Source: Chloropicon primus (Eukaryota > Chlorophyta > Chloropicophyceae > Chloropicales > Chloropicaceae). Taken from it: 64,000 nucleotides of DNA. Shown here piece after piece: positions 1 to 64,000 of this stretch. The stretch covers positions 1,396,552 through 1,460,551 of the forward strand of contig CP060757.1 in assembly GCA_023205875.1 (NCBI GenBank). Reading direction: 5' to 3'. The notes below the pieces were generated by a model, which did no database searches, was not told the DNA's origin, and saw nothing but the letters and a program-made list of their open reading frames with translations. The position numbers and the translations under genes were made by a program. Positions within the stretch are counted from its first letter, which is position 1; every line of letters begins with the position of its first letter.

Positions 1-886
1 TGCTGTTTTCCTGCTTCTTCTTCAGCAGCTTCCTCGCATGTTCCAGAGCCTTCTTCTCGTACTCCTTTAGCCGCTGCTTCTCGGCTTTCGTCTCCTTGTT
101 CATCCGGCTCGACTTGGGGCCGCCAGACTTTTGGTGGCTGTTCGTAGCGTCGAACAGCAGCGCCTTCTCGTCCGTCTTCTTCTTCAGCACCTCGTACCTG
201 CTCGTCAGCTGCCTGAGTTCCATCTCCAGCAAGGCCTCCGCGTCTCCTGCCATTTTGGTGGTGCTCTCGGACCAGCCAATCGCATCTCCGTCCTGAGCCA
301 AGGCCTGAGGGTAGCGCGGGGACGCCACGCGGCCCCCTGGCGACCCCACAATCTCGTTGTCTTCCCCTTGAAGGCCGACGAGATCATTGCCAAACCTCGC
401 CTGAGAAATATGGAGGCTCAGGCCCGTGTCGCTAGTATTCGAAGATGGAGTGCAAGCCTCCTCCCCACCCACCCCCTGGGCCCCAGCCCTCCCGTCCACC
501 GCCCCTTCCTCGACCAGCACCCCGGTCTCGACCAGAACGCCTTCGCTGGGGGACGAAAGGTCCAAGGCCAAGGTCACCCCACCGTCTTTGGCCTTGCCCG
601 AGGAGGCCTGCGTCTGTAGCGGCTGCCGCCTAGGAACGCCGGGGACGGGCTTGTCCAACGAACCGGCGTCCATGGTCTTGGGCTGGATGGCTATCTGCCT
701 CGGCGTAGTCAATTTCGGCGTCGAGGACGCGGAATGCCCCGCCACGCCATCGTGGGGACTCTTTCCCTCCGTGTTCCCCGGGGAGGGAGTCGCCTTTCCC
801 TTGTAGAACCGCCCCGGGCTCCGGTCCCCGAAACTATAGCGCCGCGCCTTCTTCTTCAAGGCTGAGAGCAAGTTAGATCCAACCAT
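1..886 (-). CDS. Uncharacterised coiled-coil protein, C-terminus cut by window edge
   Basis: An open frame runs leftward from ATG 884-886 to the window edge without a stop, giving at least 295 residues. The start is the first Met of the frame (MVGSNLLSALKKKARRYSFG). Residues about 1-170 are Ser/Pro/Gly-rich and look disordered. From about residue 205 the sequence becomes charged and helical (MELRQLTSRYEVLKKK, then EKQRLKEYEKKALEHARKLL), typical of a coiled coil that continues outside the window. I recognise no family. GC-rich codon use matches the neighbours, and the frame stays open for almost 900 bases, which supports a real gene. The end of the gene, and any introns there, cannot be seen. 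Confidence 0.7.
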   Translation of the reverse strand, partial: MVGSNLLSALKKKARRYSFGDRSPGRFYKGKATPSPGNTEGKSPHDGVAGHSASSTPKLTTPRQIAIQPKTMDAGSLDKPVPGVPRRQPLQTQASSGKAKDGGVTLALDLSSPSEGVLVETGVLVEEGAVDGRAGAQGVGGEEACTPSSNTSDTGLSLHISQARFGNDLVGLQGEDNEIVGSPGGRVASPRYPQALAQDGDAIGWSESTTKMAGDAEALLEMELRQLTSRYEVLKKKTDEKALLFDATNSHQKSGGPKSSRMNKETKAEKQRLKEYEKKALEHARKLLKKKQENS

Positions 887-1603
887 CCTCGCCGGCAATC
901 TTTCTTCTCTCTCTCGCCCGCTGTCTCCCTAAACCCCTCTTTGGACACCCCTCTCCGTCGTGGTGGTGGTCTATCCCAGCCGCATCTCGCGGGAAACCTC
1001 GTCCAGGCCAAGCACCAAGATCGGGTGAAAGTCTCCCTCTTTCGTGTCTCCGTGCGGTCCAGAGAGCCCCCGTAGTGCGAGCCCTGGTCCCCCTCCCTCC
1101 CCGTTGTCCGTCCCGGCCAAAGAGGAGCCTCCTGTACGATCAAAGGTACCGCCTTTGGGTATGTGCTCCCCTGGCCAGCAAGGTTTGCCCGAGGAGGAGA
1201 GGAGGAGCCCCTTGGGAGGCACAGCGCAGCGAGGGGAGGACTACTCTTGGAGTTCGTTAAGGGAACAGGAATATGAGAATAGAACAATAGGGAGAGAAAC
1301 AACGGGGAGGAAGGGAGGGACTTCAAGAACGAATGTAACCTTCCTTGGGGGAACGAAATGAGGGAGGGAGAGAGGCTGCTGCCATCGGAAAATGGGACAG
1401 GGACTTTGGGAAACGACAGTTTGGGGCATGGCTTGGGAGGCTTTGAGATGAATATGCTCTCCTTCCTTGGCACCCGCTCAACCTCCCTTTACTGTTATTG
1501 TTGATTGGAGTGAAAAAGAACTGGATGGAAAGCGCAGCAGCGACTGCGAAAGCGCGCGCGTGCGTCGATCGTCACGCCATTCAATCGGTTCTTGAAAGAT
1601 ACA
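887..1603. other. Intergenic region, no gene seen
   Basis: This lies between the 5' end of the cut-off coiled-coil gene and the 3' end of the Rossmann-protein gene, both on the minus strand. A 205-codon minus-strand frame spans 856-1473, but its product is Pro/Ser-rich without domain character and it overlaps the start of the neighbouring gene. I see no splice-site pattern linking it to either gene. Alternating CGCG occurs near 1552-1561. Confidence 0.5.
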
Positions 1604-2606
1604 TTAAGCTTGAATTTCTTGAAACCTCTTGACCCACTCGGCATCGTCTGTCCCTGGCCCTTCGCCGACCACAGACTCCATCGAAAAGGTCGTGTCTGCC
1701 ATGAAGCTGTGAAGGAGGGACTGGAGGCAGGACTCCGCCACCGCCGCCCTGCTCGTCTCCCCGTCCAGCTCCTCCTCCAGGCTGAGATTCACCTCCTTCC
1801 TCGTGCCAGACTCGCCCTTGATAAGGGTGTTCAAGTCGTACGAGGTGTACGGAGCGTCTGTGAGCCTGCCCGGACGAACGATGGTGTACCTCAGCCCCGA
1901 GCTGATGAGGTAGTCCTCCGCTTTCTCTTTGGCAACGAGGACGCCAAAGGCGTTCAGAATCGAGTAGGGAGGTCCCTGGTCGTACCGCTTCACGCCGGCT
2001 GACGAGACGAAAACGAAGCGGTCTACGCCCTTGCCGCTCTTCTCTCCCTCCTCCTTGGCAACGTCAACGAGATGCTTGACTCCAAGATAGCTGTTTCTCT
2101 CCGGGTCGTTGTTGCCCAGCCAGCGCAGCGTAGGAAAAGCGGTCGTTCCAGTGGTGCACACCACCGCCGACACCCCCGGCATGCACGACGACAGGGTCCC
2201 CTTGTCGGTGATGTCCCCTTCGACGTGATCCAAGTTGGAAGCCGTGCCCAGGAGCTCGACGCTCTTCTCCTTGTTCCTGGAAAGCGCCTTGACGTTGAAG
2301 CCCCTCTGCGAGTTGGAGCAAAATCAGACACGGAAAACGAACTCGCGTTTCTCTCTCCGTCAGTCCCCGGGCCCCCTCTCTCCCTCTCACTCCCTCCCTC
2401 TCTCTCGCCTGTTTGAGTCTTACCTCGACAAGTTTTTTGGTCAGTATCTGGCCCACGCCTCCCGTTGCCCCCGCGACGAGGACGGTCCCTTGCGGCGTCG
2501 GGGTGGAGGAGGACGACGAGGCCATGCACGACACCGGCCGCGCCGCTCGACCGCACGGTGGCCGCCGCGACCCCCCCGTCGACACTCGAAGTCCCGTGCG
2601 CCTCAT
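1604..2606 (-). CDS. Plastid-type NAD(P)-binding Rossmann-fold protein (atypical SDR)
   Basis: Two exons, 2606-2424 and 2305-1604, joined in phase 0 across a 118-nt GT-AG intron (2423-2306), give 294 residues. The N-terminus (MRRTGLRVSTGGSRRPPCGR, then a Ser-rich stretch) resembles a chloroplast transit peptide. The Rossmann nucleotide motif GATGGVGQ is near residue 46, just before the intron. FVFVSSAGVKRYDQG and an NAG-less middle indicate the atypical, NmrA/Tic62-like short-chain dehydrogenase group rather than a classical YxxxK enzyme. Such proteins bind NAD(P)H in the plastid; the substrate is unknown. Splicing restores LVE-RGFNVKALSRNKEK, the expected second strand and helix of the fold. 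Confident in family and gene structure, not in function. Confidence 0.85.
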
Positions 2607-2664
2607 CTTGGTGAGATCTGGCGTTTGTGTTAAAACATTTTTTTTCTTTTACTTTACTGGAGGA

Positions 2665-5139
2665 TCAGAGCTTGGCCCTCTGAGTCTTGATCTCGAGCTT
2701 CGAGATGGTGCTGAGGTGGACCGCGTCAGGGCCGTCCGCAATCCGAAGCGTCCTCGCGTGGCTCCAGAGTTGGGGAAGGATGGTGATTTTGGAAGACATG
2801 CCAGCGGCTCCGTGAACCTGCATGGCGAAGTCAATGGCTTCCAAGCAGACCTTGGGGGCCACGACCTTGGCCTGGGCCAGAGCCATTCTGACGTAGCGCA
2901 GGCTCGTCGGGTTCGCTCCCTCCTCCTCGCCCTTGTCGAGGATGCTCGCCGCAGCCTCCACGAGAAGCCTCGCTTGGTCCACTCCCAACCTCACTTGAGC
3001 CAAGTCGTTGAGGAACCCTCCCTTGGTGGCGATGGGCGAGCCGAAGACCACCCTCTTGCGAGCCCTTTCGAGCGCGATCTCGAGGGCCCTCTCCGCGATT
3101 CCGATCGCCCTAGCACAATGGTGAAGCCTCCCCGGGCCCAGGCGCGACTGGGCAACCTCGAAGCCCTTTCCTGGCTTGTGGATGATGTTCGCGGAGGGGA
3201 CTGTGACGTCGCGGAACGAGACCTCGGCGTGGCCGTAGGGGGGGTCCTCGAAGCCCATCACGTCCAGGGGCTTGACAACCTTGAGTCCAGGGGAGGACAT
3301 CGGCAGGAGCACGATGGTGTGCTGGCTGTGGCTGCTGCGTTTGCCGGCCCCCGCTCGCTTCTCCTTGCCAAGGAAGAGGCAGATCTTGCAGCGAGGGTGC
3401 ATGGCCCCGGTGATCCACCACTTGAGTCCATTCACGACCACCTCCCCGCCCCTTCTCTCGACCGTGGCGCTCACGTTCGTGGCATCGCTGCTCGCGACGT
3501 TGGGCTCCGTCATGGCGAAGCAGCTTCTGATCTCGCCCCTCAGGAGGGGCAGAAGCCACTCCCTGCACTGATCGGGCGTCCCGTGGCGGATGAGGACCTC
3601 CATGTTCCCAGTGTCCGGGGCGTTGCAGTTGAAAACCTCGATCGAGAAGGGATACTTTCCCATGATTTCCGCAATCTCCATGTACTTTCGATTGCTGAGA
3701 CCGGGACCGAGCAGCTGGAACCAATTCTCCTCCGTGAGCACGAGCCCCCCTGCCTCGAGCTTCTTCCTGGCCTCCTGCACCAGATCCTTGCTCAGGAAGC
3801 AGTTCCACAGCCCCGTGCCTCTGGCCGCGACCTTGAGCTTCTCGACCACGGGGTGTGGGGTCCACCTCTCGCTGGAGCTCTCGTGCTCGACGAGCACGTC
3901 CTCGATCGCGTGGACTTTCTTGCAGAATATTCTGGCCCGGTGCTTCAGCAGCTCGAACCTCAAGCCGTCGTCCTCGCCCACGTCCCCAAGCTCGATCAGC
4001 GCGATCGCGGTGTCGATGACGCCGCTGACGACCTTCCTGCTCCCGACGACGCTCGCGTTCTTCGCCGAAGCGTTGCCGGCCTTGGCCCTAGAACCGACCC
4101 CGGCCAAGATTGCAGCCACTCTGAAAAGGGCGAGGCAGACGAACCACCTCCACTGGTGGCTCTCCACGAGCCCGTCCACCCTCGCACCCCCCGCTTCGAG
4201 GTGCGCGTTGTACGTCGAGAGGAACTCCTCCAGGCTCGGCACGCCTTGGGGCCTGTCCAAGACCAGGTCGCCGCTCTCCTTGCAGAATTTCGTGAGCGTC
4301 TGGATCGCCAACACAGTCGGCGGGAGGTAGTAGGGCAGGCAGCAGTAGGCCACGTCGGCCAAAGCCTGGTCCCTCGTCCCCACCGTGGCGAGCTCCCAGT
4401 CCAGGATCGCCCTCACCTCGTCCGTCCTCCTGTCGCAGATGATGTTGTCCAGGCGGAAGTCTCCGTGCAGAATGATCTCCCGGTCGTCCGCGGCCAAGTT
4501 GGGCGCCCGGTCCTGAAGGTACTTCGCCAGAAACATCATGTTCTTCAGCGGGTCCTCCCTCACGGCCGCGCAGCTCGCCAGGTACTGCATCTTCCAGCGT
4601 CTCAGGGTTCTCAAGCCGTAGCTCGCTCGGGGTCTCCCGCCCCTGCTCGTGGACTTCGGGACGTCCGGGAGCCTGCTGGCGTCCACGCTGTGCAGCCTCG
4701 CCAGGCTCCTCGCGAGCTCGTGGTAGATCCTCTCCCTCCTGGGCGGCGAGCAGTTCGGCAGCCTCGGGTCTTTCCAGATCTCCCCCTCGCAGTGCTCCAT
4801 CAGGTAGAAGCTCGAGCCCACGACTCTGGCGTCCTCGCAGTACGCGTGCACCGTGGCCACCGGAACATTGGACGCCCTCAGCGCCCTCTGGAAGGCGAAC
4901 TCCCTGTCCACCGCGTGCGCTGACGGCAGAAGCTTCCCGTCCGGCTTCCTCCTGAGGACCCACTTTCCTCTCACCCTCCCGTCCTCCCTGTCCACGCACT
5001 CCACCAAGTACGTCGGGTTGCTCTGCCCGTTCGGATACTTCCTCGCCACCAGCCTCCCCCTTCTCCCCTCCTCCTCCCCATACCCCTCCACCTCCGCCTC
5101 CACCATAAACCTCCCCAACTCCTCCAAGTCTTCCCTCAT
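2665..5139 (-). CDS. IBR3: ACAD10/11-like (IBR3-like) aminoglycoside-phosphotransferase/acyl-CoA dehydrogenase fusion
   Basis: Single-exon frame of 824 residues. The N-terminal half is an APH kinase-like domain: the Brenner-type motif HGDFRLDN is near residue 225 and ILDWELATVGTRDQALAD follows. The C-terminal half (about 400-824) is an acyl-CoA dehydrogenase: MTEPNVASSDATN and NGLKWWITGA form the flavin/substrate region, and QVHGAAGMS is near the end. This domain order and length match animal ACAD10/11 and plant IBR3, which act in beta-oxidation-like chain shortening; in IBR3 this is linked to indole-3-butyric acid. The last three residues are AKL, a PTS1-type signal, so a peroxisomal location is likely. 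It is divergent with the EF-hand gene, with about 310 bp between the start codons. Confidence 0.9.
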   Translation of the reverse strand: MREDLEELGRFMVEAEVEGYGEEEGRRGRLVARKYPNGQSNPTYLVECVDREDGRVRGKWVLRRKPDGKLLPSAHAVDREFAFQRALRASNVPVATVHAYCEDARVVGSSFYLMEHCEGEIWKDPRLPNCSPPRRERIYHELARSLARLHSVDASRLPDVPKSTSRGGRPRASYGLRTLRRWKMQYLASCAAVREDPLKNMMFLAKYLQDRAPNLAADDREIILHGDFRLDNIICDRRTDEVRAILDWELATVGTRDQALADVAYCCLPYYLPPTVLAIQTLTKFCKESGDLVLDRPQGVPSLEEFLSTYNAHLEAGGARVDGLVESHQWRWFVCLALFRVAAILAGVGSRAKAGNASAKNASVVGSRKVVSGVIDTAIALIELGDVGEDDGLRFELLKHRARIFCKKVHAIEDVLVEHESSSERWTPHPVVEKLKVAARGTGLWNCFLSKDLVQEARKKLEAGGLVLTEENWFQLLGPGLSNRKYMEIAEIMGKYPFSIEVFNCNAPDTGNMEVLIRHGTPDQCREWLLPLLRGEIRSCFAMTEPNVASSDATNVSATVERRGGEVVVNGLKWWITGAMHPRCKICLFLGKEKRAGAGKRSSHSQHTIVLLPMSSPGLKVVKPLDVMGFEDPPYGHAEVSFRDVTVPSANIIHKPGKGFEVAQSRLGPGRLHHCARAIGIAERALEIALERARKRVVFGSPIATKGGFLNDLAQVRLGVDQARLLVEAAASILDKGEEEGANPTSLRYVRMALAQAKVVAPKVCLEAIDFAMQVHGAAGMSSKITILPQLWSHARTLRIADGPDAVHLSTISKLEIKTQRAKL

Positions 5140-5448
5140 CTCCTTCCCCCCCCCCGGCCTCTGCTCCTCTTGATGCCTTTGCGCCTTTCGCTCACGGAAT
5201 GAACGGCGAGTCGTCCCGGTCCTGGTCCCGGCGCAGAGGTCGTCTCGCCTTGTCCTTATCCTTGTCCTTGTCTCGCCCCGACCCCCTTGGCCTCCTCCGC
5301 AGTGGCGTACACTCCGGAGGACCAGAGTTATATTAACGATCGAGCATTGACCGGGGGAAGGAGAGGACCAAGGTGGGACCTTGGAGGCCAGGAGAGAGAG
5401 GAGAGAGGGAGAGGGAGAGGGAGAGGGAGAGGGAGAGGGAGAGGGAGG
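5140..5448. promoter_or_regulatory. Divergent promoter region with GA-rich tract
   Basis: Shared 5' region between the ACAD-like gene (minus) and the EF-hand gene (plus). It contains CT-rich stretches and a purine microsatellite of GAGAGG-type units at about 5395-5448, ending at the EF-hand ATG. The frame of the EF-hand gene stays open upstream to 5203 but has no ATG there, so coding in this stretch would need a non-ATG start or an unseen splice. Confidence 0.45.
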
Positions 5449-7131
5449 ATGACCAAGGCGTTTGGGGCGTATGTGAAGCAGGCCAGGAAGGAGAAGCCGC
5501 CGACAGGGGGGGAGCTGCTCCCGGTGGCCTCAACCTTGGAGAAGGAACAAAGCATGCAAATGGAACTATCGGCACAGCTTTCGTCCCTCTCGACGCATTC
5601 CATGAAGCCGGTGAGGCCGACGCAGAAGTTCAACAAGAGGGTGAAGAACAGGCTCAACTTCGAGGCGAGCATGAAGCCGGCGACGAACGCCAAGGTCGCG
5701 GACGCGAAGATGGCAGCAGCCCCGAGCCTCAAGGCGGAGGACATTAAGAAGGAGAGGGAGAGACTGAGGAGGGAGGGGGGCGGGAGGCCGAGGACGCCCA
5801 TGATCATCTCCGCCTCGCCGAGCACGCAGAACCTCGCGGCGGGGGTCTCGGTCCTCGGCGCGGAGGCGTCCGAGCTCGAGCCGAGCTCGAGCCAGGTCTT
5901 CCCCTTCATGAACGAGGGGGATTCAGGCAAACCTAGCGCCAAGCCAAAGGTGCCCAGGCCCAAGTTCTCTTCCGTTCCAATGACGTTCGTGAACGATGGC
6001 AAGAGGGTCGGCGGCTCGGGCAGCACGAACCAGCTGACCAAGGAGCAGATGGCCAAGCTGAAGGCCACCATGATTGAGAAGGTGGCCACCAAAGCGGAGG
6101 AGGACGCGGAGGGAGAGGCCGCTGCCGAGGAGGGGAGCACGACGACGACCGCTCCCCCCTCCGTGGTGGCAGCTGAGGTGGCGAGCGAGAAGGCCAGGAG
6201 CGAGGCCAGCGTTGCCCTTTCTGACATGTCCAACAAGAGCAAGCTGGCGGACGCGGGTCAGGACGAGGAGACCACCTCGCAGCTCAAGGCGGCGATTCAG
6301 AAGCTGTCGAAGCAGCAGGTCGCACGATGGAAGGACATCATTCGAACGGACACCCTGACCCCCGCTTCCTTGGAGGAGCACAGGCGCATCGCCAACTTCA
6401 ACAAGACCGTCGCGATGCTGAGGGAAAGGATTTACGCCAAGTCTTCCTCCAGCATCAGCGCTCACTTCCAGGCCCTCGACCTGGAGAGGAAGGGCGCGCT
6501 CGACAAGCAGGAATTCAGGAAGGCTCTGGACGCCTTCAACTTGGGCGACTGCCTCAACGAGCAGACGGCGGAGATGCTCATGAACAGCGTCAACACGGGC
6601 GAGAGGGGTGAGGAGGGCCTGGTGAATTACACAAAGTTCACCGAGGCGCTTCGAATGGGAAGGATCGGGTACATTCACCAGCCAGGGAAGAGGCTGAGGA
6701 TCGGCCCCGATCCTGAGAAGCCCTTCGGCACCTCCGCGATCAAGAGGAGCCTTCCATATGGGATCATGGAAGACGGAGAGAAGAACAAGAAGATATTCGA
6801 CTCGTACTTGAAGAACCTTTACATGCACGTGGAGGGCCAGTTCAAGAAGTACGACGAGAACGGAAACCTGACGCTGAAGATGGAAGACTTCCAAAAGGTT
6901 TTGAAGCAAATTAGCACGGAGAAGGGACTGAAGCTGAGCGACAACGAGATCGAGATCGTTTCAGAGGAGGTGAAGAAGGACAACTCTGGAAGTGTATTAT
7001 ACTTGGACTTCCTCAAGGGCTTCAAGGGGAACAAGGGGCAGGACAACTTCACCCTCCCGGAGTTTCTCAAGCCAAAGACCTTGAGGCGAAGCCAAAGTGG
7101 GCACCCGTGGTCGTGGACAGTTGAGGATTGA
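5449..7131 (+). CDS. EF-hand calcium-binding protein
   Basis: Frame of 560 residues from the first in-frame ATG (5449). The same frame is open back to 5203 but lacks an ATG, so the start is the least certain part. The first 300 residues are Ala/Lys/Glu-rich and probably disordered. The second half carries EF-hand-like helix-loop-helix units: FQALDLERKGALDKQEF near residue 340, FKKYDENGNLTLKMEDF near 464 and VKKDNSGSVLYLDFLKGF near 507. The last two loops have the acidic pattern expected for calcium binding; the first is degenerate. It may belong with EF-hand axonemal or cytoskeletal proteins, but I cannot place it in a named family. Confidence 0.8.
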   Translation: MTKAFGAYVKQARKEKPPTGGELLPVASTLEKEQSMQMELSAQLSSLSTHSMKPVRPTQKFNKRVKNRLNFEASMKPATNAKVADAKMAAAPSLKAEDIKKERERLRREGGGRPRTPMIISASPSTQNLAAGVSVLGAEASELEPSSSQVFPFMNEGDSGKPSAKPKVPRPKFSSVPMTFVNDGKRVGGSGSTNQLTKEQMAKLKATMIEKVATKAEEDAEGEAAAEEGSTTTTAPPSVVAAEVASEKARSEASVALSDMSNKSKLADAGQDEETTSQLKAAIQKLSKQQVARWKDIIRTDTLTPASLEEHRRIANFNKTVAMLRERIYAKSSSSISAHFQALDLERKGALDKQEFRKALDAFNLGDCLNEQTAEMLMNSVNTGERGEEGLVNYTKFTEALRMGRIGYIHQPGKRLRIGPDPEKPFGTSAIKRSLPYGIMEDGEKNKKIFDSYLKNLYMHVEGQFKKYDENGNLTLKMEDFQKVLKQISTEKGLKLSDNEIEIVSEEVKKDNSGSVLYLDFLKGFKGNKGQDNFTLPEFLKPKTLRRSQSGHPWSWTVED

Positions 7132-7236
7132 GTGGGACCCCCCACACACCTCCCCCCCCAAAAATAAAGGGGAAACACCTTAAAGAAGAGATATAACGCT
7201 TTTTATATACTTTTGGAATCCATCAGGCTGAACGAT

Positions 7237-8721
7237 CTACCTCGCGTCAAAGTCGTACATTGCCGTGTTCACTTGACGTTCGATGAACTGGGGGGGGAGC
7301 ACTGCCGGCTCGGGGTCCTCCAGAGACGTGTACGGCGGGTCCATGGCGCACTTGAAGAAAGCTGTGCACTCGTTCCTCAGCCTGGCGTGGAACATCTTGA
7401 AGCTGTAATCCGTGATGTCGTCCCTGAAGGGATTGGAGATGTGCTCCTTAATCTCCAACAGCCCTTGGTACAGGATCGGCGCTATCGTCAGAATGAAGCA
7501 CTTTGAGATAACGTCCGCGTAGTTGGTGTGGTGCAGGGACGACCCGAAAGTCACCCCAGCCTCCACGGAGAGGATGATCATGTACAGCTTCGAGAAGAAG
7601 ACGATGAGGTGCGAATAGCTGAGAGGGAACTGCATGTTCAGCTGGGCAAGGATGGTGGAGATCGCGTTCCTCGCCTGCTCGCTGTACTCAAGAAACATGT
7701 TCTGGTTCCCCACGGGGTCTGGCAGCCTGCCGTCCAGGCACCACTTTGTGAAGAGCGAGGAGATCCACACCCAACACATCTGGCTCTTCGCCGGGACGTT
7801 CTCCAGGAGCCTCGCTTCCCTCTTTGTCAGGAGCCTCTCCTCCAAGAGGTCCTTCATGTTCAGCGCCCCAGCCCTCTCAGCCTCCTCCTTGCTCCACACG
7901 TCGACCTCCCTCGCGTCCTTGAAAAGGAGGGCCAGGCTGAGAATCCCGTACCTCATGATGGTCTCCCTCGCGTGCCTGTCGTCGTACGAGTTGCCAGGAA
8001 AATAAATCGCCATCCTCAAGCACATGTTGTCGACGATGTTCATCAGCTGCTGCAGCGTGTCGTGCCTCAGGGTCCACCAGATGTTGATGGTCTTCTCGAG
8101 GTAAAACCCGAGAATGAAGGCAGCCAGAGTCCTCAGAGTGTCCGAGATCCTCAACCCTGTCTGAAGGCTCTCGACGGTTTTGTCGTTCACGGAGAACAAG
8201 ATGGAGTAGACGACCACGGCCACCAACCCCGCCGCCAGCCACAGCAGCAGAATCTGGACCCAGCAGTACCCCGAAGCAAGATAAGTCGTGTGCCAGATCC
8301 GGCGGCTGAGCCAGCCAGACCTCACGAGCTTCTTCTCGCGATACCTCGCGATCTTCCTCACCCCATTCCCCTCGTAAACGACCCGCATCATCTCATTGAC
8401 CTCGTAACGGAAGTGCGGTCCGATGTTCGGGTCGCTGGAGGGCATGTCCGTCAGCGGGGCGTAGCACTCCGTCGCGTCGGATGCCAAGGCGCTCCGCGCG
8501 CCCCCCGCCCCGACGCCCAGGCACCACCTCCTCCTCGCCCGCCTCCCCCCATCCTCCCCGCCCCGCCTCCCCAGAAGGGGCTCCTCCGCGCTCTCGTCAA
8601 GTTCCGTGGAAGAGGGCACCTCGGGGACCTGCGTCCGCTGCATCCACGTCCGCGGAGAGTGCCGCGCCCCCCTTCTCCCCCCCGTCCTCGGCGCGTGCCC
8701 CTCGCTACGAGACTCCTCCAT
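7237..8721 (-). CDS. Bestrophin-like / UPF0187 anion channel protein
   Basis: Frame of 494 residues. After a 90-residue Arg/Gly-rich leader come hydrophobic segments near 165-190 (VQILLLWLAAGLVAVVVYSI) and 210-225, then IWWTLRHDTLQQLMNIV and a C-terminal membrane pair before ISNPFRDDITDYS. The NPF plus acidic cluster and the W-rich segment after the second helix match the bestrophin/RFP-TM (UPF0187) family of chloride or bicarbonate channels. In algae and plants such proteins sit in thylakoid or plasma membranes. The leader has no clear cleavage site, so I do not assign a compartment. It converges with the EF-hand gene, with only about 105 bp between stops. Confidence 0.75.
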   Translation of the reverse strand: MEESRSEGHAPRTGGRRGARHSPRTWMQRTQVPEVPSSTELDESAEEPLLGRRGGEDGGRRARRRWCLGVGAGGARSALASDATECYAPLTDMPSSDPNIGPHFRYEVNEMMRVVYEGNGVRKIARYREKKLVRSGWLSRRIWHTTYLASGYCWVQILLLWLAAGLVAVVVYSILFSVNDKTVESLQTGLRISDTLRTLAAFILGFYLEKTINIWWTLRHDTLQQLMNIVDNMCLRMAIYFPGNSYDDRHARETIMRYGILSLALLFKDAREVDVWSKEEAERAGALNMKDLLEERLLTKREARLLENVPAKSQMCWVWISSLFTKWCLDGRLPDPVGNQNMFLEYSEQARNAISTILAQLNMQFPLSYSHLIVFFSKLYMIILSVEAGVTFGSSLHHTNYADVISKCFILTIAPILYQGLLEIKEHISNPFRDDITDYSFKMFHARLRNECTAFFKCAMDPPYTSLEDPEPAVLPPQFIERQVNTAMYDFDAR

Positions 8722-8851
8722 GGCCTCGCCCGCCTCCCACTTGGCCGTTACTCGCGCCCGGAAAAGGAAATGAGGAGGGCTCTAGATCGTGGAGGGGGGA
8801 CTTTTTGCGACGGCGTGGGGAGCTCCACATCATCTACATCATTAACTTTAC

Positions 8852-10387
8852 TTAAGTGGTGTTGGGGGAGGAAACACCCAGTCCCACCGGATCGTTGCAC
8901 TGCGCGCACACCCAGTCAATCTGCTCCCAAGGCATGTCCTCCGCGATATCTGGCTCGCGCGACGTCGCACTGTAGTATTCCTCGAGGGACTGGTAGCCCT
9001 TGTCGAGTATGGACTTGGTGAAAAATTCCTTTCTGTCTCGCATGGCCTTGCAGATTTTCAGGCACCAGCCCTTGTACCCACTCGTCCCGGACTCAAACCC
9101 AAAAATTTCGTGCAGCAGGGAATCCTTGTCCTCTCCAGCGCGGTAGATCGCGCCCAGCTCCTTCATTTGCTCGCCCTCCCTGAGGCACCGGGCGAGGTCC
9201 GCCCTGGTGCTTCCTCGGCCACCCTCGCTGCAGGGCGGGCTCACGGCTTTTGCGTAATCAAGGCAGCGCCACTTGAAGCCGGACGAGACGCAAACGTCCG
9301 CAAAATTGTCGATCCAAGGGGGCGCAAGCGAATTGATGGAGACTCCCCAAGAGTAACCGTCGTTGCTGACCCCGTGGGGCGCACCGCCGGGCAAAAATAT
9401 CCAGTCGCCGGCCTGAACGGTTCCTTCGTACACCGTGGCCTCCCCGAGCTCCGGGAAGACGTCGAGATCCGGGTTCCATATCTCGAGCTCCCTCCTGACA
9501 GTCTGTCCGGTCTCCCGGTCCACCACCTCCCTGCTCCACCGCGACTGCTGCTTGTCCAGGAAGAGCTTGCTCAAGCCCCTGCTGGCTTTGATGTCGTGGA
9601 ACGTAATCACGCGGAAGGTCTTGGAACCCTTGTAGACGCTCATCCAGAACGGGACCAGAAGGCTGTCGACGTGCAGCTCCGTTTTGGTCCCGGGCGGCCC
9701 GATGTACTGCTCTGGCTGCCCCTGCTGGACGCCGTTCGGGTCCCTGGGCATGCTCCCAAAGGTCACGAACCGGGGAATCGGCGTGGAGAGCTCCAGCTTG
9801 GGGCAGAACTCCGGGATTCCAACTTGGCCTGAGGCGTAAACCAAGTCCCCCTGCTGCTGCTGGGTTTCGTTCGCGCTCATGATGTACTTCTCCAGGTAGT
9901 CCCCCATTCTCATGGTCTTCACGTTCGTGAGCCCCGCCCACCTGGAGGCGGTCGGGGAGTACACGGAGGTCTGCACGAGGGCGTCGCCACACATCGCGCT
10001 GAATTCCCCCCACGTCATGCCGTAGGCCGGGTGGTGCCGCACCTCGCCTTCAACGATGATCGGAGTCTTCGAGTTCCTCCCCCAAAACTCCCTGACGGAC
10101 ACCTCCCCCCTCCTCAACCTCTCCATCGGAACGATCTTCAGCTCGCGTCGCCTCGCGGCGTACTTGAAACCCGCACTCCTCGCGCCTCCTCTCAGCCGTT
10201 CTGCGAACGTTTCAAAGGCCCTCTTGTGCGTTACGCCCCCTTCCCCTTCCTGAGGCAGGTTTCCTCTTCCGCTTCTGCTGCCCAGAACGAGGAGCACAAG
10301 AAGGATTCCCACCGCACCCACCACCGCCCACCACCGCCCACCCTTCTCCCTCCTCCTCCCTCCCCTCGTCGCCCTCGTCGTCGCCAT
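8852..10387 (-). CDS. Membrane-anchored JmjC/cupin-type dioxygenase-like protein
   Basis: 511 residues from ATG 10387-10385. The frame is open further upstream, but that part overlaps the divergent F-box gene and is shadow. Residues about 18-40 (WWAVVGAVGILLVLLVLG) form one hydrophobic anchor after a basic start, as in type II membrane proteins of the secretory pathway. The JmjC fold is indicated by the iron-ligand set H239-x-D241 (TELHVDS) and H338 (GGAPHGVSN). PGGAPHG is typical of JMJD6/TYW5/FIH-like cupins. The C-terminal 130 residues are Cys-rich (about eight Cys). Likely a Fe(II)/2-oxoglutarate hydroxylase acting in the ER or Golgi rather than on histones; the substrate is unknown. The start lies 90 bp from the divergent F-box gene. 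Confidence 0.8.
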   Translation of the reverse strand: MATTRATRGGRRREKGGRWWAVVGAVGILLVLLVLGSRSGRGNLPQEGEGGVTHKRAFETFAERLRGGARSAGFKYAARRRELKIVPMERLRRGEVSVREFWGRNSKTPIIVEGEVRHHPAYGMTWGEFSAMCGDALVQTSVYSPTASRWAGLTNVKTMRMGDYLEKYIMSANETQQQQGDLVYASGQVGIPEFCPKLELSTPIPRFVTFGSMPRDPNGVQQGQPEQYIGPPGTKTELHVDSLLVPFWMSVYKGSKTFRVITFHDIKASRGLSKLFLDKQQSRWSREVVDRETGQTVRRELEIWNPDLDVFPELGEATVYEGTVQAGDWIFLPGGAPHGVSNDGYSWGVSINSLAPPWIDNFADVCVSSGFKWRCLDYAKAVSPPCSEGGRGSTRADLARCLREGEQMKELGAIYRAGEDKDSLLHEIFGFESGTSGYKGWCLKICKAMRDRKEFFTKSILDKGYQSLEEYYSATSREPDIAEDMPWEQIDWVCAQCNDPVGLGVSSPNTT

Positions 10388-10477
10388 CACGTCGTCGCCA
10401 AACACTGTGGTCTCTGGCTCTTGGTGGTGGCGGGAAACCCGCTTTCCCGCGAACAAAAGGTCAGGGGGGAACGAGTG

Positions 10478-11496
10478 ATGAGGGTCCGCGTTCGAGGGAG
10501 GAAGGGGAGGGGGAGGGTGGAGGTGGAGGAGGCGGAAACGATTGGGGAGGTCAAGAACAAGGTCAGGGAAGTCTTGCCGGAAGTTGGGAATCGTTTTGAA
10601 CTGAGCTTGAACAAGAGAGACATCTTGCATGAGGAGCTGTCGGTGACGCAGGCGGGGCTTGCGAGGGGGGACCTGCTGCACATTCTGGGCGAGGAGAGCG
10701 ACGGCGGGGAGTGGCCGGGGACCCGGGCTAGCCCCATGGACGACGACGACGACGGGAGCGTCTGGGGGATCTTGGCGAGGGAGCTGCGAGGCTTCGGGTT
10801 CGAGAGAGTGGGGCCAGTGGCCCACAATGAGGCGTGGAGCGACAGCGACAGCTTCGAGGCGAGGAGGGAGAGGTTCAGGATGACCGTCCCCGGGGCAGCC
10901 GGTCGGAGCGAGGAGGTCCTGGTTGCCTCGCGGACCATCGGGGACTTCCGGGTGCTTCACTCGCGGGCGGGCTCGAGTGATTGCGTTTACAGCGCACCGT
11001 TCAAGCGTCCCGTCGAAAAGTCGAGGCTCCTCGATCGCGTGGTGCTCCCGCTCGTGAGAGACGCGAGGTCGAGCCTTGGCCTCGAGCCCCCAGCCCTCCT
11101 GGACACGGTGTCGAACGACCTCTTGTTTGTGATCCTGGTCTCCCTCGGCAGGTGCACCGGCGCCGAGCTCGCGAGTCTGGCCTGCACGAGCAAGAAGTTC
11201 TGCGCGTTTGTCCAGCAGCCCGAGACCCAGCAGATCCTTCGTGGGGCGAAGGCGAGGGCACAGAGCGCGAGGGAGCGGGCCAACCGCCAAAGGTAAGCAG
11301 TTCGTGTGCCGGTGCATCCGCGCGGGGGTGTCGCGTGTGCGCTGCTGACGCTGCTCACCTCGCATTCTTCGTTCCCTTCCCTCCCCTTTCCTTTCCCCTC
11401 GCTGGCAGGAGGCTCATGGACTCCCCTCCGCGGTGGCAGCCCCACGACGACTTTGGGTTCCCCGGGAGGCAGGCCTTCCTCGGAAGGCGAGTGTGA
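10478..11496 (+). CDS. SKIP22: Ubiquitin-like plus F-box protein (SKIP22/FBXO7-like)
   Basis: Exons 10478-11292 and 11409-11496, split by a 116-nt intron with CTGAC, give 300 residues; splicing adds the tail RRLMDSPPRWQPHDDFGFPG. Residues 1-70 are a ubiquitin-like domain ending ELSLNKRDILHEE...LARGDLLHILGEE, closely resembling the N-terminus of plant SKIP22. A middle domain (about 85-205) is followed by an F-box (PALLDTVSNDLLFVILVSL, then ELASLACTSKKFCAF). The Ubl-middle-F-box-short tail order matches FBXO7/SKIP22, substrate receptors of SCF ubiquitin ligases. In animals this family also binds proteasome regulator PI31. Transcribed divergently from the JmjC gene. Confidence 0.8.
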
Positions 11497-11653
11497 GTGG
11501 CGCGCCGGCGTCTCCATCAGCTCCATTCCCTCCCCTTTTCCCCTAAAACCTCATTCAAAAATCACGAGGCGAGATCGAGATCGAGATCATAACGCTTGGG
11601 GCGAGCGAGGACGACGGGACGACGCGGCGCGCGCAAAGGGTTTTGGTTTTGGT

Positions 11654-12588
11654 ATGAGGAGGAGGGAGAGGGGAGAAGGGGAGGGGGGGGAGGAAAGCTT
11701 CCCCGCGCACCGGAGGACGAGGTCTGACGCGACCACGACCTCGGGAGGACGGAGAGACGGCGAAGAGAACACCCCAAGCCAGGCGAACTTCTCGGACGTG
11801 TGGAACAACATCAACAAGGTAACGGCCTCTCCCTCTTTTGTTCTCTCTCTCTCGAAAGAGGAGCGCGTTTTCGAAAAGAAAACGCCCCTCGCTGACGCCC
11901 AACGACTCTGACGCCCCTTGCACCCCTCTCTCTCCTGCGCGGCGACAACAACAACGACGACGATAACGGACGGGAAAGAATGGAAACGGGAGCGGGGGAA
12001 AGCTTCCCTCGCGGGGACCCGTGCACAGGCACCAGCACTCGAGGACGGTGAGAACGACGCCCCGCCGCACAACCTGCCTCGCTCCCCCGCGCTGACACGC
12101 ACTTCCTCTTCCTCTCCCCCCCCCCGCGCCCGCAGTTCTCGAACATGTCGGAAACGTTCTACGAGTCCTTCATGTACGCCAACAGCTTGAACCGCAAGAA
12201 GTTCTTCTGGGTCTGCTACTTTGCGTCCCTGGTGGGGACCTGGCTCCTGCTTTGCACCTTCACCGACCCGGGGATGGCCCTGACCTGGTTGAACATTCTG
12301 CACGCCGTCACCACCTTCCCGGTGTTCCACATGTTCAAGATCCAAAAGTTTGACAAGCAGAACATCTACGACATGGACCAGTCGTACGGCGACATGGAGC
12401 CCCAGACGTACTGGGTGCAGATCGACTACGGGAAGATGTGGACGAAAACGAGGAAGGCCCTGCTCATCATCCCGGTGGTCCTGTACCTGGTGGCGACCAA
12501 CTCGGTGGACTTCACCAGGCAGCCCCTCCTGATCAACTTGCTTGCCATGCTCTTGGTCGTGGTACCCAAGCTCAAGGTGAGCGAATGA
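11654..12588 (+). CDS. ORMDL: ORMDL-family regulator of serine palmitoyltransferase
   Basis: Exons 11654-11818 and 12136-12588 with a 317-nt intron, phase 0, give 205 residues. The first exon encodes an Arg/Ser/Thr-rich cytosolic leader ending FSDVWNNINK. The second carries the ORMDL core: NSLNRKKFFWVCYFASL, two hairpin membrane segments (TWLNILHAVTTFPVFHMFKI), then WVQIDYGKMWTKTRKALLII and LINLLAMLLVVVPKL. The motifs W-x-Q-x-DYG and LPKL-like VPKL are the family signatures. ORMDL/Orm proteins sit in the ER and inhibit serine palmitoyltransferase when ceramide is high; the LCB2 subunit of that enzyme is encoded 3.4 kb downstream. The C-terminus is shorter and unlike the usual tail. A larger intron alternative inside 11819-12135 is possible. 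Confidence 0.85.
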
Positions 12589-12706
12589 GCCAGCGTGCGA
12601 GGCGTCGGCGTCCTCTCACAGGAGAACAAAGAAAACATGTGGGTTCCTGTAATTTTCTTGTTACAGTCGAGCGAGGCGCGGTCTCTACTTTATATCTAAT
12701 GTTCCT

Positions 12707-14268
12707 TTACGACATTTTAATCGCGCAGACCTTGTCCAAAATGTCCTCCACGACCTTGTCCGGCGTGGACGCGCCGGAGGTGACCCCGATCCTAACCTTC
12801 CTGTCCAGTGGCAGCCAGTTCTCCGACTTCTGCATCTGTTGGTGAGCGTCCATCCACTCGGTCTCGTTGCCGGGCCCAATCCTGTCGGCCGTGTCGAGCC
12901 AGAAGGACGGAATGTTGTACTCCTCCGCAATCTCCTGCAGGTGCATGGTGTTGCTCGAGTTGTACCCTCCGACCACGAGGATCATGTCGACGCCCTCGTC
13001 GGTCCCTTGGTGGGAGACCATGTTGTACATGGCGTCCTGCCTGGTCTGCGTGGCGTCGCAGATGGTGTCCATGACGACAAAGTGGCTGTCGAGGTCGGCC
13101 GGGCCGTGCTTCTCCATCATGGTCTTCTGGAACAGCTTGCCGATCGCCTCAGTCTCTCCCTTGAGCATGGTCGTCTGGTTCGCGATCCCAACCTTGTCCA
13201 GCATGGTGTCCGGGTCAAAGCCCTCCGAGATGGCGTTCTTGAACTTCTCCAGGAAGTCCTCCTTGCTCAGTCCCTTCCCCAGGATCATGTCGGCCACGAT
13301 CTCGGCCTCCGCCATGTTCTTCACGATCACGTAGTCCCCCGCGAAGGAAGCGGTGGCGATGGTCTCCTCGTGGGCCCACTTGCCGTGAATGATGCTCGTG
13401 TGCTTCCTCCTCGTGTGAGTCTCAACCGAGTTCCACACCTTGGAGACGTAGGGGCACGTGGTGTCGACGATCTGGACCTTCCTGTCGTGCAAGATCTTCA
13501 TCTCGTGCACCGAGGCCCCGAACGCCGGAAGGATGGCCACGTCGCCCTCGTTCACCTCGCTGAAGTCCTTGCCACCGTTGTCGGCGCCCCGGTCCTCGAT
13601 GAACTTCACGTCCATCTCCTGGAGGCGCTTGTTCACGGAGGGGTTGTGGATGATCTCGTTCGTGATGTGCAGCTGCCTGAAAGCCGGAGAGGAGTTCAGG
13701 GAAAGCAGAACCCAGCACGGACACACAAATAAATTGTCCGGAGTTGTTGTTGGGAAAAAAACGAAACGTCTTGTTGTGTGAGGTCCACGGACGAGAGAGC
13801 TCGCTGGGCGTAAAAGGAGAAAATGGTTGAATTCGACGGTACTCACCTCCCAGGATACGCCCTCCTCGCCTCGTAGGCCATCTGGACGGCCCTCTCGACG
13901 CCCCAACAGAAGCCGTAAGACTCGGCGAGCTTGAACGAGAGCTTGTCCGATATCTCGGCCTCGAACTTCTGTTCCCGCATCATGGCCACGAGCCCTGTCG
14001 TGGAGTACCCGACCCCGTGATCCTCCATCTTTTTCTTGCTCTCCTCATCGTGCGTGGGCTTCCTGACGTACCTCCCCGTCTTGTTCAAGGAACGCCTGAA
14101 TGCCCTGGCGTCGAACTTGCCCTCCTCCTCCTTCGTGGTGGTCGTGGCGTTCTTCCTCTCCCCCACAACGTCGCTCTGCGCTCTCCCCCTCACCCTCCCC
14201 CTGTTGTTAGCCTTGTTGTCGCTATTCAGCAACACCCTTGTCCTCGTCCTCGTCCTCACCCCCTGCAT
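12707..14268 (-). CDS. HDR: 4-hydroxy-3-methylbut-2-enyl diphosphate reductase, plastid MEP pathway
   Basis: Exons 14268-13847 and 13676-12707 (170-nt intron) encode 463 residues. This enzyme makes IPP and DMAPP in the last step of the MEP pathway. The [4Fe-4S]-binding cysteines are visible: C121 (YGFCWGVERA), C215 (DTTCPYVSKVW) and C347 (DTICDATQTRQ). GVTSGASTPDKVVEDIL near the end is the conserved substrate-binding tail. The 60-residue Arg/Thr-rich leader fits a chloroplast transit peptide, and the insert between the second and third Cys is of the plant/cyanobacterial type. The intron lacks CTGAC; a CTGAA at a similar distance may serve. The gene ends tail-to-tail with ORMDL, 118 bp apart. 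Confidence 0.95.
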
Positions 14269-14624
14269 CTTCTCCTCTCCTCTCTCCCTCTCCCTCCGTC
14301 GCCAAGATCCGCGCGCTCTCCACCGCTCGTCAGTCGCGCGAGGAGAGCGCCCTCTGTCGGGGGTCGAACATCAACACGACACGACACGACACGACACGAC
14401 GAGAGGAAGGGGAGAGGAAGGGGAAGAGGAGAGGGAGGAGGGCGGCCTCTGACGCATTCATTGCGTCATTCATTCATTCATTCGTTCGTTCATTCATTCG
14501 TTCGTTCGTTCGTTCGTTGGTTGGTTGGTTCATGGTTTAGGAAGGGATTTTGTCGGGGGGAGGGCTTGGACGAGTTTTGTTTTGATTGGGAGCGGGAGCG
14601 GGAGCGGGGTGAGGGGGTTGCGGG
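14269..14624. repeat. Intergenic region with short tandem repeats
   Basis: Shared 5' region between HDR (minus) and the next plus-strand gene. It holds an ACGAC pentamer run (about 14372-14402), GGAAGGGGA-type purine repeats (14402-14440) and an ATTC/GTTC/GGTT tetramer run (about 14456-14530). No gene is seen. Confidence 0.7.
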
Positions 14625-15137
14625 ATGGCCTCAACTGGCGGGTTTGAGATCAAGTCGGGAGGGAAGAGGGAGGGGGGCGCAGGGACGAGTCGGATCGCGT
14701 TTCGGAGGCAGGTGCCCGAGGCCATCGACTTCGACGACGTAGAGGAGAAGATTATCGGGACGGTGACCAGGAGGAAGAAGGACTTCGTAACGGGCCAGGA
14801 CAAGCCAGTCTCCGGCGCAATGGCGAAGCAGCTGCCCCAGAAGAAGGGCGGCCGAGGCAGTGGCGCAGCCTCAGCCTCGGCGTCGTCCTTCGGGACTCAG
14901 CCGGGGTCCCTGTCCCCCCTGCAGGGGGTGGACCTCGGGAAGGGCGAGAGGCACCAGTCCCTCGAACGGTACAAGCACTACGGGGCGATCTACGGCGAGC
15001 ACGGGGAGAACCCTGTGCGCTGGCTCCGAAGGAACCTCGGCAAGGCCAACGCCGCCGCGGCTTCCTTCGTCCAGACCCTCCACCACATGGTCCAGGGGAA
15101 GGGCAGGGGCACCCGTGCTGCCGCTCCCAAGCGCTAA
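14625..15137 (+). CDS. Hypothetical basic protein
   Basis: Frame of 170 residues starting MASTGGFEIKSGGKREGG. It is basic and Gly/Ala/Lys-rich, with no membrane segment. The most ordered-looking part is the C-terminal third (ERYKHYGAIYGEHGENPVRW, then LRRNLGKANAAAASFVQTLH), which looks helical. I do not recognise a family. Codon use and high G/C at third positions match the neighbours, and no intron is needed. It lies between HDR and LCB2, and nothing in the context suggests a role. Confidence 0.6.
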   Translation: MASTGGFEIKSGGKREGGAGTSRIAFRRQVPEAIDFDDVEEKIIGTVTRRKKDFVTGQDKPVSGAMAKQLPQKKGGRGSGAASASASSFGTQPGSLSPLQGVDLGKGERHQSLERYKHYGAIYGEHGENPVRWLRRNLGKANAAAASFVQTLHHMVQGKGRGTRAAAPKR

Positions 15138-15240
15138 GGTTGAGACCGCCTCGCCAGCGAAGTCGTCCCCCTTCACAACACCACAACGATTCACTCAAAC
15201 ACAACCCAATAACAACAATGAAACCGAAGTCATCCCATCA

Positions 15241-15593
15241 TTACATGACCACCACCAACGAGGAGGATCGTCTCCTCCAGGCAGAGAGTGCGTGAGTGCG
15301 TGCGTGTGTCAAAGATCGTCTCCGAACTTGCGTTGCTGACCCCCCCCGTCCCTCTCCCCTTCCCTTCCCGTCTCCCTCGGCCCAAGTCATCATGGTCCCC
15401 CTGGCCACGCGTCATGCTCGGCCTGATTCGCCTTACATGACCACCACCAACGAGGAGGATCGTCTCCTCCAGGCAGAGAGTGCGTGAGTGCGTGCGTGTG
15501 TCAAAGATCGTCTCCGAACTTGCGTTGCTGACCCCCCCCCGTCCCTCTCCCCTTCCCTTCCCGTCTCCCTCGGCCCAAGTCATCATGGTCCTC
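15241..15593. repeat. Direct tandem duplication, unit about 192 bp
   Basis: A stretch of about 160 bp beginning TTACATGACCACCACCAACG at 15241 recurs at 15433 with almost no differences (one extra C in the poly-C tract). The 32-bp linker differs. It lies in the 5' region of LCB2 (gap 15138-15961). I see no coding potential beyond chance frames; 15614-15660 has short GATTC-type repeats. Confidence 0.85.
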
Positions 15594-15961
15594 CTGGCAT
15601 CATGGTCCAAGTCACGACGCCTCCTGATCTGATTCGATTCGATTCCGCTCCCCTCGTAACGCCTGCCGATTCTTCGTGTAGATTTTCCCCCGTTTTTGAG
15701 AAGAACGAGGCAGAGAGCGGAGGAGAGCAGTGACCTCGAGCCGAGTCGAGACCACGAGGCACGAGACACGACCCCGGGTGAGGACGGTGACGAGGAGGAG
15801 GACCACACCACACACGACAGAGAGCGACGGCGAAGAGCGACGGCGAACGAAGCGAACCAGGGTAACGTTGGGACGGCGACCGCGCAGGAGGGCGGCGAGT
15901 TTGTGTTGTGTGGTGCTGGCGTTTGTGGGCGTTTGAGGAGTGTTTAGTGGAGTCGAGGGAG

Positions 15962-17728
15962 ATGGCGCCGCCGAACGCGATGACCACGACGGTCACCAGG
16001 ACGGTTGCGAATGGGAAGGGGAAGAGGCTGGAGCCCGCGGGGGACTGGCACGGGATCCGGCGGGACCAGATGGCGAGGGCCAAGGGCGGCCACGGGATGG
16101 TGGGGCAGAACCGCAAGCACCACGGCGGCGGCGTCGTGGCGAAGGATGTGGCCAGGAAGCCCAAGAAGACGAACCAGGACGAGTTCGCGGAGGTGCTTCA
16201 CCCCTTCAGGCAGTCCGTCATTTACTTTGGGTTCGTCGTGCTGATGTTCATCGGGCACATTCGGGACTTCCTCGACGGCGTGATGGCCCGGCTCGGCCTG
16301 GATGCCTCGGCCTCGGAGAGGAGGTCCGCCTCCAACCCGGACTGCCCGCCGCTGGTGGCCAACTCGCAGGACTTTTACACCCGTCGCCTGTACATGAGGA
16401 TCGTGGACATCTTCAACAGGCCCATTAGCTCCGCGCCAGGGTCGTGGATCGACGTGATGGAGCGCGCCCGCGAGGGGGATCCCTGCAGGAACCACCCCAA
16501 GCCCACCGGAAGGACGAAGAGGTGCCTGAACCTCGGCTCGTACAACTACCTCGGCTTCGCCGCCAAGGACGAGTACTGCACCCCGCGTGTGATCCAGACC
16601 CTCGCGGAGTACGGCTGCAGCACCTGCAGCAGCAGCAGCGACGCGGGGATGACCAGCAAGCACGTCGAGATGGAGGGGGTGGTCGCCGAGTTCCTGGGGG
16701 TGGAGAGCGCTTTTGTGTACGGCATGGGATTCGCCACGAACGCGATGACCATTCCCGTCCTCGCGGACAAGAACACCCTCATCATCAGCGACGAGATGAA
16801 CCACAAGAGCATCGTGGACGGGGTGAAGCTGAGCGGGGCGCGCGTCAAGGTCTTCAAGCACAACAACACCCAGCACTTGGAGTACATTCTGCGCAAGAGC
16901 ATTGTGGAGGGCCACCCGAGGACCAAGAGGCCCTGGAGGAAGATCATCATCATCGTCGAGGGGATCTACAGCATGGAGGGAGAGATGGTGAAGCTGAGGG
17001 AAATAGTGGCCCTGAAGAAGAAGTACAAGGCTTACTTGTACCTGGACGAGGCCCACAGCATTGGTGCCCTGGGCCGCACCGGGAGGGGAGTGTGCGAGCA
17101 GCTTGGGGTGGACCCCAGGGACGTGGACGTGATGATGGGAACCTTCACCAAGTCCTTCGGATCCTGCGGGGGCTACATCGCGGGAAAGCAGGAGATGGTG
17201 GAGTGGATCAGGTCCAGCTCCCCCGCCGCCTACTACGCGACGTCCATGTCGCCCTCGGCCGTGCAGCAGGTCATCAGCGCCTTGAAGATCATCGCCGGGG
17301 AGGACGGCACTACCAGGGGCGCCGAGAAGCTGAACAGGCTGAGCGACAACTCCAACTACTTCAGGCAGGAGCTGAAGAAGCGGGGGTTCCACGTGCTTGG
17401 GGACCAAGACTCGCCTGTCGTGCCGATCATGTGCTACTACGCGGCGAAGATTCCAGCCCTCAGCCGCCTTTGCTTGGAGAGGGGGCTCGCCGTCGTCCTG
17501 GTCGGCTTCCCGGCCACGGCCCTCTGCCTCAGCAGAATGAGGATCTGCATCAGCGCCGCGCACACGCGGGAGGAGCTGAAGCTGGCCATCGACATCATCG
17601 ACGAGATCGGGGACAAGTGCATGATCAAGTACTTGCGGGGGTCCAAGAAAGTGTCGGAAGAGGAAGAGTCTTACGTCGAAGAGCTCCCATGCCCGCCGGC
17701 GAGGCTGGAGAGCTCCAGGAGCATCTAG
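15962..17728 (+). CDS. LCB2: Serine palmitoyltransferase, LCB2 subunit
   Basis: 588 residues from ATG 15962, chosen over an earlier in-frame ATG at 15908 because the upstream codons are not conserved-looking. The enzyme condenses serine and palmitoyl-CoA in the ER membrane, the first step of sphingolipid synthesis. It is an alpha-oxoamine synthase: FGFVVLMFIGHIRDF is the N-terminal membrane helix, LNLGSYNYLGFA starts the catalytic core, DEMNHKSIVDG and DEAHSIGALG follow, and GTFTKSFGSCGGYIAG carries the PLP lysine, K397. The presence of that lysine marks LCB2 rather than LCB1. No introns. Its inhibitor ORMDL is encoded 3.4 kb upstream on the same strand. Confidence 0.96.
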   Translation: MAPPNAMTTTVTRTVANGKGKRLEPAGDWHGIRRDQMARAKGGHGMVGQNRKHHGGGVVAKDVARKPKKTNQDEFAEVLHPFRQSVIYFGFVVLMFIGHIRDFLDGVMARLGLDASASERRSASNPDCPPLVANSQDFYTRRLYMRIVDIFNRPISSAPGSWIDVMERAREGDPCRNHPKPTGRTKRCLNLGSYNYLGFAAKDEYCTPRVIQTLAEYGCSTCSSSSDAGMTSKHVEMEGVVAEFLGVESAFVYGMGFATNAMTIPVLADKNTLIISDEMNHKSIVDGVKLSGARVKVFKHNNTQHLEYILRKSIVEGHPRTKRPWRKIIIIVEGIYSMEGEMVKLREIVALKKKYKAYLYLDEAHSIGALGRTGRGVCEQLGVDPRDVDVMMGTFTKSFGSCGGYIAGKQEMVEWIRSSSPAAYYATSMSPSAVQQVISALKIIAGEDGTTRGAEKLNRLSDNSNYFRQELKKRGFHVLGDQDSPVVPIMCYYAAKIPALSRLCLERGLAVVLVGFPATALCLSRMRICISAAHTREELKLAIDIIDEIGDKCMIKYLRGSKKVSEEEESYVEELPCPPARLESSRSI

Positions 17729-17870
17729 GGGCGCCTTCCGCACACACACCTGTGAGCCTAGGCCCCGTTATTCTCGTTTTCTCATGTTTTAACATCGGTT
17801 TTTGTAAAAAATATATTATTCGGTTGCTTTCTCGACCTCCAAAGGAGTTCTCCCTCCTCACCCAGCCGTT

Positions 17871-18635
17871 TCACTTTTCCTGTCCCACCTCCAGGGACTC
17901 CAGGGACTCCGGGACCAGCTCGAAGTTGTCAAGCACGAGTTGTTTGAACTCGCTGAGGTCCTTGATTCGGAAGTGCGGCTCGTGCTCCTCGTCGGGGAGG
18001 TCCTCCCTGCGGATCTCGTCCCCGAGCAGGACGGTGATGGCCCCCGCCCTCTTTCCAGCCCTCACGTCGTCCTTGGCGCTGTCGCCAATCATGATCACCT
18101 CGGTGGGGGAGAACCCCCAAACGTTCTCGGAGATGTGCTTCAAGGCGTCCGGGTGGGGCTTGGGGCGGAACCCGCAGTCCCTGCTCACGGCAGGGGCGAA
18201 CTCCGGTATGTTTGGAAGCCTGTCGTGGAAGTAGTCCAGGCTCTCCCTGGAGTTCCTCGTGAGGATGGCACGGGGAATGTTCCTCTCGTCCAGGAAGGAG
18301 CACACCGCGCTGACGTCCCTCGCCAGCTTCATCTTCTCGTGGCCCTCCCTCTCGACCTCCTTGATCGCCCGCAGCGCCGCGGCCCTCTTCTCCTCGCACT
18401 CCTCCTTGGCCACCTCGGCGAGCATGTCCCCCCGTCCGATGTCCCTCCCCAGGGCCTCCCCCGCCCTCCTTCGCATCTTCACAAAGTCCAGGCAAGGTAT
18501 CGTCAATGTCCCGTCCATGTCGAAGATGACACCCCTCACCCCTCTCCTCCCTCCCCCTGTCCCCACCATCGCCAGCTTCCTCAGCTGCTGCATCAAGAAC
18601 GGAGCGCGTATCTCGTGCGGCCCTCTCAGCCACAT
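17871..18635 (-). CDS. HAD-superfamily hydrolase (phosphatase-like)
   Basis: 254 residues. The four HAD motifs are present: I, VIFDMDGTLT; II, AILTRNS; III, RPKPHPDAL; IV, MIGDSAKDDVRAGKRAG. The helical cap between motifs I and II fits subfamily IA, which includes phosphoglycolate phosphatase and pyrophosphatase-like enzymes. The first 20 residues (MWLRGPHEIRAPFLMQQLRK) are amphipathic and could be an organelle presequence; an internal Met at about 23 is an alternative start. The substrate cannot be read from sequence. It converges with LCB2, with about 140 bp between the stops. Confidence 0.85.
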   Translation of the reverse strand: MWLRGPHEIRAPFLMQQLRKLAMVGTGGGRRGVRGVIFDMDGTLTIPCLDFVKMRRRAGEALGRDIGRGDMLAEVAKEECEEKRAAALRAIKEVEREGHEKMKLARDVSAVCSFLDERNIPRAILTRNSRESLDYFHDRLPNIPEFAPAVSRDCGFRPKPHPDALKHISENVWGFSPTEVIMIGDSAKDDVRAGKRAGAITVLLGDEIRREDLPDEEHEPHFRIKDLSEFKQLVLDNFELVPESLESLEVGQEK

Positions 18636-18694
18636 AAATTCAGTCTGCTCGCCCCTTGGGAGATCCTAACGCCAGCGCCTTGAACTCCATCACG

Positions 18695-18700
18695 GCAGGA

Positions 18701-18738
<38 letters not shown>

Positions 18739-18740
18739 AG
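18695..18740. repeat. GACGAG hexamer microsatellite
   Basis: About six to seven GACGAG/GAGGAC units between the HAD gene and the sterol isomerase gene, non-coding here. A short GCACT run (18784-18800) follows. Confidence 0.85.
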
Positions 18741-18838
18741 GGTGGAGAGGGATCCTGTACATTCATTACAACTGCGCAAACGCACTGCACTGCACTGCAC
18801 TGGTGCCACAGCACCAGGAAAGAAGGAGAGCCGCCACC

Positions 18839-19486
18839 TCAAACTTTTCCTTTCAAGAGCATCTTGAACATGTTGCCGCCGCTCACCTTGACGGTCTGCC
18901 AGAAGGTGATGGGGTCGAGCGTGGACGACAAGAGGTCGGCCATGCCGAAGGGCATCATGCTGAGGATGTTGCCCCTGGCGTACTCCAGGGCCCAGCACCC
19001 GCAGTCCGGAATCTTGTAGCCCTTGGCGACGCCCTTTGGCATGAGGTGCTGGGAGCCCGGCTCGTACACCTCCTTGGTGAGCTGCCCGGGGGAGTAAGCC
19101 CACTGCTCCCCGTGGAGGATGGTGAAGTAGTCGTCCGAGAGGAACCTCCCCGAGTGCCCCTCCGTCCCGATAGGCGAGCCGAAGATGATCACGTACTCCG
19201 AGAGGGACGCGTGCAGGACAACCATGGCTCCCATGGCCCCCCCCGCGTTGTTGAACAGCCACTCCGAGTCGTCGATGATGTAATCAGGGTACTCCTTCTT
19301 CAGCAGGCTTCGGACGGAGTCCACAATCCCCTGTGGGTCCTCGCTTCCCTTGTTCTCGCTTATGGCCTGGTTCGCTATCCTGTGCATGGCCTCCGGCGTG
19401 AACACGAACTGCGACTCGTGTCCTATTCCGAGGACGGCTGCCGCCACCACCACCGCACACGCCACCACCACACTCCTCAGCTTCAT
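18839..19486 (-). CDS. ERG2: C-8 sterol isomerase, ERG2/sigma-1-receptor family
   Basis: 215 residues, starting with a membrane anchor (MKLRSVVVACAVVVAAAVLG). The ERG2/sigma-1 fold is clear: FVFTPEAMHRIANQAI, EWLFNNAGGAMGAMVVLHAS, LSEYVIIFGSPIGTEGHSGR and DDYFTILHGEQWAYSPGQ. The acidic residues of the cupin-like barrel (in YFTILHGEQ and TKEVYEPG) and the C-terminal membrane-proximal helices are kept, and length matches the family (about 210-225). ERG2 shifts the delta-8 double bond to delta-7 during sterol synthesis in the ER. Land plants use the unrelated EBP/HYD1 protein for this step, so an ERG2-type enzyme here is notable. Confidence 0.9.
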   Translation of the reverse strand: MKLRSVVVACAVVVAAAVLGIGHESQFVFTPEAMHRIANQAISENKGSEDPQGIVDSVRSLLKKEYPDYIIDDSEWLFNNAGGAMGAMVVLHASLSEYVIIFGSPIGTEGHSGRFLSDDYFTILHGEQWAYSPGQLTKEVYEPGSQHLMPKGVAKGYKIPDCGCWALEYARGNILSMMPFGMADLLSSTLDPITFWQTVKVSGGNMFKMLLKGKV

Positions 19487-20238
19487 CCTCCCCCTTCCTC
19501 CTCAGAACAATCAAAGTCCACTCTCTCCTTCGGAACAGAACAGAACAGAACAGGCTCTCCTCCTCGCCTCCCCAAACGAAGAATGAATGGATTGGATATG
19601 AATAGGAATATGAATGGGGGATTGGATATGAATATGAATAGGAATACGGACCGGACTCAAGTCACTACCCGTCGTCGTCGTCGTCGTCGTCGGTTGTGTG
19701 TCGCACCGCACCGCACCGCACTTGTTCTTCGTGTTCGTGTTCGTTTAGGTTTAGGGTTTAGGGTTTAGGTTTTAGGGTTTGGGGTTGTATGGATTTAGGG
19801 TGTTTTGTTGTTGTAATCTTAGTGTACTACAATCTTATCCGCTCAGCCGCACCAGGAGGGACGAACCCCACGAGGGGAGGAGACGAGAGAGTGAAGTGGA
19901 GGACGAGGAGACGAGGAGACGACGAGCGGGAACACGGGGACTGAGACCGGACAACAGGGGTGGCCAGCACAACAGACCAACGCCAGGAGAGACCAAGATA
20001 CATCACGTGCTTGGGTGCGAGGACACGAGCGGCGGCTACGAACGGGAAAGGGAAGAGAGGGAGAGAGAGAGAGCGGGGGGAGGGAGGGAGAGACACGGGA
20101 GGGCGGCCGACCTGTCCTTGCGTGTGAAACGAGGAGGAGAGGGAGACCGAGGAGGCTGGTGAAGTGGGGAGAGACGGACGTAGGCGTGCCTCGAGGGGAG
20201 ACACGCACGCACGAGAGGCAAGAGGAGAGACAGACAAG
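19487..20238. promoter_or_regulatory. Divergent promoter ERG2/NF-YB with interstitial telomere-like repeats
   Basis: Divergent 5' region of ERG2 (minus) and NF-YB (plus). It contains ATATGAATAG/GAATATGAAT-type repeats (19590-19645), a GTC trinucleotide run (19671-19692), a CGCACC run (19703-19722), mixed telomere-like heptamers at 19745-19797, and GA-rich tracts (20040-20100). No gene was seen despite some open frames. Confidence 0.6.
19745..19797 (+). repeat. Interstitial telomere-like repeat (TTTAGGG/TTTTAGGG/TTTAGG mix)
   Basis: About six degenerate units reading TTTAGG, TTTAGGG, TTTAGGG, TTTAGG, TTTTAGGG, TTTGGGG, then an isolated TTTAGGG. The chromosome end in this window uses TTTTAGG instead, so the block is not a simple copy of that repeat. 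It sits 440 bp upstream of the NF-YB start codon. Confidence 0.85.
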
Positions 20239-20646
20239 ATGGGGAAGGACGATGAGGTGCCAGAGGGAATGCAAGAAGGAGAGATTGTCGTAATGGGAAA
20301 CGTGAGGGAGCAGGACCGCTACCTCCCGATAGCGAACATATCTCGAATTATGAAGAAGAGCCTGCCGAACAACGCGAAGATAGCCAAGGACGCGAAGGAG
20401 ACCGTGCAGGAGTGCGTCAGCGAGTTCATCAGCTTTATTACGAGCGAGGCGAGCGACAAGTGCCAGAGGGAGAAGAGGAAAACGATCAACGGCGAGGACC
20501 TCTTGTGGGCGATGACCACGCTCGGGTTCGAGGACTACGTGGACCCCCTCAAGGTCTACCTGCAAAAATTCCGAGAGGCGGAGGGGCAGAAGGACGCGGC
20601 GAACAAGCAGGCGGAAACTGGGGACGGGACGAGCAACGGTTCCTAA
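20239..20646 (+). CDS. NFYB: NF-YB (HAP3/CBF-A) CCAAT-box transcription factor subunit
   Basis: 135 residues from ATG 20239. The N-terminus is short and acidic. The histone-fold core is intact: [60 protein letters not shown] and [20 protein letters not shown]. This matches the NF-YB consensus almost residue for residue. NF-YB dimerises with NF-YC and binds CCAAT boxes with NF-YA in the nucleus. The C-terminal 30 residues are polar. No intron. The first ATG of the open frame (20164) would add residues without family support, so the later ATG is preferred. Confidence 0.95.
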
Positions 20647-20848
20647 GACTCCAAGTCGGGACACGCTTGACGACGACTGGGATTGCGCCGTTGCCACGGC
20701 TTTTGCCTCGTCTCACAGACAGAGGCCTTAAACTGTACACCAAAACAAAACAAAACAAAACTTTAGGAACATTTTGGACAAAACGCTCGTCCTCGTCCTC
20801 AGAATCTTCAACAATATACAACAGTCAACATCAATTACAGTCGTCGTT

Positions 20849-22428
20849 CTAAGCAAAGGCTGACTTGTCCACGACGTCCCAGTCCTCGAGGTCCTGGGCC
20901 TTTGGTTCCTCCCTCGGCTTTGATATCACGCTGAACTCCATTCCCAGAGCGGTGTGGTGGTGGTCCCTCCCGTGGGCCGAGGACTCCAGCACGCTCCCCG
21001 CGGTGCTTGCGCCCATCACACTCAGAGAGTCCAAGCTCCCCACCGGCTGCTCCGTCGAGGATTTGACCAAGTCCAAGGACGCGAAATGAGAGCACAGCTC
21101 CACCAGAAGGACGAGGGGGTGGGCGGACAACGCCGAGGCCTCGGCGATCAGGTCCGCGGCCCGGGCTTCCCCGCCCTCCTCCTGGTCCTTGCGAAAGTGT
21201 CCGCAGACCACACCGACGCTCCTTTGGAGCAGGTCGACGCCCTTCAAAAACCGCGCTTTGGCCTCCGCGTTCTCTCTGGCGAGGGAGGCCGCATCCCCGC
21301 CGCTAGCCGAGGGAATGCCGCTGATGCCCGCGAGGGCGTGCACCCCAAGAATGGAGGCCTGGTCCAGGCTACTACTGCTTGTTGTTTCGACGGGAAAACA
21401 CAAGAAAGCGAAGGGAAACGTTTTGATCGAATCGCAGCACAAGAAGCGGGCGGTCAGTCAATCGCGAAAGCGGCTGCAGGGGCACAAGCGTACCTTTTCT
21501 GGGCGTTCGTGTGCAAATAAAGAGGCAGCTCCTCCGACTCGCTCGAGGGCATGAGCTGCCAGTAAGACTTTGGTTGCCATATCGTGGAGTGGGAGACCCC
21601 GAACCCCATCAAGATGCTCCCGCAGCCGGTCAGGGAGCCCAAACCCATGTCCAAGCCCGTCACGTGAAGCACCGGGTAGCCCAAAATCCTGGACGCCAAG
21701 TCGAGGAGGAGGAGCAGGTACCCCAGGGCCGAGTCGACCTCCTGCTCCTTTTCCGCCGTCCAGGCTGGTTCCTTGGAAAGCAGGCCCAACGCCAGGGGAA
21801 CGCTGAGGCCACACACCTTCACGTCGCCCTTGATCGCCCTCTTCCCGTCGCGGGAGTCCACCCCGACCCGCAGCTCGAGCGGCAAGGCCTGCAACAGCCT
21901 CTTCAAGGCTTTCCTCTGCTCCGCCGTGAGTTGTTGCCTCAGAGCCTCCTCGCGCGCCTTGTACCTCCTCAAGGTCGCCAGGGGGCGCCCCTCGCCCGTG
22001 ATCCGCTCGATCTCCTCCCTCAAGCGCTGGACGAGCCCCCTCGCCCCCTCCAGCCTCCGCCTCGCCTCGTCGTTCTCCCTCTTCTTTTCCTCCACCTCCC
22101 TCCTCAGTCGCCTCTGCCTCTCCTTCTGCCTGTCCCTCTTCCTCTTCGCCGCCCGCCTCGCCCTCTGCTGCTCGCTCAGCGCGGCCTCCACCCTCTGGAA
22201 CTCCGCCACCCTGGCCTTGAGCTCCCCCCTCCTCCCCTGCATCTCCCCCAAGTGCGCCTCGAACTCCTCGAACACTTCCCTCACGCACCTTTCGCAAGTC
22301 CCCTTCCTCTCTCTCCTCCTCACCCCCTCCTCGCAACTCACGCACTCGACCTGGAACGAGCAGCAGGTTCCCGTCCCCTCCCTCCCAGTCCCCCCCTCCC
22401 TCTCCCTCTCCCTCTCCCCTTCCTCCAT
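20849..22428 (-). CDS. ATG14: ATG14/UVRAG-like subunit of the class III PI3-kinase complex
   Basis: Exons 22428-21494 and 21374-20849 (119-nt intron, CTGAC present) give 486 residues. An N-terminal double CxxC (ECVSCEEG, then CERCVREVF) resembles the ATG14/Barkor zinc-binding motif. Residues about 60-165 are a long charged coiled coil (RRAAKRKRDRQKERQRRL), which in this family binds Beclin/ATG6. The second half has the Atg14/UVRAG fold: LGYLLLLLDLASRILGYPVL, then LLQRSVGVVC and a C-terminal Ser/Asp-rich tail. These proteins direct VPS34 kinase in autophagy (ATG14) or endosomal traffic (UVRAG/VPS38). The CxxC pair favours ATG14, but the two are hard to separate by eye. Confidence 0.65.
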
Positions 22429-22607
22429 CCCTCCCCCTCTCCCTCTCCTCCGCTCCTCCCCTCCGCTGTGTGGACTCAGCTCGGGTTTGGATCACATGGC
22501 TATCGCTTGTGGCTCAAAAGTCTGCAAAGCCAAAGCAGGGGGCTGACCGATGGAGACTGTCTGTCTCTGTCTCACTAGCAGGGGCAGGGAGAGGGGAGGT
22601 CGGAGGG

Positions 22608-23132
22608 ATGAGGAGCAAGGTGTTCACCAGGGCGCAGGAGGTGTTGAGGAGGGTGGGCACGAGGGGGGGAGAGGAAAGGAGGGTGGTGTTCACCATGGGG
22701 GTCACGGAGAGGGGGCTGGAGGACATAGGGGAAGTTAAGGCGGTGACGTTTCCAGGGAAGGGGGCGGAGAGGGAGAAGGGGGAGGTGGTGGCAGAGGTCC
22801 ACTGGGAGGGCGTGGTGGACTCCTCCGCGGACGAGATGTACCACTCGCTCTTTAGGTACGAGGGCAACGGGCTGAGGAAACTGAGGGCCCCGTTCGCCTG
22901 CACGGTGCTCGAGCTCAACTCCAAACTCGCGGCAAACCCGAACGGGCCGGAGATCCTCGACGCGGAGAGGGAGGAGGGTGGGGGCTGGATCGTGCAGCTC
23001 GAAGCTCGGGAGCGGGACCTTGAGGGGGCGCTCAAGGAGGGGGACGTCCTGAGCGAGGAGGCCTACGAGGAGGCCAAGGAAGCGGAGGACCAGCTTGGTC
23101 GGCAGGGCGACGCCGGGAGGCTTCAGTATTGA
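22608..23132 (+). CDS. H-protein-like (lipoyl-fold) protein without lipoylation motif
   Basis: 174 residues from ATG 22608; the frame is open upstream to 22470, so the start is tentative. The sequence follows the glycine-cleavage H-protein pattern: a GVTERGLEDIGEVKAVTFP block (H-protein: G-I-T-x-x-A-x-x-L-G-D), then KLRAPFACTVLELNSKLAAN (P-x-x-G-x-V-x-x-V-N-x-x-L) and GGGWIVQLE (G-W-L). The E-S-V-K-A lipoyl-lysine hairpin expected between them is missing; that region reads VHWEGVVDSSADEMYHSLF. It is therefore unlikely to be a working H protein. The FAM206A/ABITRAM group of lipoyl-less relatives is one possibility. It is divergent with the ATG14-like gene, 180 bp apart. Confidence 0.65.
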   Translation: MRSKVFTRAQEVLRRVGTRGGEERRVVFTMGVTERGLEDIGEVKAVTFPGKGAEREKGEVVAEVHWEGVVDSSADEMYHSLFRYEGNGLRKLRAPFACTVLELNSKLAANPNGPEILDAEREEGGGWIVQLEARERDLEGALKEGDVLSEEAYEEAKEAEDQLGRQGDAGRLQY

Positions 23133-23387
23133 GGGTAAAAAATAGTTGCTACTGTTAGTACTAGTAAACGACTTTGTTGACAGCCGTGTCGTCCTTTTGC
23201 TTGTTTTACTCTATTAAGCTTAAGCTCCAACGTGTCGTGTGCGTGTGCTTCTTCGCCGCTGCGCGAAGGTGCTTGGGTCCAAAGGCAACCAAAACCAAAG
23301 CCCGGAACCAAGCAGCAAGCTCTCTCACACGACGAGCGAGGGTGGGGACTCGCGGGCGCACGACGCTAGACGAGCGATCCCCGAGCC

Positions 23388-25556
23388 TTACTTTTTATTC
23401 TTTCCATCGCCGTCCTTGTCCTTTTTTGCAGAGTCAGGGGCGCCGTTTTTCGCCTTTCCCGCCGCGTCACCCTCACCACCGTCCTTTGGTTTCTCCTTAG
23501 AACTCGGCTCGCTTACGATGTCCTGGTCGGCCTCCATGCTCTTCTCGATGGCCTTGCTGAGCTTCTGGAACCACTCCTCCTGGTGGAGATCCTTGAGAGC
23601 GTCCGAGGACATCTGTATGGAAGCCTTCTTCGACGCCTTGTCAGGGAAAGTCGTTGTCGGGGCGCCTAGCTGATTGCGCGAGGTCGAAGGCTTCTTGCTC
23701 CTTCCAGGCGAGAACTTTGAGAAAAAGCCCTTCATTCCCGACTTCCACTCCGCCTTGGCCACCGTACCAGGGTTGAAAATAACCCTCTCGCCTCTCTGCC
23801 CATACGTGATGCCAGGGGTATCGTTCCTCTTCGTCTGAGCAGAGTAAAGGTAAGAGTCACTGACTTTCACGTCAATGTCGGCGATGCTGCTCTTCCTTCC
23901 GTCCTTCTTCTGCTCCTCCTCCTCCTCGTTCTCCTCCACCTCCGAGTTCTTCAGTTGCTCGTTCTGGGCCTTGAAGATCATCGTTCTGGCGTCTGCGATG
24001 GACCTCATGAGCTCCAGGAACTCTGGGTACACCTGGCAGATCACGTCGAACTTCTTCCTCTGGAGGGAGTAGAGCTCGACATGGGAGGTGGCGCGGGCGT
24101 GAGCAGTCCTACTCAGCTTCCTGTCGTAAATCAGGGGGAACTCCCCGAAGTACGAACCACTCGAGAGCGTGGTGAACACCTCCCCCGTCGCTGACTCGAT
24201 GGCGATCTCCCCGTGCAAGATGAAGAACATCTCATTCGCTATCTCTCCCGTCCTGTATATCAGCTCGTTGGGTATCAGGGTGACGGGCCTCAGAGCGGGC
24301 ACCAAGCTGGCCAAGACCACAGGCCTGCAAGCCTTGAAGATCGGGACCTTCTGCACCAAGTCCTTGCATATGTGCATGGAGATGTCGTTCTGGAGTGCCG
24401 GGCTCAGCTCGCTGACGAGAGCGATCTCGTCAAAGTACTTTCTCGTGTACCACCTGTACTTGTAGTACTTGACGACCCTGCTCCTCAGCTTTTGTGGGAT
24501 CCTCGCGTACGCAAAGTACTCGGTCCAAATTTCCATCTGCTCCCTGTACTTGGCGCCTGACCTGTCCATGGACAACATAAGCGAAGACATGATACCAATG
24601 AGCACGATATAGAAAGAGGCACCGCTCATCATGGAGCAGATAATGATCCAGATCTCCAGCTGTGTCTTGGGCGGCTCCTGCCCGTAACCGATACAGAGCA
24701 TATGGGACAAGGCCCTGAAGAGGGCATGGAGGTACTGGGCCAGCGTCGGCGCATCCGTGACGTGCACCCTCGCCACCCAACCGTCGTCAGGGAACCCCTC
24801 GAGCTCGGCCACCAAGAACTGCATGCACGCGTTCAGGTGAGCAAACGCAAGGATCAAGAAGACGAGCTTGAACGTTCTCAGTGCCGCGGAGTTGATGGGC
24901 AGGACGTCCTGCCATCTCTTGAGGTACCTGAAGAGTCTCGGCAGCCTGAAAATTCTCAGCAGCTTGGGCAACCGGAAGTACAGGTAGTTCTTCTTCGACG
25001 TCGAAGACGTCAGCAACAGGAGGTCGAAGGGAAAGGACGACACGAGATCAAACAAGAACCAGGTTTTCATGTACTTCTGCCGGACAAAAGTCGGATCCAT
25101 GATAATGATTCCTCCGTCGTCGTATCCCGTGTTGAAGTTGATGTAAATGTCCACCATGAACCCGCAATCGATCAGAAGGTCCATCATGGAGAAGAAACCA
25201 AACTCGTTGTCACCAAAAGCAACCCTAAGGGGCAAGATTCCGCACGTGTACATAATGCAGCAACCCATGAGCAAATCCCAGCGTGCCCTGAAGGTCGTCT
25301 TGGGGTCGTACTTCACCTTCTTGCTGTCCATCCTCTCCTCGTAATAGTTCGTGCTCGACGCGGACGAGGGGGACACAGTACCGAAAATATTTTTGAAGAA
25401 GGACATCCTTTTGTTTCTACTAATCTTGTACAGCTGCAGGTTCTTGGAGAGGTACTGCTCTATCTCCTTCCCCGCGCTGCTGGTGGCTTTCCCCGCCCCA
25501 GGGGGTTTCCGAGAGTTCCTGCCTCTCGGCAAAAGCTTTCTCAAGGCGGTACTCAT
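23388..25556 (-). CDS. HCN/CNG-type voltage- and cyclic-nucleotide-gated cation channel
   Basis: 722 residues, one exon. Six membrane segments fill residues about 90-340, with an S4 of LPKLLRIFRLPRLFRYLKRW. The pore loop LCIGYGQEPP (C288-G292) has the CIGYG filter typical of HCN and some EAG channels, so potassium-permeable selectivity is expected. After the C-linker (FAYARIPQKLRSRVVKYYKY) comes a cyclic-nucleotide-binding domain at about 415-530, with ANEMFFILHGEIAIES and GSYFGEFPLIYDRKLSRTAH. The C-terminal 180 residues are charged and disordered. Animal HCN channels give hyperpolarisation-activated current; algal relatives occur in cilia and plasma membrane. The location here is unknown. 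Confidence 0.92.
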   Translation of the reverse strand: MSTALRKLLPRGRNSRKPPGAGKATSSAGKEIEQYLSKNLQLYKISRNKRMSFFKNIFGTVSPSSASSTNYYEERMDSKKVKYDPKTTFRARWDLLMGCCIMYTCGILPLRVAFGDNEFGFFSMMDLLIDCGFMVDIYINFNTGYDDGGIIIMDPTFVRQKYMKTWFLFDLVSSFPFDLLLLTSSTSKKNYLYFRLPKLLRIFRLPRLFRYLKRWQDVLPINSAALRTFKLVFLILAFAHLNACMQFLVAELEGFPDDGWVARVHVTDAPTLAQYLHALFRALSHMLCIGYGQEPPKTQLEIWIIICSMMSGASFYIVLIGIMSSLMLSMDRSGAKYREQMEIWTEYFAYARIPQKLRSRVVKYYKYRWYTRKYFDEIALVSELSPALQNDISMHICKDLVQKVPIFKACRPVVLASLVPALRPVTLIPNELIYRTGEIANEMFFILHGEIAIESATGEVFTTLSSGSYFGEFPLIYDRKLSRTAHARATSHVELYSLQRKKFDVICQVYPEFLELMRSIADARTMIFKAQNEQLKNSEVEENEEEEEQKKDGRKSSIADIDVKVSDSYLYSAQTKRNDTPGITYGQRGERVIFNPGTVAKAEWKSGMKGFFSKFSPGRSKKPSTSRNQLGAPTTTFPDKASKKASIQMSSDALKDLHQEEWFQKLSKAIEKSMEADQDIVSEPSSKEKPKDGGEGDAAGKAKNGAPDSAKKDKDGDGKNKK

Positions 25557-26599
25557 GGTGGCCTAAACCAAACACGGAAGACTACCTACTGCAAGCTTTT
25601 TTCCGCAAACTTGACTTTCGACCTAAAACGCCTCGTCTACGAACGCGACGAAATTCCAAGAGAAACACGGTTTCGTCAGTGACCCCGCGTCCCTCTTTGG
25701 TGGCCTCTCTCGGTCCCCCGCCCCACAGCGGTGTCCTTATTCGAGGGGGATTGGGCTTTACCTTGGTCACTACTTGGGCACTTCCTTTGTGCATCCCATC
25801 CTCCAAAGTGTGTTCGGTCCTTGTTGTCGGTCGTGTGTGGTGTGTCGCCGCTCCCCAACCACCCCTATGTCATAGTCAGTCCACTGTCGTCCTCGTTTCG
25901 CGCGTCTGTTGTGTGTGTTTGGGACAAGGACAAGTGTGGTGTCGTTGTGTCTCGCTCGTTGTCGTGTGGGTGTGAGTGTGAGTGTGAGTGTGAGTGAGTG
26001 TTGTCTCCTTTTTTCCCCCAAGGCCAGGCAGCCTGTGTCCTCCTGCGTCTTCGGTTCCTGCTGTCTGCACCAAGACCTGGACAGAGGCCTCTTCTCTAAG
26101 AAGGAATGAGATATCCAAACTCCACGAGAAGGGAGAAGGGAGAGTGGAGAAGGGAGAGAGTGGAGAGAGTGGAGAGAGTGGAGAGAGTGGAGAGTGGAGT
26201 GGAGTCAATTCATGTCATAACTCAAAAAACCATTCCAGGGAACAACGAAAGGTGACCTCCCCAACGATTAGATTCATGGACTCCTTTTCTTTCCCTTCTT
26301 TTCTTTCCTTTTTTTCTTTTTGATACTGGAGGAGGAACATGGAGGAGAAAACGAAACGAAACGAAACGAAACGAAACGAATCTTGTCTTCTCCAAGACAA
26401 AGACAAAGGCGCAAAAGACAATGCTGGATGCTTGTGTTGTGTTGTGTTTTGTTGTGTTTTGTTGTCCCTCCCCAAGGGAAAGGGGGAAAGGGATCTCGTC
26501 CAAGGGTTTCTTCCCTGTCAACAAACCAAAACCCCCTGGCTCCTCATGGAAATTTCCACATCCTGGAACTAGAGGAGCAATAACAATAACGCAGCACGA

Positions 26600-26635
<36 letters not shown>

Positions 26636-26765
26636 GGACGACACCACAGGACACCACAGGACATCACAGGAGGCCGCAGGAGGCCGCAGGAGGCCGCAGG
26701 AGGTCGAGACACACACTAGCACTGACTCACTGACGCTGGAGGACTAGAGGTTGTGAGGGACGGAG
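25557..26765. promoter_or_regulatory. Long divergent intergenic region rich in microsatellites
   Basis: 1.2 kb between the channel gene (minus) and DDI1 (plus), the longest gene-free stretch before the subtelomere. It contains GTGTGA repeats (about 25968-25998), GAGAGT repeats (26137-26205), GAAAC pentamers (26351-26380), GTTTT-type repeats (26435-26465), CGAACA repeats (26600-26632) and AGGCCGC/ACACCACAGG repeats (26640-26705). No open frame here shows domain character, and I see no RNA gene. Confidence 0.65.
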
Positions 26766-28204
26766 ATGTTCTTGACGATCAGTACTGAGGGAGAGGAGCT
26801 GGGGGATAAGGTCGTGCAGATAGACGTGGGGGAGGAGGAGACGATAGAGAACGTCAAGTGCATACTGGAAGCGGAGACGGGGGTAGAGGTCAAGGACCAG
26901 GTACTTGTGCACAATGGGAAGGAGGTGACCGAGGGGAACCATGCAACGCTAGCGACGCACGGGGTCAAGGACAACGATCTCATCATGCTCCTGTCCAGGA
27001 AGAACGTGGGAGGAGGAAGGTAAAGAGCGACTTCTTGGTTTTGGCTCGCACGCATTCGCATTCGATCGTGACTGACTCGCGCGTGATCCTCTACCCTTCG
27101 ATGGCCAGCCGCCCCGGTGCGGGCGGAACGGGTCAGAACCCCACCGCGTTGGGGCGCGACGGCCTCCCAGCGGACCTCGAAGCCTTCATGGACCACTTTG
27201 CGTCGAACCCTGCTTTGCAGCAGCAGCTGGAGCAGCAGAACCCTCAGTTTGCGCACGCGCTGCGAACGAGGAACGGGGCTGCTGTGACGCGGATGATGAA
27301 CCAGATCCAACAGAATCGGAGGGAGGAGCTGAAGAGGAAGCAGGCGGAGCTGGCGCTCTTGGAGGCTGACCCTTTCGATCCAGAGGCCCAGGCCCGGATC
27401 GCGAGCATGATCAAGCAAGAAAACGTCAACGAGAACTTGAACAATGCGATGGAAAACTCGCCAGAGCTTTTCGGAAACGTCATCATGCTCTACGTCAACA
27501 TGGAAGTGAACGCAATCCCGTTGAAAGGTAAGCTACCGCCTCGCGCCCCGTGGCACCATGAAACGTGCGGCTGACCCAAACGACACGTGCAATCTCCTCT
27601 CTGCTCCAAAGCTTTTATTGACAGCGGAGCTCAGATGACCATCATGTCCAAGAGCTGCGCACAAAAGTGCAACCTGCTGCACTTGCTGGACGAGAGGTGG
27701 CAGGGCATCGCCAAAGGGGTGGGCCAGTCCAAAATTCTGGGACGCATTCACTCGGCTCCCGTGAAGGTGGGCGACAAGCACCTGCCGTGCGCAATCACGG
27801 TGCTGGAGCAGGACGGAATGGAGTTCCTGTTCGGTCTTGACAACTTGAGGCGGTACCAGTGCTCGATCAACTTGCAGAGCAACAACTTGGAGTTTCCCAG
27901 TTTGGACGTCGCCGTCCCCTTCCTCTCTGAAGGGGAGCTCCCAAAGCACATGAGGGGCCAGCCTTCCTCGCCCACCAAGAAGGAGAGCCAGGGCAATGCG
28001 GGCGCACCCTCGTCGAACGTAGGCTCAGGGCCCGCCCAAACGACGGCGCAGCCCGCTCCTGCTTCGGCAACGAGCGAGATGGACGCAAACATCGCCAAGC
28101 TCGTCGAACTCGGATTCACCGAGGAGAAGGCCAAGAAGGCCTTGCAAGCGTGCAACAACAACGTCGACATGGCGGCCAGCGTGCTCTTCTCCGGGGGAAT
28201 CTAG
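26766..28204 (+). CDS. DDI1: DDI1-like ubiquitin shuttle protein with retropepsin-like protease domain
   Basis: Three exons, 26766-27019, 27109-27527 and 27612-28204, give about 421 residues; both introns (89 and 84 nt) carry CTGAC. Order: ubiquitin-like domain (1-80, [19 protein letters not shown]), a helical HDD-type region with [19 protein letters not shown], an aspartyl protease domain with [13 protein letters not shown] (catalytic D228, D-S-G-A), and a C-terminal UBA ([18 protein letters not shown]). This is the full DDI1/Ddi2 architecture. DDI1 delivers or cleaves ubiquitinated proteins, including NRF1-type factors in animals. The protease is a cellular family member; no viral genes adjoin it. 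Splice phases rebuild SRPGAG and [10 protein letters not shown] exactly. Confidence 0.95.
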
Positions 28205-28294
28205 GGCAAGGTCGTCTTCCCTCGCGGGGTCCTACTATGAGGTGGGTTGTTTTCTTACAATAATATCGATACTGTACCACTACTAGTGATATTT

Positions 28295-30718
28295 TTACTT
28301 GGTCTTGCCGTGACGACCGTTAAAGACAAACTCGTGTTCGGACTCCACTTGAATCTTGTACTTGCCTCTCACCTTTGGCGCGTACGTCACAGGCATGATG
28401 TGGTACTGCGAATTGGCTTGGAGCTGGTACGTTGCCTCGACCTGGTTCATGGGCAAGAACGTGGACTCCGCCAAGATTTGTTCCCTTTTCGCCCTGCTCC
28501 TCTTCTCAGACTTCAGGACGTAGAATCCGATCATGGAGTCCTGAGCCGGGCTTGCACCCCAAGCGCGGCCCACCTTTTTCATCACGACTTTGTACTTGCC
28601 GCCCACCCTGATGTCCAACAGGTACCTCGGATTCTTGTACCAGTCCGCATTGTCAGAGTGGCCGCCGCTGTTGTCCTCGTTGAAGTAACCCGAGTACGTT
28701 ACCGTGTGCATGTGGGGAATGGGGTACAAGATCAAGGGGCTCGAGCTCAGGATGTTCAAGGTGTACTGGGTGTCCTGAGGGGGCGGGGACAGGGACAAAA
28801 TGATCACCTGGTCCTCTATCTTGGTGTCAAAAGTGTGCAGGAATTGGATCATGGGCTTGCTCGCGAACTCGGACTTTGCCACGATCTCCTTCTTCTCCAG
28901 CAGAAGGGAGCACCGCTCGAAGCTTTCGAGGTACTCCTTCTCGGGCTGCGCCACGATGGCGCCGAAGGAATTCAAGACGTGCTCCCCGCCTATTTTCGCC
29001 CCGCTCTGCTTCAACGTAATGATCGCTTCGGTGTTCCTCCTCGTCTTCACCAGGTACTGGGGGTTGCACCCCCAGGTGGGCTGGTTTCTGCCCCCCCCGG
29101 ACAGCTGCCTCACCCAGCTGCCCCTGATGTTCAGGTAGTGCATGGACGGCATCCTCCTGTACGTCATGTTGGACTCGCTGTAGATCTGCAGGGTGAACAG
29201 GCCCTCAAAGTCCTGGGTGGAGGCGTACGGCACAATCGTGAACTTGTTCACGTTGTTCTTGATGTTGAACATCGCCGAGATGTCATCCGCCTCTGTGGGC
29301 TCGATGTGAACGACAGGCTTCGTGAACTGGGAGAAGGAGTTCATTTCCCCGGCGAATATCAGGAGGCCGGCGGTGGCGGCCTGCACGGTGTGCCCACTGT
29401 AGCAGCCCGCCTGGTCATTGAGCAGGGACATCGTGATGCAGCACTTCTCGTCCTTGCCAGGGTTCTCGATCGTCAGAAGGTACCTTGGATTGAGAAGCCA
29501 GTTGGTGGCGTCCTCGTCCGACACGGGTGGTGGGCCCCCGGACGTCGTGTCGTACCACGCACCCGAGATAGTGATCTGGTTCCAGTTCGCAAGCTGGAAG
29601 TGGCAGACGTGAACGGTGTTGAAGATGAACATGAAGTCCTCTATGCACATGTAAAACGTGCTCGTGTCCCCATCAAACACACCGAGCTGCTCCTTCAGCT
29701 TGAGCTCCAAGTCAAGATCCCACTCCCCGCTGTCGTTGCCCCACGCACCGTACCAATTCCCGGCTTCTCCCCAAGGGTTGTCCAGCTTCACGAGCCGGGT
29801 GTCGTCCTCGAGCTCCACGAGACCTGCCAAGGTGTAGCAGATGTCCGGGATGATGCCCTTGAGGGACGACCTGGTGAAGCCCTCCCCGTCCTCCGCGGAG
29901 TCGTGGCAGCAGCAAATCAAGTTCCCGTTGTTCAACTGCTCACTCAGGTTGTCCCACAGCTCCTCCTCGTCCTCGTACAGCAAGTCAATCTTTTTCGTGG
30001 TCACCAGCGTGCCGGTGAGCTCCATGAGGGCCTTGGAAGCCGGGCAGTTCATGTCCCTCTTCAAGGTCGCGTACGAGCCGTGGATCTTGGCGTAGGCCTT
30101 CTCGATGAGGGACGGCCAGAGCTCCTCGCTGTTCGCACTCTGGGCGGACAGCAAGATGTTGCTCTTCGTGACGCACGGGAGGTAGTTGTCCACCTTAACG
30201 GTCCGCCACTTGCCGAGCTTAAAGAATCTGAAGGCGCACAAGCCTGTCGTGCTGAGCTCGTCGTACACGATGATCTTTCTCAGGAGCTGCTCCCTTCCCG
30301 CTACAGCCGCAAGGGCCCCGATGAAACCGTTCACGCTGACCCCTCCCCGGACAATCTCGATGTCGAGCGTCGAGAGGTCGCCCCCGTCGTCCACCGCGAA
30401 GAGCGGGATGCCCTGGTGCCTCTTCCACTTTATCCGCTCCCTGCTGCTCTCCTTCCTTTCCTCGAAGTGTCCGAGCCCCATCCCGCCCCGGAACGACGCG
30501 GACTTGTTGAGGCGCTCCCTCTCGGCCCTCTCGGACTCCTCCAGGGACCACCACTGGTCGAGCTGCTTCTTGTCCCTCACGAAGTCCGCCGCCTCGCCCC
30601 ACTGACTCTGCAGTCCATTCAGGGCCTCCTGGACGAACCTCTGCTCCTCCTTCACCGTCGCGTCATAGCTCGTGCTCTCATACGGGTCCTCCAACCAGTT
30701 TATCTCCTCGCTTCGCAT
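28295..30718 (-). CDS. Calpain-like protein lacking the catalytic Cys and His
   Basis: 807 residues, one exon. Residues about 95-340 follow the calpain protease core: FRFFKLGKWRTVKVDNYLP, LWPSLIEKAYAKIHGSYATL and LVKLDNPWGEAGNWYGAW align well. At the position of the catalytic Cys (normally G-D-C-W) it reads VSVNGFIGALAAVAG, so N130 replaces Cys. At the catalytic His (normally G-H-A-Y) it reads PDICYTLAG, so I293 replaces His. Only the third residue, N314 in NPWG, remains. Three calpain beta-sandwich-like modules follow, each with an NP-x-YL motif (WLLNPRYLLTI, GCNPQYLVKT, KNPRYLLDI). It is likely a non-proteolytic scaffold or regulator. No EF-hand part is present. Confidence 0.9.
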   Translation of the reverse strand: MRSEEINWLEDPYESTSYDATVKEEQRFVQEALNGLQSQWGEAADFVRDKKQLDQWWSLEESERAERERLNKSASFRGGMGLGHFEERKESSRERIKWKRHQGIPLFAVDDGGDLSTLDIEIVRGGVSVNGFIGALAAVAGREQLLRKIIVYDELSTTGLCAFRFFKLGKWRTVKVDNYLPCVTKSNILLSAQSANSEELWPSLIEKAYAKIHGSYATLKRDMNCPASKALMELTGTLVTTKKIDLLYEDEEELWDNLSEQLNNGNLICCCHDSAEDGEGFTRSSLKGIIPDICYTLAGLVELEDDTRLVKLDNPWGEAGNWYGAWGNDSGEWDLDLELKLKEQLGVFDGDTSTFYMCIEDFMFIFNTVHVCHFQLANWNQITISGAWYDTTSGGPPPVSDEDATNWLLNPRYLLTIENPGKDEKCCITMSLLNDQAGCYSGHTVQAATAGLLIFAGEMNSFSQFTKPVVHIEPTEADDISAMFNIKNNVNKFTIVPYASTQDFEGLFTLQIYSESNMTYRRMPSMHYLNIRGSWVRQLSGGGRNQPTWGCNPQYLVKTRRNTEAIITLKQSGAKIGGEHVLNSFGAIVAQPEKEYLESFERCSLLLEKKEIVAKSEFASKPMIQFLHTFDTKIEDQVIILSLSPPPQDTQYTLNILSSSPLILYPIPHMHTVTYSGYFNEDNSGGHSDNADWYKNPRYLLDIRVGGKYKVVMKKVGRAWGASPAQDSMIGFYVLKSEKRSRAKREQILAESTFLPMNQVEATYQLQANSQYHIMPVTYAPKVRGKYKIQVESEHEFVFNGRHGKTK

Positions 30719-31209
30719 CGCTTCCGGTCCGGTCCAGTCCAGTCCAGTCCGGACCGTCGAGTTCTTGCTTCCTCCGAGTCCTTGGGTCTGTCTACCTATC
30801 TACCTATCGGTACCTATCTTCTTGTCCGTGGTGCCTTGTCCAGTCCGGTTGTTGTTTGTTGTTTGTTGGTGTTAGCCTAGGAAGACAAGCACCCCCATTG
30901 TCTCAGGCTCCCCACGTCTTTGTTGTCGTCCCCCCCCACCCCCGTGTGTCGTGTGTCGCGTATGGTATGGTGTTCCTCCTCGTCGCGGAAAGGTAAAGGT
31001 GTGTGACCGTTAACAGACCAAGAACTCCAAGACACCTTTTTCAGGACTGGACGACTGGACTGGACCACAGGACATGGACGGGCGGGGTCTGCCTTGGAAC
31101 GCATTAGGAAAATACGAACACGAGAGAGGGAGACCCACCTCACTCGCACTCGCACCCGCACTCGCACTGAAGTGTATACCTTACTATTAATATCTAAAGA
31201 TGATTCATC
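30719..31209. other. Intergenic region, no gene seen
   Basis: 5' region of the calpain-like gene and 3' region of the MUL1-like gene. It has GTCCA-type short repeats (30729-30757), a CTACCTATC repeat near 30791-30820, TTGTTGTTTG repeats (30848-30868) and a CACTCG hexamer run (about 31136-31167). No supported frame. Confidence 0.6.
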
Positions 31210-32635
31210 TTACTTGTACACTTTCATGAAGTGGTCGATCTCCACGCGGCAGATCGGACACCTGGGCTCGGAGCCCTTGGACTCCGCTTCCGTGAAGAGG
31301 CTGATCGCGCACAGCTTGCAAGTGCAGCAGTGGCCACAGGGAACGAGGACGTACTTGTTCTTCCTGGCGAGGCAAATGCAGCACACGCCGCTCACCCCCG
31401 CACCTCCTCCCTCTCCGGCGACGCCTTCCTCGGCGAGGTCTTCCTCCTCCTCCTCCTCGGAGGAGGAGGAAGAGGTTGGCTCCAACCCCAGGAGCTCGTT
31501 CCGCCTCCTCCTCCTCTTCTCCTCCTCCGTCTCTGTCCTCCTGCCCCCCGGGCCTCCCACCAGAGCGCGGTACAGGCCCCGGCCGACCACGTAGAGGTAC
31601 ACCCCCAGCACCCCGGCGAAGAACGTGGAGGCCAGGGCGAGGCCAGCCATCGCGAAGAGGGACGAGGTGATGCGCTTGTCCAGGTCGGCCAAGATTTCGT
31701 CCGGGTTCTTCTCCGTGATGTACACCATGGTCTGGCCGTCTGGAAGCTGCGGAGGCCATCGAGCAGGGGTCCATTTTCGTTTGGGGGGGACGGGACAAGA
31801 GGTTTTCGGTCGTCAGTGCTTTGGCCGAACGGCTCGGCCAGGTTTCGGGACTTACTAGCGAGATTTCCCCCTCCCCGCCCTTGTCGTGCTCAGCAACTCT
31901 TCCCACCATGGTCACGCTCGTCCCGCACAGCAGCGCCTTCTCCTTCACCTCCACGTGCGAGGCGTACCTCCCCCTCACCAGGGCGTTGTAGAGCCTGTCG
32001 TTGCTCGTCGTGTAAACGGGGGAGGATCCCGAGTACCGCCGCGAGTCCGTCGCCACGACAGGCCGCCTCTCCGCGCTCAGGAGGGCCAAGTCCATCTTCT
32101 CCAGGACGCCCTCGGCCTCCGTGGCCCTCAGCCTCGGCACGTGCACGAAGTTCTCGGACGGGTTCTTCGGGTCGACCACCCTGAACGAGTCCGTCTCCAG
32201 GCTCCAGCGGTCCAGCTGGTACGTCACCCTCCGCCCCAGCCTCTTGGGCGAGAAGTTCTTCCAGCAGACCTCCCTCGTGGACAGTCGCACCACCGCCGGA
32301 GGTCGATGAGGCCGCCACCGCAGGCTTTCGAGCAAGTCGGACAGGAGGGTCGATGAAGAGGAGTTCGCCGCCCGGGCAACCTCCCCCCGGAAGACCCCAA
32401 GCCTGGAACTCGGTCGCTCGTCCAGGAGCTGCCTGAGTCCCTCCCTCCCTCCTCCCTGCCCCGAGTCCGAGTCCTCGTCGACGGCCTTTCTGATGGCCTC
32501 CCTGGTGTTCCTGAGCCTCCTGTTCTTGCTCGCCGTGTTCCACAACTGCCCTACTGACGCCCACAGCAGCGGCACCGACATCTCCACCAGCAGGGCACAC
32601 GCCCACTCCGGAACACCGCCAGACCACGACTCCAT
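31210..32635 (-). CDS. MUL1: MUL1/SP1-type organelle outer-membrane RING E3 ubiquitin ligase
   Basis: Exons 32635-31856 and 31746-31210 (109-nt intron with CTGAC), phase 0, give 438 residues. An N-terminal membrane segment (WACALLVEMSVPLLWASVG) leads into a GIDE/MULAN domain (about 95-300), then a second membrane helix (ASTFFAGVLGVYLYVVG), an acidic linker and a C-terminal C3HC4 RING: CCICLARKNKYVLVPCGHCC, then CPICRVEI. This is the MUL1/MAPL and plant SP1 architecture. Those ligases sit in the mitochondrial, peroxisomal or chloroplast outer membrane with the RING in the cytosol; SP1 removes TOC import proteins. Which organelle is used here is unknown. Confidence 0.9.
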
Positions 32636-33342
32636 CTCCTCCTCTCTCCTCCTCGTGCTGGGACGTGCACCGCCAGACCCGACTCCCGCCAGAAAAATCG
32701 TCAGAAAATCGTCAGAAAAAATTCGCGGGAAAAAACCTAGGGTTATAGCCTACAACTTGAGGGGAAAGAAAAAACAACATCAGAGAGCGAGGACGAAGAC
32801 GAAGAGGAGAGGAGAGGAGAGAGCGACGACCGGAGGTTTTCGCCCAGGGATCAAGGACAAGACTGGAGCTGGACGAGAGGTTTCGTCAGGAGGGAGGGAG
32901 GGACCGAGGGCGAGAGAAAACCACGCCGACCGAGAACGCAAAGGAGACCGACACCCTTGGCGATCACCCTTGGGACGCACCCGCTTGGCACCTGGGAAAG
33001 AACAACCCAACCAACCAAACGAAACGAAACCAAACGGGAGCGAGTGGAAGGCGCGGTGCTGCTGGGAGTTGTGCTTGGCGAAAACTCCACGGACGACGCG
33101 AGAGAATCTCGTGCGTGCGTGCGTGCGTGCGTGTTTGCGTGTGGGTTGTGAACGACGCGAATCTTAGGTCTTGAAGGGGGAAACAGCATACGCGGACACG
33201 ACTAGGCGCGCCGGGCGTGTTTGTGTGTTGCCTTACCAGGCCAGAGTTGCGCTGGTGAGTACTCTTCAGAGGAGGCGTTGAGAGGCGTTTGGAGCGAACG
33301 AACCTCAGGGGAAACGACGAACACACGACGACGACGACGACG
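32636..33342. promoter_or_regulatory. Divergent promoter region MUL1/DP
   Basis: About 700 bp between the two divergent start codons. It contains a GTCAGAAAA repeat (32698-32720), a GGAGA/GAGGA purine run (32805-32825), an AACCAACCAAACGAAAC run (33001-33033), a GTGCG run (33113-33135) and an ACG trinucleotide tract directly before the DP ATG (33323-33342). Long open frames here lack domain character. Confidence 0.55.
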
Positions 33343-34971
33343 ATGTCCAATCCTTCCACGTACGACGAGCTCGCGGTGGGGGGGGCGTCCCTGCAGGACG
33401 ACTTCCTGAGGGACTTTATGACCGCGGGCGTGTACGATTTCGCGTCTGACATTGGCATCATCCAGGACGGGCAGATCCCGTCCGTGAAGCTGCACGAGCA
33501 GGGGTTCGAGGGCCAGCCCGCGGGCTCGTCCTCGGGGTCGAAGGCGGCCGGAGGGGCGAGGGCGGGAGGGTCGAACCCGAGCTCCTCGACCGCGGGGGGG
33601 ACCGGGGACGGCGGGTCCCTCGGGTTCAGCAGCCAACCCGGGGGCAGGGGCCAGGGCTCCGCCACGGCCTCCGCCTCCCAGCAGGTGTATTACGGCCACG
33701 GCATGGCGATGGCGGGCCCCGGCTTCCCGCCGCACGTGGGGGGAGCGATGAGGCACGAGGGGAGGCAGGGGATGCCCGGGCAGCAGCAGCACCAGCAGGT
33801 CCACCCCCACGGGTACCTCGCCCCGCACTCGGTGGGCTACCAGCCCTTGGCCCAGACCGCGATGAGGGCCAACTCCCAGAGCGTGTTGGGCGTGCAGGCC
33901 ACGAGCCAGCAGCACCACGCTCACCAGCTGGGCGGCCAGTACGTCCACCAGGTCGGGGGGCAGCTCCAGGGCCACCCCGGCCTAGCGGGAATCCCGGCGA
34001 TGCACCCCCACTTTGCCCCGCAGGCGGGCGTGGGCGCCGCGGGCATGCAGGGGCTGGGCATGGCGGGCATGGGCCCGCTGGCGGTGGGAGGGAAAGGCGC
34101 GCAGGCCGGGGGGAAGAAGGCCGGCGGCTCTTCCAAGGCCGAAGCGGCGAGGGCCAAGAAGGACGGCAAGAAGGTGAAGAAGGAGAACGGGGTGGGGTCC
34201 AGCAACACCCTGCTCGGGGACTCGGCGCTGAAAAAGCCGAGCACGGAGAGCTTCCAGCTCAAGAAGAAGAAGAGGGGCAGCGCCTCCAACGGGGTCGGGG
34301 GCGGCAAGTCCGGCGGGGGCGCCCCGGAGTCCGGGGGCAAGGGGGGCAAGGGCCTGCGGCACTTTAGCATGAAGGTGTGCGCCAAGGTGGAGAGCAAGGG
34401 GAGGACCACCTACAACGAGGTCGCGGACGAGCTCGTGCAGGAGCTGAGCTCGGGGGGCGGCGGGGACAACGGGACCGGGACTCCCGACGTGGCGTACGAC
34501 GAGAAGAACATCAGGAGGCGAGTATACGACGCCCTGAACGTCCTCATGGCCATGGACATCATCTCCAAGGAAAAGAAGGAGATCTCTTGGAAGGGCCTGC
34601 CCACGACGAGGGAGAACAATTTTGACTTGCTCAAGGACGACCAGAAGAGGTTGAACATGCAGATAGAGAAGAAGGAGCTGTACCTCAAGGAGCTCATCGA
34701 CCAGAAGAAGGCCATCGAGGCCCTGATAGAGAGGAACAAGGGGAAGCCCAAGTCCTCGTCCGCCAAGGAGGGGGCCAACCCCCAGTTCATGGGGGTGCAG
34801 CTCCCCTTCCTGGTGGTCCAGACCAAGCCGGACGCCGACGTCGACTTGCAGATGTCCGAGGACCGGCAGTTCGTGTCGTTCGACTTCACCTACAACCCGT
34901 TTGAGATCCACGACGAGAACTACGTCCTGCACAACATGGTCAAAGCGAACAAGCTGAAAGTGAAGAAGTAA
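33343..34971 (+). CDS. DP: Transcription factor DP (E2F partner)
   Basis: 542 residues from ATG 33343. Residues 1-330 are Gly/Ala/His/Gln-rich and disordered, with a basic cluster (AKKDGKKVKKENG). The winged-helix DNA-binding domain follows at about 338-425: LRHFSMKVCAKVESKGRTTY, NEVADELVQEL, then DEKNIRRRVYDALNVLMAMD and IISKEKKEISWKGLP, the invariant DP signature. A leucine-rich coiled coil (RLNMQIEKKELYLKELIDQK) and the conserved DP tail (VQLPFLVVQT, FDFTYNPFEIHDENYVL) complete the family order. DP pairs with E2F to control cell-cycle genes. The N-terminal extension is longer than in animal or plant DP proteins. No intron. Confidence 0.95.
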   Translation: MSNPSTYDELAVGGASLQDDFLRDFMTAGVYDFASDIGIIQDGQIPSVKLHEQGFEGQPAGSSSGSKAAGGARAGGSNPSSSTAGGTGDGGSLGFSSQPGGRGQGSATASASQQVYYGHGMAMAGPGFPPHVGGAMRHEGRQGMPGQQQHQQVHPHGYLAPHSVGYQPLAQTAMRANSQSVLGVQATSQQHHAHQLGGQYVHQVGGQLQGHPGLAGIPAMHPHFAPQAGVGAAGMQGLGMAGMGPLAVGGKGAQAGGKKAGGSSKAEAARAKKDGKKVKKENGVGSSNTLLGDSALKKPSTESFQLKKKKRGSASNGVGGGKSGGGAPESGGKGGKGLRHFSMKVCAKVESKGRTTYNEVADELVQELSSGGGGDNGTGTPDVAYDEKNIRRRVYDALNVLMAMDIISKEKKEISWKGLPTTRENNFDLLKDDQKRLNMQIEKKELYLKELIDQKKAIEALIERNKGKPKSSSAKEGANPQFMGVQLPFLVVQTKPDADVDLQMSEDRQFVSFDFTYNPFEIHDENYVLHNMVKANKLKVKK

Positions 34972-35705
34972 ACGCAAGACCTTGGGCGGCAGTTAATTTT
35001 TGTATACCCAGAGCCGTTTCTGTTCGCCGAGCACTTCCACACCAGCGCGCACCCGACCCAGATGAGCGTTTCCGCTTGTGTTTTCGTGTTTTTGTTTCCG
35101 CCCCCCCCCCCGACACTCCTCCCTCGCTCCTTTCCCCCCTCCCTCCTCTCCATCATGGAGGATGGATCCGGACCCCTCCCCTCCATCTTGGGCCAGGGCC
35201 GTTCTTGAAATCTTGGCTTCTAGCTAGGTTTCCCGCCCGGCCGCCGAAGCGGAGGGAGAAGATCGATCCAGTGGACGACGGGAGCCGGTCGGGGGAGGAC
35301 GGGAAGGGGCTAGGCGTGGAAAGGGGAAGTGGGCTACGAGTAGGGAGGGACGAGGACCCGGGGGGATCGCCAACGACCTTGCCCTTGCGAACGACGGAGC
35401 CGGGGGACGGAAGACGGAAGGGAAAGGAAAGACCGGGCGGCCTTTTCCAAACGGAAGTCTGCCTGCCTGCCTGCTTGGCACACAAAGCACCACAAAGACA
35501 CTGGGAAACTCGGACGGTTGTCGCTTCGGGAGACAACGAACCGGGTGCGGTGACTTGATCGTGCTTGCCTTGCTCGCCAGCTCCCCCACCCCCCTTTGGA
35601 GTTCGAAAGGAGTCCTGAACCTCGCTCGGTGCCGGCTCTTCCCTCTCTCTCGCCTTTGGGTCGAGTCTCTCGTGGTGGTTGCTCTCGTTCGCTGACGGAA
35701 GCAGG
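34972..35705. other. Intergenic region upstream of RPB1, no gene seen
   Basis: 3' region of DP and 5' region of RPB1. It has a poly-C run (35101-35111), CT- and GA-rich tracts, and a TGCC tetramer run (35459-35473). Open frames on both strands lack domain character. Confidence 0.55.
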
Positions 35706-38700
35706 ATGGACAGGTTCACGTTCTCGCGCGCCCCCGTCAAAAGGGTCGACAGCGTGCAGTTCGGCACGCTGTCTCCGGAGGAGATCACGCGGAACAGCGT
35801 GGCTTGCATAGATCAGACCGCTTTGTTTGAGGGAGGAAAGCCGAAGGTAAGCCGTGCGCCGGCGCCGGCGACGACGTGGAACGCCACTCTCTTTGCTTCT
35901 CGCGCGGTCCCACTGACTTTGTCCCGTTTTCTGCTTGTCCGACGAAACAAAGATGGGCGGCCTGGCGGATCCTCGCATGGGCACGATCGACAGGAACGTT
36001 CTCTGCGCCACCTGCAACAGCAACTTCCAGGAGTGCCCGGGGCACTTTGGCCACCACAACCTGGCCGTCCCCGTGTTTCACTTGGGATTTCAAACCTCCG
36101 TGCTGAAGATACTAAGGAGCGTCTGCTTCAGTTGCAGCAGGATCCTTTGCGACAGAACGGACCCGGCCTACCAGAAGTGCCTGAGCATCAAGAATGCGAA
36201 GCACCGCCAGAGGCAGGTGTACCGGCTGTGCTCGGGCAAGAAGGAGTGCTCTTTCGGTGGCGGGGAGGACGAGGACTTGATGGAGGATGACACGGCCCAG
36301 GGCGGGTGCTCGGCCAAGCAGCCAGACATCAAGCTCAACGCTTTGAGGTTCACGGTGTCGTTCAAGAGAGGCAAGAGGGACGACGAGGATGAAGACGACG
36401 AGCTGTTGGACGAAATGGAGGACCAGGAGCTCAGCGCGGAGAGGGTGCTTCAGATATTGAAGGGCATCAGCGACGAGGACGCCTTTGCCTTGGGGATGGA
36501 CCCCAAGTGGGTGAGGCCAGAATGGCTGATACTGACAGTGATGCCAGTTCCACCGCCGCCGGTGAGGCCGTCAGTGTCGTCCGACGCTTCAACCCGAAGC
36601 GAGGACGACCTGACCCACGCCTTTGCCCAAATCTTGAAAATCAGCGAGAGCTTGAAGAAGCTCATCGCGAACGGGGCGGGAAATCACCAGATTGCGGACT
36701 TTGTCCAACTGCTCCAGTTCCACGTGAACACCTACTTGGATAACTCAGTCACAGGGCAGCCGAGGGGTCTGCTGAGGTCAGGAAGGCCGGTCAAGTCCAT
36801 CGCCCAACGCCTCAAGACAAAAGAGGGGAGGGTCAGGGGGAACCTCATGGGAAAGAGGGTGGACTTTTCTGCCAGAACGGTGATAAGCGGAGATGCCAAC
36901 ATTGGTATCGACCAGCTTGGCGTGCCTTGGAGCATTGCGCTCAATCTGACATTTCCTGAGACTGTGACTCCATACAACCTGGAGAAGCTGACGAAACTCG
37001 TGGAGAATGGCCCTCATCCACCCCCTGGGGAGACTGGTGCGAAGTACATCATAAGGGAAGATGGTCAGAGGCTGGACTTGAGGTACTTGAAGAAGACCAG
37101 CGACAGGCACCTCGAGTATGGTTACAAGGTGGAGAGGCACCTGCAGAACGGGGACGTGGTCCTCTTCAACAGGCAACCGTCCCTGCATAAAATGTCGATT
37201 ATGGGCCACAGAGTGAAAATCATGCCCTACTCGACTTTCAGGCTCAACCTCGCGGTAACTTCACCCTACAATGCTGACTTCGATGGGGATGAAATGAACA
37301 TGCACGTGCCGCAGACCCTGGAGACCCGCGCGGAAACAATTGAGCTCATGATGGTGCCAAAGATGATTGTCTCGCCGCAGGCGAACAAGCCAGTGATTGG
37401 TATCGTGCAGGATGCTCTTCTGGGAACCAGGATCATGACGAAGAGAGACTCCTTTTTGACAAAAGAGCTTCTGATGAACATACTGATGTGGATCGAGCAC
37501 TGGGATGGCGTGGTCCCAACGCCGGCAATTCTTAAGCCAAAGCCTCTGTGGACAGGGAAGCAGGTCTTTAGCCTGATCATACCTCCAGGAATCAATTACG
37601 AGAGAAGATCGGGTTGGCATGAAGATTCGGACCAGAAGGACATGTCTTCTGGGGACACGCAGGTCAAGATTGAAAACGGAGAGCTTCTCACGGGAACCCT
37701 CTGTAAAAAGTCTCTGGGTTCGTCATCAGGCGGACTGGTGCACGTGATTTGGATGGATCATGGCCCCAACATGGCGAGGCTCTTTCTGAACCATGTGCAG
37801 ACTGTGGTGAACTACTGGCTGTTGCAGCACGGCTTCACCGTTGGTATCGGTGACACAGTCGCAGACGAGAAGACGATGCTTAAGATCAACGACATCATCT
37901 CCTTGGCGAAGAGAGAGGTGGAAGACCTCATCCAGGAGGCGCAGGCCGGCAAGCTTGAGCCTCAGCCTGGTAGGACCCTGGTCGAGAGTTTCGAAGCCAA
38001 GGTTAACGCAAGTCTGAACAAAGCAAGAGATAAAGCGGGAAAGAATGCTCAGGCTTCTATTTCAGACCTCAACAACGTGAAGGTTATGGTTACTGGGGGC
38101 TCAAAAGGAAGTTTCATCAACATCTCGCAGATGACAGCCTGTGTGGGCCAGCAGAACGTGGAGGGAAAGCGCATTCCATTTGGTTTTGTGAATCGAACTC
38201 TCCCGCACTTCTGCAAGGATGACCAGGGCCCCGAAAGCAGAGGATTTGTGGAAAACTCTTACCTGAGAGGTTTGACGCCACAAGAATTCTTTTTCCACGC
38301 CATGGGTGGAAGAGAGGGTCTTATCGACACGGCCATCAAGACGGCAAGTACTGGGTACATCCAGAGAAGGCTTATCAAAGCCATGGAAGACATCATGCTC
38401 CGTTATGATGGAACCATTCGAAACAGCATGGGGGATGTCATTCAGTTTTTGTACGGCGAAGATGGAATGGACGGAACTGCCATTGAGGGTCAGAAGCTCA
38501 AGCACCTCAAGTTCAAGCCAAAGAGGTTCCAGGACTGGTACAAGATTGATTTGGAGGACGGGGTGAAGAGCTTAGGGTTTTTGAACAGCGAGGTCACTGC
38601 GAAGATCCTGAACGGAAAGAATAGGTTGGATTACCAAAAGAGTCTCGATGAAGAGTACAACCAGCTTTTGGCGGACGTGAAGAGAGCCAGGATAGAGATC

Positions 38701-41081
38701 ATACCGAACGGCGATGACAACATATACTTGCCGGTTCACTTCGGTCGTCTGATTGAGAACGCCACCAAGAAGTTCAAAATTTCTTTGAGCGAGCAAACAG
38801 ACCTGGATCCTCTCTACGTGATTCAGAAGATCAAAGAAATCGAGGAAAGTATCGAGGTTGTGAAGGGAGACGACGCCTTGAGTAAGCAAGCTCAAGAAAA
38901 TGCGACGACCCTGTTCAAAATGCACCTGAGGTCCACCTTTGCATCGAAGCAGGTCTGCAAGAAGTACAGGCTGTCGACAGAAGCATTCGACTGGCTTGCT
39001 GGTGAGATCAAGCAGAAATTCAACAAGGCTCTGGCTCACCCGGGCGAAAACATTGGTGTCATTGCGGCGCAGAGCATTGGGGAGCCCGCGACACAGGTAA
39101 GTCGGTATTCTTCTCTGACCCCACCCCCTCTCTGACGCTCGTGCTCGACGACACCTTCTCGACGGGCGGCGGACTGACTGATGAATTTTTTTTTGCCTCC
39201 TCCTCTCTGAAACAGATGACTTTGAACACTTTCCATTACGCCGGTGTGTCTGCCAAGAATGTGACCCTTGGAGTTCCTCGTTTGACAGAAATCATCAACA
39301 TTGCTAAGAATATCAAGACGCCTTCTCTGGCGATTTATCTTCTTGGGTCGGCTAGATCTGACAAGGACGAGGCCAAGTCTGTGCAGTGTGCGTTGGAGTG
39401 GACGACTCTGCACCATGTCACGAAGGCCACAGAGATTCACTACGATCCGGATGTTAAGGACACGTACATCGAGGAGGACCAGGAGTTTGTCAGGGCCTAC
39501 TTTGAGATGCCTGATGAGGACATCGAGGAAAGCCGGTTGTCGCCCTGGGTTTTGCGTATCGAACTCAACCGTGAAATGATGGTCGACAAGAACCTGACGA
39601 TGTCAGAGGTTGCCGAGCGTATCACGTCCGAGTTCTCCGATGACCTCACCTGCATATTCAGCGACGACAACGCCGACAAGCTGATTCTGAGAATTCGAAT
39701 CCTGAACGAGGAGATGGCAGGCGGTGAAGATTATGCCGCGGATGACGACCAGTTCTTGAGAAAGATTGAGGTCCACTTGTTGAACAAGCTCATTTTGCAG
39801 GGGGTTCCGGATATCAAGAAGGTGGCCCTTCGTAACACCAAGAGAACTTTCCCAGGCCAAGATGGCTATGATACCGAAGAGGAGTGGATGCTGGACACCG
39901 AGGGAATCAACCTTCTTGAGGTAATGTACCACCCAAGTGTGGACCACACGAGAACGACAAGTAACCACGTCCCAGAAATCGTGGAGGTCCTTGGTATCGA
40001 GGCAGGCAGGAACTCTCTGAAGCACGAGCTGAGGAGCGTGATCGAGTTTGACGGGTCTTATGTGAACTACCGCCACCTGGCCATTCTTTGCGATGTGATG
40101 ACCTACAGGGGTCACCTCATGGCTATCACGAGGCATGGAATCAACAGGCAGGACACGGGACCCCTCATGCGTTGCAGTTTCGAGGAGACTGTGGATATTC
40201 TGCTGGATGCTGCTGCATTCGGTGAAAGGGATGGCTTGGAAGGTGTGAGCGAGAACATCATGCTCGGCCAGCTTGCACCCGTGGGAACAGGTTCCTTTGG
40301 GGTGTTCCTGAATGAGACGATGTTGCAGGAAGCAGTGGAGCCTCTTTTCACGAGAGAGGAGTATGGCTTGGGTGTGGGGATGTCTCCAGGAAGGCAAACA
40401 CCGCATCATCAGACACCTTACGGTGCGATGAGTCCAGGAGGATTGATGAGTCCTGGGGGAGCTGGCCCAAGTCCTTGGACGGGGGTTCAGTTTTCTCCAA
40501 TGCAGAGTCCAGCAATGGGAGGGGCAAGCCCCAACTATAGCCCAACTTCACCGGGCTATTCCCCAACCTCACCTGCATACTCACCTACCTCACCTGCGTA
40601 CTCGCCTACGTCACCTGCATACTCGCCTACATCACCTGCATACTCGCCTACATCACCTGCATATTCGCCTACATCACCTGCATATTCGCCTACATCACCA
40701 GCATACTCACCCACCTCACCAGCATACTCACCCACCTCACCAGCATACTCACCCACCTCACCTGCATACTCACCCACCTCACCTGCATACTCACCCACCT
40801 CACCTGCATACTCACCCACCTCACCAGCATACTCACCCACCTCACCTGCATACTCACCCACCTCACCTGCATACTCACCTACCTCACCTGCATACTCACC
40901 CACCTCACCTGCGTACTCACCCACCTCCCCACAATACTCACCCACCTCACCACCGTACTCACCCACCTCCCCACAGTACTCACCCACCTCCCCACAGTAC
41001 TCACCCACCTCCCCACAGTACTCACCCACCTCCCCACAATACTCACCCTCTTCACCAAAATACTCACCATCAGACCCATAA
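35706..41081 (+). CDS. RPB1: RNA polymerase II largest subunit RPB1
   Basis: Three exons, 35706-35846, 35953-39096 and 39216-41081, give 1716 residues; introns are 106 and 119 nt and carry CTGAC. The N-terminal zinc clamp ([20 protein letters not shown], then CFSCSRILC), the switch/bridge regions and the catalytic loop [15 protein letters not shown] (D489, D491, D493 hold magnesium) are intact. GEPATQ joins [12 protein letters not shown] exactly across intron 2. The C-terminal domain is 25 heptads plus a final YSPSDP (40536-41078), mostly YSPTSPA. RPB1 is the mRNA-synthesising core of polymerase II in the nucleus. Codon use in 37-40 kb is less GC-biased than in neighbouring genes. Confidence 0.99.
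40536..41078 (+). repeat. RPB1: Coding 21-bp repeat: RPB1 C-terminal heptads
   Basis: 26 units of 21 bp: one YSPTSPG, 17 YSPTSPA, then Q, P, Q, Q, Q, Q variants, one YSPSSPK and a terminal YSPSDP. No unit has Ser at position 7. Neighbouring units are almost identical in nucleotide sequence (TACTCACCCACCTCACCTGCA type), pointing to recent expansion or homogenisation. Confidence 0.97.
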
Positions 41082-41975
41082 AGTAAAAAATAAAGATTTA
41101 GTTTCTGTTTTGGTAAAACATCCTATTAGCCTGTGTACGCTCCCTTCCCATCCAAGGCTTCGAACCATGGCCTCGGCGACAAGTTTCACGCCCATGCTTT
41201 CGGCCACCTTCCTCGCTCGCTGCGTTATTCTTTTTTGGGGCGTGAGGGAGAAGTAAAATCTTCCCTTCCCTTTTTCGCCCTTTCTGCTCTCTCGTCTTGG
41301 TGTTACAACTGTCCCCTGTATCCCCACACCACACAAAGATCCCCTGAACTCTACGATTACGATGACGATGACGATGATGGGACCTGGGACCTCACACCGG
41401 GTATCTCCACTGAAACTCCAAAGATGCTCATGATGGTCACGTGATAAGGGATCGTCGCCACAAGTCGGAAGGCAAACGAAGGGCTGGACCAAACTACAAG
41501 GACGAGGAGAAGGGTGTTGTGGGCAGGAAGACACGACACCGACACCAGTGACCACCATCACCAAGACGACGAGGAGACAACTCAATAGAGGAACACCGCA
41601 TTACGAGTGCTGGGTGTGGCGACGGTACGACTTACCACACGACGGCGAAGACGAGACGACCAAGGAGGAGACCAAGGGAAAGGGAAAGGCGGGAACTTGG
41701 GGGGAGAGCCGCGCTCCAAGGAGACAAGACATTGCAAAAGAGCTGGCAGACGACCGAGGGTGGTGCACTCGGGGCAGAAAGACAGACGGAACACACGGGA
41801 GCGGAGGCCTCCAAGGAGTGAGGAGAAGAGGAGAAGGATATCCTTGTCCCACCTCTGAGTTGTCGTGCCAACCTTCTAACGGCAGAACCCCAAGGAGAGC
41901 GGGGGACCTGCCGCAAGACCCTGTCCGAGTCCCGCGACTCTCGCAGAATAGAAGGACACGGCACGACACACGAAG
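41082..41975. other. Intergenic region, no gene seen
   Basis: 3' region of RPB1 and 5' region of the PDZ-RING gene. It includes an AATAAAG element right after the RPB1 stop (41089-41096), which may help polyadenylation, and a GATGAC repeat at 41360-41377. Open frames are present on both strands but none shows domain character. Confidence 0.55.
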
Positions 41976-42785
41976 ATGATTGAGCTGGGGACCATGCTCA
42001 TCCTCGGGGGGTGCCTCGTTTACAGCCTGTTCAACGCTCTGTTCTTCGTGTTTGTGTACTACCGCCGAAGGCAGCTGGAGAGGGAGGACGGGCTGTCGAT
42101 CGCTATGCACTCCCCCTCCAACTTGCTTTTCCAGAGCGTACAGTCCGGGTTCAACTTCCAGGTGGTCCCGATAGAGAAGCCCCTCTCGCACAACGCCTGG
42201 CTTCACCAGGTGGCGATGAAGCATCTGTGCACGTCAAACAAGCTCGTGGGGATCAAGTCGATCGACCCAGGGCTCGTGTGTCGGGCGGCGCCCACCACGA
42301 TCCAACCGGGGGACATCCTGCTCAGGATAAGGAATCTGCACGGGCCCTTCACGGACCTCAAGATGGTCACGAGGTTCTTCCACCAGAACAGGAAGTTCGA
42401 CACGCCCGTGCTCGTGTACCGCTTCGATCAAGAGTCTTGTAAAGGGGAAATACTGGACTTGGTGATCAAGCCATCCACCGAGCTGCTGAAAGCGACTTTC
42501 GAGAAGATGCCGGTGAAGACGGACAAGTGCCTCGTCGATGCGCTCAAGCCCAAGGCCGCCAAGCAGAAGGACGAGGTCTACGTCCTGAATAAGCACCAAG
42601 CTCCCGACGAGTTGGACGAGAACTTTGAGAATACCTGTGGGATCTGCTTTGAGAACTATCCGAACGCCATCTTGCACCCATGCAAGCACAGGATCTGCGT
42701 GAACTGCCACAATCAGATGTATGTCAAGAGCTGCCCCTACTGCAGGGAGCCCATCAAACGGTGCCAGTACGAGCTCCTGATATAG
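41976..42785 (+). CDS. Membrane-anchored PDZ-like plus RING-finger protein
   Basis: 269 residues. An N-terminal membrane segment (MLILGGCLVYSLFNALFFVF) is followed by a basic stop-transfer YYRRRQ. Residues about 85-155 read like a PDZ domain: LVGIKSIDPGLVCRAAP, TTIQPGDILLRIRNLHGPF and a final VLVYRF strand. The C-terminus is a C3HC4-type RING: CGICFENYPNAILHPCKHR, CVNCHNQM and CPYCREPI. A RING this clear suggests E3 ubiquitin ligase activity facing the cytosol. RING plus PDZ occurs in animal LNX proteins, but in the opposite order and without the anchor, so this looks like a separate architecture. The PDZ call rests on pattern only. Confidence 0.75.
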   Translation: MIELGTMLILGGCLVYSLFNALFFVFVYYRRRQLEREDGLSIAMHSPSNLLFQSVQSGFNFQVVPIEKPLSHNAWLHQVAMKHLCTSNKLVGIKSIDPGLVCRAAPTTIQPGDILLRIRNLHGPFTDLKMVTRFFHQNRKFDTPVLVYRFDQESCKGEILDLVIKPSTELLKATFEKMPVKTDKCLVDALKPKAAKQKDEVYVLNKHQAPDELDENFENTCGICFENYPNAILHPCKHRICVNCHNQMYVKSCPYCREPIKRCQYELLI

Positions 42786-42877
42786 TTCTCTGTATGTATA
42801 CGAGTATTGTTGCATGTATCAATAAACACAGAATAAACTTCACTGACCTGTGTAAAAACAGAAACAGATTATATATC

Positions 42878-45067
42878 TTATAGTTTCTCGAGTCCTTTGA
42901 GGCACGAAAGGAGGTCCTTCTGGTGCGCTTTGGTCTTCTGCGTCCTCTTCAAGTACGCCGACGAAGCCTTCACCAGACCCTCTTTGTCCAGGCACCCTTC
43001 GCCCTTGAAGCCGAAGACAACCTTGTTCACGTCATCCTCCGTTCGTACGCAGAACAGGTTGCTAAAGGCAGTCTTCAGCGTCTCCGCCGCTTGCGCGAAG
43101 GCGTTGTTCGATCTCGACACGACGTTCACGGCCATTAATCCAGTGTCGGCGAGTATCCCAGAAACGCCCTTGAGGAAGTCCACCTCCAGAAACTCCTTGG
43201 GGGGGCACGAGATGCTTTCCGAGGAGCTTCCAGAGGCGTCTATGACGACCACGTCGAATTTTGATTGCTCCTGGCCTCCTTCAAGCGAGGAACGATAGTC
43301 CCTGATGTATTTCAATCCATCCCCAACCAAGGACCTGAGGTCCCCCGTCTCCTCGAAGCCAAAGTAGTCCTTCGCGAGTCCCTCCACCACGGGATCCAGC
43401 TCCACGACGGTGACGTCGGCTGAGAACTGTTGGGATATGAACATTGGAAGTCCACCGCCACCCAGGCCCACCAGGAGGACTCTTAGCTTTCCCGCAGTTT
43501 TTTTGCCCACTCCACTGCCTCCCAGGCAGACCCCCGCGGAGATCGGGAGGTGGTAGTCGCACGAGAGGAACGAGTGGTCGATCCCTTTGTCAGGGTTCGT
43601 GAGCAGAGCCTCACTTTGAATCAGATTGCTGGACTTCAAGAATATCATCCTTCTGAAACTCTTCGACTTTTTGCCCTCCTGCAACGTCACGTCTTCGACG
43701 ACCACGTCGCCGTTCAGGTCAGAGGTGCACTTGTGGATGCACTCCCTCTGCCCCAGGCCCTCCTGGATCGTCAAGTAGGGAACCTTGACTTTGCCGTCCC
43801 TGCACGTTGCCTGGGCCAACTCTGTGACCCATGGCGAGAGCTCTGCTTGGATTTCCTCCATTGTTCCATAGGGTTGCCCCCTCTCTAGCGACACTATGAT
43901 TAGCCTGAGCACGCCGCAGCCGCTCAAAAGCTCCTTCTGACCCTCCCCCGAGCTGAAGAGCCACTCGTGCTCACGACCCTGGGGCACGAGGAACACGGCA
44001 CAGGGCTTCTGCTCCCCCCCCTTCTCCTCCAGATCGAGCACCACGGCGCGGAAGCGGGGTGCTGTGTTCGCTCTCAAGAAGACCGCCTGGCTCGGGATGT
44101 CCTGGGGAAGGTCCAGGGCGATCCTCTGCCCCGCGCGAATATCAGAGAGGGACCTCCTCAAGTCATTTGCGTGATTCCTCCTCTTTAAGACCTCCTGGTA
44201 CCGCTCCTTCGCAGCTTCCTTCCACCGCGTCACCTGCGCCCTCGTCTGCTTCATTTGTTCCGTCTCCTTGCTTCCACCGCGCGCCTTCCCGTAGGTCTTG
44301 AAGTCAAACTCGAGGTCCAGAATCGGAACCTCCTTGCCCTCACCCGCGTCCTCCTTGGTGGCCACGATAGCGAAGGGTTGCCAGGGCGAGTCCCTCATGT
44401 CCCGCGTCGCTGGTATCGAGTGAACCCTGAGCTTCCATCCGCTCCCCCCCTCGCTCAGCGCCGAGAAGGAATCCAAGATGGTCTCCATCACGTGCTCCTG
44501 CGCCAAGGTCACGATCACGTACGCCCTGGGGCCCACCTCGAGGCCTCGGGCTTTGGCCTCGGAGTCAGCGTCAGTCGCCTTCGTTTCGCACAGAACTCTC
44601 TTTACCTCCTGCAGAAACTTTTTCCCTGAGGCGGTCCCTTCCTCGTCCTCCGCGTCACCCATGAGCGCGTCGAGGGAGCCCTTGTCCACCACAACGTCGA
44701 AGGACCCGTCCTCGAAAGACCTCAGGTCCGTCATGTCCATCACCTTCCAACGCATTTTGGGTCGCGACCTGACGTTCTGCATCAGCATCTCCCTCACGCA
44801 CGTCTCGCTGAAGTCGACGTTGACGATTTGCTCGAAGCCCGCGTCGTACAGGTCGCCGCTCAGGCACGAGTTTCCACAACCCGGAACCAGGATCCTTGCC
44901 TCCGGTTTCCCTAGGGTCGCCCTGAGGAGGGGTCCCAATGTCGTCCAGTCGCCATACCACTCGAAGGCCTTCCCCTCCCGCGCCACGAAGAAACCCTCCC
45001 AGAACTTGCGGGTTCTGAAGTCACTGTACTCGTCGGGCACCAGGGCGCTCGCTCCCCCCGTCATCAC
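42878..45067 (-). CDS. METTL13: METTL13-like dual methyltransferase (eEF1A methyltransferase family)
   Basis: 729 residues, one exon. The N-terminal methyltransferase domain has ARILVPGCGNSCLSGDLYDA (SAM motif I), NVDFSETCVREM and SFDVVVDKGSLDALMGD, which is the METTL13/EEF1AKNMT signature. The C-terminal domain resembles spermidine synthase: RVLLVGLGGGGLPMFISQQF, VTVVELDPVVEGLAKDYFGF and FDVVVIDASG. In animals the two domains methylate lysine 55 and the N-terminal glycine of translation factor eEF1A; both domains are present here, so both activities are plausible. The start follows the first in-frame Met of the conserved block. Location is probably cytosolic. Confidence 0.9.
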   Translation of the reverse strand: MMTGGASALVPDEYSDFRTRKFWEGFFVAREGKAFEWYGDWTTLGPLLRATLGKPEARILVPGCGNSCLSGDLYDAGFEQIVNVDFSETCVREMLMQNVRSRPKMRWKVMDMTDLRSFEDGSFDVVVDKGSLDALMGDAEDEEGTASGKKFLQEVKRVLCETKATDADSEAKARGLEVGPRAYVIVTLAQEHVMETILDSFSALSEGGSGWKLRVHSIPATRDMRDSPWQPFAIVATKEDAGEGKEVPILDLEFDFKTYGKARGGSKETEQMKQTRAQVTRWKEAAKERYQEVLKRRNHANDLRRSLSDIRAGQRIALDLPQDIPSQAVFLRANTAPRFRAVVLDLEEKGGEQKPCAVFLVPQGREHEWLFSSGEGQKELLSGCGVLRLIIVSLERGQPYGTMEEIQAELSPWVTELAQATCRDGKVKVPYLTIQEGLGQRECIHKCTSDLNGDVVVEDVTLQEGKKSKSFRRMIFLKSSNLIQSEALLTNPDKGIDHSFLSCDYHLPISAGVCLGGSGVGKKTAGKLRVLLVGLGGGGLPMFISQQFSADVTVVELDPVVEGLAKDYFGFEETGDLRSLVGDGLKYIRDYRSSLEGGQEQSKFDVVVIDASGSSSESISCPPKEFLEVDFLKGVSGILADTGLMAVNVVSRSNNAFAQAAETLKTAFSNLFCVRTEDDVNKVVFGFKGEGCLDKEGLVKASSAYLKRTQKTKAHQKDLLSCLKGLEKL

Positions 45068-45274
45068 GACACCACAACGCCCTTCCTTCTCTCCCTCTCT
45101 CTCTCTCTCCCTCTGCGCCTCGAGCCGCCTCCAGGGCGTTGCAGGTTTGGGGAACGAGGGGAACGAGGGGAGGAGGATGGTGGAGGTGGATTACGTTACG
45201 ATGGAGGAAGGGGGAGAGGGGATGGAGGGGGGGTGTGGGAACACGCACCAAGGGATTGAAAACTTTAGGATTGT

Positions 45275-46161
45275 TCACCAATCTTTTCTCCTCCTCTCTT
45301 TCTTTTTCATCGAGTGCTTCTTCTTCTTGTCCAGCCGCTTCTCGTTGGCCTGCCTGAGCTTCTTCTTCATCTTCTTCTCCTTCACGGGGTTGGACTCGAT
45401 GGGGAGCAAGGAAGTCACCGCATCGTCCAGGAACCGCTGCATCTTCGCCATGGCGTCCTCCAAGTTCTTCTTCTGCGTCCTGTGCTTGGTCGACGACACG
45501 ACCAGCTCCCCTTCCTTGTTGATTCGATTCTTCTCCTGATGGGTGGCGACATGGAACGAGCAAAAGAGAAGAAGCACCAGGTCCCGTTAGCAACTGTCCC
45601 GAGGGCGTCTTCCCTCGTGCACTCCCGTCGACGGCTTACCTTTCGCATGACCTGCCTCTTGACCTGCGGCGGGATCCAATCCTGCCGGTCGAGGTCCAGC
45701 CTTACATCTGCCTTGGTGTTCACCTTGTTCACGTTCTGACCTCCCGCGCCCCCCGACCGGATGAACTTGACCTCCACGTCCTCTCGCGTCACTGGCCTCA
45801 CGTTGTACACGCCCCTCTCGATCTCCTCCTCCTCCTCCTCCCCTTCCCTTTCCTCCGGACCCTCCGTCGAAGCGACCCCCGTCGACAAGTTCGCTCGCAG
45901 AGGAGTTGGCCCGGCCGTCCTCGCACTGCTCGCCATCAGTCGCCCCCAGGAGCATTGCCTGAGCCCCAGCCCCAGCCCCAGCCCCAGCCCCCCTTCCCTC
46001 GTCCCAGTCCCAGTCGCAGGTTCCCCCCTTCCCGTTCCCCTCGTCGTCCTGGTCCTCGCCCCCTCGCGTCCTCCCCCAAGTGCCTGCGTGTATTTGTTCC
46101 TCCAGTATTGTAGTGACCCCATCGCCACCCTCCCCACCCTCCTCGCCCCACTTCCCCTCAT
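45275..46161 (-). CDS. ICT1: ICT1/ArfB-type peptidyl-tRNA hydrolase, organellar
   Basis: Exons 46161-45640 and 45535-45275 (104-nt intron), phase 0, give 260 residues. Residues 1-100 are Arg/Gly/Thr-rich and include a Gly-Leu repeat (GLGLGLGLGL), fitting an organelle presequence. The domain starts with VTREDVEVKFIRSGGAGGQN: the GGQ that hydrolyses the peptidyl-tRNA ester, followed by VNKVNTKADVRLD. The C-terminal tail is very Lys-rich (KKMKKKLRQANEKRLDKKKK), as in ICT1/ArfB, which insert it into the empty mRNA channel of stalled ribosomes. It lacks the codon-recognition domains of RF1/2. The intron is one of two without CTGAC; it has CTAAC. Divergent with GatA, 270 bp apart. Confidence 0.88.
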
Positions 46162-46430
46162 CCTCCTCCTCCTCCCCCAAGGCGCAGGCGCAGACTCCTG
46201 GCTCCCTTTTTACTTTTTCACTCGTCCTCCACGATAAGGTTTTATCCAAAACGAGAGGAGGAGACGAGCGGAGAGCGGAAGACCAAGACCAAGACCAAGG
46301 GAGGGGCAGAGGGAGGGGGCTGGGTCTCTGTCTCTGTCTGTGGGGCTGTGGAGTGGGCTGCCTGGGGGGGAACCCTTCCCTTCACGAAGGCGTGTCCCTT
46401 TGGTGGGGAACAAGGCGAGACCAGGGGAAG

Positions 46431-48203
46431 ATGGATTCGGTGAGCCTGGGGCTGAGGAGGACGAGGTGGAGGGCGAGGCTATGGAGCACGACGACCAGGA
46501 AGGTGAGGTATGGATCGAGGGCGTACGCAGCGGGGAGGACGGACTTGGGGCGAGAGATCCTCGTCGGGGGGGAGACATCCTCTTCGGCGACGTCCTCCTC
46601 GATTGGGCGAGTCACTCGGCTGGTGGCCGAGGAGGGGGTGACCTGCGAGGAGGTTGCCAATGCGCAGCTGCAGCAGATTCACAAGCTCGAGCCGAGGCTG
46701 CGCAGCTTCATGCCGAACCCTTTGGCGGGAGGGGCGTCCGTCTCGGAGCGAGTGCTTGAGGAGGCCAGGGGTCTGGACCGGCGCCTCAAGTCCCTGACGG
46801 CGGCGGAGAGGAGGACCCGGTTCCCCCTCGCCGGCGTCTGCCTCGCGGTGAAGGACAACATCTGCGTGAAGGGCTGGAAGGCCACGGCGGGAAGCATGAG
46901 CCTGTCGGACTACGTCCCCCCCCAGGACGCCACGGTCGTCGAGGCGCTGAAGCGGAAGGGGTGCCTGGTGGTGGGAAAGACGCTGTGCGACGAGTTTGGC
47001 ATGGGTTCCACGACGGAGTCCTCCGCCAGCCAGGGCGACGGGCGGGCGCACGCCCAAGGGCAAGAGCCTTGGTCGACGAGGAACCCGTGGGACGTGCTGC
47101 GGGTGCCCGGGGGGTCGAGCGGCGGAAGCGCGGCCGCCGTGAGCGCCAGGCAGTGCACCGTGGCCCTGGGGACGGACACCGGGGGGAGTGTCAGGCAGCC
47201 TGCCTCCTTCTGCGGGGTGGTGGGCCTGAAGCCCACCTACGGGAGGGTGAGCCGATTCGGCATCATCGCTTACGCGAGCTCCTTGGACGTTCCGGGGTGC
47301 ATGGGGCCTACCGTCAGCGACTGCGCGGCAATGCTCGACCACATCGCGGGCCAAGATCCTTTGGACGCGTCTTCGGCTGCCACTCCCCTTCCGCCCTCCC
47401 TTCCCGCGGGCTACCTGCACCAGGCGACGGAGGGGGGCGAGAACGCCAGGCCCCTGGAGGGCCTCAGGGTCGGCGTGGTCGCCCAAACGATGCAAGAGGA
47501 CGGGAGGCTAGACGACAGGGTGCTCGGGGTGATGAACGACTCGCTGGACAAGCTGAGGGAACTGGGGTGCGTGGTCGAGATGGTGGACGTGCCAACCTTC
47601 GACCTGGGTTTGCCTGCCTACTATATTACTGCAGCGTCCGAGGCCAGCAGCAACCTGTCGAGGTACGACGGGCTCAGGTACCCCAACAAGGGGGGCGACT
47701 CCTCCCAAAGCAAAGCCTTGGACGCTTCCCTGATGGAGGCGATATCCGGGAACCGAGGCCACCTGCTGGGGGATGAGCCTCTGAGGAGAATCCTGATGGG
47801 CACCTACACCCTCTCGGAGGGCTACGGCGATGCCTTGTACAAGAAGGCCCAGGTGGTGAGGAAGAAGGTGCAGGGCGATATGCTGGCCCAGCTCGGGAAG
47901 CACGACGTGCTGCTGACGCCCACCGCCCCGACGCCCGCCTACAGAGCCGACGACAAGTCGCTGCTGGACCCGCTGCAGATGTACCTCGGGGACGTGATGA
48001 CGGTGAACGTGAACCTGGCCGGGTTCCCGGCCATCTCGGTGCCAGCAGGGCTGGTGGACGATCAGGACGGAGGGGGCAAGCTGCCCGTGGGAGTACAGTT
48101 CATCGGCGGTCCCTTCGAGGAGGCGAAGATATTGAGGGTCGCGCACTTCTTCGAACGCAGCGCGAAGATCGACACGGTGCCGCCGATGTGCTTGGAAAGC
48201 TAA
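46431..48203 (+). CDS. GATA: Glutamyl-tRNA(Gln) amidotransferase subunit A
   Basis: 590 residues from ATG 46431. The amidase-signature triad is visible: K141 (LAVKDNICVKGW), the cis-Ser in GGSSGGSA (S229/S230) and the nucleophile S253 (TDTGGSVRQPASFCG). GVVGLKPTYGRVSRFGIIAY and SLDVPGCMGPTVSD are GatA hallmarks. GatA releases ammonia from glutamine so that GatB can convert Glu-tRNA(Gln) to Gln-tRNA(Gln). The first 55 residues (RRTRWRARLWSTTTRKVRYG) look like an organelle presequence, consistent with mitochondrial and/or plastid translation. Its divergent neighbour ICT1 acts on the same process. No intron. Confidence 0.95.
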   Translation: MDSVSLGLRRTRWRARLWSTTTRKVRYGSRAYAAGRTDLGREILVGGETSSSATSSSIGRVTRLVAEEGVTCEEVANAQLQQIHKLEPRLRSFMPNPLAGGASVSERVLEEARGLDRRLKSLTAAERRTRFPLAGVCLAVKDNICVKGWKATAGSMSLSDYVPPQDATVVEALKRKGCLVVGKTLCDEFGMGSTTESSASQGDGRAHAQGQEPWSTRNPWDVLRVPGGSSGGSAAAVSARQCTVALGTDTGGSVRQPASFCGVVGLKPTYGRVSRFGIIAYASSLDVPGCMGPTVSDCAAMLDHIAGQDPLDASSAATPLPPSLPAGYLHQATEGGENARPLEGLRVGVVAQTMQEDGRLDDRVLGVMNDSLDKLRELGCVVEMVDVPTFDLGLPAYYITAASEASSNLSRYDGLRYPNKGGDSSQSKALDASLMEAISGNRGHLLGDEPLRRILMGTYTLSEGYGDALYKKAQVVRKKVQGDMLAQLGKHDVLLTPTAPTPAYRADDKSLLDPLQMYLGDVMTVNVNLAGFPAISVPAGLVDDQDGGGKLPVGVQFIGGPFEEAKILRVAHFFERSAKIDTVPPMCLES

Positions 48204-48287
48204 AAAAAAAGGTTATTATTTGTTGCACCGTGTGTCTGAAAGAAAGTAAAAACCTTGTCGTGAAAACCTTGTCTTGCGGAGAGCTTG

Positions 48288-48713
48288 TTACTTTTTGGGA
48301 ACCGGCACCCCTTGCACGACGGCCGGCGGAGGCGGCGGGATGCTTTGGATGGGCGGGGCCACCGTCTGCACGGGCTTCATGCACGGGTTGACCTGCGTGG
48401 CGCCCCTGTTCTTCAGCTCCCTCGCTTCCTGGCAGAGCGCGCACCTGATGCACCAGAAGTGAGTGCAGCAGTCCCCGCACGGCTCCGCCTTGAGCCCGTA
48501 GGTGGTCCTTATGTTCTGCCTCGACTGGTACGAGAGGCACGGCAGGAAGCACGGGCAGAAGACGCGGAGCCAGAAGAAAGCGCAGCAGTCCGGCATGAAC
48601 TGGCCGATCCCCTCGATCTTCTCCTTGTTCTGCCCGTACAGGACGGAGGGCACCCACCACCCGATGCAGCACGACTCGCAGTCTGACGTGCAGTCACATA
48701 TCCCACTTGACAC
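48288..48713 (-). CDS. PLAC8-family cysteine-rich protein
   Basis: 141 residues with about 19 cysteines. The N-terminal GICDCTSDCESCCIGWW and the later CALCQEARELKNRG match the PLAC8 (cornifelin/PCR) family, which includes plant cadmium-resistance and fruit-weight proteins, usually small plasma-membrane proteins. The middle CCAFFWLRVFCPCFLPCLSY is hydrophobic enough to be membrane-embedded. The C-terminus is Pro-rich (SIPPPPPAVVQGVPVPKK). The function in this organism is unknown. The stop lies about 85 bp from the convergent GatA stop. Two other small Cys/Pro-rich minus-strand genes follow within 3.5 kb. Confidence 0.8.
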   Translation of the reverse strand: MSSGICDCTSDCESCCIGWWVPSVLYGQNKEKIEGIGQFMPDCCAFFWLRVFCPCFLPCLSYQSRQNIRTTYGLKAEPCGDCCTHFWCIRCALCQEARELKNRGATQVNPCMKPVQTVAPPIQSIPPPPPAVVQGVPVPKK

Positions 48714-49112
48714 AGGTTACGGTTACGCACGAGTCGACAAGTCGTGGGGGAGCGTTATCAGTAACGGTTGTTCTGACGGAGGTTTCTGCGTTTTTCTTCC
48801 CCTTACCTGGACCACTTTTGCTCTTCCTGTTGCGCCATCGTCCACGTCCTTTGGTTGACGACCACGACCTGTTGGTACCCGTTTCCGATGAGAGTGTACC
48901 CCAACCCCTGGTTCATGCACACCCACCACACCTGGCTCTTCCTCTTCTCCTTCTCTTCTTTTGTGTTCGGCGCCCCAGACAAGCGTTATCTTATCGATAA
49001 TCAATAGGGTTTGGGTTATAGATATTTTTTGAGAGCAGAGAGCGGCGACAAGGCGAGGGGGAAGAAGATCGAGAACGAGAACGAGAACGAGAACGACAAG
49101 GAGAAGGAGAGA
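48714..49112. promoter_or_regulatory. Divergent 5' region PLAC8/GST
   Basis: 400 bp between divergent start codons. It contains a telomere-like TAGGGTTTGGGTTA patch (49004-49017) and a GAGAAC hexamer run (49070-49096) just upstream of the GST start. No gene. Confidence 0.5.
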
Positions 49113-50136
49113 ATGGCGGAGGTGTTGTTGTACGACCACGGGCCGTCGCCCTTTGCGAGGATCGTGAGGCTCCTGCTGGCCGAGAAGAATTTGGGGTACA
49201 AGAAGCGAGACGTGGACTACATGGCCAAGTCCGAGCACTTTGAGCCCTGGTACGCGCACGTCAATCCCAAGATGCAGGTGCCGAGCATGACCGTCAAGGC
49301 GGAGGGGAAGGACAAGGTCACGCTCACGGACAGCCACGACATTCTCGTTTACATGGAGAAGGACTTCGAGGGCGGCACGGCGCTGGTGGACCCGAGGAAG
49401 CAGAGGGACACCTGGGCCTTCGTGGACGCCTTCTACGACATCAAGCCGATGGCTCTGTTCTACCAGAACTTCAGGGACAAGTCCCCCGCCGTCCTGGAAA
49501 TGATGAAGGACATGCATCGCAAGTGGGTGCAGGTGGTGGAAGGGAACGCCGAGAAGTACCCGGAGCTCAAGGTAAGCCCCAACCGCGTTGCTTTGCGCTC
49601 GTCGCATCGGCGCTGACCCTTCCCTCTCTTTGTTTCGACTGCGCTCCCAGGACGTCTACCTGAAGAAGAAGGAGGACATGCTGGCCTACAGGGCCGCCTA
49701 CATGGAGAGCTCGGACGCGTTCGCACCCAACAAGAAGAAGGTGGACGACTTGGTGGACCGGGCGGAGGAGTTGCTCAAGGACAGCGAGACCGGGTTCCTC
49801 TTCGGGGATTACTCCGTTGCGGACGTGACCCTCACCTGCATGCTCGCCATGCTGGTCTCTTTCGGCTTCTGCTCCTTGGAGGACAAGCCAAACGTTGCCA
49901 AGTTCTACAATGCTGCGAAGAAGAGACCGAGCTGGAAGGCCGCGGACATCCAAGACACGATCCCTCTGAAGATGAAGATCATGATGGCCGTCGGCTCCTT
50001 CATCTACAAGATCAAGGCGGCGATCATGCCCAAAGTGAACGAGGGGATGAAGGAAGCGGACAAGATCGTTTCGGAGATCAAGGAGACGGCCACGGAGTCT
50101 CTGGACAAGGCCATAGGGGTGTCTCAGTCAAAGTGA
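49113..50136 (+). CDS. Glutathione S-transferase-like protein
   Basis: Exons 49113-49571 and 49651-50136 (79-nt intron with CTGAC) give 314 residues. The N-terminal thioredoxin-like domain begins LLYDHGPSPFARIVRLLLAE, where Ser/Pro replaces the usual catalytic Ser/Cys site. It continues with NPKMQVPSMTV (cis-Pro) and TDSHDILVYME, the glutathione gamma-Glu binding pair. The helical C-domain has GDYSVADVTLTCMLAML, the conserved N-capping box. The C-terminal 60 residues add a hydrophobic then charged helix (FIYKIKAAIMPKVNEGMKEA), which could tether it to a membrane, as in GDAP1-like GSTs. Activity and substrate are unknown. Confidence 0.85.
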
Positions 50137-50266
50137 GGTTGCCCGAAGGCCTCGCGCGGGTGGAGACAGGGGATCGTTGAAGATGTCAAGAAAAGAAAGG
50201 GTAAAAAGAAAACCAATGTATTGAAAGGCTGGCTAGCTAGGCGCTTTCTTCTCGCCTCGACTCGCA

Positions 50267-50659
50267 TCACTTCTTGACACCCGGGTAGTTTGGCGGAGGC
50301 TGGGCCACCACAGCGGGGGCCGTTGGGTTGTAGCCCGGCTGCGGCGGGTAGGGAAGCGCCACCGGCGGCTGGGGGCCGTAGCCTTGCTGTGCCTGTGGGT
50401 ACCCGTAGGCTTGCTGTCCGTAGGCTTGCTGTGTCTGGTTGTTAGGGTAACCTGGCGGTGCCTGGGCAGCCATGCCGGGGTAGCCCTGGGGCATCCCCCC
50501 TTGCTGGTACCCCTGCGCGCCGTAATTCGGTTGCTGAGGGCCGCAACAGCCCTGTGCCTGTGGCTGATTCCTGCCGCCACAGCACGCCTGGAAGAGGCAC
50601 ACAGCAAGGCCTCCGAGGCACAGGATCTCGCAACAATCGACATCGCCCCCTTTCCCCAT
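50267..50659 (-). CDS. Small Cys-rich protein with Pro/Gly/Tyr/Gln-rich tail
   Basis: 130 residues from ATG 50659-50657; upstream codons in the same frame are microsatellite and are excluded. The first 38 residues are hydrophobic and Cys-rich (CCEILCLGGLAVCLFQACCG), probably a short membrane segment. The rest is a low-complexity tail of PGY/QGY units (YGAQGYQQGGMPQGYPGMAA), like XYPPX-repeat and rhodopsin-type tails. No catalytic motif. The same two-part plan recurs in the gene at 51270-51755, suggesting related proteins. Function unknown. Confidence 0.7.
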   Translation of the reverse strand: MGKGGDVDCCEILCLGGLAVCLFQACCGGRNQPQAQGCCGPQQPNYGAQGYQQGGMPQGYPGMAAQAPPGYPNNQTQQAYGQQAYGYPQAQQGYGPQPPVALPYPPQPGYNPTAPAVVAQPPPNYPGVKK

Positions 50660-50787
50660 AGTGACTCCACTCCTGCAAGAGCCCCAAAACGCAAACGCAC
50701 AGAAAAACGAGTGAAGAGGGAACCTCGTCAGCTTCCACGGAGACGTCACAGCCCTTCTCGCGAGCAAGAGAACGACGCCACTCGCTC

Positions 50788-50824
<37 letters not shown>

Positions 50825-51269
50825 GTTGTGTGTGTGTGTGTGTGTGTCTCTCTCTCTCTGTCTTGTGTGTTTCTTTCTTTTGTGTCGTGTTCGTGTCGCG
50901 TGTTCGTGTGCCGACCTTGTTGCTCGTGTCCTCGTACGTAAAAGAAAGAAGGAGAAGAAGGTTTCGTGCGCGTTTCGCTTGCTCCCTTGCCCCCCCCCCC
51001 TCTCTCTCTCGGTTGTTTTGTTCTCCCAAGTGCGACAGGGTCGCTCGCGCGTTACGATTCTACTAATGTGAGTGTGACCGCATCCCTCCGTCTCCACAAG
51101 AACAAGAACAAGAGAGCGCAGGACGAGGAGGGAGAAGAGGATACAATACAATGAGGATGGGGTTGGTTATGCGATGCAGGACGAGGGACACAAGATGAAC
51201 TGCGTTCTCGTTCTCGTTCTCGTTCTTGTTGGCCTCCTCCTGATCACCAACGCTGGCTGGCTCGCCGGC
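50660..51269. repeat. Intergenic region with CT and GT dinucleotide repeats
   Basis: Upstream of the small Cys-rich gene. A CT run at about 50790-50818 passes into a GT run (50826-50848) and a second CT run (50849-50860); poly-C at about 50990-51000. Nothing coding is supported; the long frames here are repeat translations. Confidence 0.7.
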
Positions 51270-51755
51270 CTAGACCTGGTTGTGGGTTGTGGGGTATCCA
51301 GGGGGCGGCGTGGCCTGGACGATGTAAGGCTGGGGGTACGCGTGACCGCCAGCGGGGGGCATGGGTCCTGGGACGGGCCCGGAAGGGTGCACGGGGTAAC
51401 CGGGAGCGGCCGGAGGTCCGCCTGGGTAACCACCCGGGGTGGGTCCGTGGTACTCGGGCGGGAACTGTACTCCCGGGGGGGCCGCGTTGTAAGCAGCCGC
51501 GCTCGGGGCGTACGGGCGTCCCTGGCCGCACCCCGGCGTGGGTCCGTAGGCCCCGCACTGGGCGTCCGCGTGGGGCGAGTACGGGGAGGCGTGAGGCCTT
51601 CCGTGGACGTTCGCGCGGCACCTCCCGTACTGGTCGCAGTGCGGACACATGTGGGGGTTGTGCGCCCTCGGCGGCGCCCTCGCCCTGTTCCTGTCCCCTC
51701 CGAACAACAGGTACCACGCCGCACAGCATCCCGCCATGCAGATATAATCGTCCAT
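51270..51755 (-). CDS. Small Cys/Pro-rich protein, similar plan to the neighbouring gene
   Basis: 161 residues from ATG 51755-51753. The N-terminus (MDDYICMAGCCAAWYLLFGG) is a short hydrophobic Cys-containing segment. Then come HNPHMCPHCDQYGRCR, a possible CxxC-type metal site, and a long Pro/Gly/Tyr-rich tail (GGYPGGPPAAPGYPVHPSGP). The plan (short Cys-rich membrane segment plus PGY tail) resembles the gene at 50267-50659, though direct identity is low. The role is unknown. The frame could extend upstream, but those residues come from a GTGTGT/CCTCTT repeat. Confidence 0.65.
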   Translation of the reverse strand: MDDYICMAGCCAAWYLLFGGDRNRARAPPRAHNPHMCPHCDQYGRCRANVHGRPHASPYSPHADAQCGAYGPTPGCGQGRPYAPSAAAYNAAPPGVQFPPEYHGPTPGGYPGGPPAAPGYPVHPSGPVPGPMPPAGGHAYPQPYIVQATPPPGYPTTHNQV

Positions 51756-52223
51756 CTTTCCTTTCCTTTGGGTGTTCCACAGACCAGACTCCTCGATACT
51801 CCAAGACCAAGACCTTTCCTCTTCCTCTTCCTCTTCCTCTCCGTCCGTCGTGTGTGTCGTGTGTGTCGTGTGTGTCGTGTGTGTCGTGTGTGAGGTCAAG
51901 GGGTCGTTGTGTTGTGTTGTGCGGTTGTCCTGTCGGTCGTGGTCCTGTCCTCCTGTCCTCCCAAGGTGGTCCCTGGCTTGGCCAAGCTCCTGGGGTCTCC
52001 GTCTCCAACCTCCAACCATCTCCACAAAAAGGGACAGAGGAAGAGAGGGGAGAGAGGAGCTCTGTCGCTCGGTCTCGGTCTCGGTCTCTCGGTCAGTTCC
52101 TAAACACAACTTCACACCAGTCCGACCGGGGGAGGAGGGTCTCCACAACCATCAACCATCAACCATCAACCAGGTACGGACGCACGCACGCGTAAGGAAG
52201 GCAAGGGACCGAGACGAGGCAGG
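51756..52223. other. Divergent intergenic region with short repeats
   Basis: 5' regions of the Cys/Pro-rich gene and the E2 gene. It has a CTCTTC run (51818-51840), a GTGTGTCGT nonamer run (51849-51890), a GGTCTC run near 52068-52093 and an ACCATCA run (52147-52168). No gene. Confidence 0.6.
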
Positions 52224-52920
52224 ATGGACTTGAGTCGTGTGCAGAAGGAGATCCGGGAGATATCCCAAGACAAAGCGAGCGGGATAAGCGTGAGGGTGTT
52301 GGGGGAGGACCTCACCAGGCTCGAGGGGACCCTCAAAGGGCCCAAGGACACCGTATATGAGGGAGGTAAGCTCAACACGAACACGAGAACACGAGAACAC
52401 GAGAACGGGAAAGCGAAGCGAAGCGATCCAAGGAGCGAGCTTTTTCGTACTGACGCTCGATGCGCATTCTCTGGTGTGAACGACGAAACTAGGCATATTC
52501 GTCGTGGACATTGAGATAAAGGGGGTTTACCCCTTTGAGCCACCGAAGATGCGGTTCAAGAGCAAAATCTGGCACCCCAACGTGAGCAGCCAGAACGGTG
52601 CGATCTGTCTCGACATTCTCAAGGACCAGTGGTCCCCTGCCCTCACTATAAAGACGGCGCTCCTTTCCCTTCAGGCCCTTCTCTGCTCCCCAGAGCCCAA
52701 CGACCCCCAGGACGCGGTCGTGGCGAAGCAGTACCTGAACGACATGCCTCTGTTCGAGCAGACCGCGAGGCACTGGACGAGGACCTACGCCTCGGAGACG
52801 GCGTCCCAGAAGAACCTCAAGCAGCTGCTGGAGATGGGTTTCTCGGAGGAAGATGCGAGCACCGCACTGGACAACGCGGGAGGGGACCTCAACACGGCCT
52901 TGGCGGCCTTGCTGGGCTGA
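52224..52920 (+). CDS. UBC27: Ubiquitin-conjugating enzyme E2 with UBA domain (UBC27/UBE2K type)
   Basis: Exons 52224-52365 and 52493-52920 (127-nt intron with CTGAC) give 189 residues. The UBC fold is complete: [20 protein letters not shown], then the catalytic C86 in [20 protein letters not shown]. The HPN tripeptide upstream stabilises the transition state. A C-terminal UBA ([20 protein letters not shown]) is separated by a short helix. E2 plus UBA at this length is the UBE2K/Ubc1/UBC27 class, which builds K48-linked chains. Splicing rebuilds [16 protein letters not shown] exactly. Cytosol or nucleus expected. Confidence 0.95.
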
Positions 52921-53330
52921 GAAGGGGTATAGGGAAGATACAGGGAAATCGAAACGAATAAACAAACGGTGGACTGCACGACACGCGTCGCGGACCATCC
53001 TCGCGGCTGGGGCGCGAGGGTCAGTCTCCGCAACGGGCGCCTTCCCTTCTCTTCGTCCGTTGTTTGTATCATTATTTTTTTATTATCACAGTCACAGTCA
53101 TAGAAAGCAGAACATATGTGTTTTTTTTGGGGTGGACTTGGCTTCTTCTCACCGACGGCGAGGGTTGGGGGGATAACGCCAGCGGGGTTCCCGTCCACTC
53201 GACCAAGGCAGTCTGGTCAAGGACGTTCTCTTCAAGCAAGTCTCCGCTGATCCAGCTTTGGCAGCCTTGCCGTCATGCATCACCCCGCGCCGCAAAGTGT
53301 TCCCCAACCTCACCACTCCCCGTTCGTGGC
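52921..53330. other. Convergent 3' regions; holds the SECIS-like element
   Basis: Between the E2 stop (plus) and the GPx stop (minus). AT-rich stretches at 53065-53100 and a T8 run at 53120-53127 may serve 3' end formation. The minus-strand hairpin at 53231-53276 is described separately. Confidence 0.6.
53231..53276 (-). promoter_or_regulatory. Candidate SECIS element in the GPx 3' UTR
   Basis: Read on the minus strand, ATGAC (53276-53272) is followed by a 12-nt arm GGCAAGGCTGCC, then AAA, an apical part, and the return arm CTTGCT ending in TGAA (53234-53231). GGCAAG pairs with CTTGCT (six pairs, one G-U); GCTG pairs with CAGC above a GGAGA bulge. ATGA opposite TGAA gives the tandem G-A/A-G quartet, and AA lies 12 nt above it, as in eukaryotic SECIS. 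It begins 55 nt after the GPx stop. The lower helix is weak by eye. Confidence 0.6.
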
Positions 53331-54155
53331 TCACGCGATCTGGTCGTCGACCTTGCACACCAATCTCCCGGGGTGCAAGAAGCACTCTTCCGGGAGCGGG
53401 TCCCTGCCTTTCAGCACGAGCTGCAGGTCCTTCTCAAAGTCCAGCGGATCGAAAGACGGCTTGTACCTCTTCACCGCTTTGCCCTCCCGGTTGACGAGGA
53501 ACTTGACGTAGTTCCACTCGAGCTCCCCCTTCTTCTGGGGCCTCGTGCCACCGGAGGGCACGCTCGTGGGCTGGTCCCTGCGCAGCAGCTGGTACACGGG
53601 GTGGGCCCCGAACCCGTTGACGTCCACCTTGTCGAAGACCGGGAACTCAAAACCAAACTTCCTCCACGCGAACTCGCGCTCCTCCTGGGACGTTCCGGGG
53701 GCCTGGCCGCCGAACTGGTTGCAGGAGAAGCCGATGAGCTCGAACCCGTCCTTGTTGTACGTCTCGTACAGCTGCCTCAGGGACGGATAGTTGATGTTCT
53801 GCAAGGGTCATTCGCTCGCAACGTTCACAACGACGGTGACCTGTCCGTCGTACCTGTCGAGCGGGACCTCCTCGCCATACATTTTGGCGGAGAGAGCGTA
53901 GAGCCCCTTCCCCTCCGCCCTCGCTTCCCCGAGCGGCCCGGTTGCCAGCGCCAGTCCGGAGCCCAAGGCCAACCCCCCTCGTAGGAGGACCCCCCTCCTG
54001 GTATCGTGCTCGTGCTCGTGCTCGTGCCCTGGTGCGGCCTCGGTCGCCTTCCCGTCCCGGTTGTGGCATCCCTTGGCCCTCGCCCTGGCGTCCCTCGCCC
54101 CCTCCCCTCCACGCGGGAGGACCCGCACCCTCCCCGCCACGCGAGCCAGCGCCAT
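53331..54155 (-). CDS. GPX: Selenocysteine-containing glutathione peroxidase, probable thylakoid-lumen form
   Basis: One continuous frame of 274 residues with a single internal TGA at 53810-53808 (residue 116). The flanks read VVVNVASE-(TGA)-PLQNINYPSL, exactly where glutathione peroxidases carry the catalytic Cys or Sec (VNVAS-x-U). The other catalytic residues follow: FSCNQFGGQAPGT (Gln) and EWNYVKFLVN (Trp, Asn). A SECIS-like hairpin lies 55 nt past the real stop. The 85-residue leader is bipartite: basic transit-like part, His/Glu repeat, then TRRGVLLRGGLALGSGLALA and ARA, a twin-arginine lumen signal with an AxA site. It would reduce peroxides with thioredoxin or glutathione. A true stop or an intron is less likely, because either would destroy the active site. 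Confidence 0.85.
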
Positions 54156-54514
54156 AGCGTTCCAGATTTAGATCCAGACCTCACAGCCAGGAGATGGAGA
54201 TTGGATAAGGGTAAGGGAGGAGAGGATAGGGAGAGAGGGAGGGACGAGTTGAGTTTCAGTGACGGAGGGACGGCAGGAAGAGCGGAGATGGGTGACTTGA
54301 GTTCAGAGATGTATTGTTTGAGCCCAAATCAAATTAAAAATCCCCGAAAAAGCGTGGTGGGGGTGGTTGGTTTACAGCACTCCCCAGAGCCCTCAAATCG
54401 TCGGGCCCAGCGGGCGTCCACGCGACACGGAGCAAAGAGCGCACCCCTCTCTCCGTGTTTTCTTCCCTAACGGGCAAGTGCCCAAGCGTCCTCCCCGAGT
54501 CTCCTTCTCTCCTT
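54156..54514. other. Intergenic region, no gene seen
   Basis: 5' region of the GPx gene and 3' region of the PBGD gene, both on the minus strand. GA-rich tract at 54190-54245; no gene or clear motif. Confidence 0.55.
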
Positions 54515-56218
<1,704 letters not shown>

Positions 56219-56419
56219 ATGAACGCGAGGAGTGTGAGCAGGAGGAGTGTGAGGGTGGGGGGGACCAAGGGGAACCACCAAGGAAACCTTCTGAGGATGA
56301 GGCAGAAGAACAACAGCAACAACAACAGGACGAGGATGAACAACAACGTCGGACTCGCGGGGGCTCTCGCACTCACCACCACCACACTCGGGGCAAAGGT
56401 AAGACACACACAACACACA

Positions 56420-56451
<32 letters not shown>

Positions 56452-56843
56452 CGGACAGAAACGACGCCTTGTTCTGCTTTGCTCTAGTGTGTTGGGATCC
56501 CAAGTCACCAACAACACGCCCACCACCTCGTGCACTCGGAGAGTTGGGCTCGGTGAAACCTGCCTGAAGACACCTCGCGAGGTGACTGACACGATGTTTT
56601 CCACTCGCTCGCTCTGCCCCTCGTCTGGATCTTTCACCAACCAACCCACGAATAATGATTGGGGTGGGTCGTCGTCGTCGTCGTTTGCATTTCACGTCGT
56701 TGCAGGCCGCCTTCGCAGCGAACGAGGTGTACGAGGTGGCGGCCACCTTCAACCTGGAGGATGGCCAGGTCTTCGGTGCCGTGTTCATCTCCCTCATCGC
56801 GGGCATCTTGGCCACCAGGCTCGGGACGGAGCTCTACAAGTGA
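56219..56843 (+). CDS. Small single-helix membrane protein, thylakoid-type leader
   Basis: Exons 56219-56398 and 56706-56843 (307-nt intron with CTGAC), phase 0, give 105 residues. The leader has a basic, Asn/Arg-rich first part ([12 protein letters not shown] to about residue 42), then a hydrophobic stretch ([16 protein letters not shown]) and AAFA, which reads like a transit peptide plus lumen-transfer signal with an AxA site. The mature part would be about 41 residues, starting [15 protein letters not shown] and ending in one membrane helix ([19 protein letters not shown]) and TELYK. Size and plan fit a nuclear-encoded small photosystem or cytochrome b6f subunit, but I cannot match it to a named one. 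The intron splits leader from mature part. Confidence 0.65.
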
Positions 56844-57197
56844 GCGCGGGGAGTCATAATCAATAGTGTGTCACGGGAAGTAAGCCACAGCCACCCCAAA
56901 CGCAGGCGTGTGTAAAGAAACAAAAATAAGCGAACCGAACCAGCTTTGAATAAAAGTAAGAGTTGCATTGAGAAACAAGTTGAACATCCACGAGTGAGTT
57001 GCGTGGGGAAGAACGAGGCGGCACGCGAGTCCAAATCTCGACGACCCCGAACTCTGCCAAGCAGCGGCCGTCCCTACGAAAAGAGAGGCACGCGGCTAGT
57101 GTGCACCAGAGAACTCCCAAGGCAACCACCCCCGCAACCCACGCCAAACCCCGGCTCCGGCCTTCCCCAGCCCGTGCCGGAGGGGGAGTTCGGGCCC
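56844..57197. other. Convergent 3' regions, no gene seen
   Basis: Between the stops of the two small spliced genes. AT-rich stretch at 56915-56975, then GC-rich sequence. No supported frame. Confidence 0.5.
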
Positions 57198-57647
57198 TCA
57201 GCTCGCCGCGCCTCGGCCCCTCGATGGCTGGTGGAACTTGGAGGGCGTTCCCAAGCTGCTCAAGCAAGCGAGTCCCGAGATGAGCGCTATGACGAGCACG
57301 ATGCTCACGATCACCACCTCTCCCGTCTTCGCCCGGTTTTGGCACTTGGAGTCGCAAGTCTTCTCCTCTCCCAGAGGCGATGCGCACGCCACGCTGAAGT
57401 CGAACAGAAGCGAAGGGAAGGAAAGGGAAGGGAAGGGAAGGGTGGCGTCAGTCAGGACACTGGGCTGTGGTCCACGGGGAGCGACGACGGTCCTCCGCTG
57501 GAGAGGGAGAGAGGCACAATGGCGACGAGTTGCTGACTCGCCCCGGCCTCGTTGTTTTCCTTCTTACCTTTGGATTGCCGCCGCGGCAAGAATCATCGTC
57601 ACGCCGAGCACCCACTCCCCTCTCGTTCTTCCTCCTCTCCCCGCCAT
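57198..57647 (-). CDS. Small two-exon membrane protein, uncharacterised
   Basis: Exons 57647-57568 and 57393-57198 give 91 residues; neither exon alone makes a convincing gene. The intron (174 nt) starts GTAAGA, has CTGACTGAC followed by a long pyrimidine tract, and ends TTCAG. Exon 1 encodes MAGRGGRTRGEWVLGVTMIL and AAAAIQ, a signal-like or first membrane segment. Exon 2 continues SVACASPLGEEKTCDSKCQN, then a strong membrane helix (VVIVSIVLVIALISGLACL) and a short basic tail. The two hydrophobic segments enclose a loop with three Cys. No family recognised. Support is the splice-site quality and the hydrophobicity on both sides of the junction. Confidence 0.6.
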
Positions 57648-58460
57648 ACCGTCCTCGCGTTCCCCCTCTCTCGACGTCGTCGTCTTTTGCGTTTGCGTTC
57701 GCGTTTGCGTTTGGGTCCCGGCGCCGTAAGTGCTTGTGTCTGTGTCTGTGTCTATATCCCTGGCGTCTGCTGTCGTACGCCACCCTCAACCTCCTCCTCG
57801 TCGTCGTCGTCGTCGTCGTTCGTCCTCGTCCCCAGCGCGAGCGACCGAGGGTCGGTGCGGTGCGTCGTCGTTCGTCGTTCGTGGTGAGAAGAAGAATACA
57901 GCAGGGGCGGAGCACCACAAAGGGAGTGAGCAACGACGGAGGGCTTGGTAGAGGAGGACTTCTCGCCGACCTCGAGAAAAACAGAGCGGCCAGGATCACC
58001 ACGGGACTCTACCTGTCTCGCTCTCTTTCTTTCTGCGACCTGTGCGCGGGCCAGCCACCCTCTGATCATCTTTTGGAAGGAGCGTTATGCGCTGAGTTTG
58101 GGGTTGGGGGGTGCTCGCCTCGTCGTCGCTCAAAGGGGGAGGGAGAGGGAGAGGACAGAGGCGTGGGTTTGGACAACGCCAGGATGCATGCGAGGAGGAC
58201 CCTTGTCTTGCTCGGCACGTGCCGACCCTGTGCTCGGGAGACTGGCACCCCGTGCGTGGAGGGAATGTAAAGTCACGCGTCACGCGTGGGAGGAAAGAGT
58301 CACTCACGCACCACGGTGACCGAAAGTCCGAGACAATGAATCGACTTCTCGAGACGTGGAGGGTGGGCCCACCGCAAGGGGTCTCATTCGACGGACGAAG
58401 CGCGTCGACCAACCACGATATCGAGAGTCGCGAAACTTCAACGCCCTAAACCCTCGAACG
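57648..58460. other. 5' region of hydrolase copy 1
   Basis: Contains CGTTTG hexamer repeats (57684-57712), a GTCTGTGTCT run (57735-57752) and a GTC/CGT run (57800-57822). From about 57915 it belongs to the tandem duplication. A CCCTAAACCCT element lies at 58444-58454, six bases before the hydrolase ATG. Open frames here lack domain character. Confidence 0.5.
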
Positions 58461-59678
58461 ATGGTGAAGACACACGCCACCTCGCGCCTTCTCGCCATCA
58501 CTCTCGCGCTCCTCGCCTGTTCCGCGATGGCGATCAGACCCCTCGAGGACGCGCACTCGCCCCCCGGGCGCTCGCTTTTGGACGTGGGCCAGTACGATGT
58601 ACGCAAGACCTACTTCTCGTCTCCCCACAGTTTGGTGGTGCTCACGCCTTCGGCGAGGAACGGGACCGAACCGACGGGGAGGGAGACGTACCCCGCTATC
58701 ATCTTCGCCCACGGCCTCTGCGGGCCTGTCGGTGACTACGAGGCGATCCTGGAAGCCATCGCGGGGCAGGGGTTCATCGTCGTCGCCAACAGGGAGCAGC
58801 TGCGATGCGGTCCCAGCTGGCGGCAGCTCTTCACCTTCAACCCCTTTGGAAATCTGAAGGCCGCGGCCAATGGTGGAGTCATGGTGGAGAACCTGCGGAA
58901 GGAGGTGGACTTCCTCCTCAACTGGAACCAGACCCCGGCCTTCGACGGGGAGCGCATCGGTCTCGTCGGCCATTCCATGGGGGGAGGCGCCGTGATCGAT
59001 CTGGCGGCCAAGCTCGCCTCCTCCCACCCCGGCATCGTCAAGGCCGTGGCAGCGATCGCCCCTTGGTAAGCCACCTCCCTCACGCCCCCCGCCTGTTTCC
59101 CCCCTTCGTCTGTGCTGACCCCATCTTTCCTCGTCAGGAACGGCATCAACAATGCGGACAGGCCCTCGAGCGTTGCGCACAAGATCAACGCCCCCCTCCT
59201 CCTGATTTGCTCCAAGAACGACCAGATCTGCCCCTGCAACGGCATGGTGGGCGCCGCCACCGGCGTGGGCTACAGCCTCCCCTCCCGCATGATGCTGGGT
59301 GCCGTCTTCGAGGGCAACGACGGCCGGTGGTTCGGCGGCGTGGACGCCATCTACGACGATGCCCTGAAGAACCAGGAGAGGAACAACGTGACCATCGAGA
59401 GGTTTCACAAGGGCGGCCACTTTGCGATGGCGGGGATCAGCCGGGAGGCTGTGATCAGGCTTGGGGAGTCCTGGGGTCAGCCCCGGTGGGTGAGTGCCGT
59501 TCTTCGCGGGTACCACGCCTTTCCCGACTGTTCTTCTGACTTTGCCCTTCTCTCTTTCGCGTCCTTCCTCAGATGGCCTCCATGGGAACCGCCTTCGCCG
59601 AGATCAAGGACGGGTCCAACCCCTTTCCTGAGGTCAAGTCCCTCGTGACCACCTTTCTCGATAAGAACGTCAAGTGAC
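58461..59678 (+). CDS. Secreted alpha/beta hydrolase (chlorophyllase/cutinase-like), copy 1
   Basis: Three exons, 58461-59065, 59138-59489 and 59574-59678, give 353 residues; both introns (72 and 84 nt) carry CTGAC. The start MVKTHATSRLLAITLALLAC begins a clear signal peptide ending in SAMA. The alpha/beta-hydrolase core has AIIFAHGLCGP (oxyanion region), GLVGHSMGGGA with nucleophile S172, CSKNDQICP with D230, and KGGHFAMAG with H296, so the Ser-Asp-His triad is complete. The G-H-S-x-G-G elbow resembles chlorophyllase and PETase/cutinase-like hydrolases. With a signal peptide, an ester-cleaving enzyme of the secretory path is more likely than a plastid chlorophyllase. A near-identical copy follows 2.3 kb downstream. 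Confidence 0.88.
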
Positions 59679-60783
59679 TTGCTTGCGTACCGCCTTTAAT
59701 CTTTTATTATTACCTCCGTTTTGCTTGGTTCCCCGCTCGTATATATGCGTGGCCGTTTCGTTTCTCTTTCTCAGTGAGAGACTCTCTGACAAAGGTGACG
59801 GGAGAATTCGCGATCTGCAGGAGTGTGGGAGGAGAATGTTGGGGGCAACGAGTGGGCGAAGCGCATCTCTGTGGTTTCGGGTGACTTGTTCGTGCCACTT
59901 CAGTAGTTCTGCTGCACTTGCTGCCCCCGGCCCGGGGACTGACACCATGCACGGTGAAACACACGCCCAGCCCAGCCTGGTGATGGCGGAGAGGAGGCAA
60001 GGAGAAAGGAGGCGGAGGAGAGGCGTTCTTGGGGCAATGCAGGGGGTTGGGAGAGGAGATGAGGCAAGGAGAGGTGGTTATGGGTACTTGTTGGTAGCTT
60101 GGATCATCTTGGTTTGGTTCATGGTGACTTGATTGTGTAATGTAGGTGTGTATGATATGATTCTGTTGCTATTATTCTCCATTTTTGGCCTATTTTTCGA
60201 AACGAATAGTGGAGTGACGGATCCAGTTCGGAGCATCACAAAGGGAGTGAGCAACGACGGAGGGCTTGGTAGAGGAGGACTTCTCGCCGACCTCGAGAAA
60301 AACAGAGCGGCCAGGATCACCACAGGACTCTACCTCTGTCTCGCTCTCTTTCTTTCTGCGACCTGTGCGCGGGCCAGCCACCCTCTGATCATCTTTTGGA
60401 AGGAGCGTTATGCGCTGAGTTTGGGGTTGGGGGGTGCTCGCCTCGTCGTCGCTCAAAGGGGGAGGGAGAGGGAGAGGACAGAGGCGTGGGTTTGGACAAC
60501 GCCAGGATGCATGCGAGGAGGACCCTTGTCTTGCTCGGCACGTGCCGACCCTGTGCTCGGGAGACTGGCACCCCGTGCGTGGAGGGAATGTAAAGTCACG
60601 CGTCACGCGTGGGAGGAAAGAGTCACTCACGCACCACGGTGACCGAAAGTCCGAGACAATGAATCGACTTCTCGAGACGTGGAGGGTGGGCCCACCGCAA
60701 GGGGTCTCATTCGACGGACGAAGCGCGTCGACCAACCACGATATCGAGAGTCGCGAAACTTCAACGCCCTAAACCCTCGAACG
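59679..60783. other. Spacer between the two hydrolase genes
   Basis: Contains the end of copy A and the start of copy B of the tandem duplication. A 152-codon frame (59674-60132) has no domain character and is repeated unchanged in copy B (61997-62455). CCCTAAACCCT recurs at 60767-60777 before the second ATG. Confidence 0.5.
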
Positions 60784-62001
60784 ATGGTGAAGACACACGC
60801 CACCTCGCGCCTTCTCGCCATCACTCTCGCGCTCCTCGCCTGTTCCGCGATGGCGATCAGACCCCTCGAGGACGCGCACTCGCCCCCCGGGCGCTCGCTT
60901 TTGGACGTGGGCCAGTACGATGTACGCAAGACCTACTTCTCGTCTCCCCACAGTTTGGTGGTGCTCACGCCTTCGGCGAGGAACGGGACCGAACCGACGG
61001 GGAGGGAGACGTACCCCGCTATCATCTTCGCCCACGGCCTCTGCGGGCCTGTCGGTGACTACGAGGCGATCCTGGAAGCCATCGCGGGGCAGGGGTTCAT
61101 CGTCGTCGCCAACAGGGAGCAGCTGCGATGCGGTCCCAGCTGGCGGCAGCTCTTCACCTTCAACCCCTTTGGAAATCTGAAGGCCGCGGCCAATGGTGGA
61201 GTCATGGTGGAGAACCTGCGGAAGGAGGTGGACTTCCTCCTCAACTGGAACCAGACCCCGGCCTTCGACGGGGAGCGCATCGGTCTCGTCGGCCATTCCA
61301 TGGGGGGAGGCGCCGTGATCGATCTGGCGGCCAAGCTCGCCTCCTCCCACCCCGGCATCGTCAAGGCCGTGGCAGCGATCGCCCCTTGGTAAGCCACCTC
61401 CCTCACGCCCCCCGCCTGTTTCCCCCCTTCGTCTGTGCTGACCCCATCTTTCCTCGTCAGGAACGGCATCAACAATGCGGACAGGCCCTCGAGCGTTGCG
61501 CACAAGATCAACGCCCCCCTCCTCCTGATTTGCTCCAAGAACGACCAGATCTGCCCCTGCAACGGCATGGTGGGCGCCGCCACCGGCGTGGGCTACAGCC
61601 TCCCCTCCCGCATGATGCTGGGTGCCGTCTTCGAGGGCAACGACGGCCGGTGGTTCGGCGGCGTGGACGCCATCTACGACGATGCCCTGAAGAACCAGGA
61701 GAGGAACAACGTGACCATCGAGAGGTTTCACAAGGGCGGCCACTTTGCGATGGCGGGGATCAGCCGGGAGGCTGTGATCAGGCTTGGGGAGTCCTGGGGT
61801 CAGCCCCGGTGGGTGAGTGCCGTTCTTCGCGGGTACCACGCCTTTCCCGACTGTTCTTCTGACTTTGCCCTTCTCTCTTTCGCGTCCTTCCTCAGATGGC
61901 CTCCATGGGAACCGCCTTCGCCGAGATCAAGGACGGGTCCAACCCCTTTCCTGAGGTCAAGTCCCTCGTGACCACCTTTCTCGATAAGAACGTCAAGTGA
62001 C
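60784..62001 (+). CDS. Secreted alpha/beta hydrolase (chlorophyllase/cutinase-like), copy 2
   Basis: Exons 60784-61388, 61461-61812 and 61897-62001. The encoded protein is identical to copy 1, including the signal peptide, S172, D230 and H296, and both introns match in the stretches compared. Since neither third positions nor introns have drifted, the duplication is very recent or kept equal by gene conversion. If the assembly is right, both genes should be expressed from nearly identical 5' regions, including CCCTAAACCCT just upstream of the start. It is the last gene before the telomere, 1.47 kb from the first regular TTTTAGG unit. Confidence 0.88.
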
Positions 62002-62885
62002 TTGCTTGCGTACCGCCTTTAATCTTTTATTATTACCTCCGTTTTGCTTGGTTCCCCGCTCGTATATATGCGTGGCCGTTTCGTTTCTCTTTCTCAGTGA
62101 GAGACTCTCTGACAAAGGTGACGGGAGAATTCGCGATCTGCAGGAGTGTGGGAGGAGAATGTTGGGGGCAACGAGTGGGCGAAGCGCATCTCTGTGGTTT
62201 CGGGTGACTTGTTCGTGCCACTTCAGTAGTTCTGCTGCACTTGCTGCCCCCGGCCCGGGGACTGACACCATGCACGGTGAAACACACGCCCAGCCCAGCC
62301 TGGTGATGGCGGAGAGGAGGCAAGGAGAAAGGAGGCGGAGGAGAGGCGTTCTTGGGGCAATGCAGGGGGTTGGGAGAGGAGATGAGGCAAGGAGAGGTGG
62401 TTATGGGTACTTGTTGGTAGCTTGGATCATCTTGGTTTGGTTCATGGTGACTTGATTGTGTAATGTAGGTGTGTATGATATGATTCTGTTGCTATTATTG
62501 TCCATTTTGGGGCCTACTTTTTGGTACGAATAGTGGAGTGACGGATCCAGTTCGTGTCCGATGGCTGTAAACCTTTGTCAGAAGAGGCTTGTATTTCATA
62601 TGTGGATACTCCTCTAATATTGTGTATCTTCCCGTCGTCCTTGAGCCTGTAGAGATCCATCTGTCGGACCACTAAAACCCAAACCACAGCCCTCCATGGA
62701 TGATGATGATGATGTGTGAATGGAGTCCTTGATGAAGAGACCTGTTCCGGGTGGAGTGTAATCTAGGGCACCAGAGAATAAAGTGATTGAATCGTAAACC
62801 TTACCCTGATCCACTCTTCTGCTGGAATCCGTCGTCTTATGCGACCTGATTTAGGGCCGACTAAAACCAAAACCTCACTTAAACC
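62002..62885. other. Subtelomeric sequence without gene
   Basis: The first 550 bp are the tail of copy B. From about 62556 the sequence is unique, less GC-rich, with a GAT trinucleotide run (62698-62715). No gene seen. Confidence 0.55.
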
Positions 62886-62895
62886 TATACCAGAA

Positions 62896-63418
62896 GGAAA
62901 ACATGCGGTGGCTTGGAGGCACCACGGAAAGGTTGGATGATGCGACAGTGACTTTCTCTTAGACTTCTTTTGTTCCCCGGCTCCTTTCCTTGGCCAGGTC
63001 GTCCTTCCTTCCTTCCTCGGGCAAACCCTACTCAAGGCACTTCGGACCCACGAGAGGGCCTTTTAGGCGTTAGGTCTTGGGACTCCCAAGGCTTTAGGAA
63101 ACGCGGTGACTCGGAGGCACCACGAAAAAATTGGATGATGCAACGGTGTCTTTCTCTTAGGTTTCTTTTGTTCCTCGGGCTCCTTTCCTTGGCCAAGTCG
63201 TCCTTCCTTTCTTCCTCGGGCAAACCCTACTCAAGGCACTTCGGACCCACGAGAGGGCCTTTTAGGCGTTAGGTTTTAGGACTCCCAAGGCTTTAGGAAA
63301 CGCGGTGACTCGGAGGCACCAAGGAAAGGTTGGATGATGCGACGATGTCTTTCTCTTAGGCTTCTTTTGTTCTCCGGCTCCTTTCCTTGGCCAGGTCGTC
63401 CTTCCTTAGGTTTAGGCT
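62896..63418. repeat. Subtelomeric tandem repeat, unit about 198 bp, nearly three copies
   Basis: The marker TTCTTTTGTT occurs at 62965, 63163 and 63362 (spacing 198 and 199). GGAGGCACCA followed by GGTTGGATGATG or its variants recurs in phase near 62915, 63113 and 63313. The copies differ by scattered substitutions, so they are older than the hydrolase duplication. Short frames here are repeat translations. Confidence 0.9.
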
Positions 63419-64000
63419 TGTAGGTTTGTAGGTTGTTAGGTTGTTAGGTTGTTAGGTTGGTTTAGGTTTTAGGTTTTAGGTTTTAGGTTTTAGGTTTTAG
63501 GTTTTAGGTTTTAGGTTTTAGGTTTTAGGTTTTAGGTTTTAGGTTTTAGGTTTTAGGTTTTAGGTTTTAGGTTTTAGGTTTTAGGTTTTAGGTTTTAGGT
63601 TTTAGGTTTTAGGTTTTAGGTTTTAGGTTTTAGGTTTTAGGTTTTAGGTTTTTAGGTTTTAGGTTTTAGGTTTTAGGTTTTAGGTTTTAGGTTTTAGGTT
63701 TTAGGTTTTAGGTTTTAGGTTTTAGGTTTTAGGTTTTAGGTTTTAGGTTTTAGGTTTTAGGTTTTAGGTTTTAGGTTTTAGGTTTTAGGTTTTAGGTTTT
63801 AGGTTTTAGGTTTTTAGGTTTTAGGTTTTAGGTTTTAGGTTTTAGGTTTTAGGTTTTTAGGTTTTAGGTTTTTAGGTTTTAGGTTTTTAGGTTTTAGGTT
63901 TTAGGTTTTAGGTTTTAGGTTTTAGGTTTTAGGTTTTAGGTTTTAGGTTTTGGGTTTTTAGGTTTAGGTTTTAGGTTTTAGGTTTTAGGTTTTAGGTTTT
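63419..64000 (+). repeat. Telomere: (TTTTAGG)n, G-rich strand toward the right edge
   Basis: A transition zone (63419-63466) with GTTGTTAGG-type variants passes into regular TTTTAGG heptamers from about 63467 to the last base, roughly 75 units. A few TTTTTAGG octamers (for example near 63648 and 63809) and single TTTAGG or TTTTGGG units interrupt. The G-rich strand runs 5' to 3' toward the right end, as expected at a chromosome's right terminus. Confidence 0.97.

Follow-up and report, generated by a model that had tools for sequence, protein, structure and literature searches.

A predicted selenocysteine glutathione peroxidase with a possible thylakoid-lumen leader, encoded near a chromosome end of the green alga Chloropicon primus

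Results

Locus and chromosomal setting

The stretch of Chloropicon primus DNA analysed here (the window, 64,000 nucleotides of contig CP060757.1) carries on its reverse strand a gene for a predicted selenocysteine (Sec) glutathione peroxidase (GPx), the features of which are collected in Table 1. A telomere closes the window: between 63461 and 64000 there are 67 TTTTAGG, 6 TTTTTAGG and 2 TTTAGG units, the heptamer predominating, and the region 62905-64000 as a whole comprises 2.5 copies of a 199-bp repeat followed by approximately 0.6 kb of (T)TTTTAGG repeats. The canonical telomere unit of Chloropicon is given as CCTAAAAA in the available portion of one genome paper (PMC6731263), and units ranging from TTTAGG to TTTTTAGG are described in that of a second (PMC12301720). 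The latter (PMC12301720) also lists C. primus with a GC content of 57.4-57.5% and C. roscoffensis with one of 60.4-60.5%; the value for bases 1-63400 of the window is 59.6%.

Near the telomere, the segments 58461-59539 and 60784-61862 (+) each hold a 202-aa and a 244-aa open reading frame, the two pairs being offset by 2323 bases. An alpha/beta-hydrolase gene of chlorophyllase-like type, the start of which resembles a signal peptide, seems to have been duplicated here in tandem. The largest subunit of RNA polymerase II is encoded at 35953-41081 (+), in a gene that has a single intron and specifies its C-terminal repeats in roughly 24 tandem units of 21 bp. Convergent with the GPx gene lies a ubiquitin-conjugating-enzyme-like gene (about 52224-52925, +), presumably of the E2 family, with one GTAAG intron. 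This intron contains a short GAACACGA repeat, and repeats of a similar kind are present at 56032-56206 and, as HEHEHEH, in the leader of the GPx. HemC, a plastid enzyme encoded by the adjoining gene, has an Arg/Ala/Gly-rich start in the same style as the GPx leader. No ER signal is visible by eye in that leader, which suits a primary plastid; together with the type of telomere repeat and the plastid-enzyme neighbours, this supports the green-algal setting that the earlier note on this DNA had supposed. The 64-kb window contains no tRNA genes.

Table 1. Positions of the GPx gene features within the window.
Feature	Positions	Strand	Basis
Frame of the predicted Sec-type glutathione peroxidase, 274 codons plus terminal TGA	53331..54155	-	Translation, Pfam, PDB matches, no inner GT[AG]AG donor
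Leader, residues 1-80: Arg-rich N-terminus, RR53-54, hydrophobic 55-72, A-R-A 78-80	53916..54155	-	Translation, leader score
In-frame TGA, codon 116, peroxidatic (presumed Sec) position	53808..53810	-	Cys in 80/80 bacterial relatives compared (best 80 of 587)
Codon 163 (Ala), column of the relatives' resolving Cys	53667..53669	-	Cys in 80/80 bacterial relatives compared
C-terminal extension, residues 251-274, with Cys258 and Cys267, predicted beta-hairpin	53334..53405	-	AlphaFold2 model; bacterial local matches
Terminal stop codon, TGA, codon 275, 54 nt before the SECIS core	53331..53333	-	Translation
SECIS-like element, form II, ATGA at 53276, 3' TGA at 53234	53220..53285	-	Rfam SECIS_1, core pattern, RNA fold

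A single in-frame TGA at the peroxidatic codon

The translated GPx frame (53331-54155, reverse strand) reads M...IA, and the TGA at codon 116 is its sole in-frame stop. A TAA lies upstream at 54170-54168, the frame is open from 54167, and the ATG at 54155 is the earliest possible start, provided that the leader is unspliced. The Pfam GSHPx domain spans the TGA (residues 87-192, E = 1.8e-28, 98.7 bits against a curated cut-off of 27), and the PDB sequence matches continue across it as well. The proposal of the earlier note that the TGA at 53810-53808 occupies the peroxidatic Cys codon, with GPx sequence on both sides in one frame, is thus borne out by translation, Pfam and the PDB comparisons.

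The 825-nt frame is free of GT[AG]AG splice donors, with five weaker GT-containing words present, and three nearby introns, read by eye, begin with GTAAG or GTGAG. Since the neighbouring introns use such donors and the frame has none, removal of TGA-116 by splicing is unlikely, and we rejected the possibility that it sits within an intron; splicing out of the codon, which the earlier note had named as an outcome that would speak against it, is not indicated.

A TGA bordered by 60 or more open, coding-like codons occurs at four places in the window, of which TGA-116 is the only one that we placed in a recognised protein; the other three were judged by their flanks of 10 residues and by how they overlap open reading frames on the opposite strand. 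A changed nuclear code, in which UGA would be read as Cys or as another residue, agrees with a GPx frame that is open once TGA counts as sense. Against it, both the GPx gene and the neighbouring E2-like gene terminate in TGA, and we placed none of the other three TGA-crossing places in a recognised gene; we consider this reading scarcely credible.

Active site and relatives

In the 52-row alignment Gln151, Trp214 and Asn215 are invariant, as is the column of codon 116, where C stands for Sec. The GPx catalytic tetrad of Sec/Cys, Gln, Trp and Asn is represented here by TGA-116, Gln151, Trp214 and Asn215. Bacterial relatives were represented by the best 80 of 587 confirmed genome relatives, all of them bacterial by title. 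Codon 116 is matched by TGC in 63 of these 80 and by TGT in 17, and the column of the resolving Cys, located in the second block of plant-type 2-Cys GPx proteins, is Cys in all 80 and Ala163, followed by Trp164, in the Chloropicon protein. Sec-type GPx proteins such as GPX4 are not known to have a resolving Cys. The residue after TGA-116, however, is Pro, where the same 80 of 587 relatives uniformly have Gly, and this counts against the explanation that we favour below. As all 80 (the best of 587) are 38-45% identical to the Chloropicon protein and carry both the catalytic and the resolving Cys, there is no sign of a recent bacterial transfer.

A search of viral contigs with the single GPx protein returned no close relatives. 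A wider search confirmed 217 stretches, and among the best 80 of these the catalytic codon is TGT or TGC in 76, AGT in 4 and TGA in none, with Cys in the resolving column in 63. These relatives are uninformative on the use of Sec, given that TGA is found at the catalytic codon in 0 of the 80.

The best PDB sequence matches (phmmer) were a designed GPX4 variant (9.3e-38) and poplar GPX5 (3.2e-37), natural-type GPX4 chains reaching 7.7e-32 at best. By fold, Foldseek placed poplar GPX5 first (PDB code 2p5q; E = 2.0e-17, TM = 0.86 by target), with a best human GPX4 match of E = 5.0e-16, and the folds of human GPX7 and GPX8 were also matched. The latter two are peroxidases of the oxidising ER lumen that use Cys, not Sec. 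Poplar GPX5, a plant 2-Cys enzyme with 43% identity, differs from the Chloropicon protein in having Cys in place of Sec, and its own Cys aligns at Trp164, the residue after Ala163. Mammalian GPX4, close in both sequence and fold, is in its natural form a Sec enzyme lacking a resolving Cys; to our knowledge, it has neither a lumen leader nor a C-terminal extension with a Cys hairpin.

An AlphaFold2 model calculated on the 52-row alignment (mean pLDDT 73.4, pTM 0.68) is confident for most of the domain, with lower values for the block around Sec116 (mean 68) and for the leader (block means 36-60). The local matches to the best 80 of 587 bacterial relatives all stop by residue 255. Beyond the domain, the model predicts strands at 258-261 and 264-268, with block means of 88 (residues 251-260), 82 (261-270) and 46 (271-274). 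Cys258 and Cys267 probably lie on facing strands in this model, and could either be joined in a structural disulfide or take over from the missing resolving Cys.

A SECIS-like element in the 3' UTR

The SECIS-like element has its core 54 nt downstream of the stop codon, at a distance of 531 nt from the presumed Sec codon. It comprises an ATGA/TGA quartet, a helix broken by small bulges, an AAA that stays unpaired 13 nt from the ATGA, and an apical mini-stem. In the available text of a study on Ostreococcus, SECIS elements with the same apical mini-stem are described; nearly all of them have a G before the quartet, in contrast to the ATGA type of the Chloropicon element, and the ATGA type appears once per Ostreococcus species, the O. 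lucimarinus example belonging to a GPx gene (PMC2375036).

The Rfam model SECIS_1 aligns over all of its 64 positions to 53285-53220 with 20.3 bits, against a curated cut-off of 35. The corresponding E-value is 0.75 for 1401 bases searched with 4227 families and 0.06 for 113 bases; these values are scaled by the number of families, and by our arithmetic those for SECIS_1 alone would be of the order of 1e-4 to 1e-5. The score is reasonable evidence only in view of the prior expectation of a SECIS at this site. An Rfam scan of the whole window at curated cut-offs gave no match. In the scan that returned SECIS_1, the unrelated family flavi_FSE, a flavivirus frameshift element, ranked higher by E-value (0.2 versus 0.75); its match, in the part of the gene coding for the C-terminus, reaches 18.7 bits against a cut-off of 43 and was dismissed as chance.

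The folding energy of the hairpin is ordinary (z = 1.37; 186 of 200 shuffles fold at least as well), and what supports the SECIS assignment is therefore the covariance score together with the core motif and where it lies. A strict core pattern, composed after the candidate had been seen, has one match over both strands of the window, and this match is the one in the 3' UTR of the GPx gene. Shuffles of the window contain a mean of 1.5 matches per 128 kb, the size of its two strands, and when only the 406-nt 3' region is shuffled, a match appears in 217 of 20000 cases, so that a match anywhere in the window would be meaningless whereas one at the 3' UTR site is an event of approximately 1% by pattern alone. 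A single mRNA would present UGA twice, once as the presumed Sec codon and once as the terminal stop.

The GPx family, the position of the TGA, the SECIS-like element, the missing resolving Cys and the leader pattern can be read from the sequence itself, and Sec insertion at TGA-116 is what we infer. The earlier note's reading of the gene as a Sec-GPx is supported and gains further backing from two of these features, the SECIS-like element and the loss of the resolving Cys. Alternatively, the gene could be a pseudogene, or contain a sequencing error, in which case TGA-116 would genuinely end translation in the remains of a 2-Cys GPx. The SECIS_1 score below the Rfam cut-off would leave room for this. 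It is at odds, however, with the placement of the only stop in 274 codons exactly on the catalytic codon, with a codon-position GC that is coding-like on both sides of the TGA (GC3 of 0.80 for codons 81-115 and 0.92 for codons 117-274), with a SECIS-like hairpin downstream at the right place, and with the accompanying loss of the resolving Cys. We regard decay or error as very improbable, and a GPx gene with a genuine Sec as highly probable.

A leader of twin-arginine type

The earlier note had read the leader as a twin-arginine (Tat) signal for the thylakoid lumen. The pattern itself is there: TRRGVLL occupies residues 52-58, a hydrophobic stretch follows the twin Arg, and an A-x-A motif (A-R-A, residues 78-80) abuts the mature domain, the GPx fold beginning at about residue 85. 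Its statistical weight is modest. On a Tat-type leader score, written after the leader had been seen, the GPx protein ranks first of 17 N-termini in the window with 1.44, followed by 1.21 and 1.04; the 16 others derive from open reading frames whose starts were taken mechanically, some of which are perhaps not genes. The score is equalled or exceeded by 1258 of 100000 shuffles (1.3%) of the first 85 residues, and its best end is G-E-A78 rather than A-R-A80. Moreover, Arg59 interrupts the hydrophobic stretch, and residues 1-52 include 8 acidic residues and only 2 Ser/Thr.

These properties bear on a second reading, in which a real Sec-GPx resides in the stroma, in the mitochondrion or in both, the RR and the hydrophobic stretch belonging to a common type of presequence, rich in Arg, Ala and Gly, in a genome of high GC content. 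Arg-rich N-termini fit either organelle, and the shuffles that score equally well point the same way. Chlamydomonas offers precedents: in the accessible part of PMC3095285 its two Sec-GPx proteins are described as chloroplast-targeted and plastid GPx as stromal, and in that of PMC9404770 one Sec-GPx is suggested to be mitochondrial. On the other hand, the three elements of the pattern (RR, hydrophobic stretch, A-x-A) are correctly ordered and spaced and end at the start of the domain, and none of the 16 other N-termini attains the score of the GPx leader. A stromal or mitochondrial enzyme is a serious possibility, to which we nevertheless give less than even odds. Targeting of the Chloropicon GPx to the thylakoid lumen is plausible from the leader pattern, and we lean slightly towards this leader being functional; placement next to photosystem II, also put forward in the earlier note, is a matter of inference only.

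Discussion

We favour, at a probability of roughly 0.58, a nuclear-encoded, GPX4-like selenoperoxidase of a green alga that would be imported into the plastid and routed by the Tat pathway to the lumen. The form-II SECIS in the 3' UTR would recode UGA-116 as Sec, and the terminal UGA, 54 nt from the core, would end translation. After entry of the precursor into the plastid, the twin-arginine signal would probably carry the protein to the thylakoid lumen, with cleavage after A-R-A80. There, Sec116, together with Gln151, Trp214 and Asn215, would reduce H2O2 or lipid hydroperoxides. As the usual resolving Cys is replaced by Ala, the selenenic acid would have to be resolved either by an outside thiol, supplied by glutathione or by a thiol protein of the lumen, or by the C-terminal Cys258/Cys267 hairpin. 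Plastid import, lumen location and reductant are each conjectural here. A more specific version, in which the lumen enzyme would be recycled through its own hairpin and not by glutathione, with electrons from a lumen disulfide relay, we consider unlikely.

The nearest described counterparts are GPX1 and GPX2 of Chlamydomonas reinhardtii (CrGPxA/CrGPxB), which share with the Chloropicon protein a green-algal origin, a peroxidatic Sec and an organellar presequence, and the structure of which is said to resemble monomeric GPX4 more than tetrameric GPX1 (PMC3095285, in the portion available). In this comparison, by description only, the Chlamydomonas proteins differ in being chloroplast or mitochondrial, with no lumen signal mentioned in that portion. 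In the available text of PMC7539508, GPX belongs to those algal selenoproteins that have the widest distribution. The name Chloropicon is absent from the main text of that survey and of a second one (PMC6627142), and 'seleno' is absent from the main text of the Chloropicon genome papers PMC6731263 and PMC12301720. As far as their available text extends, PMC7911964 and PMC7678280 contain both 'Chloropicon primus' and selenocysteine, and the main text of PMC7678280, a match for Chloropicon and selenoprotein, does not name the genus. Within the open-licence PMC literature, as far as its searchable text goes, we found no earlier report of a Sec-GPx of Chloropicon or of a lumen-located Sec-GPx, and nothing that combines selenoprotein, twin-arginine and chloroplast.

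The lumen leader and the Cys hairpin, if real, would distinguish the Chloropicon GPx from known Sec-GPx proteins. The use of Sec would be shown for Chloropicon, and the two UGA codons of the GPx mRNA would provide a natural test of how near to a stop codon a SECIS may sit without recoding it. If the lumen reading is true, a selenium-based peroxide defence would be added near photosystem II; if recycling through the hairpin is true as well, a selenium enzyme would be wired into the redox chemistry of the lumen.
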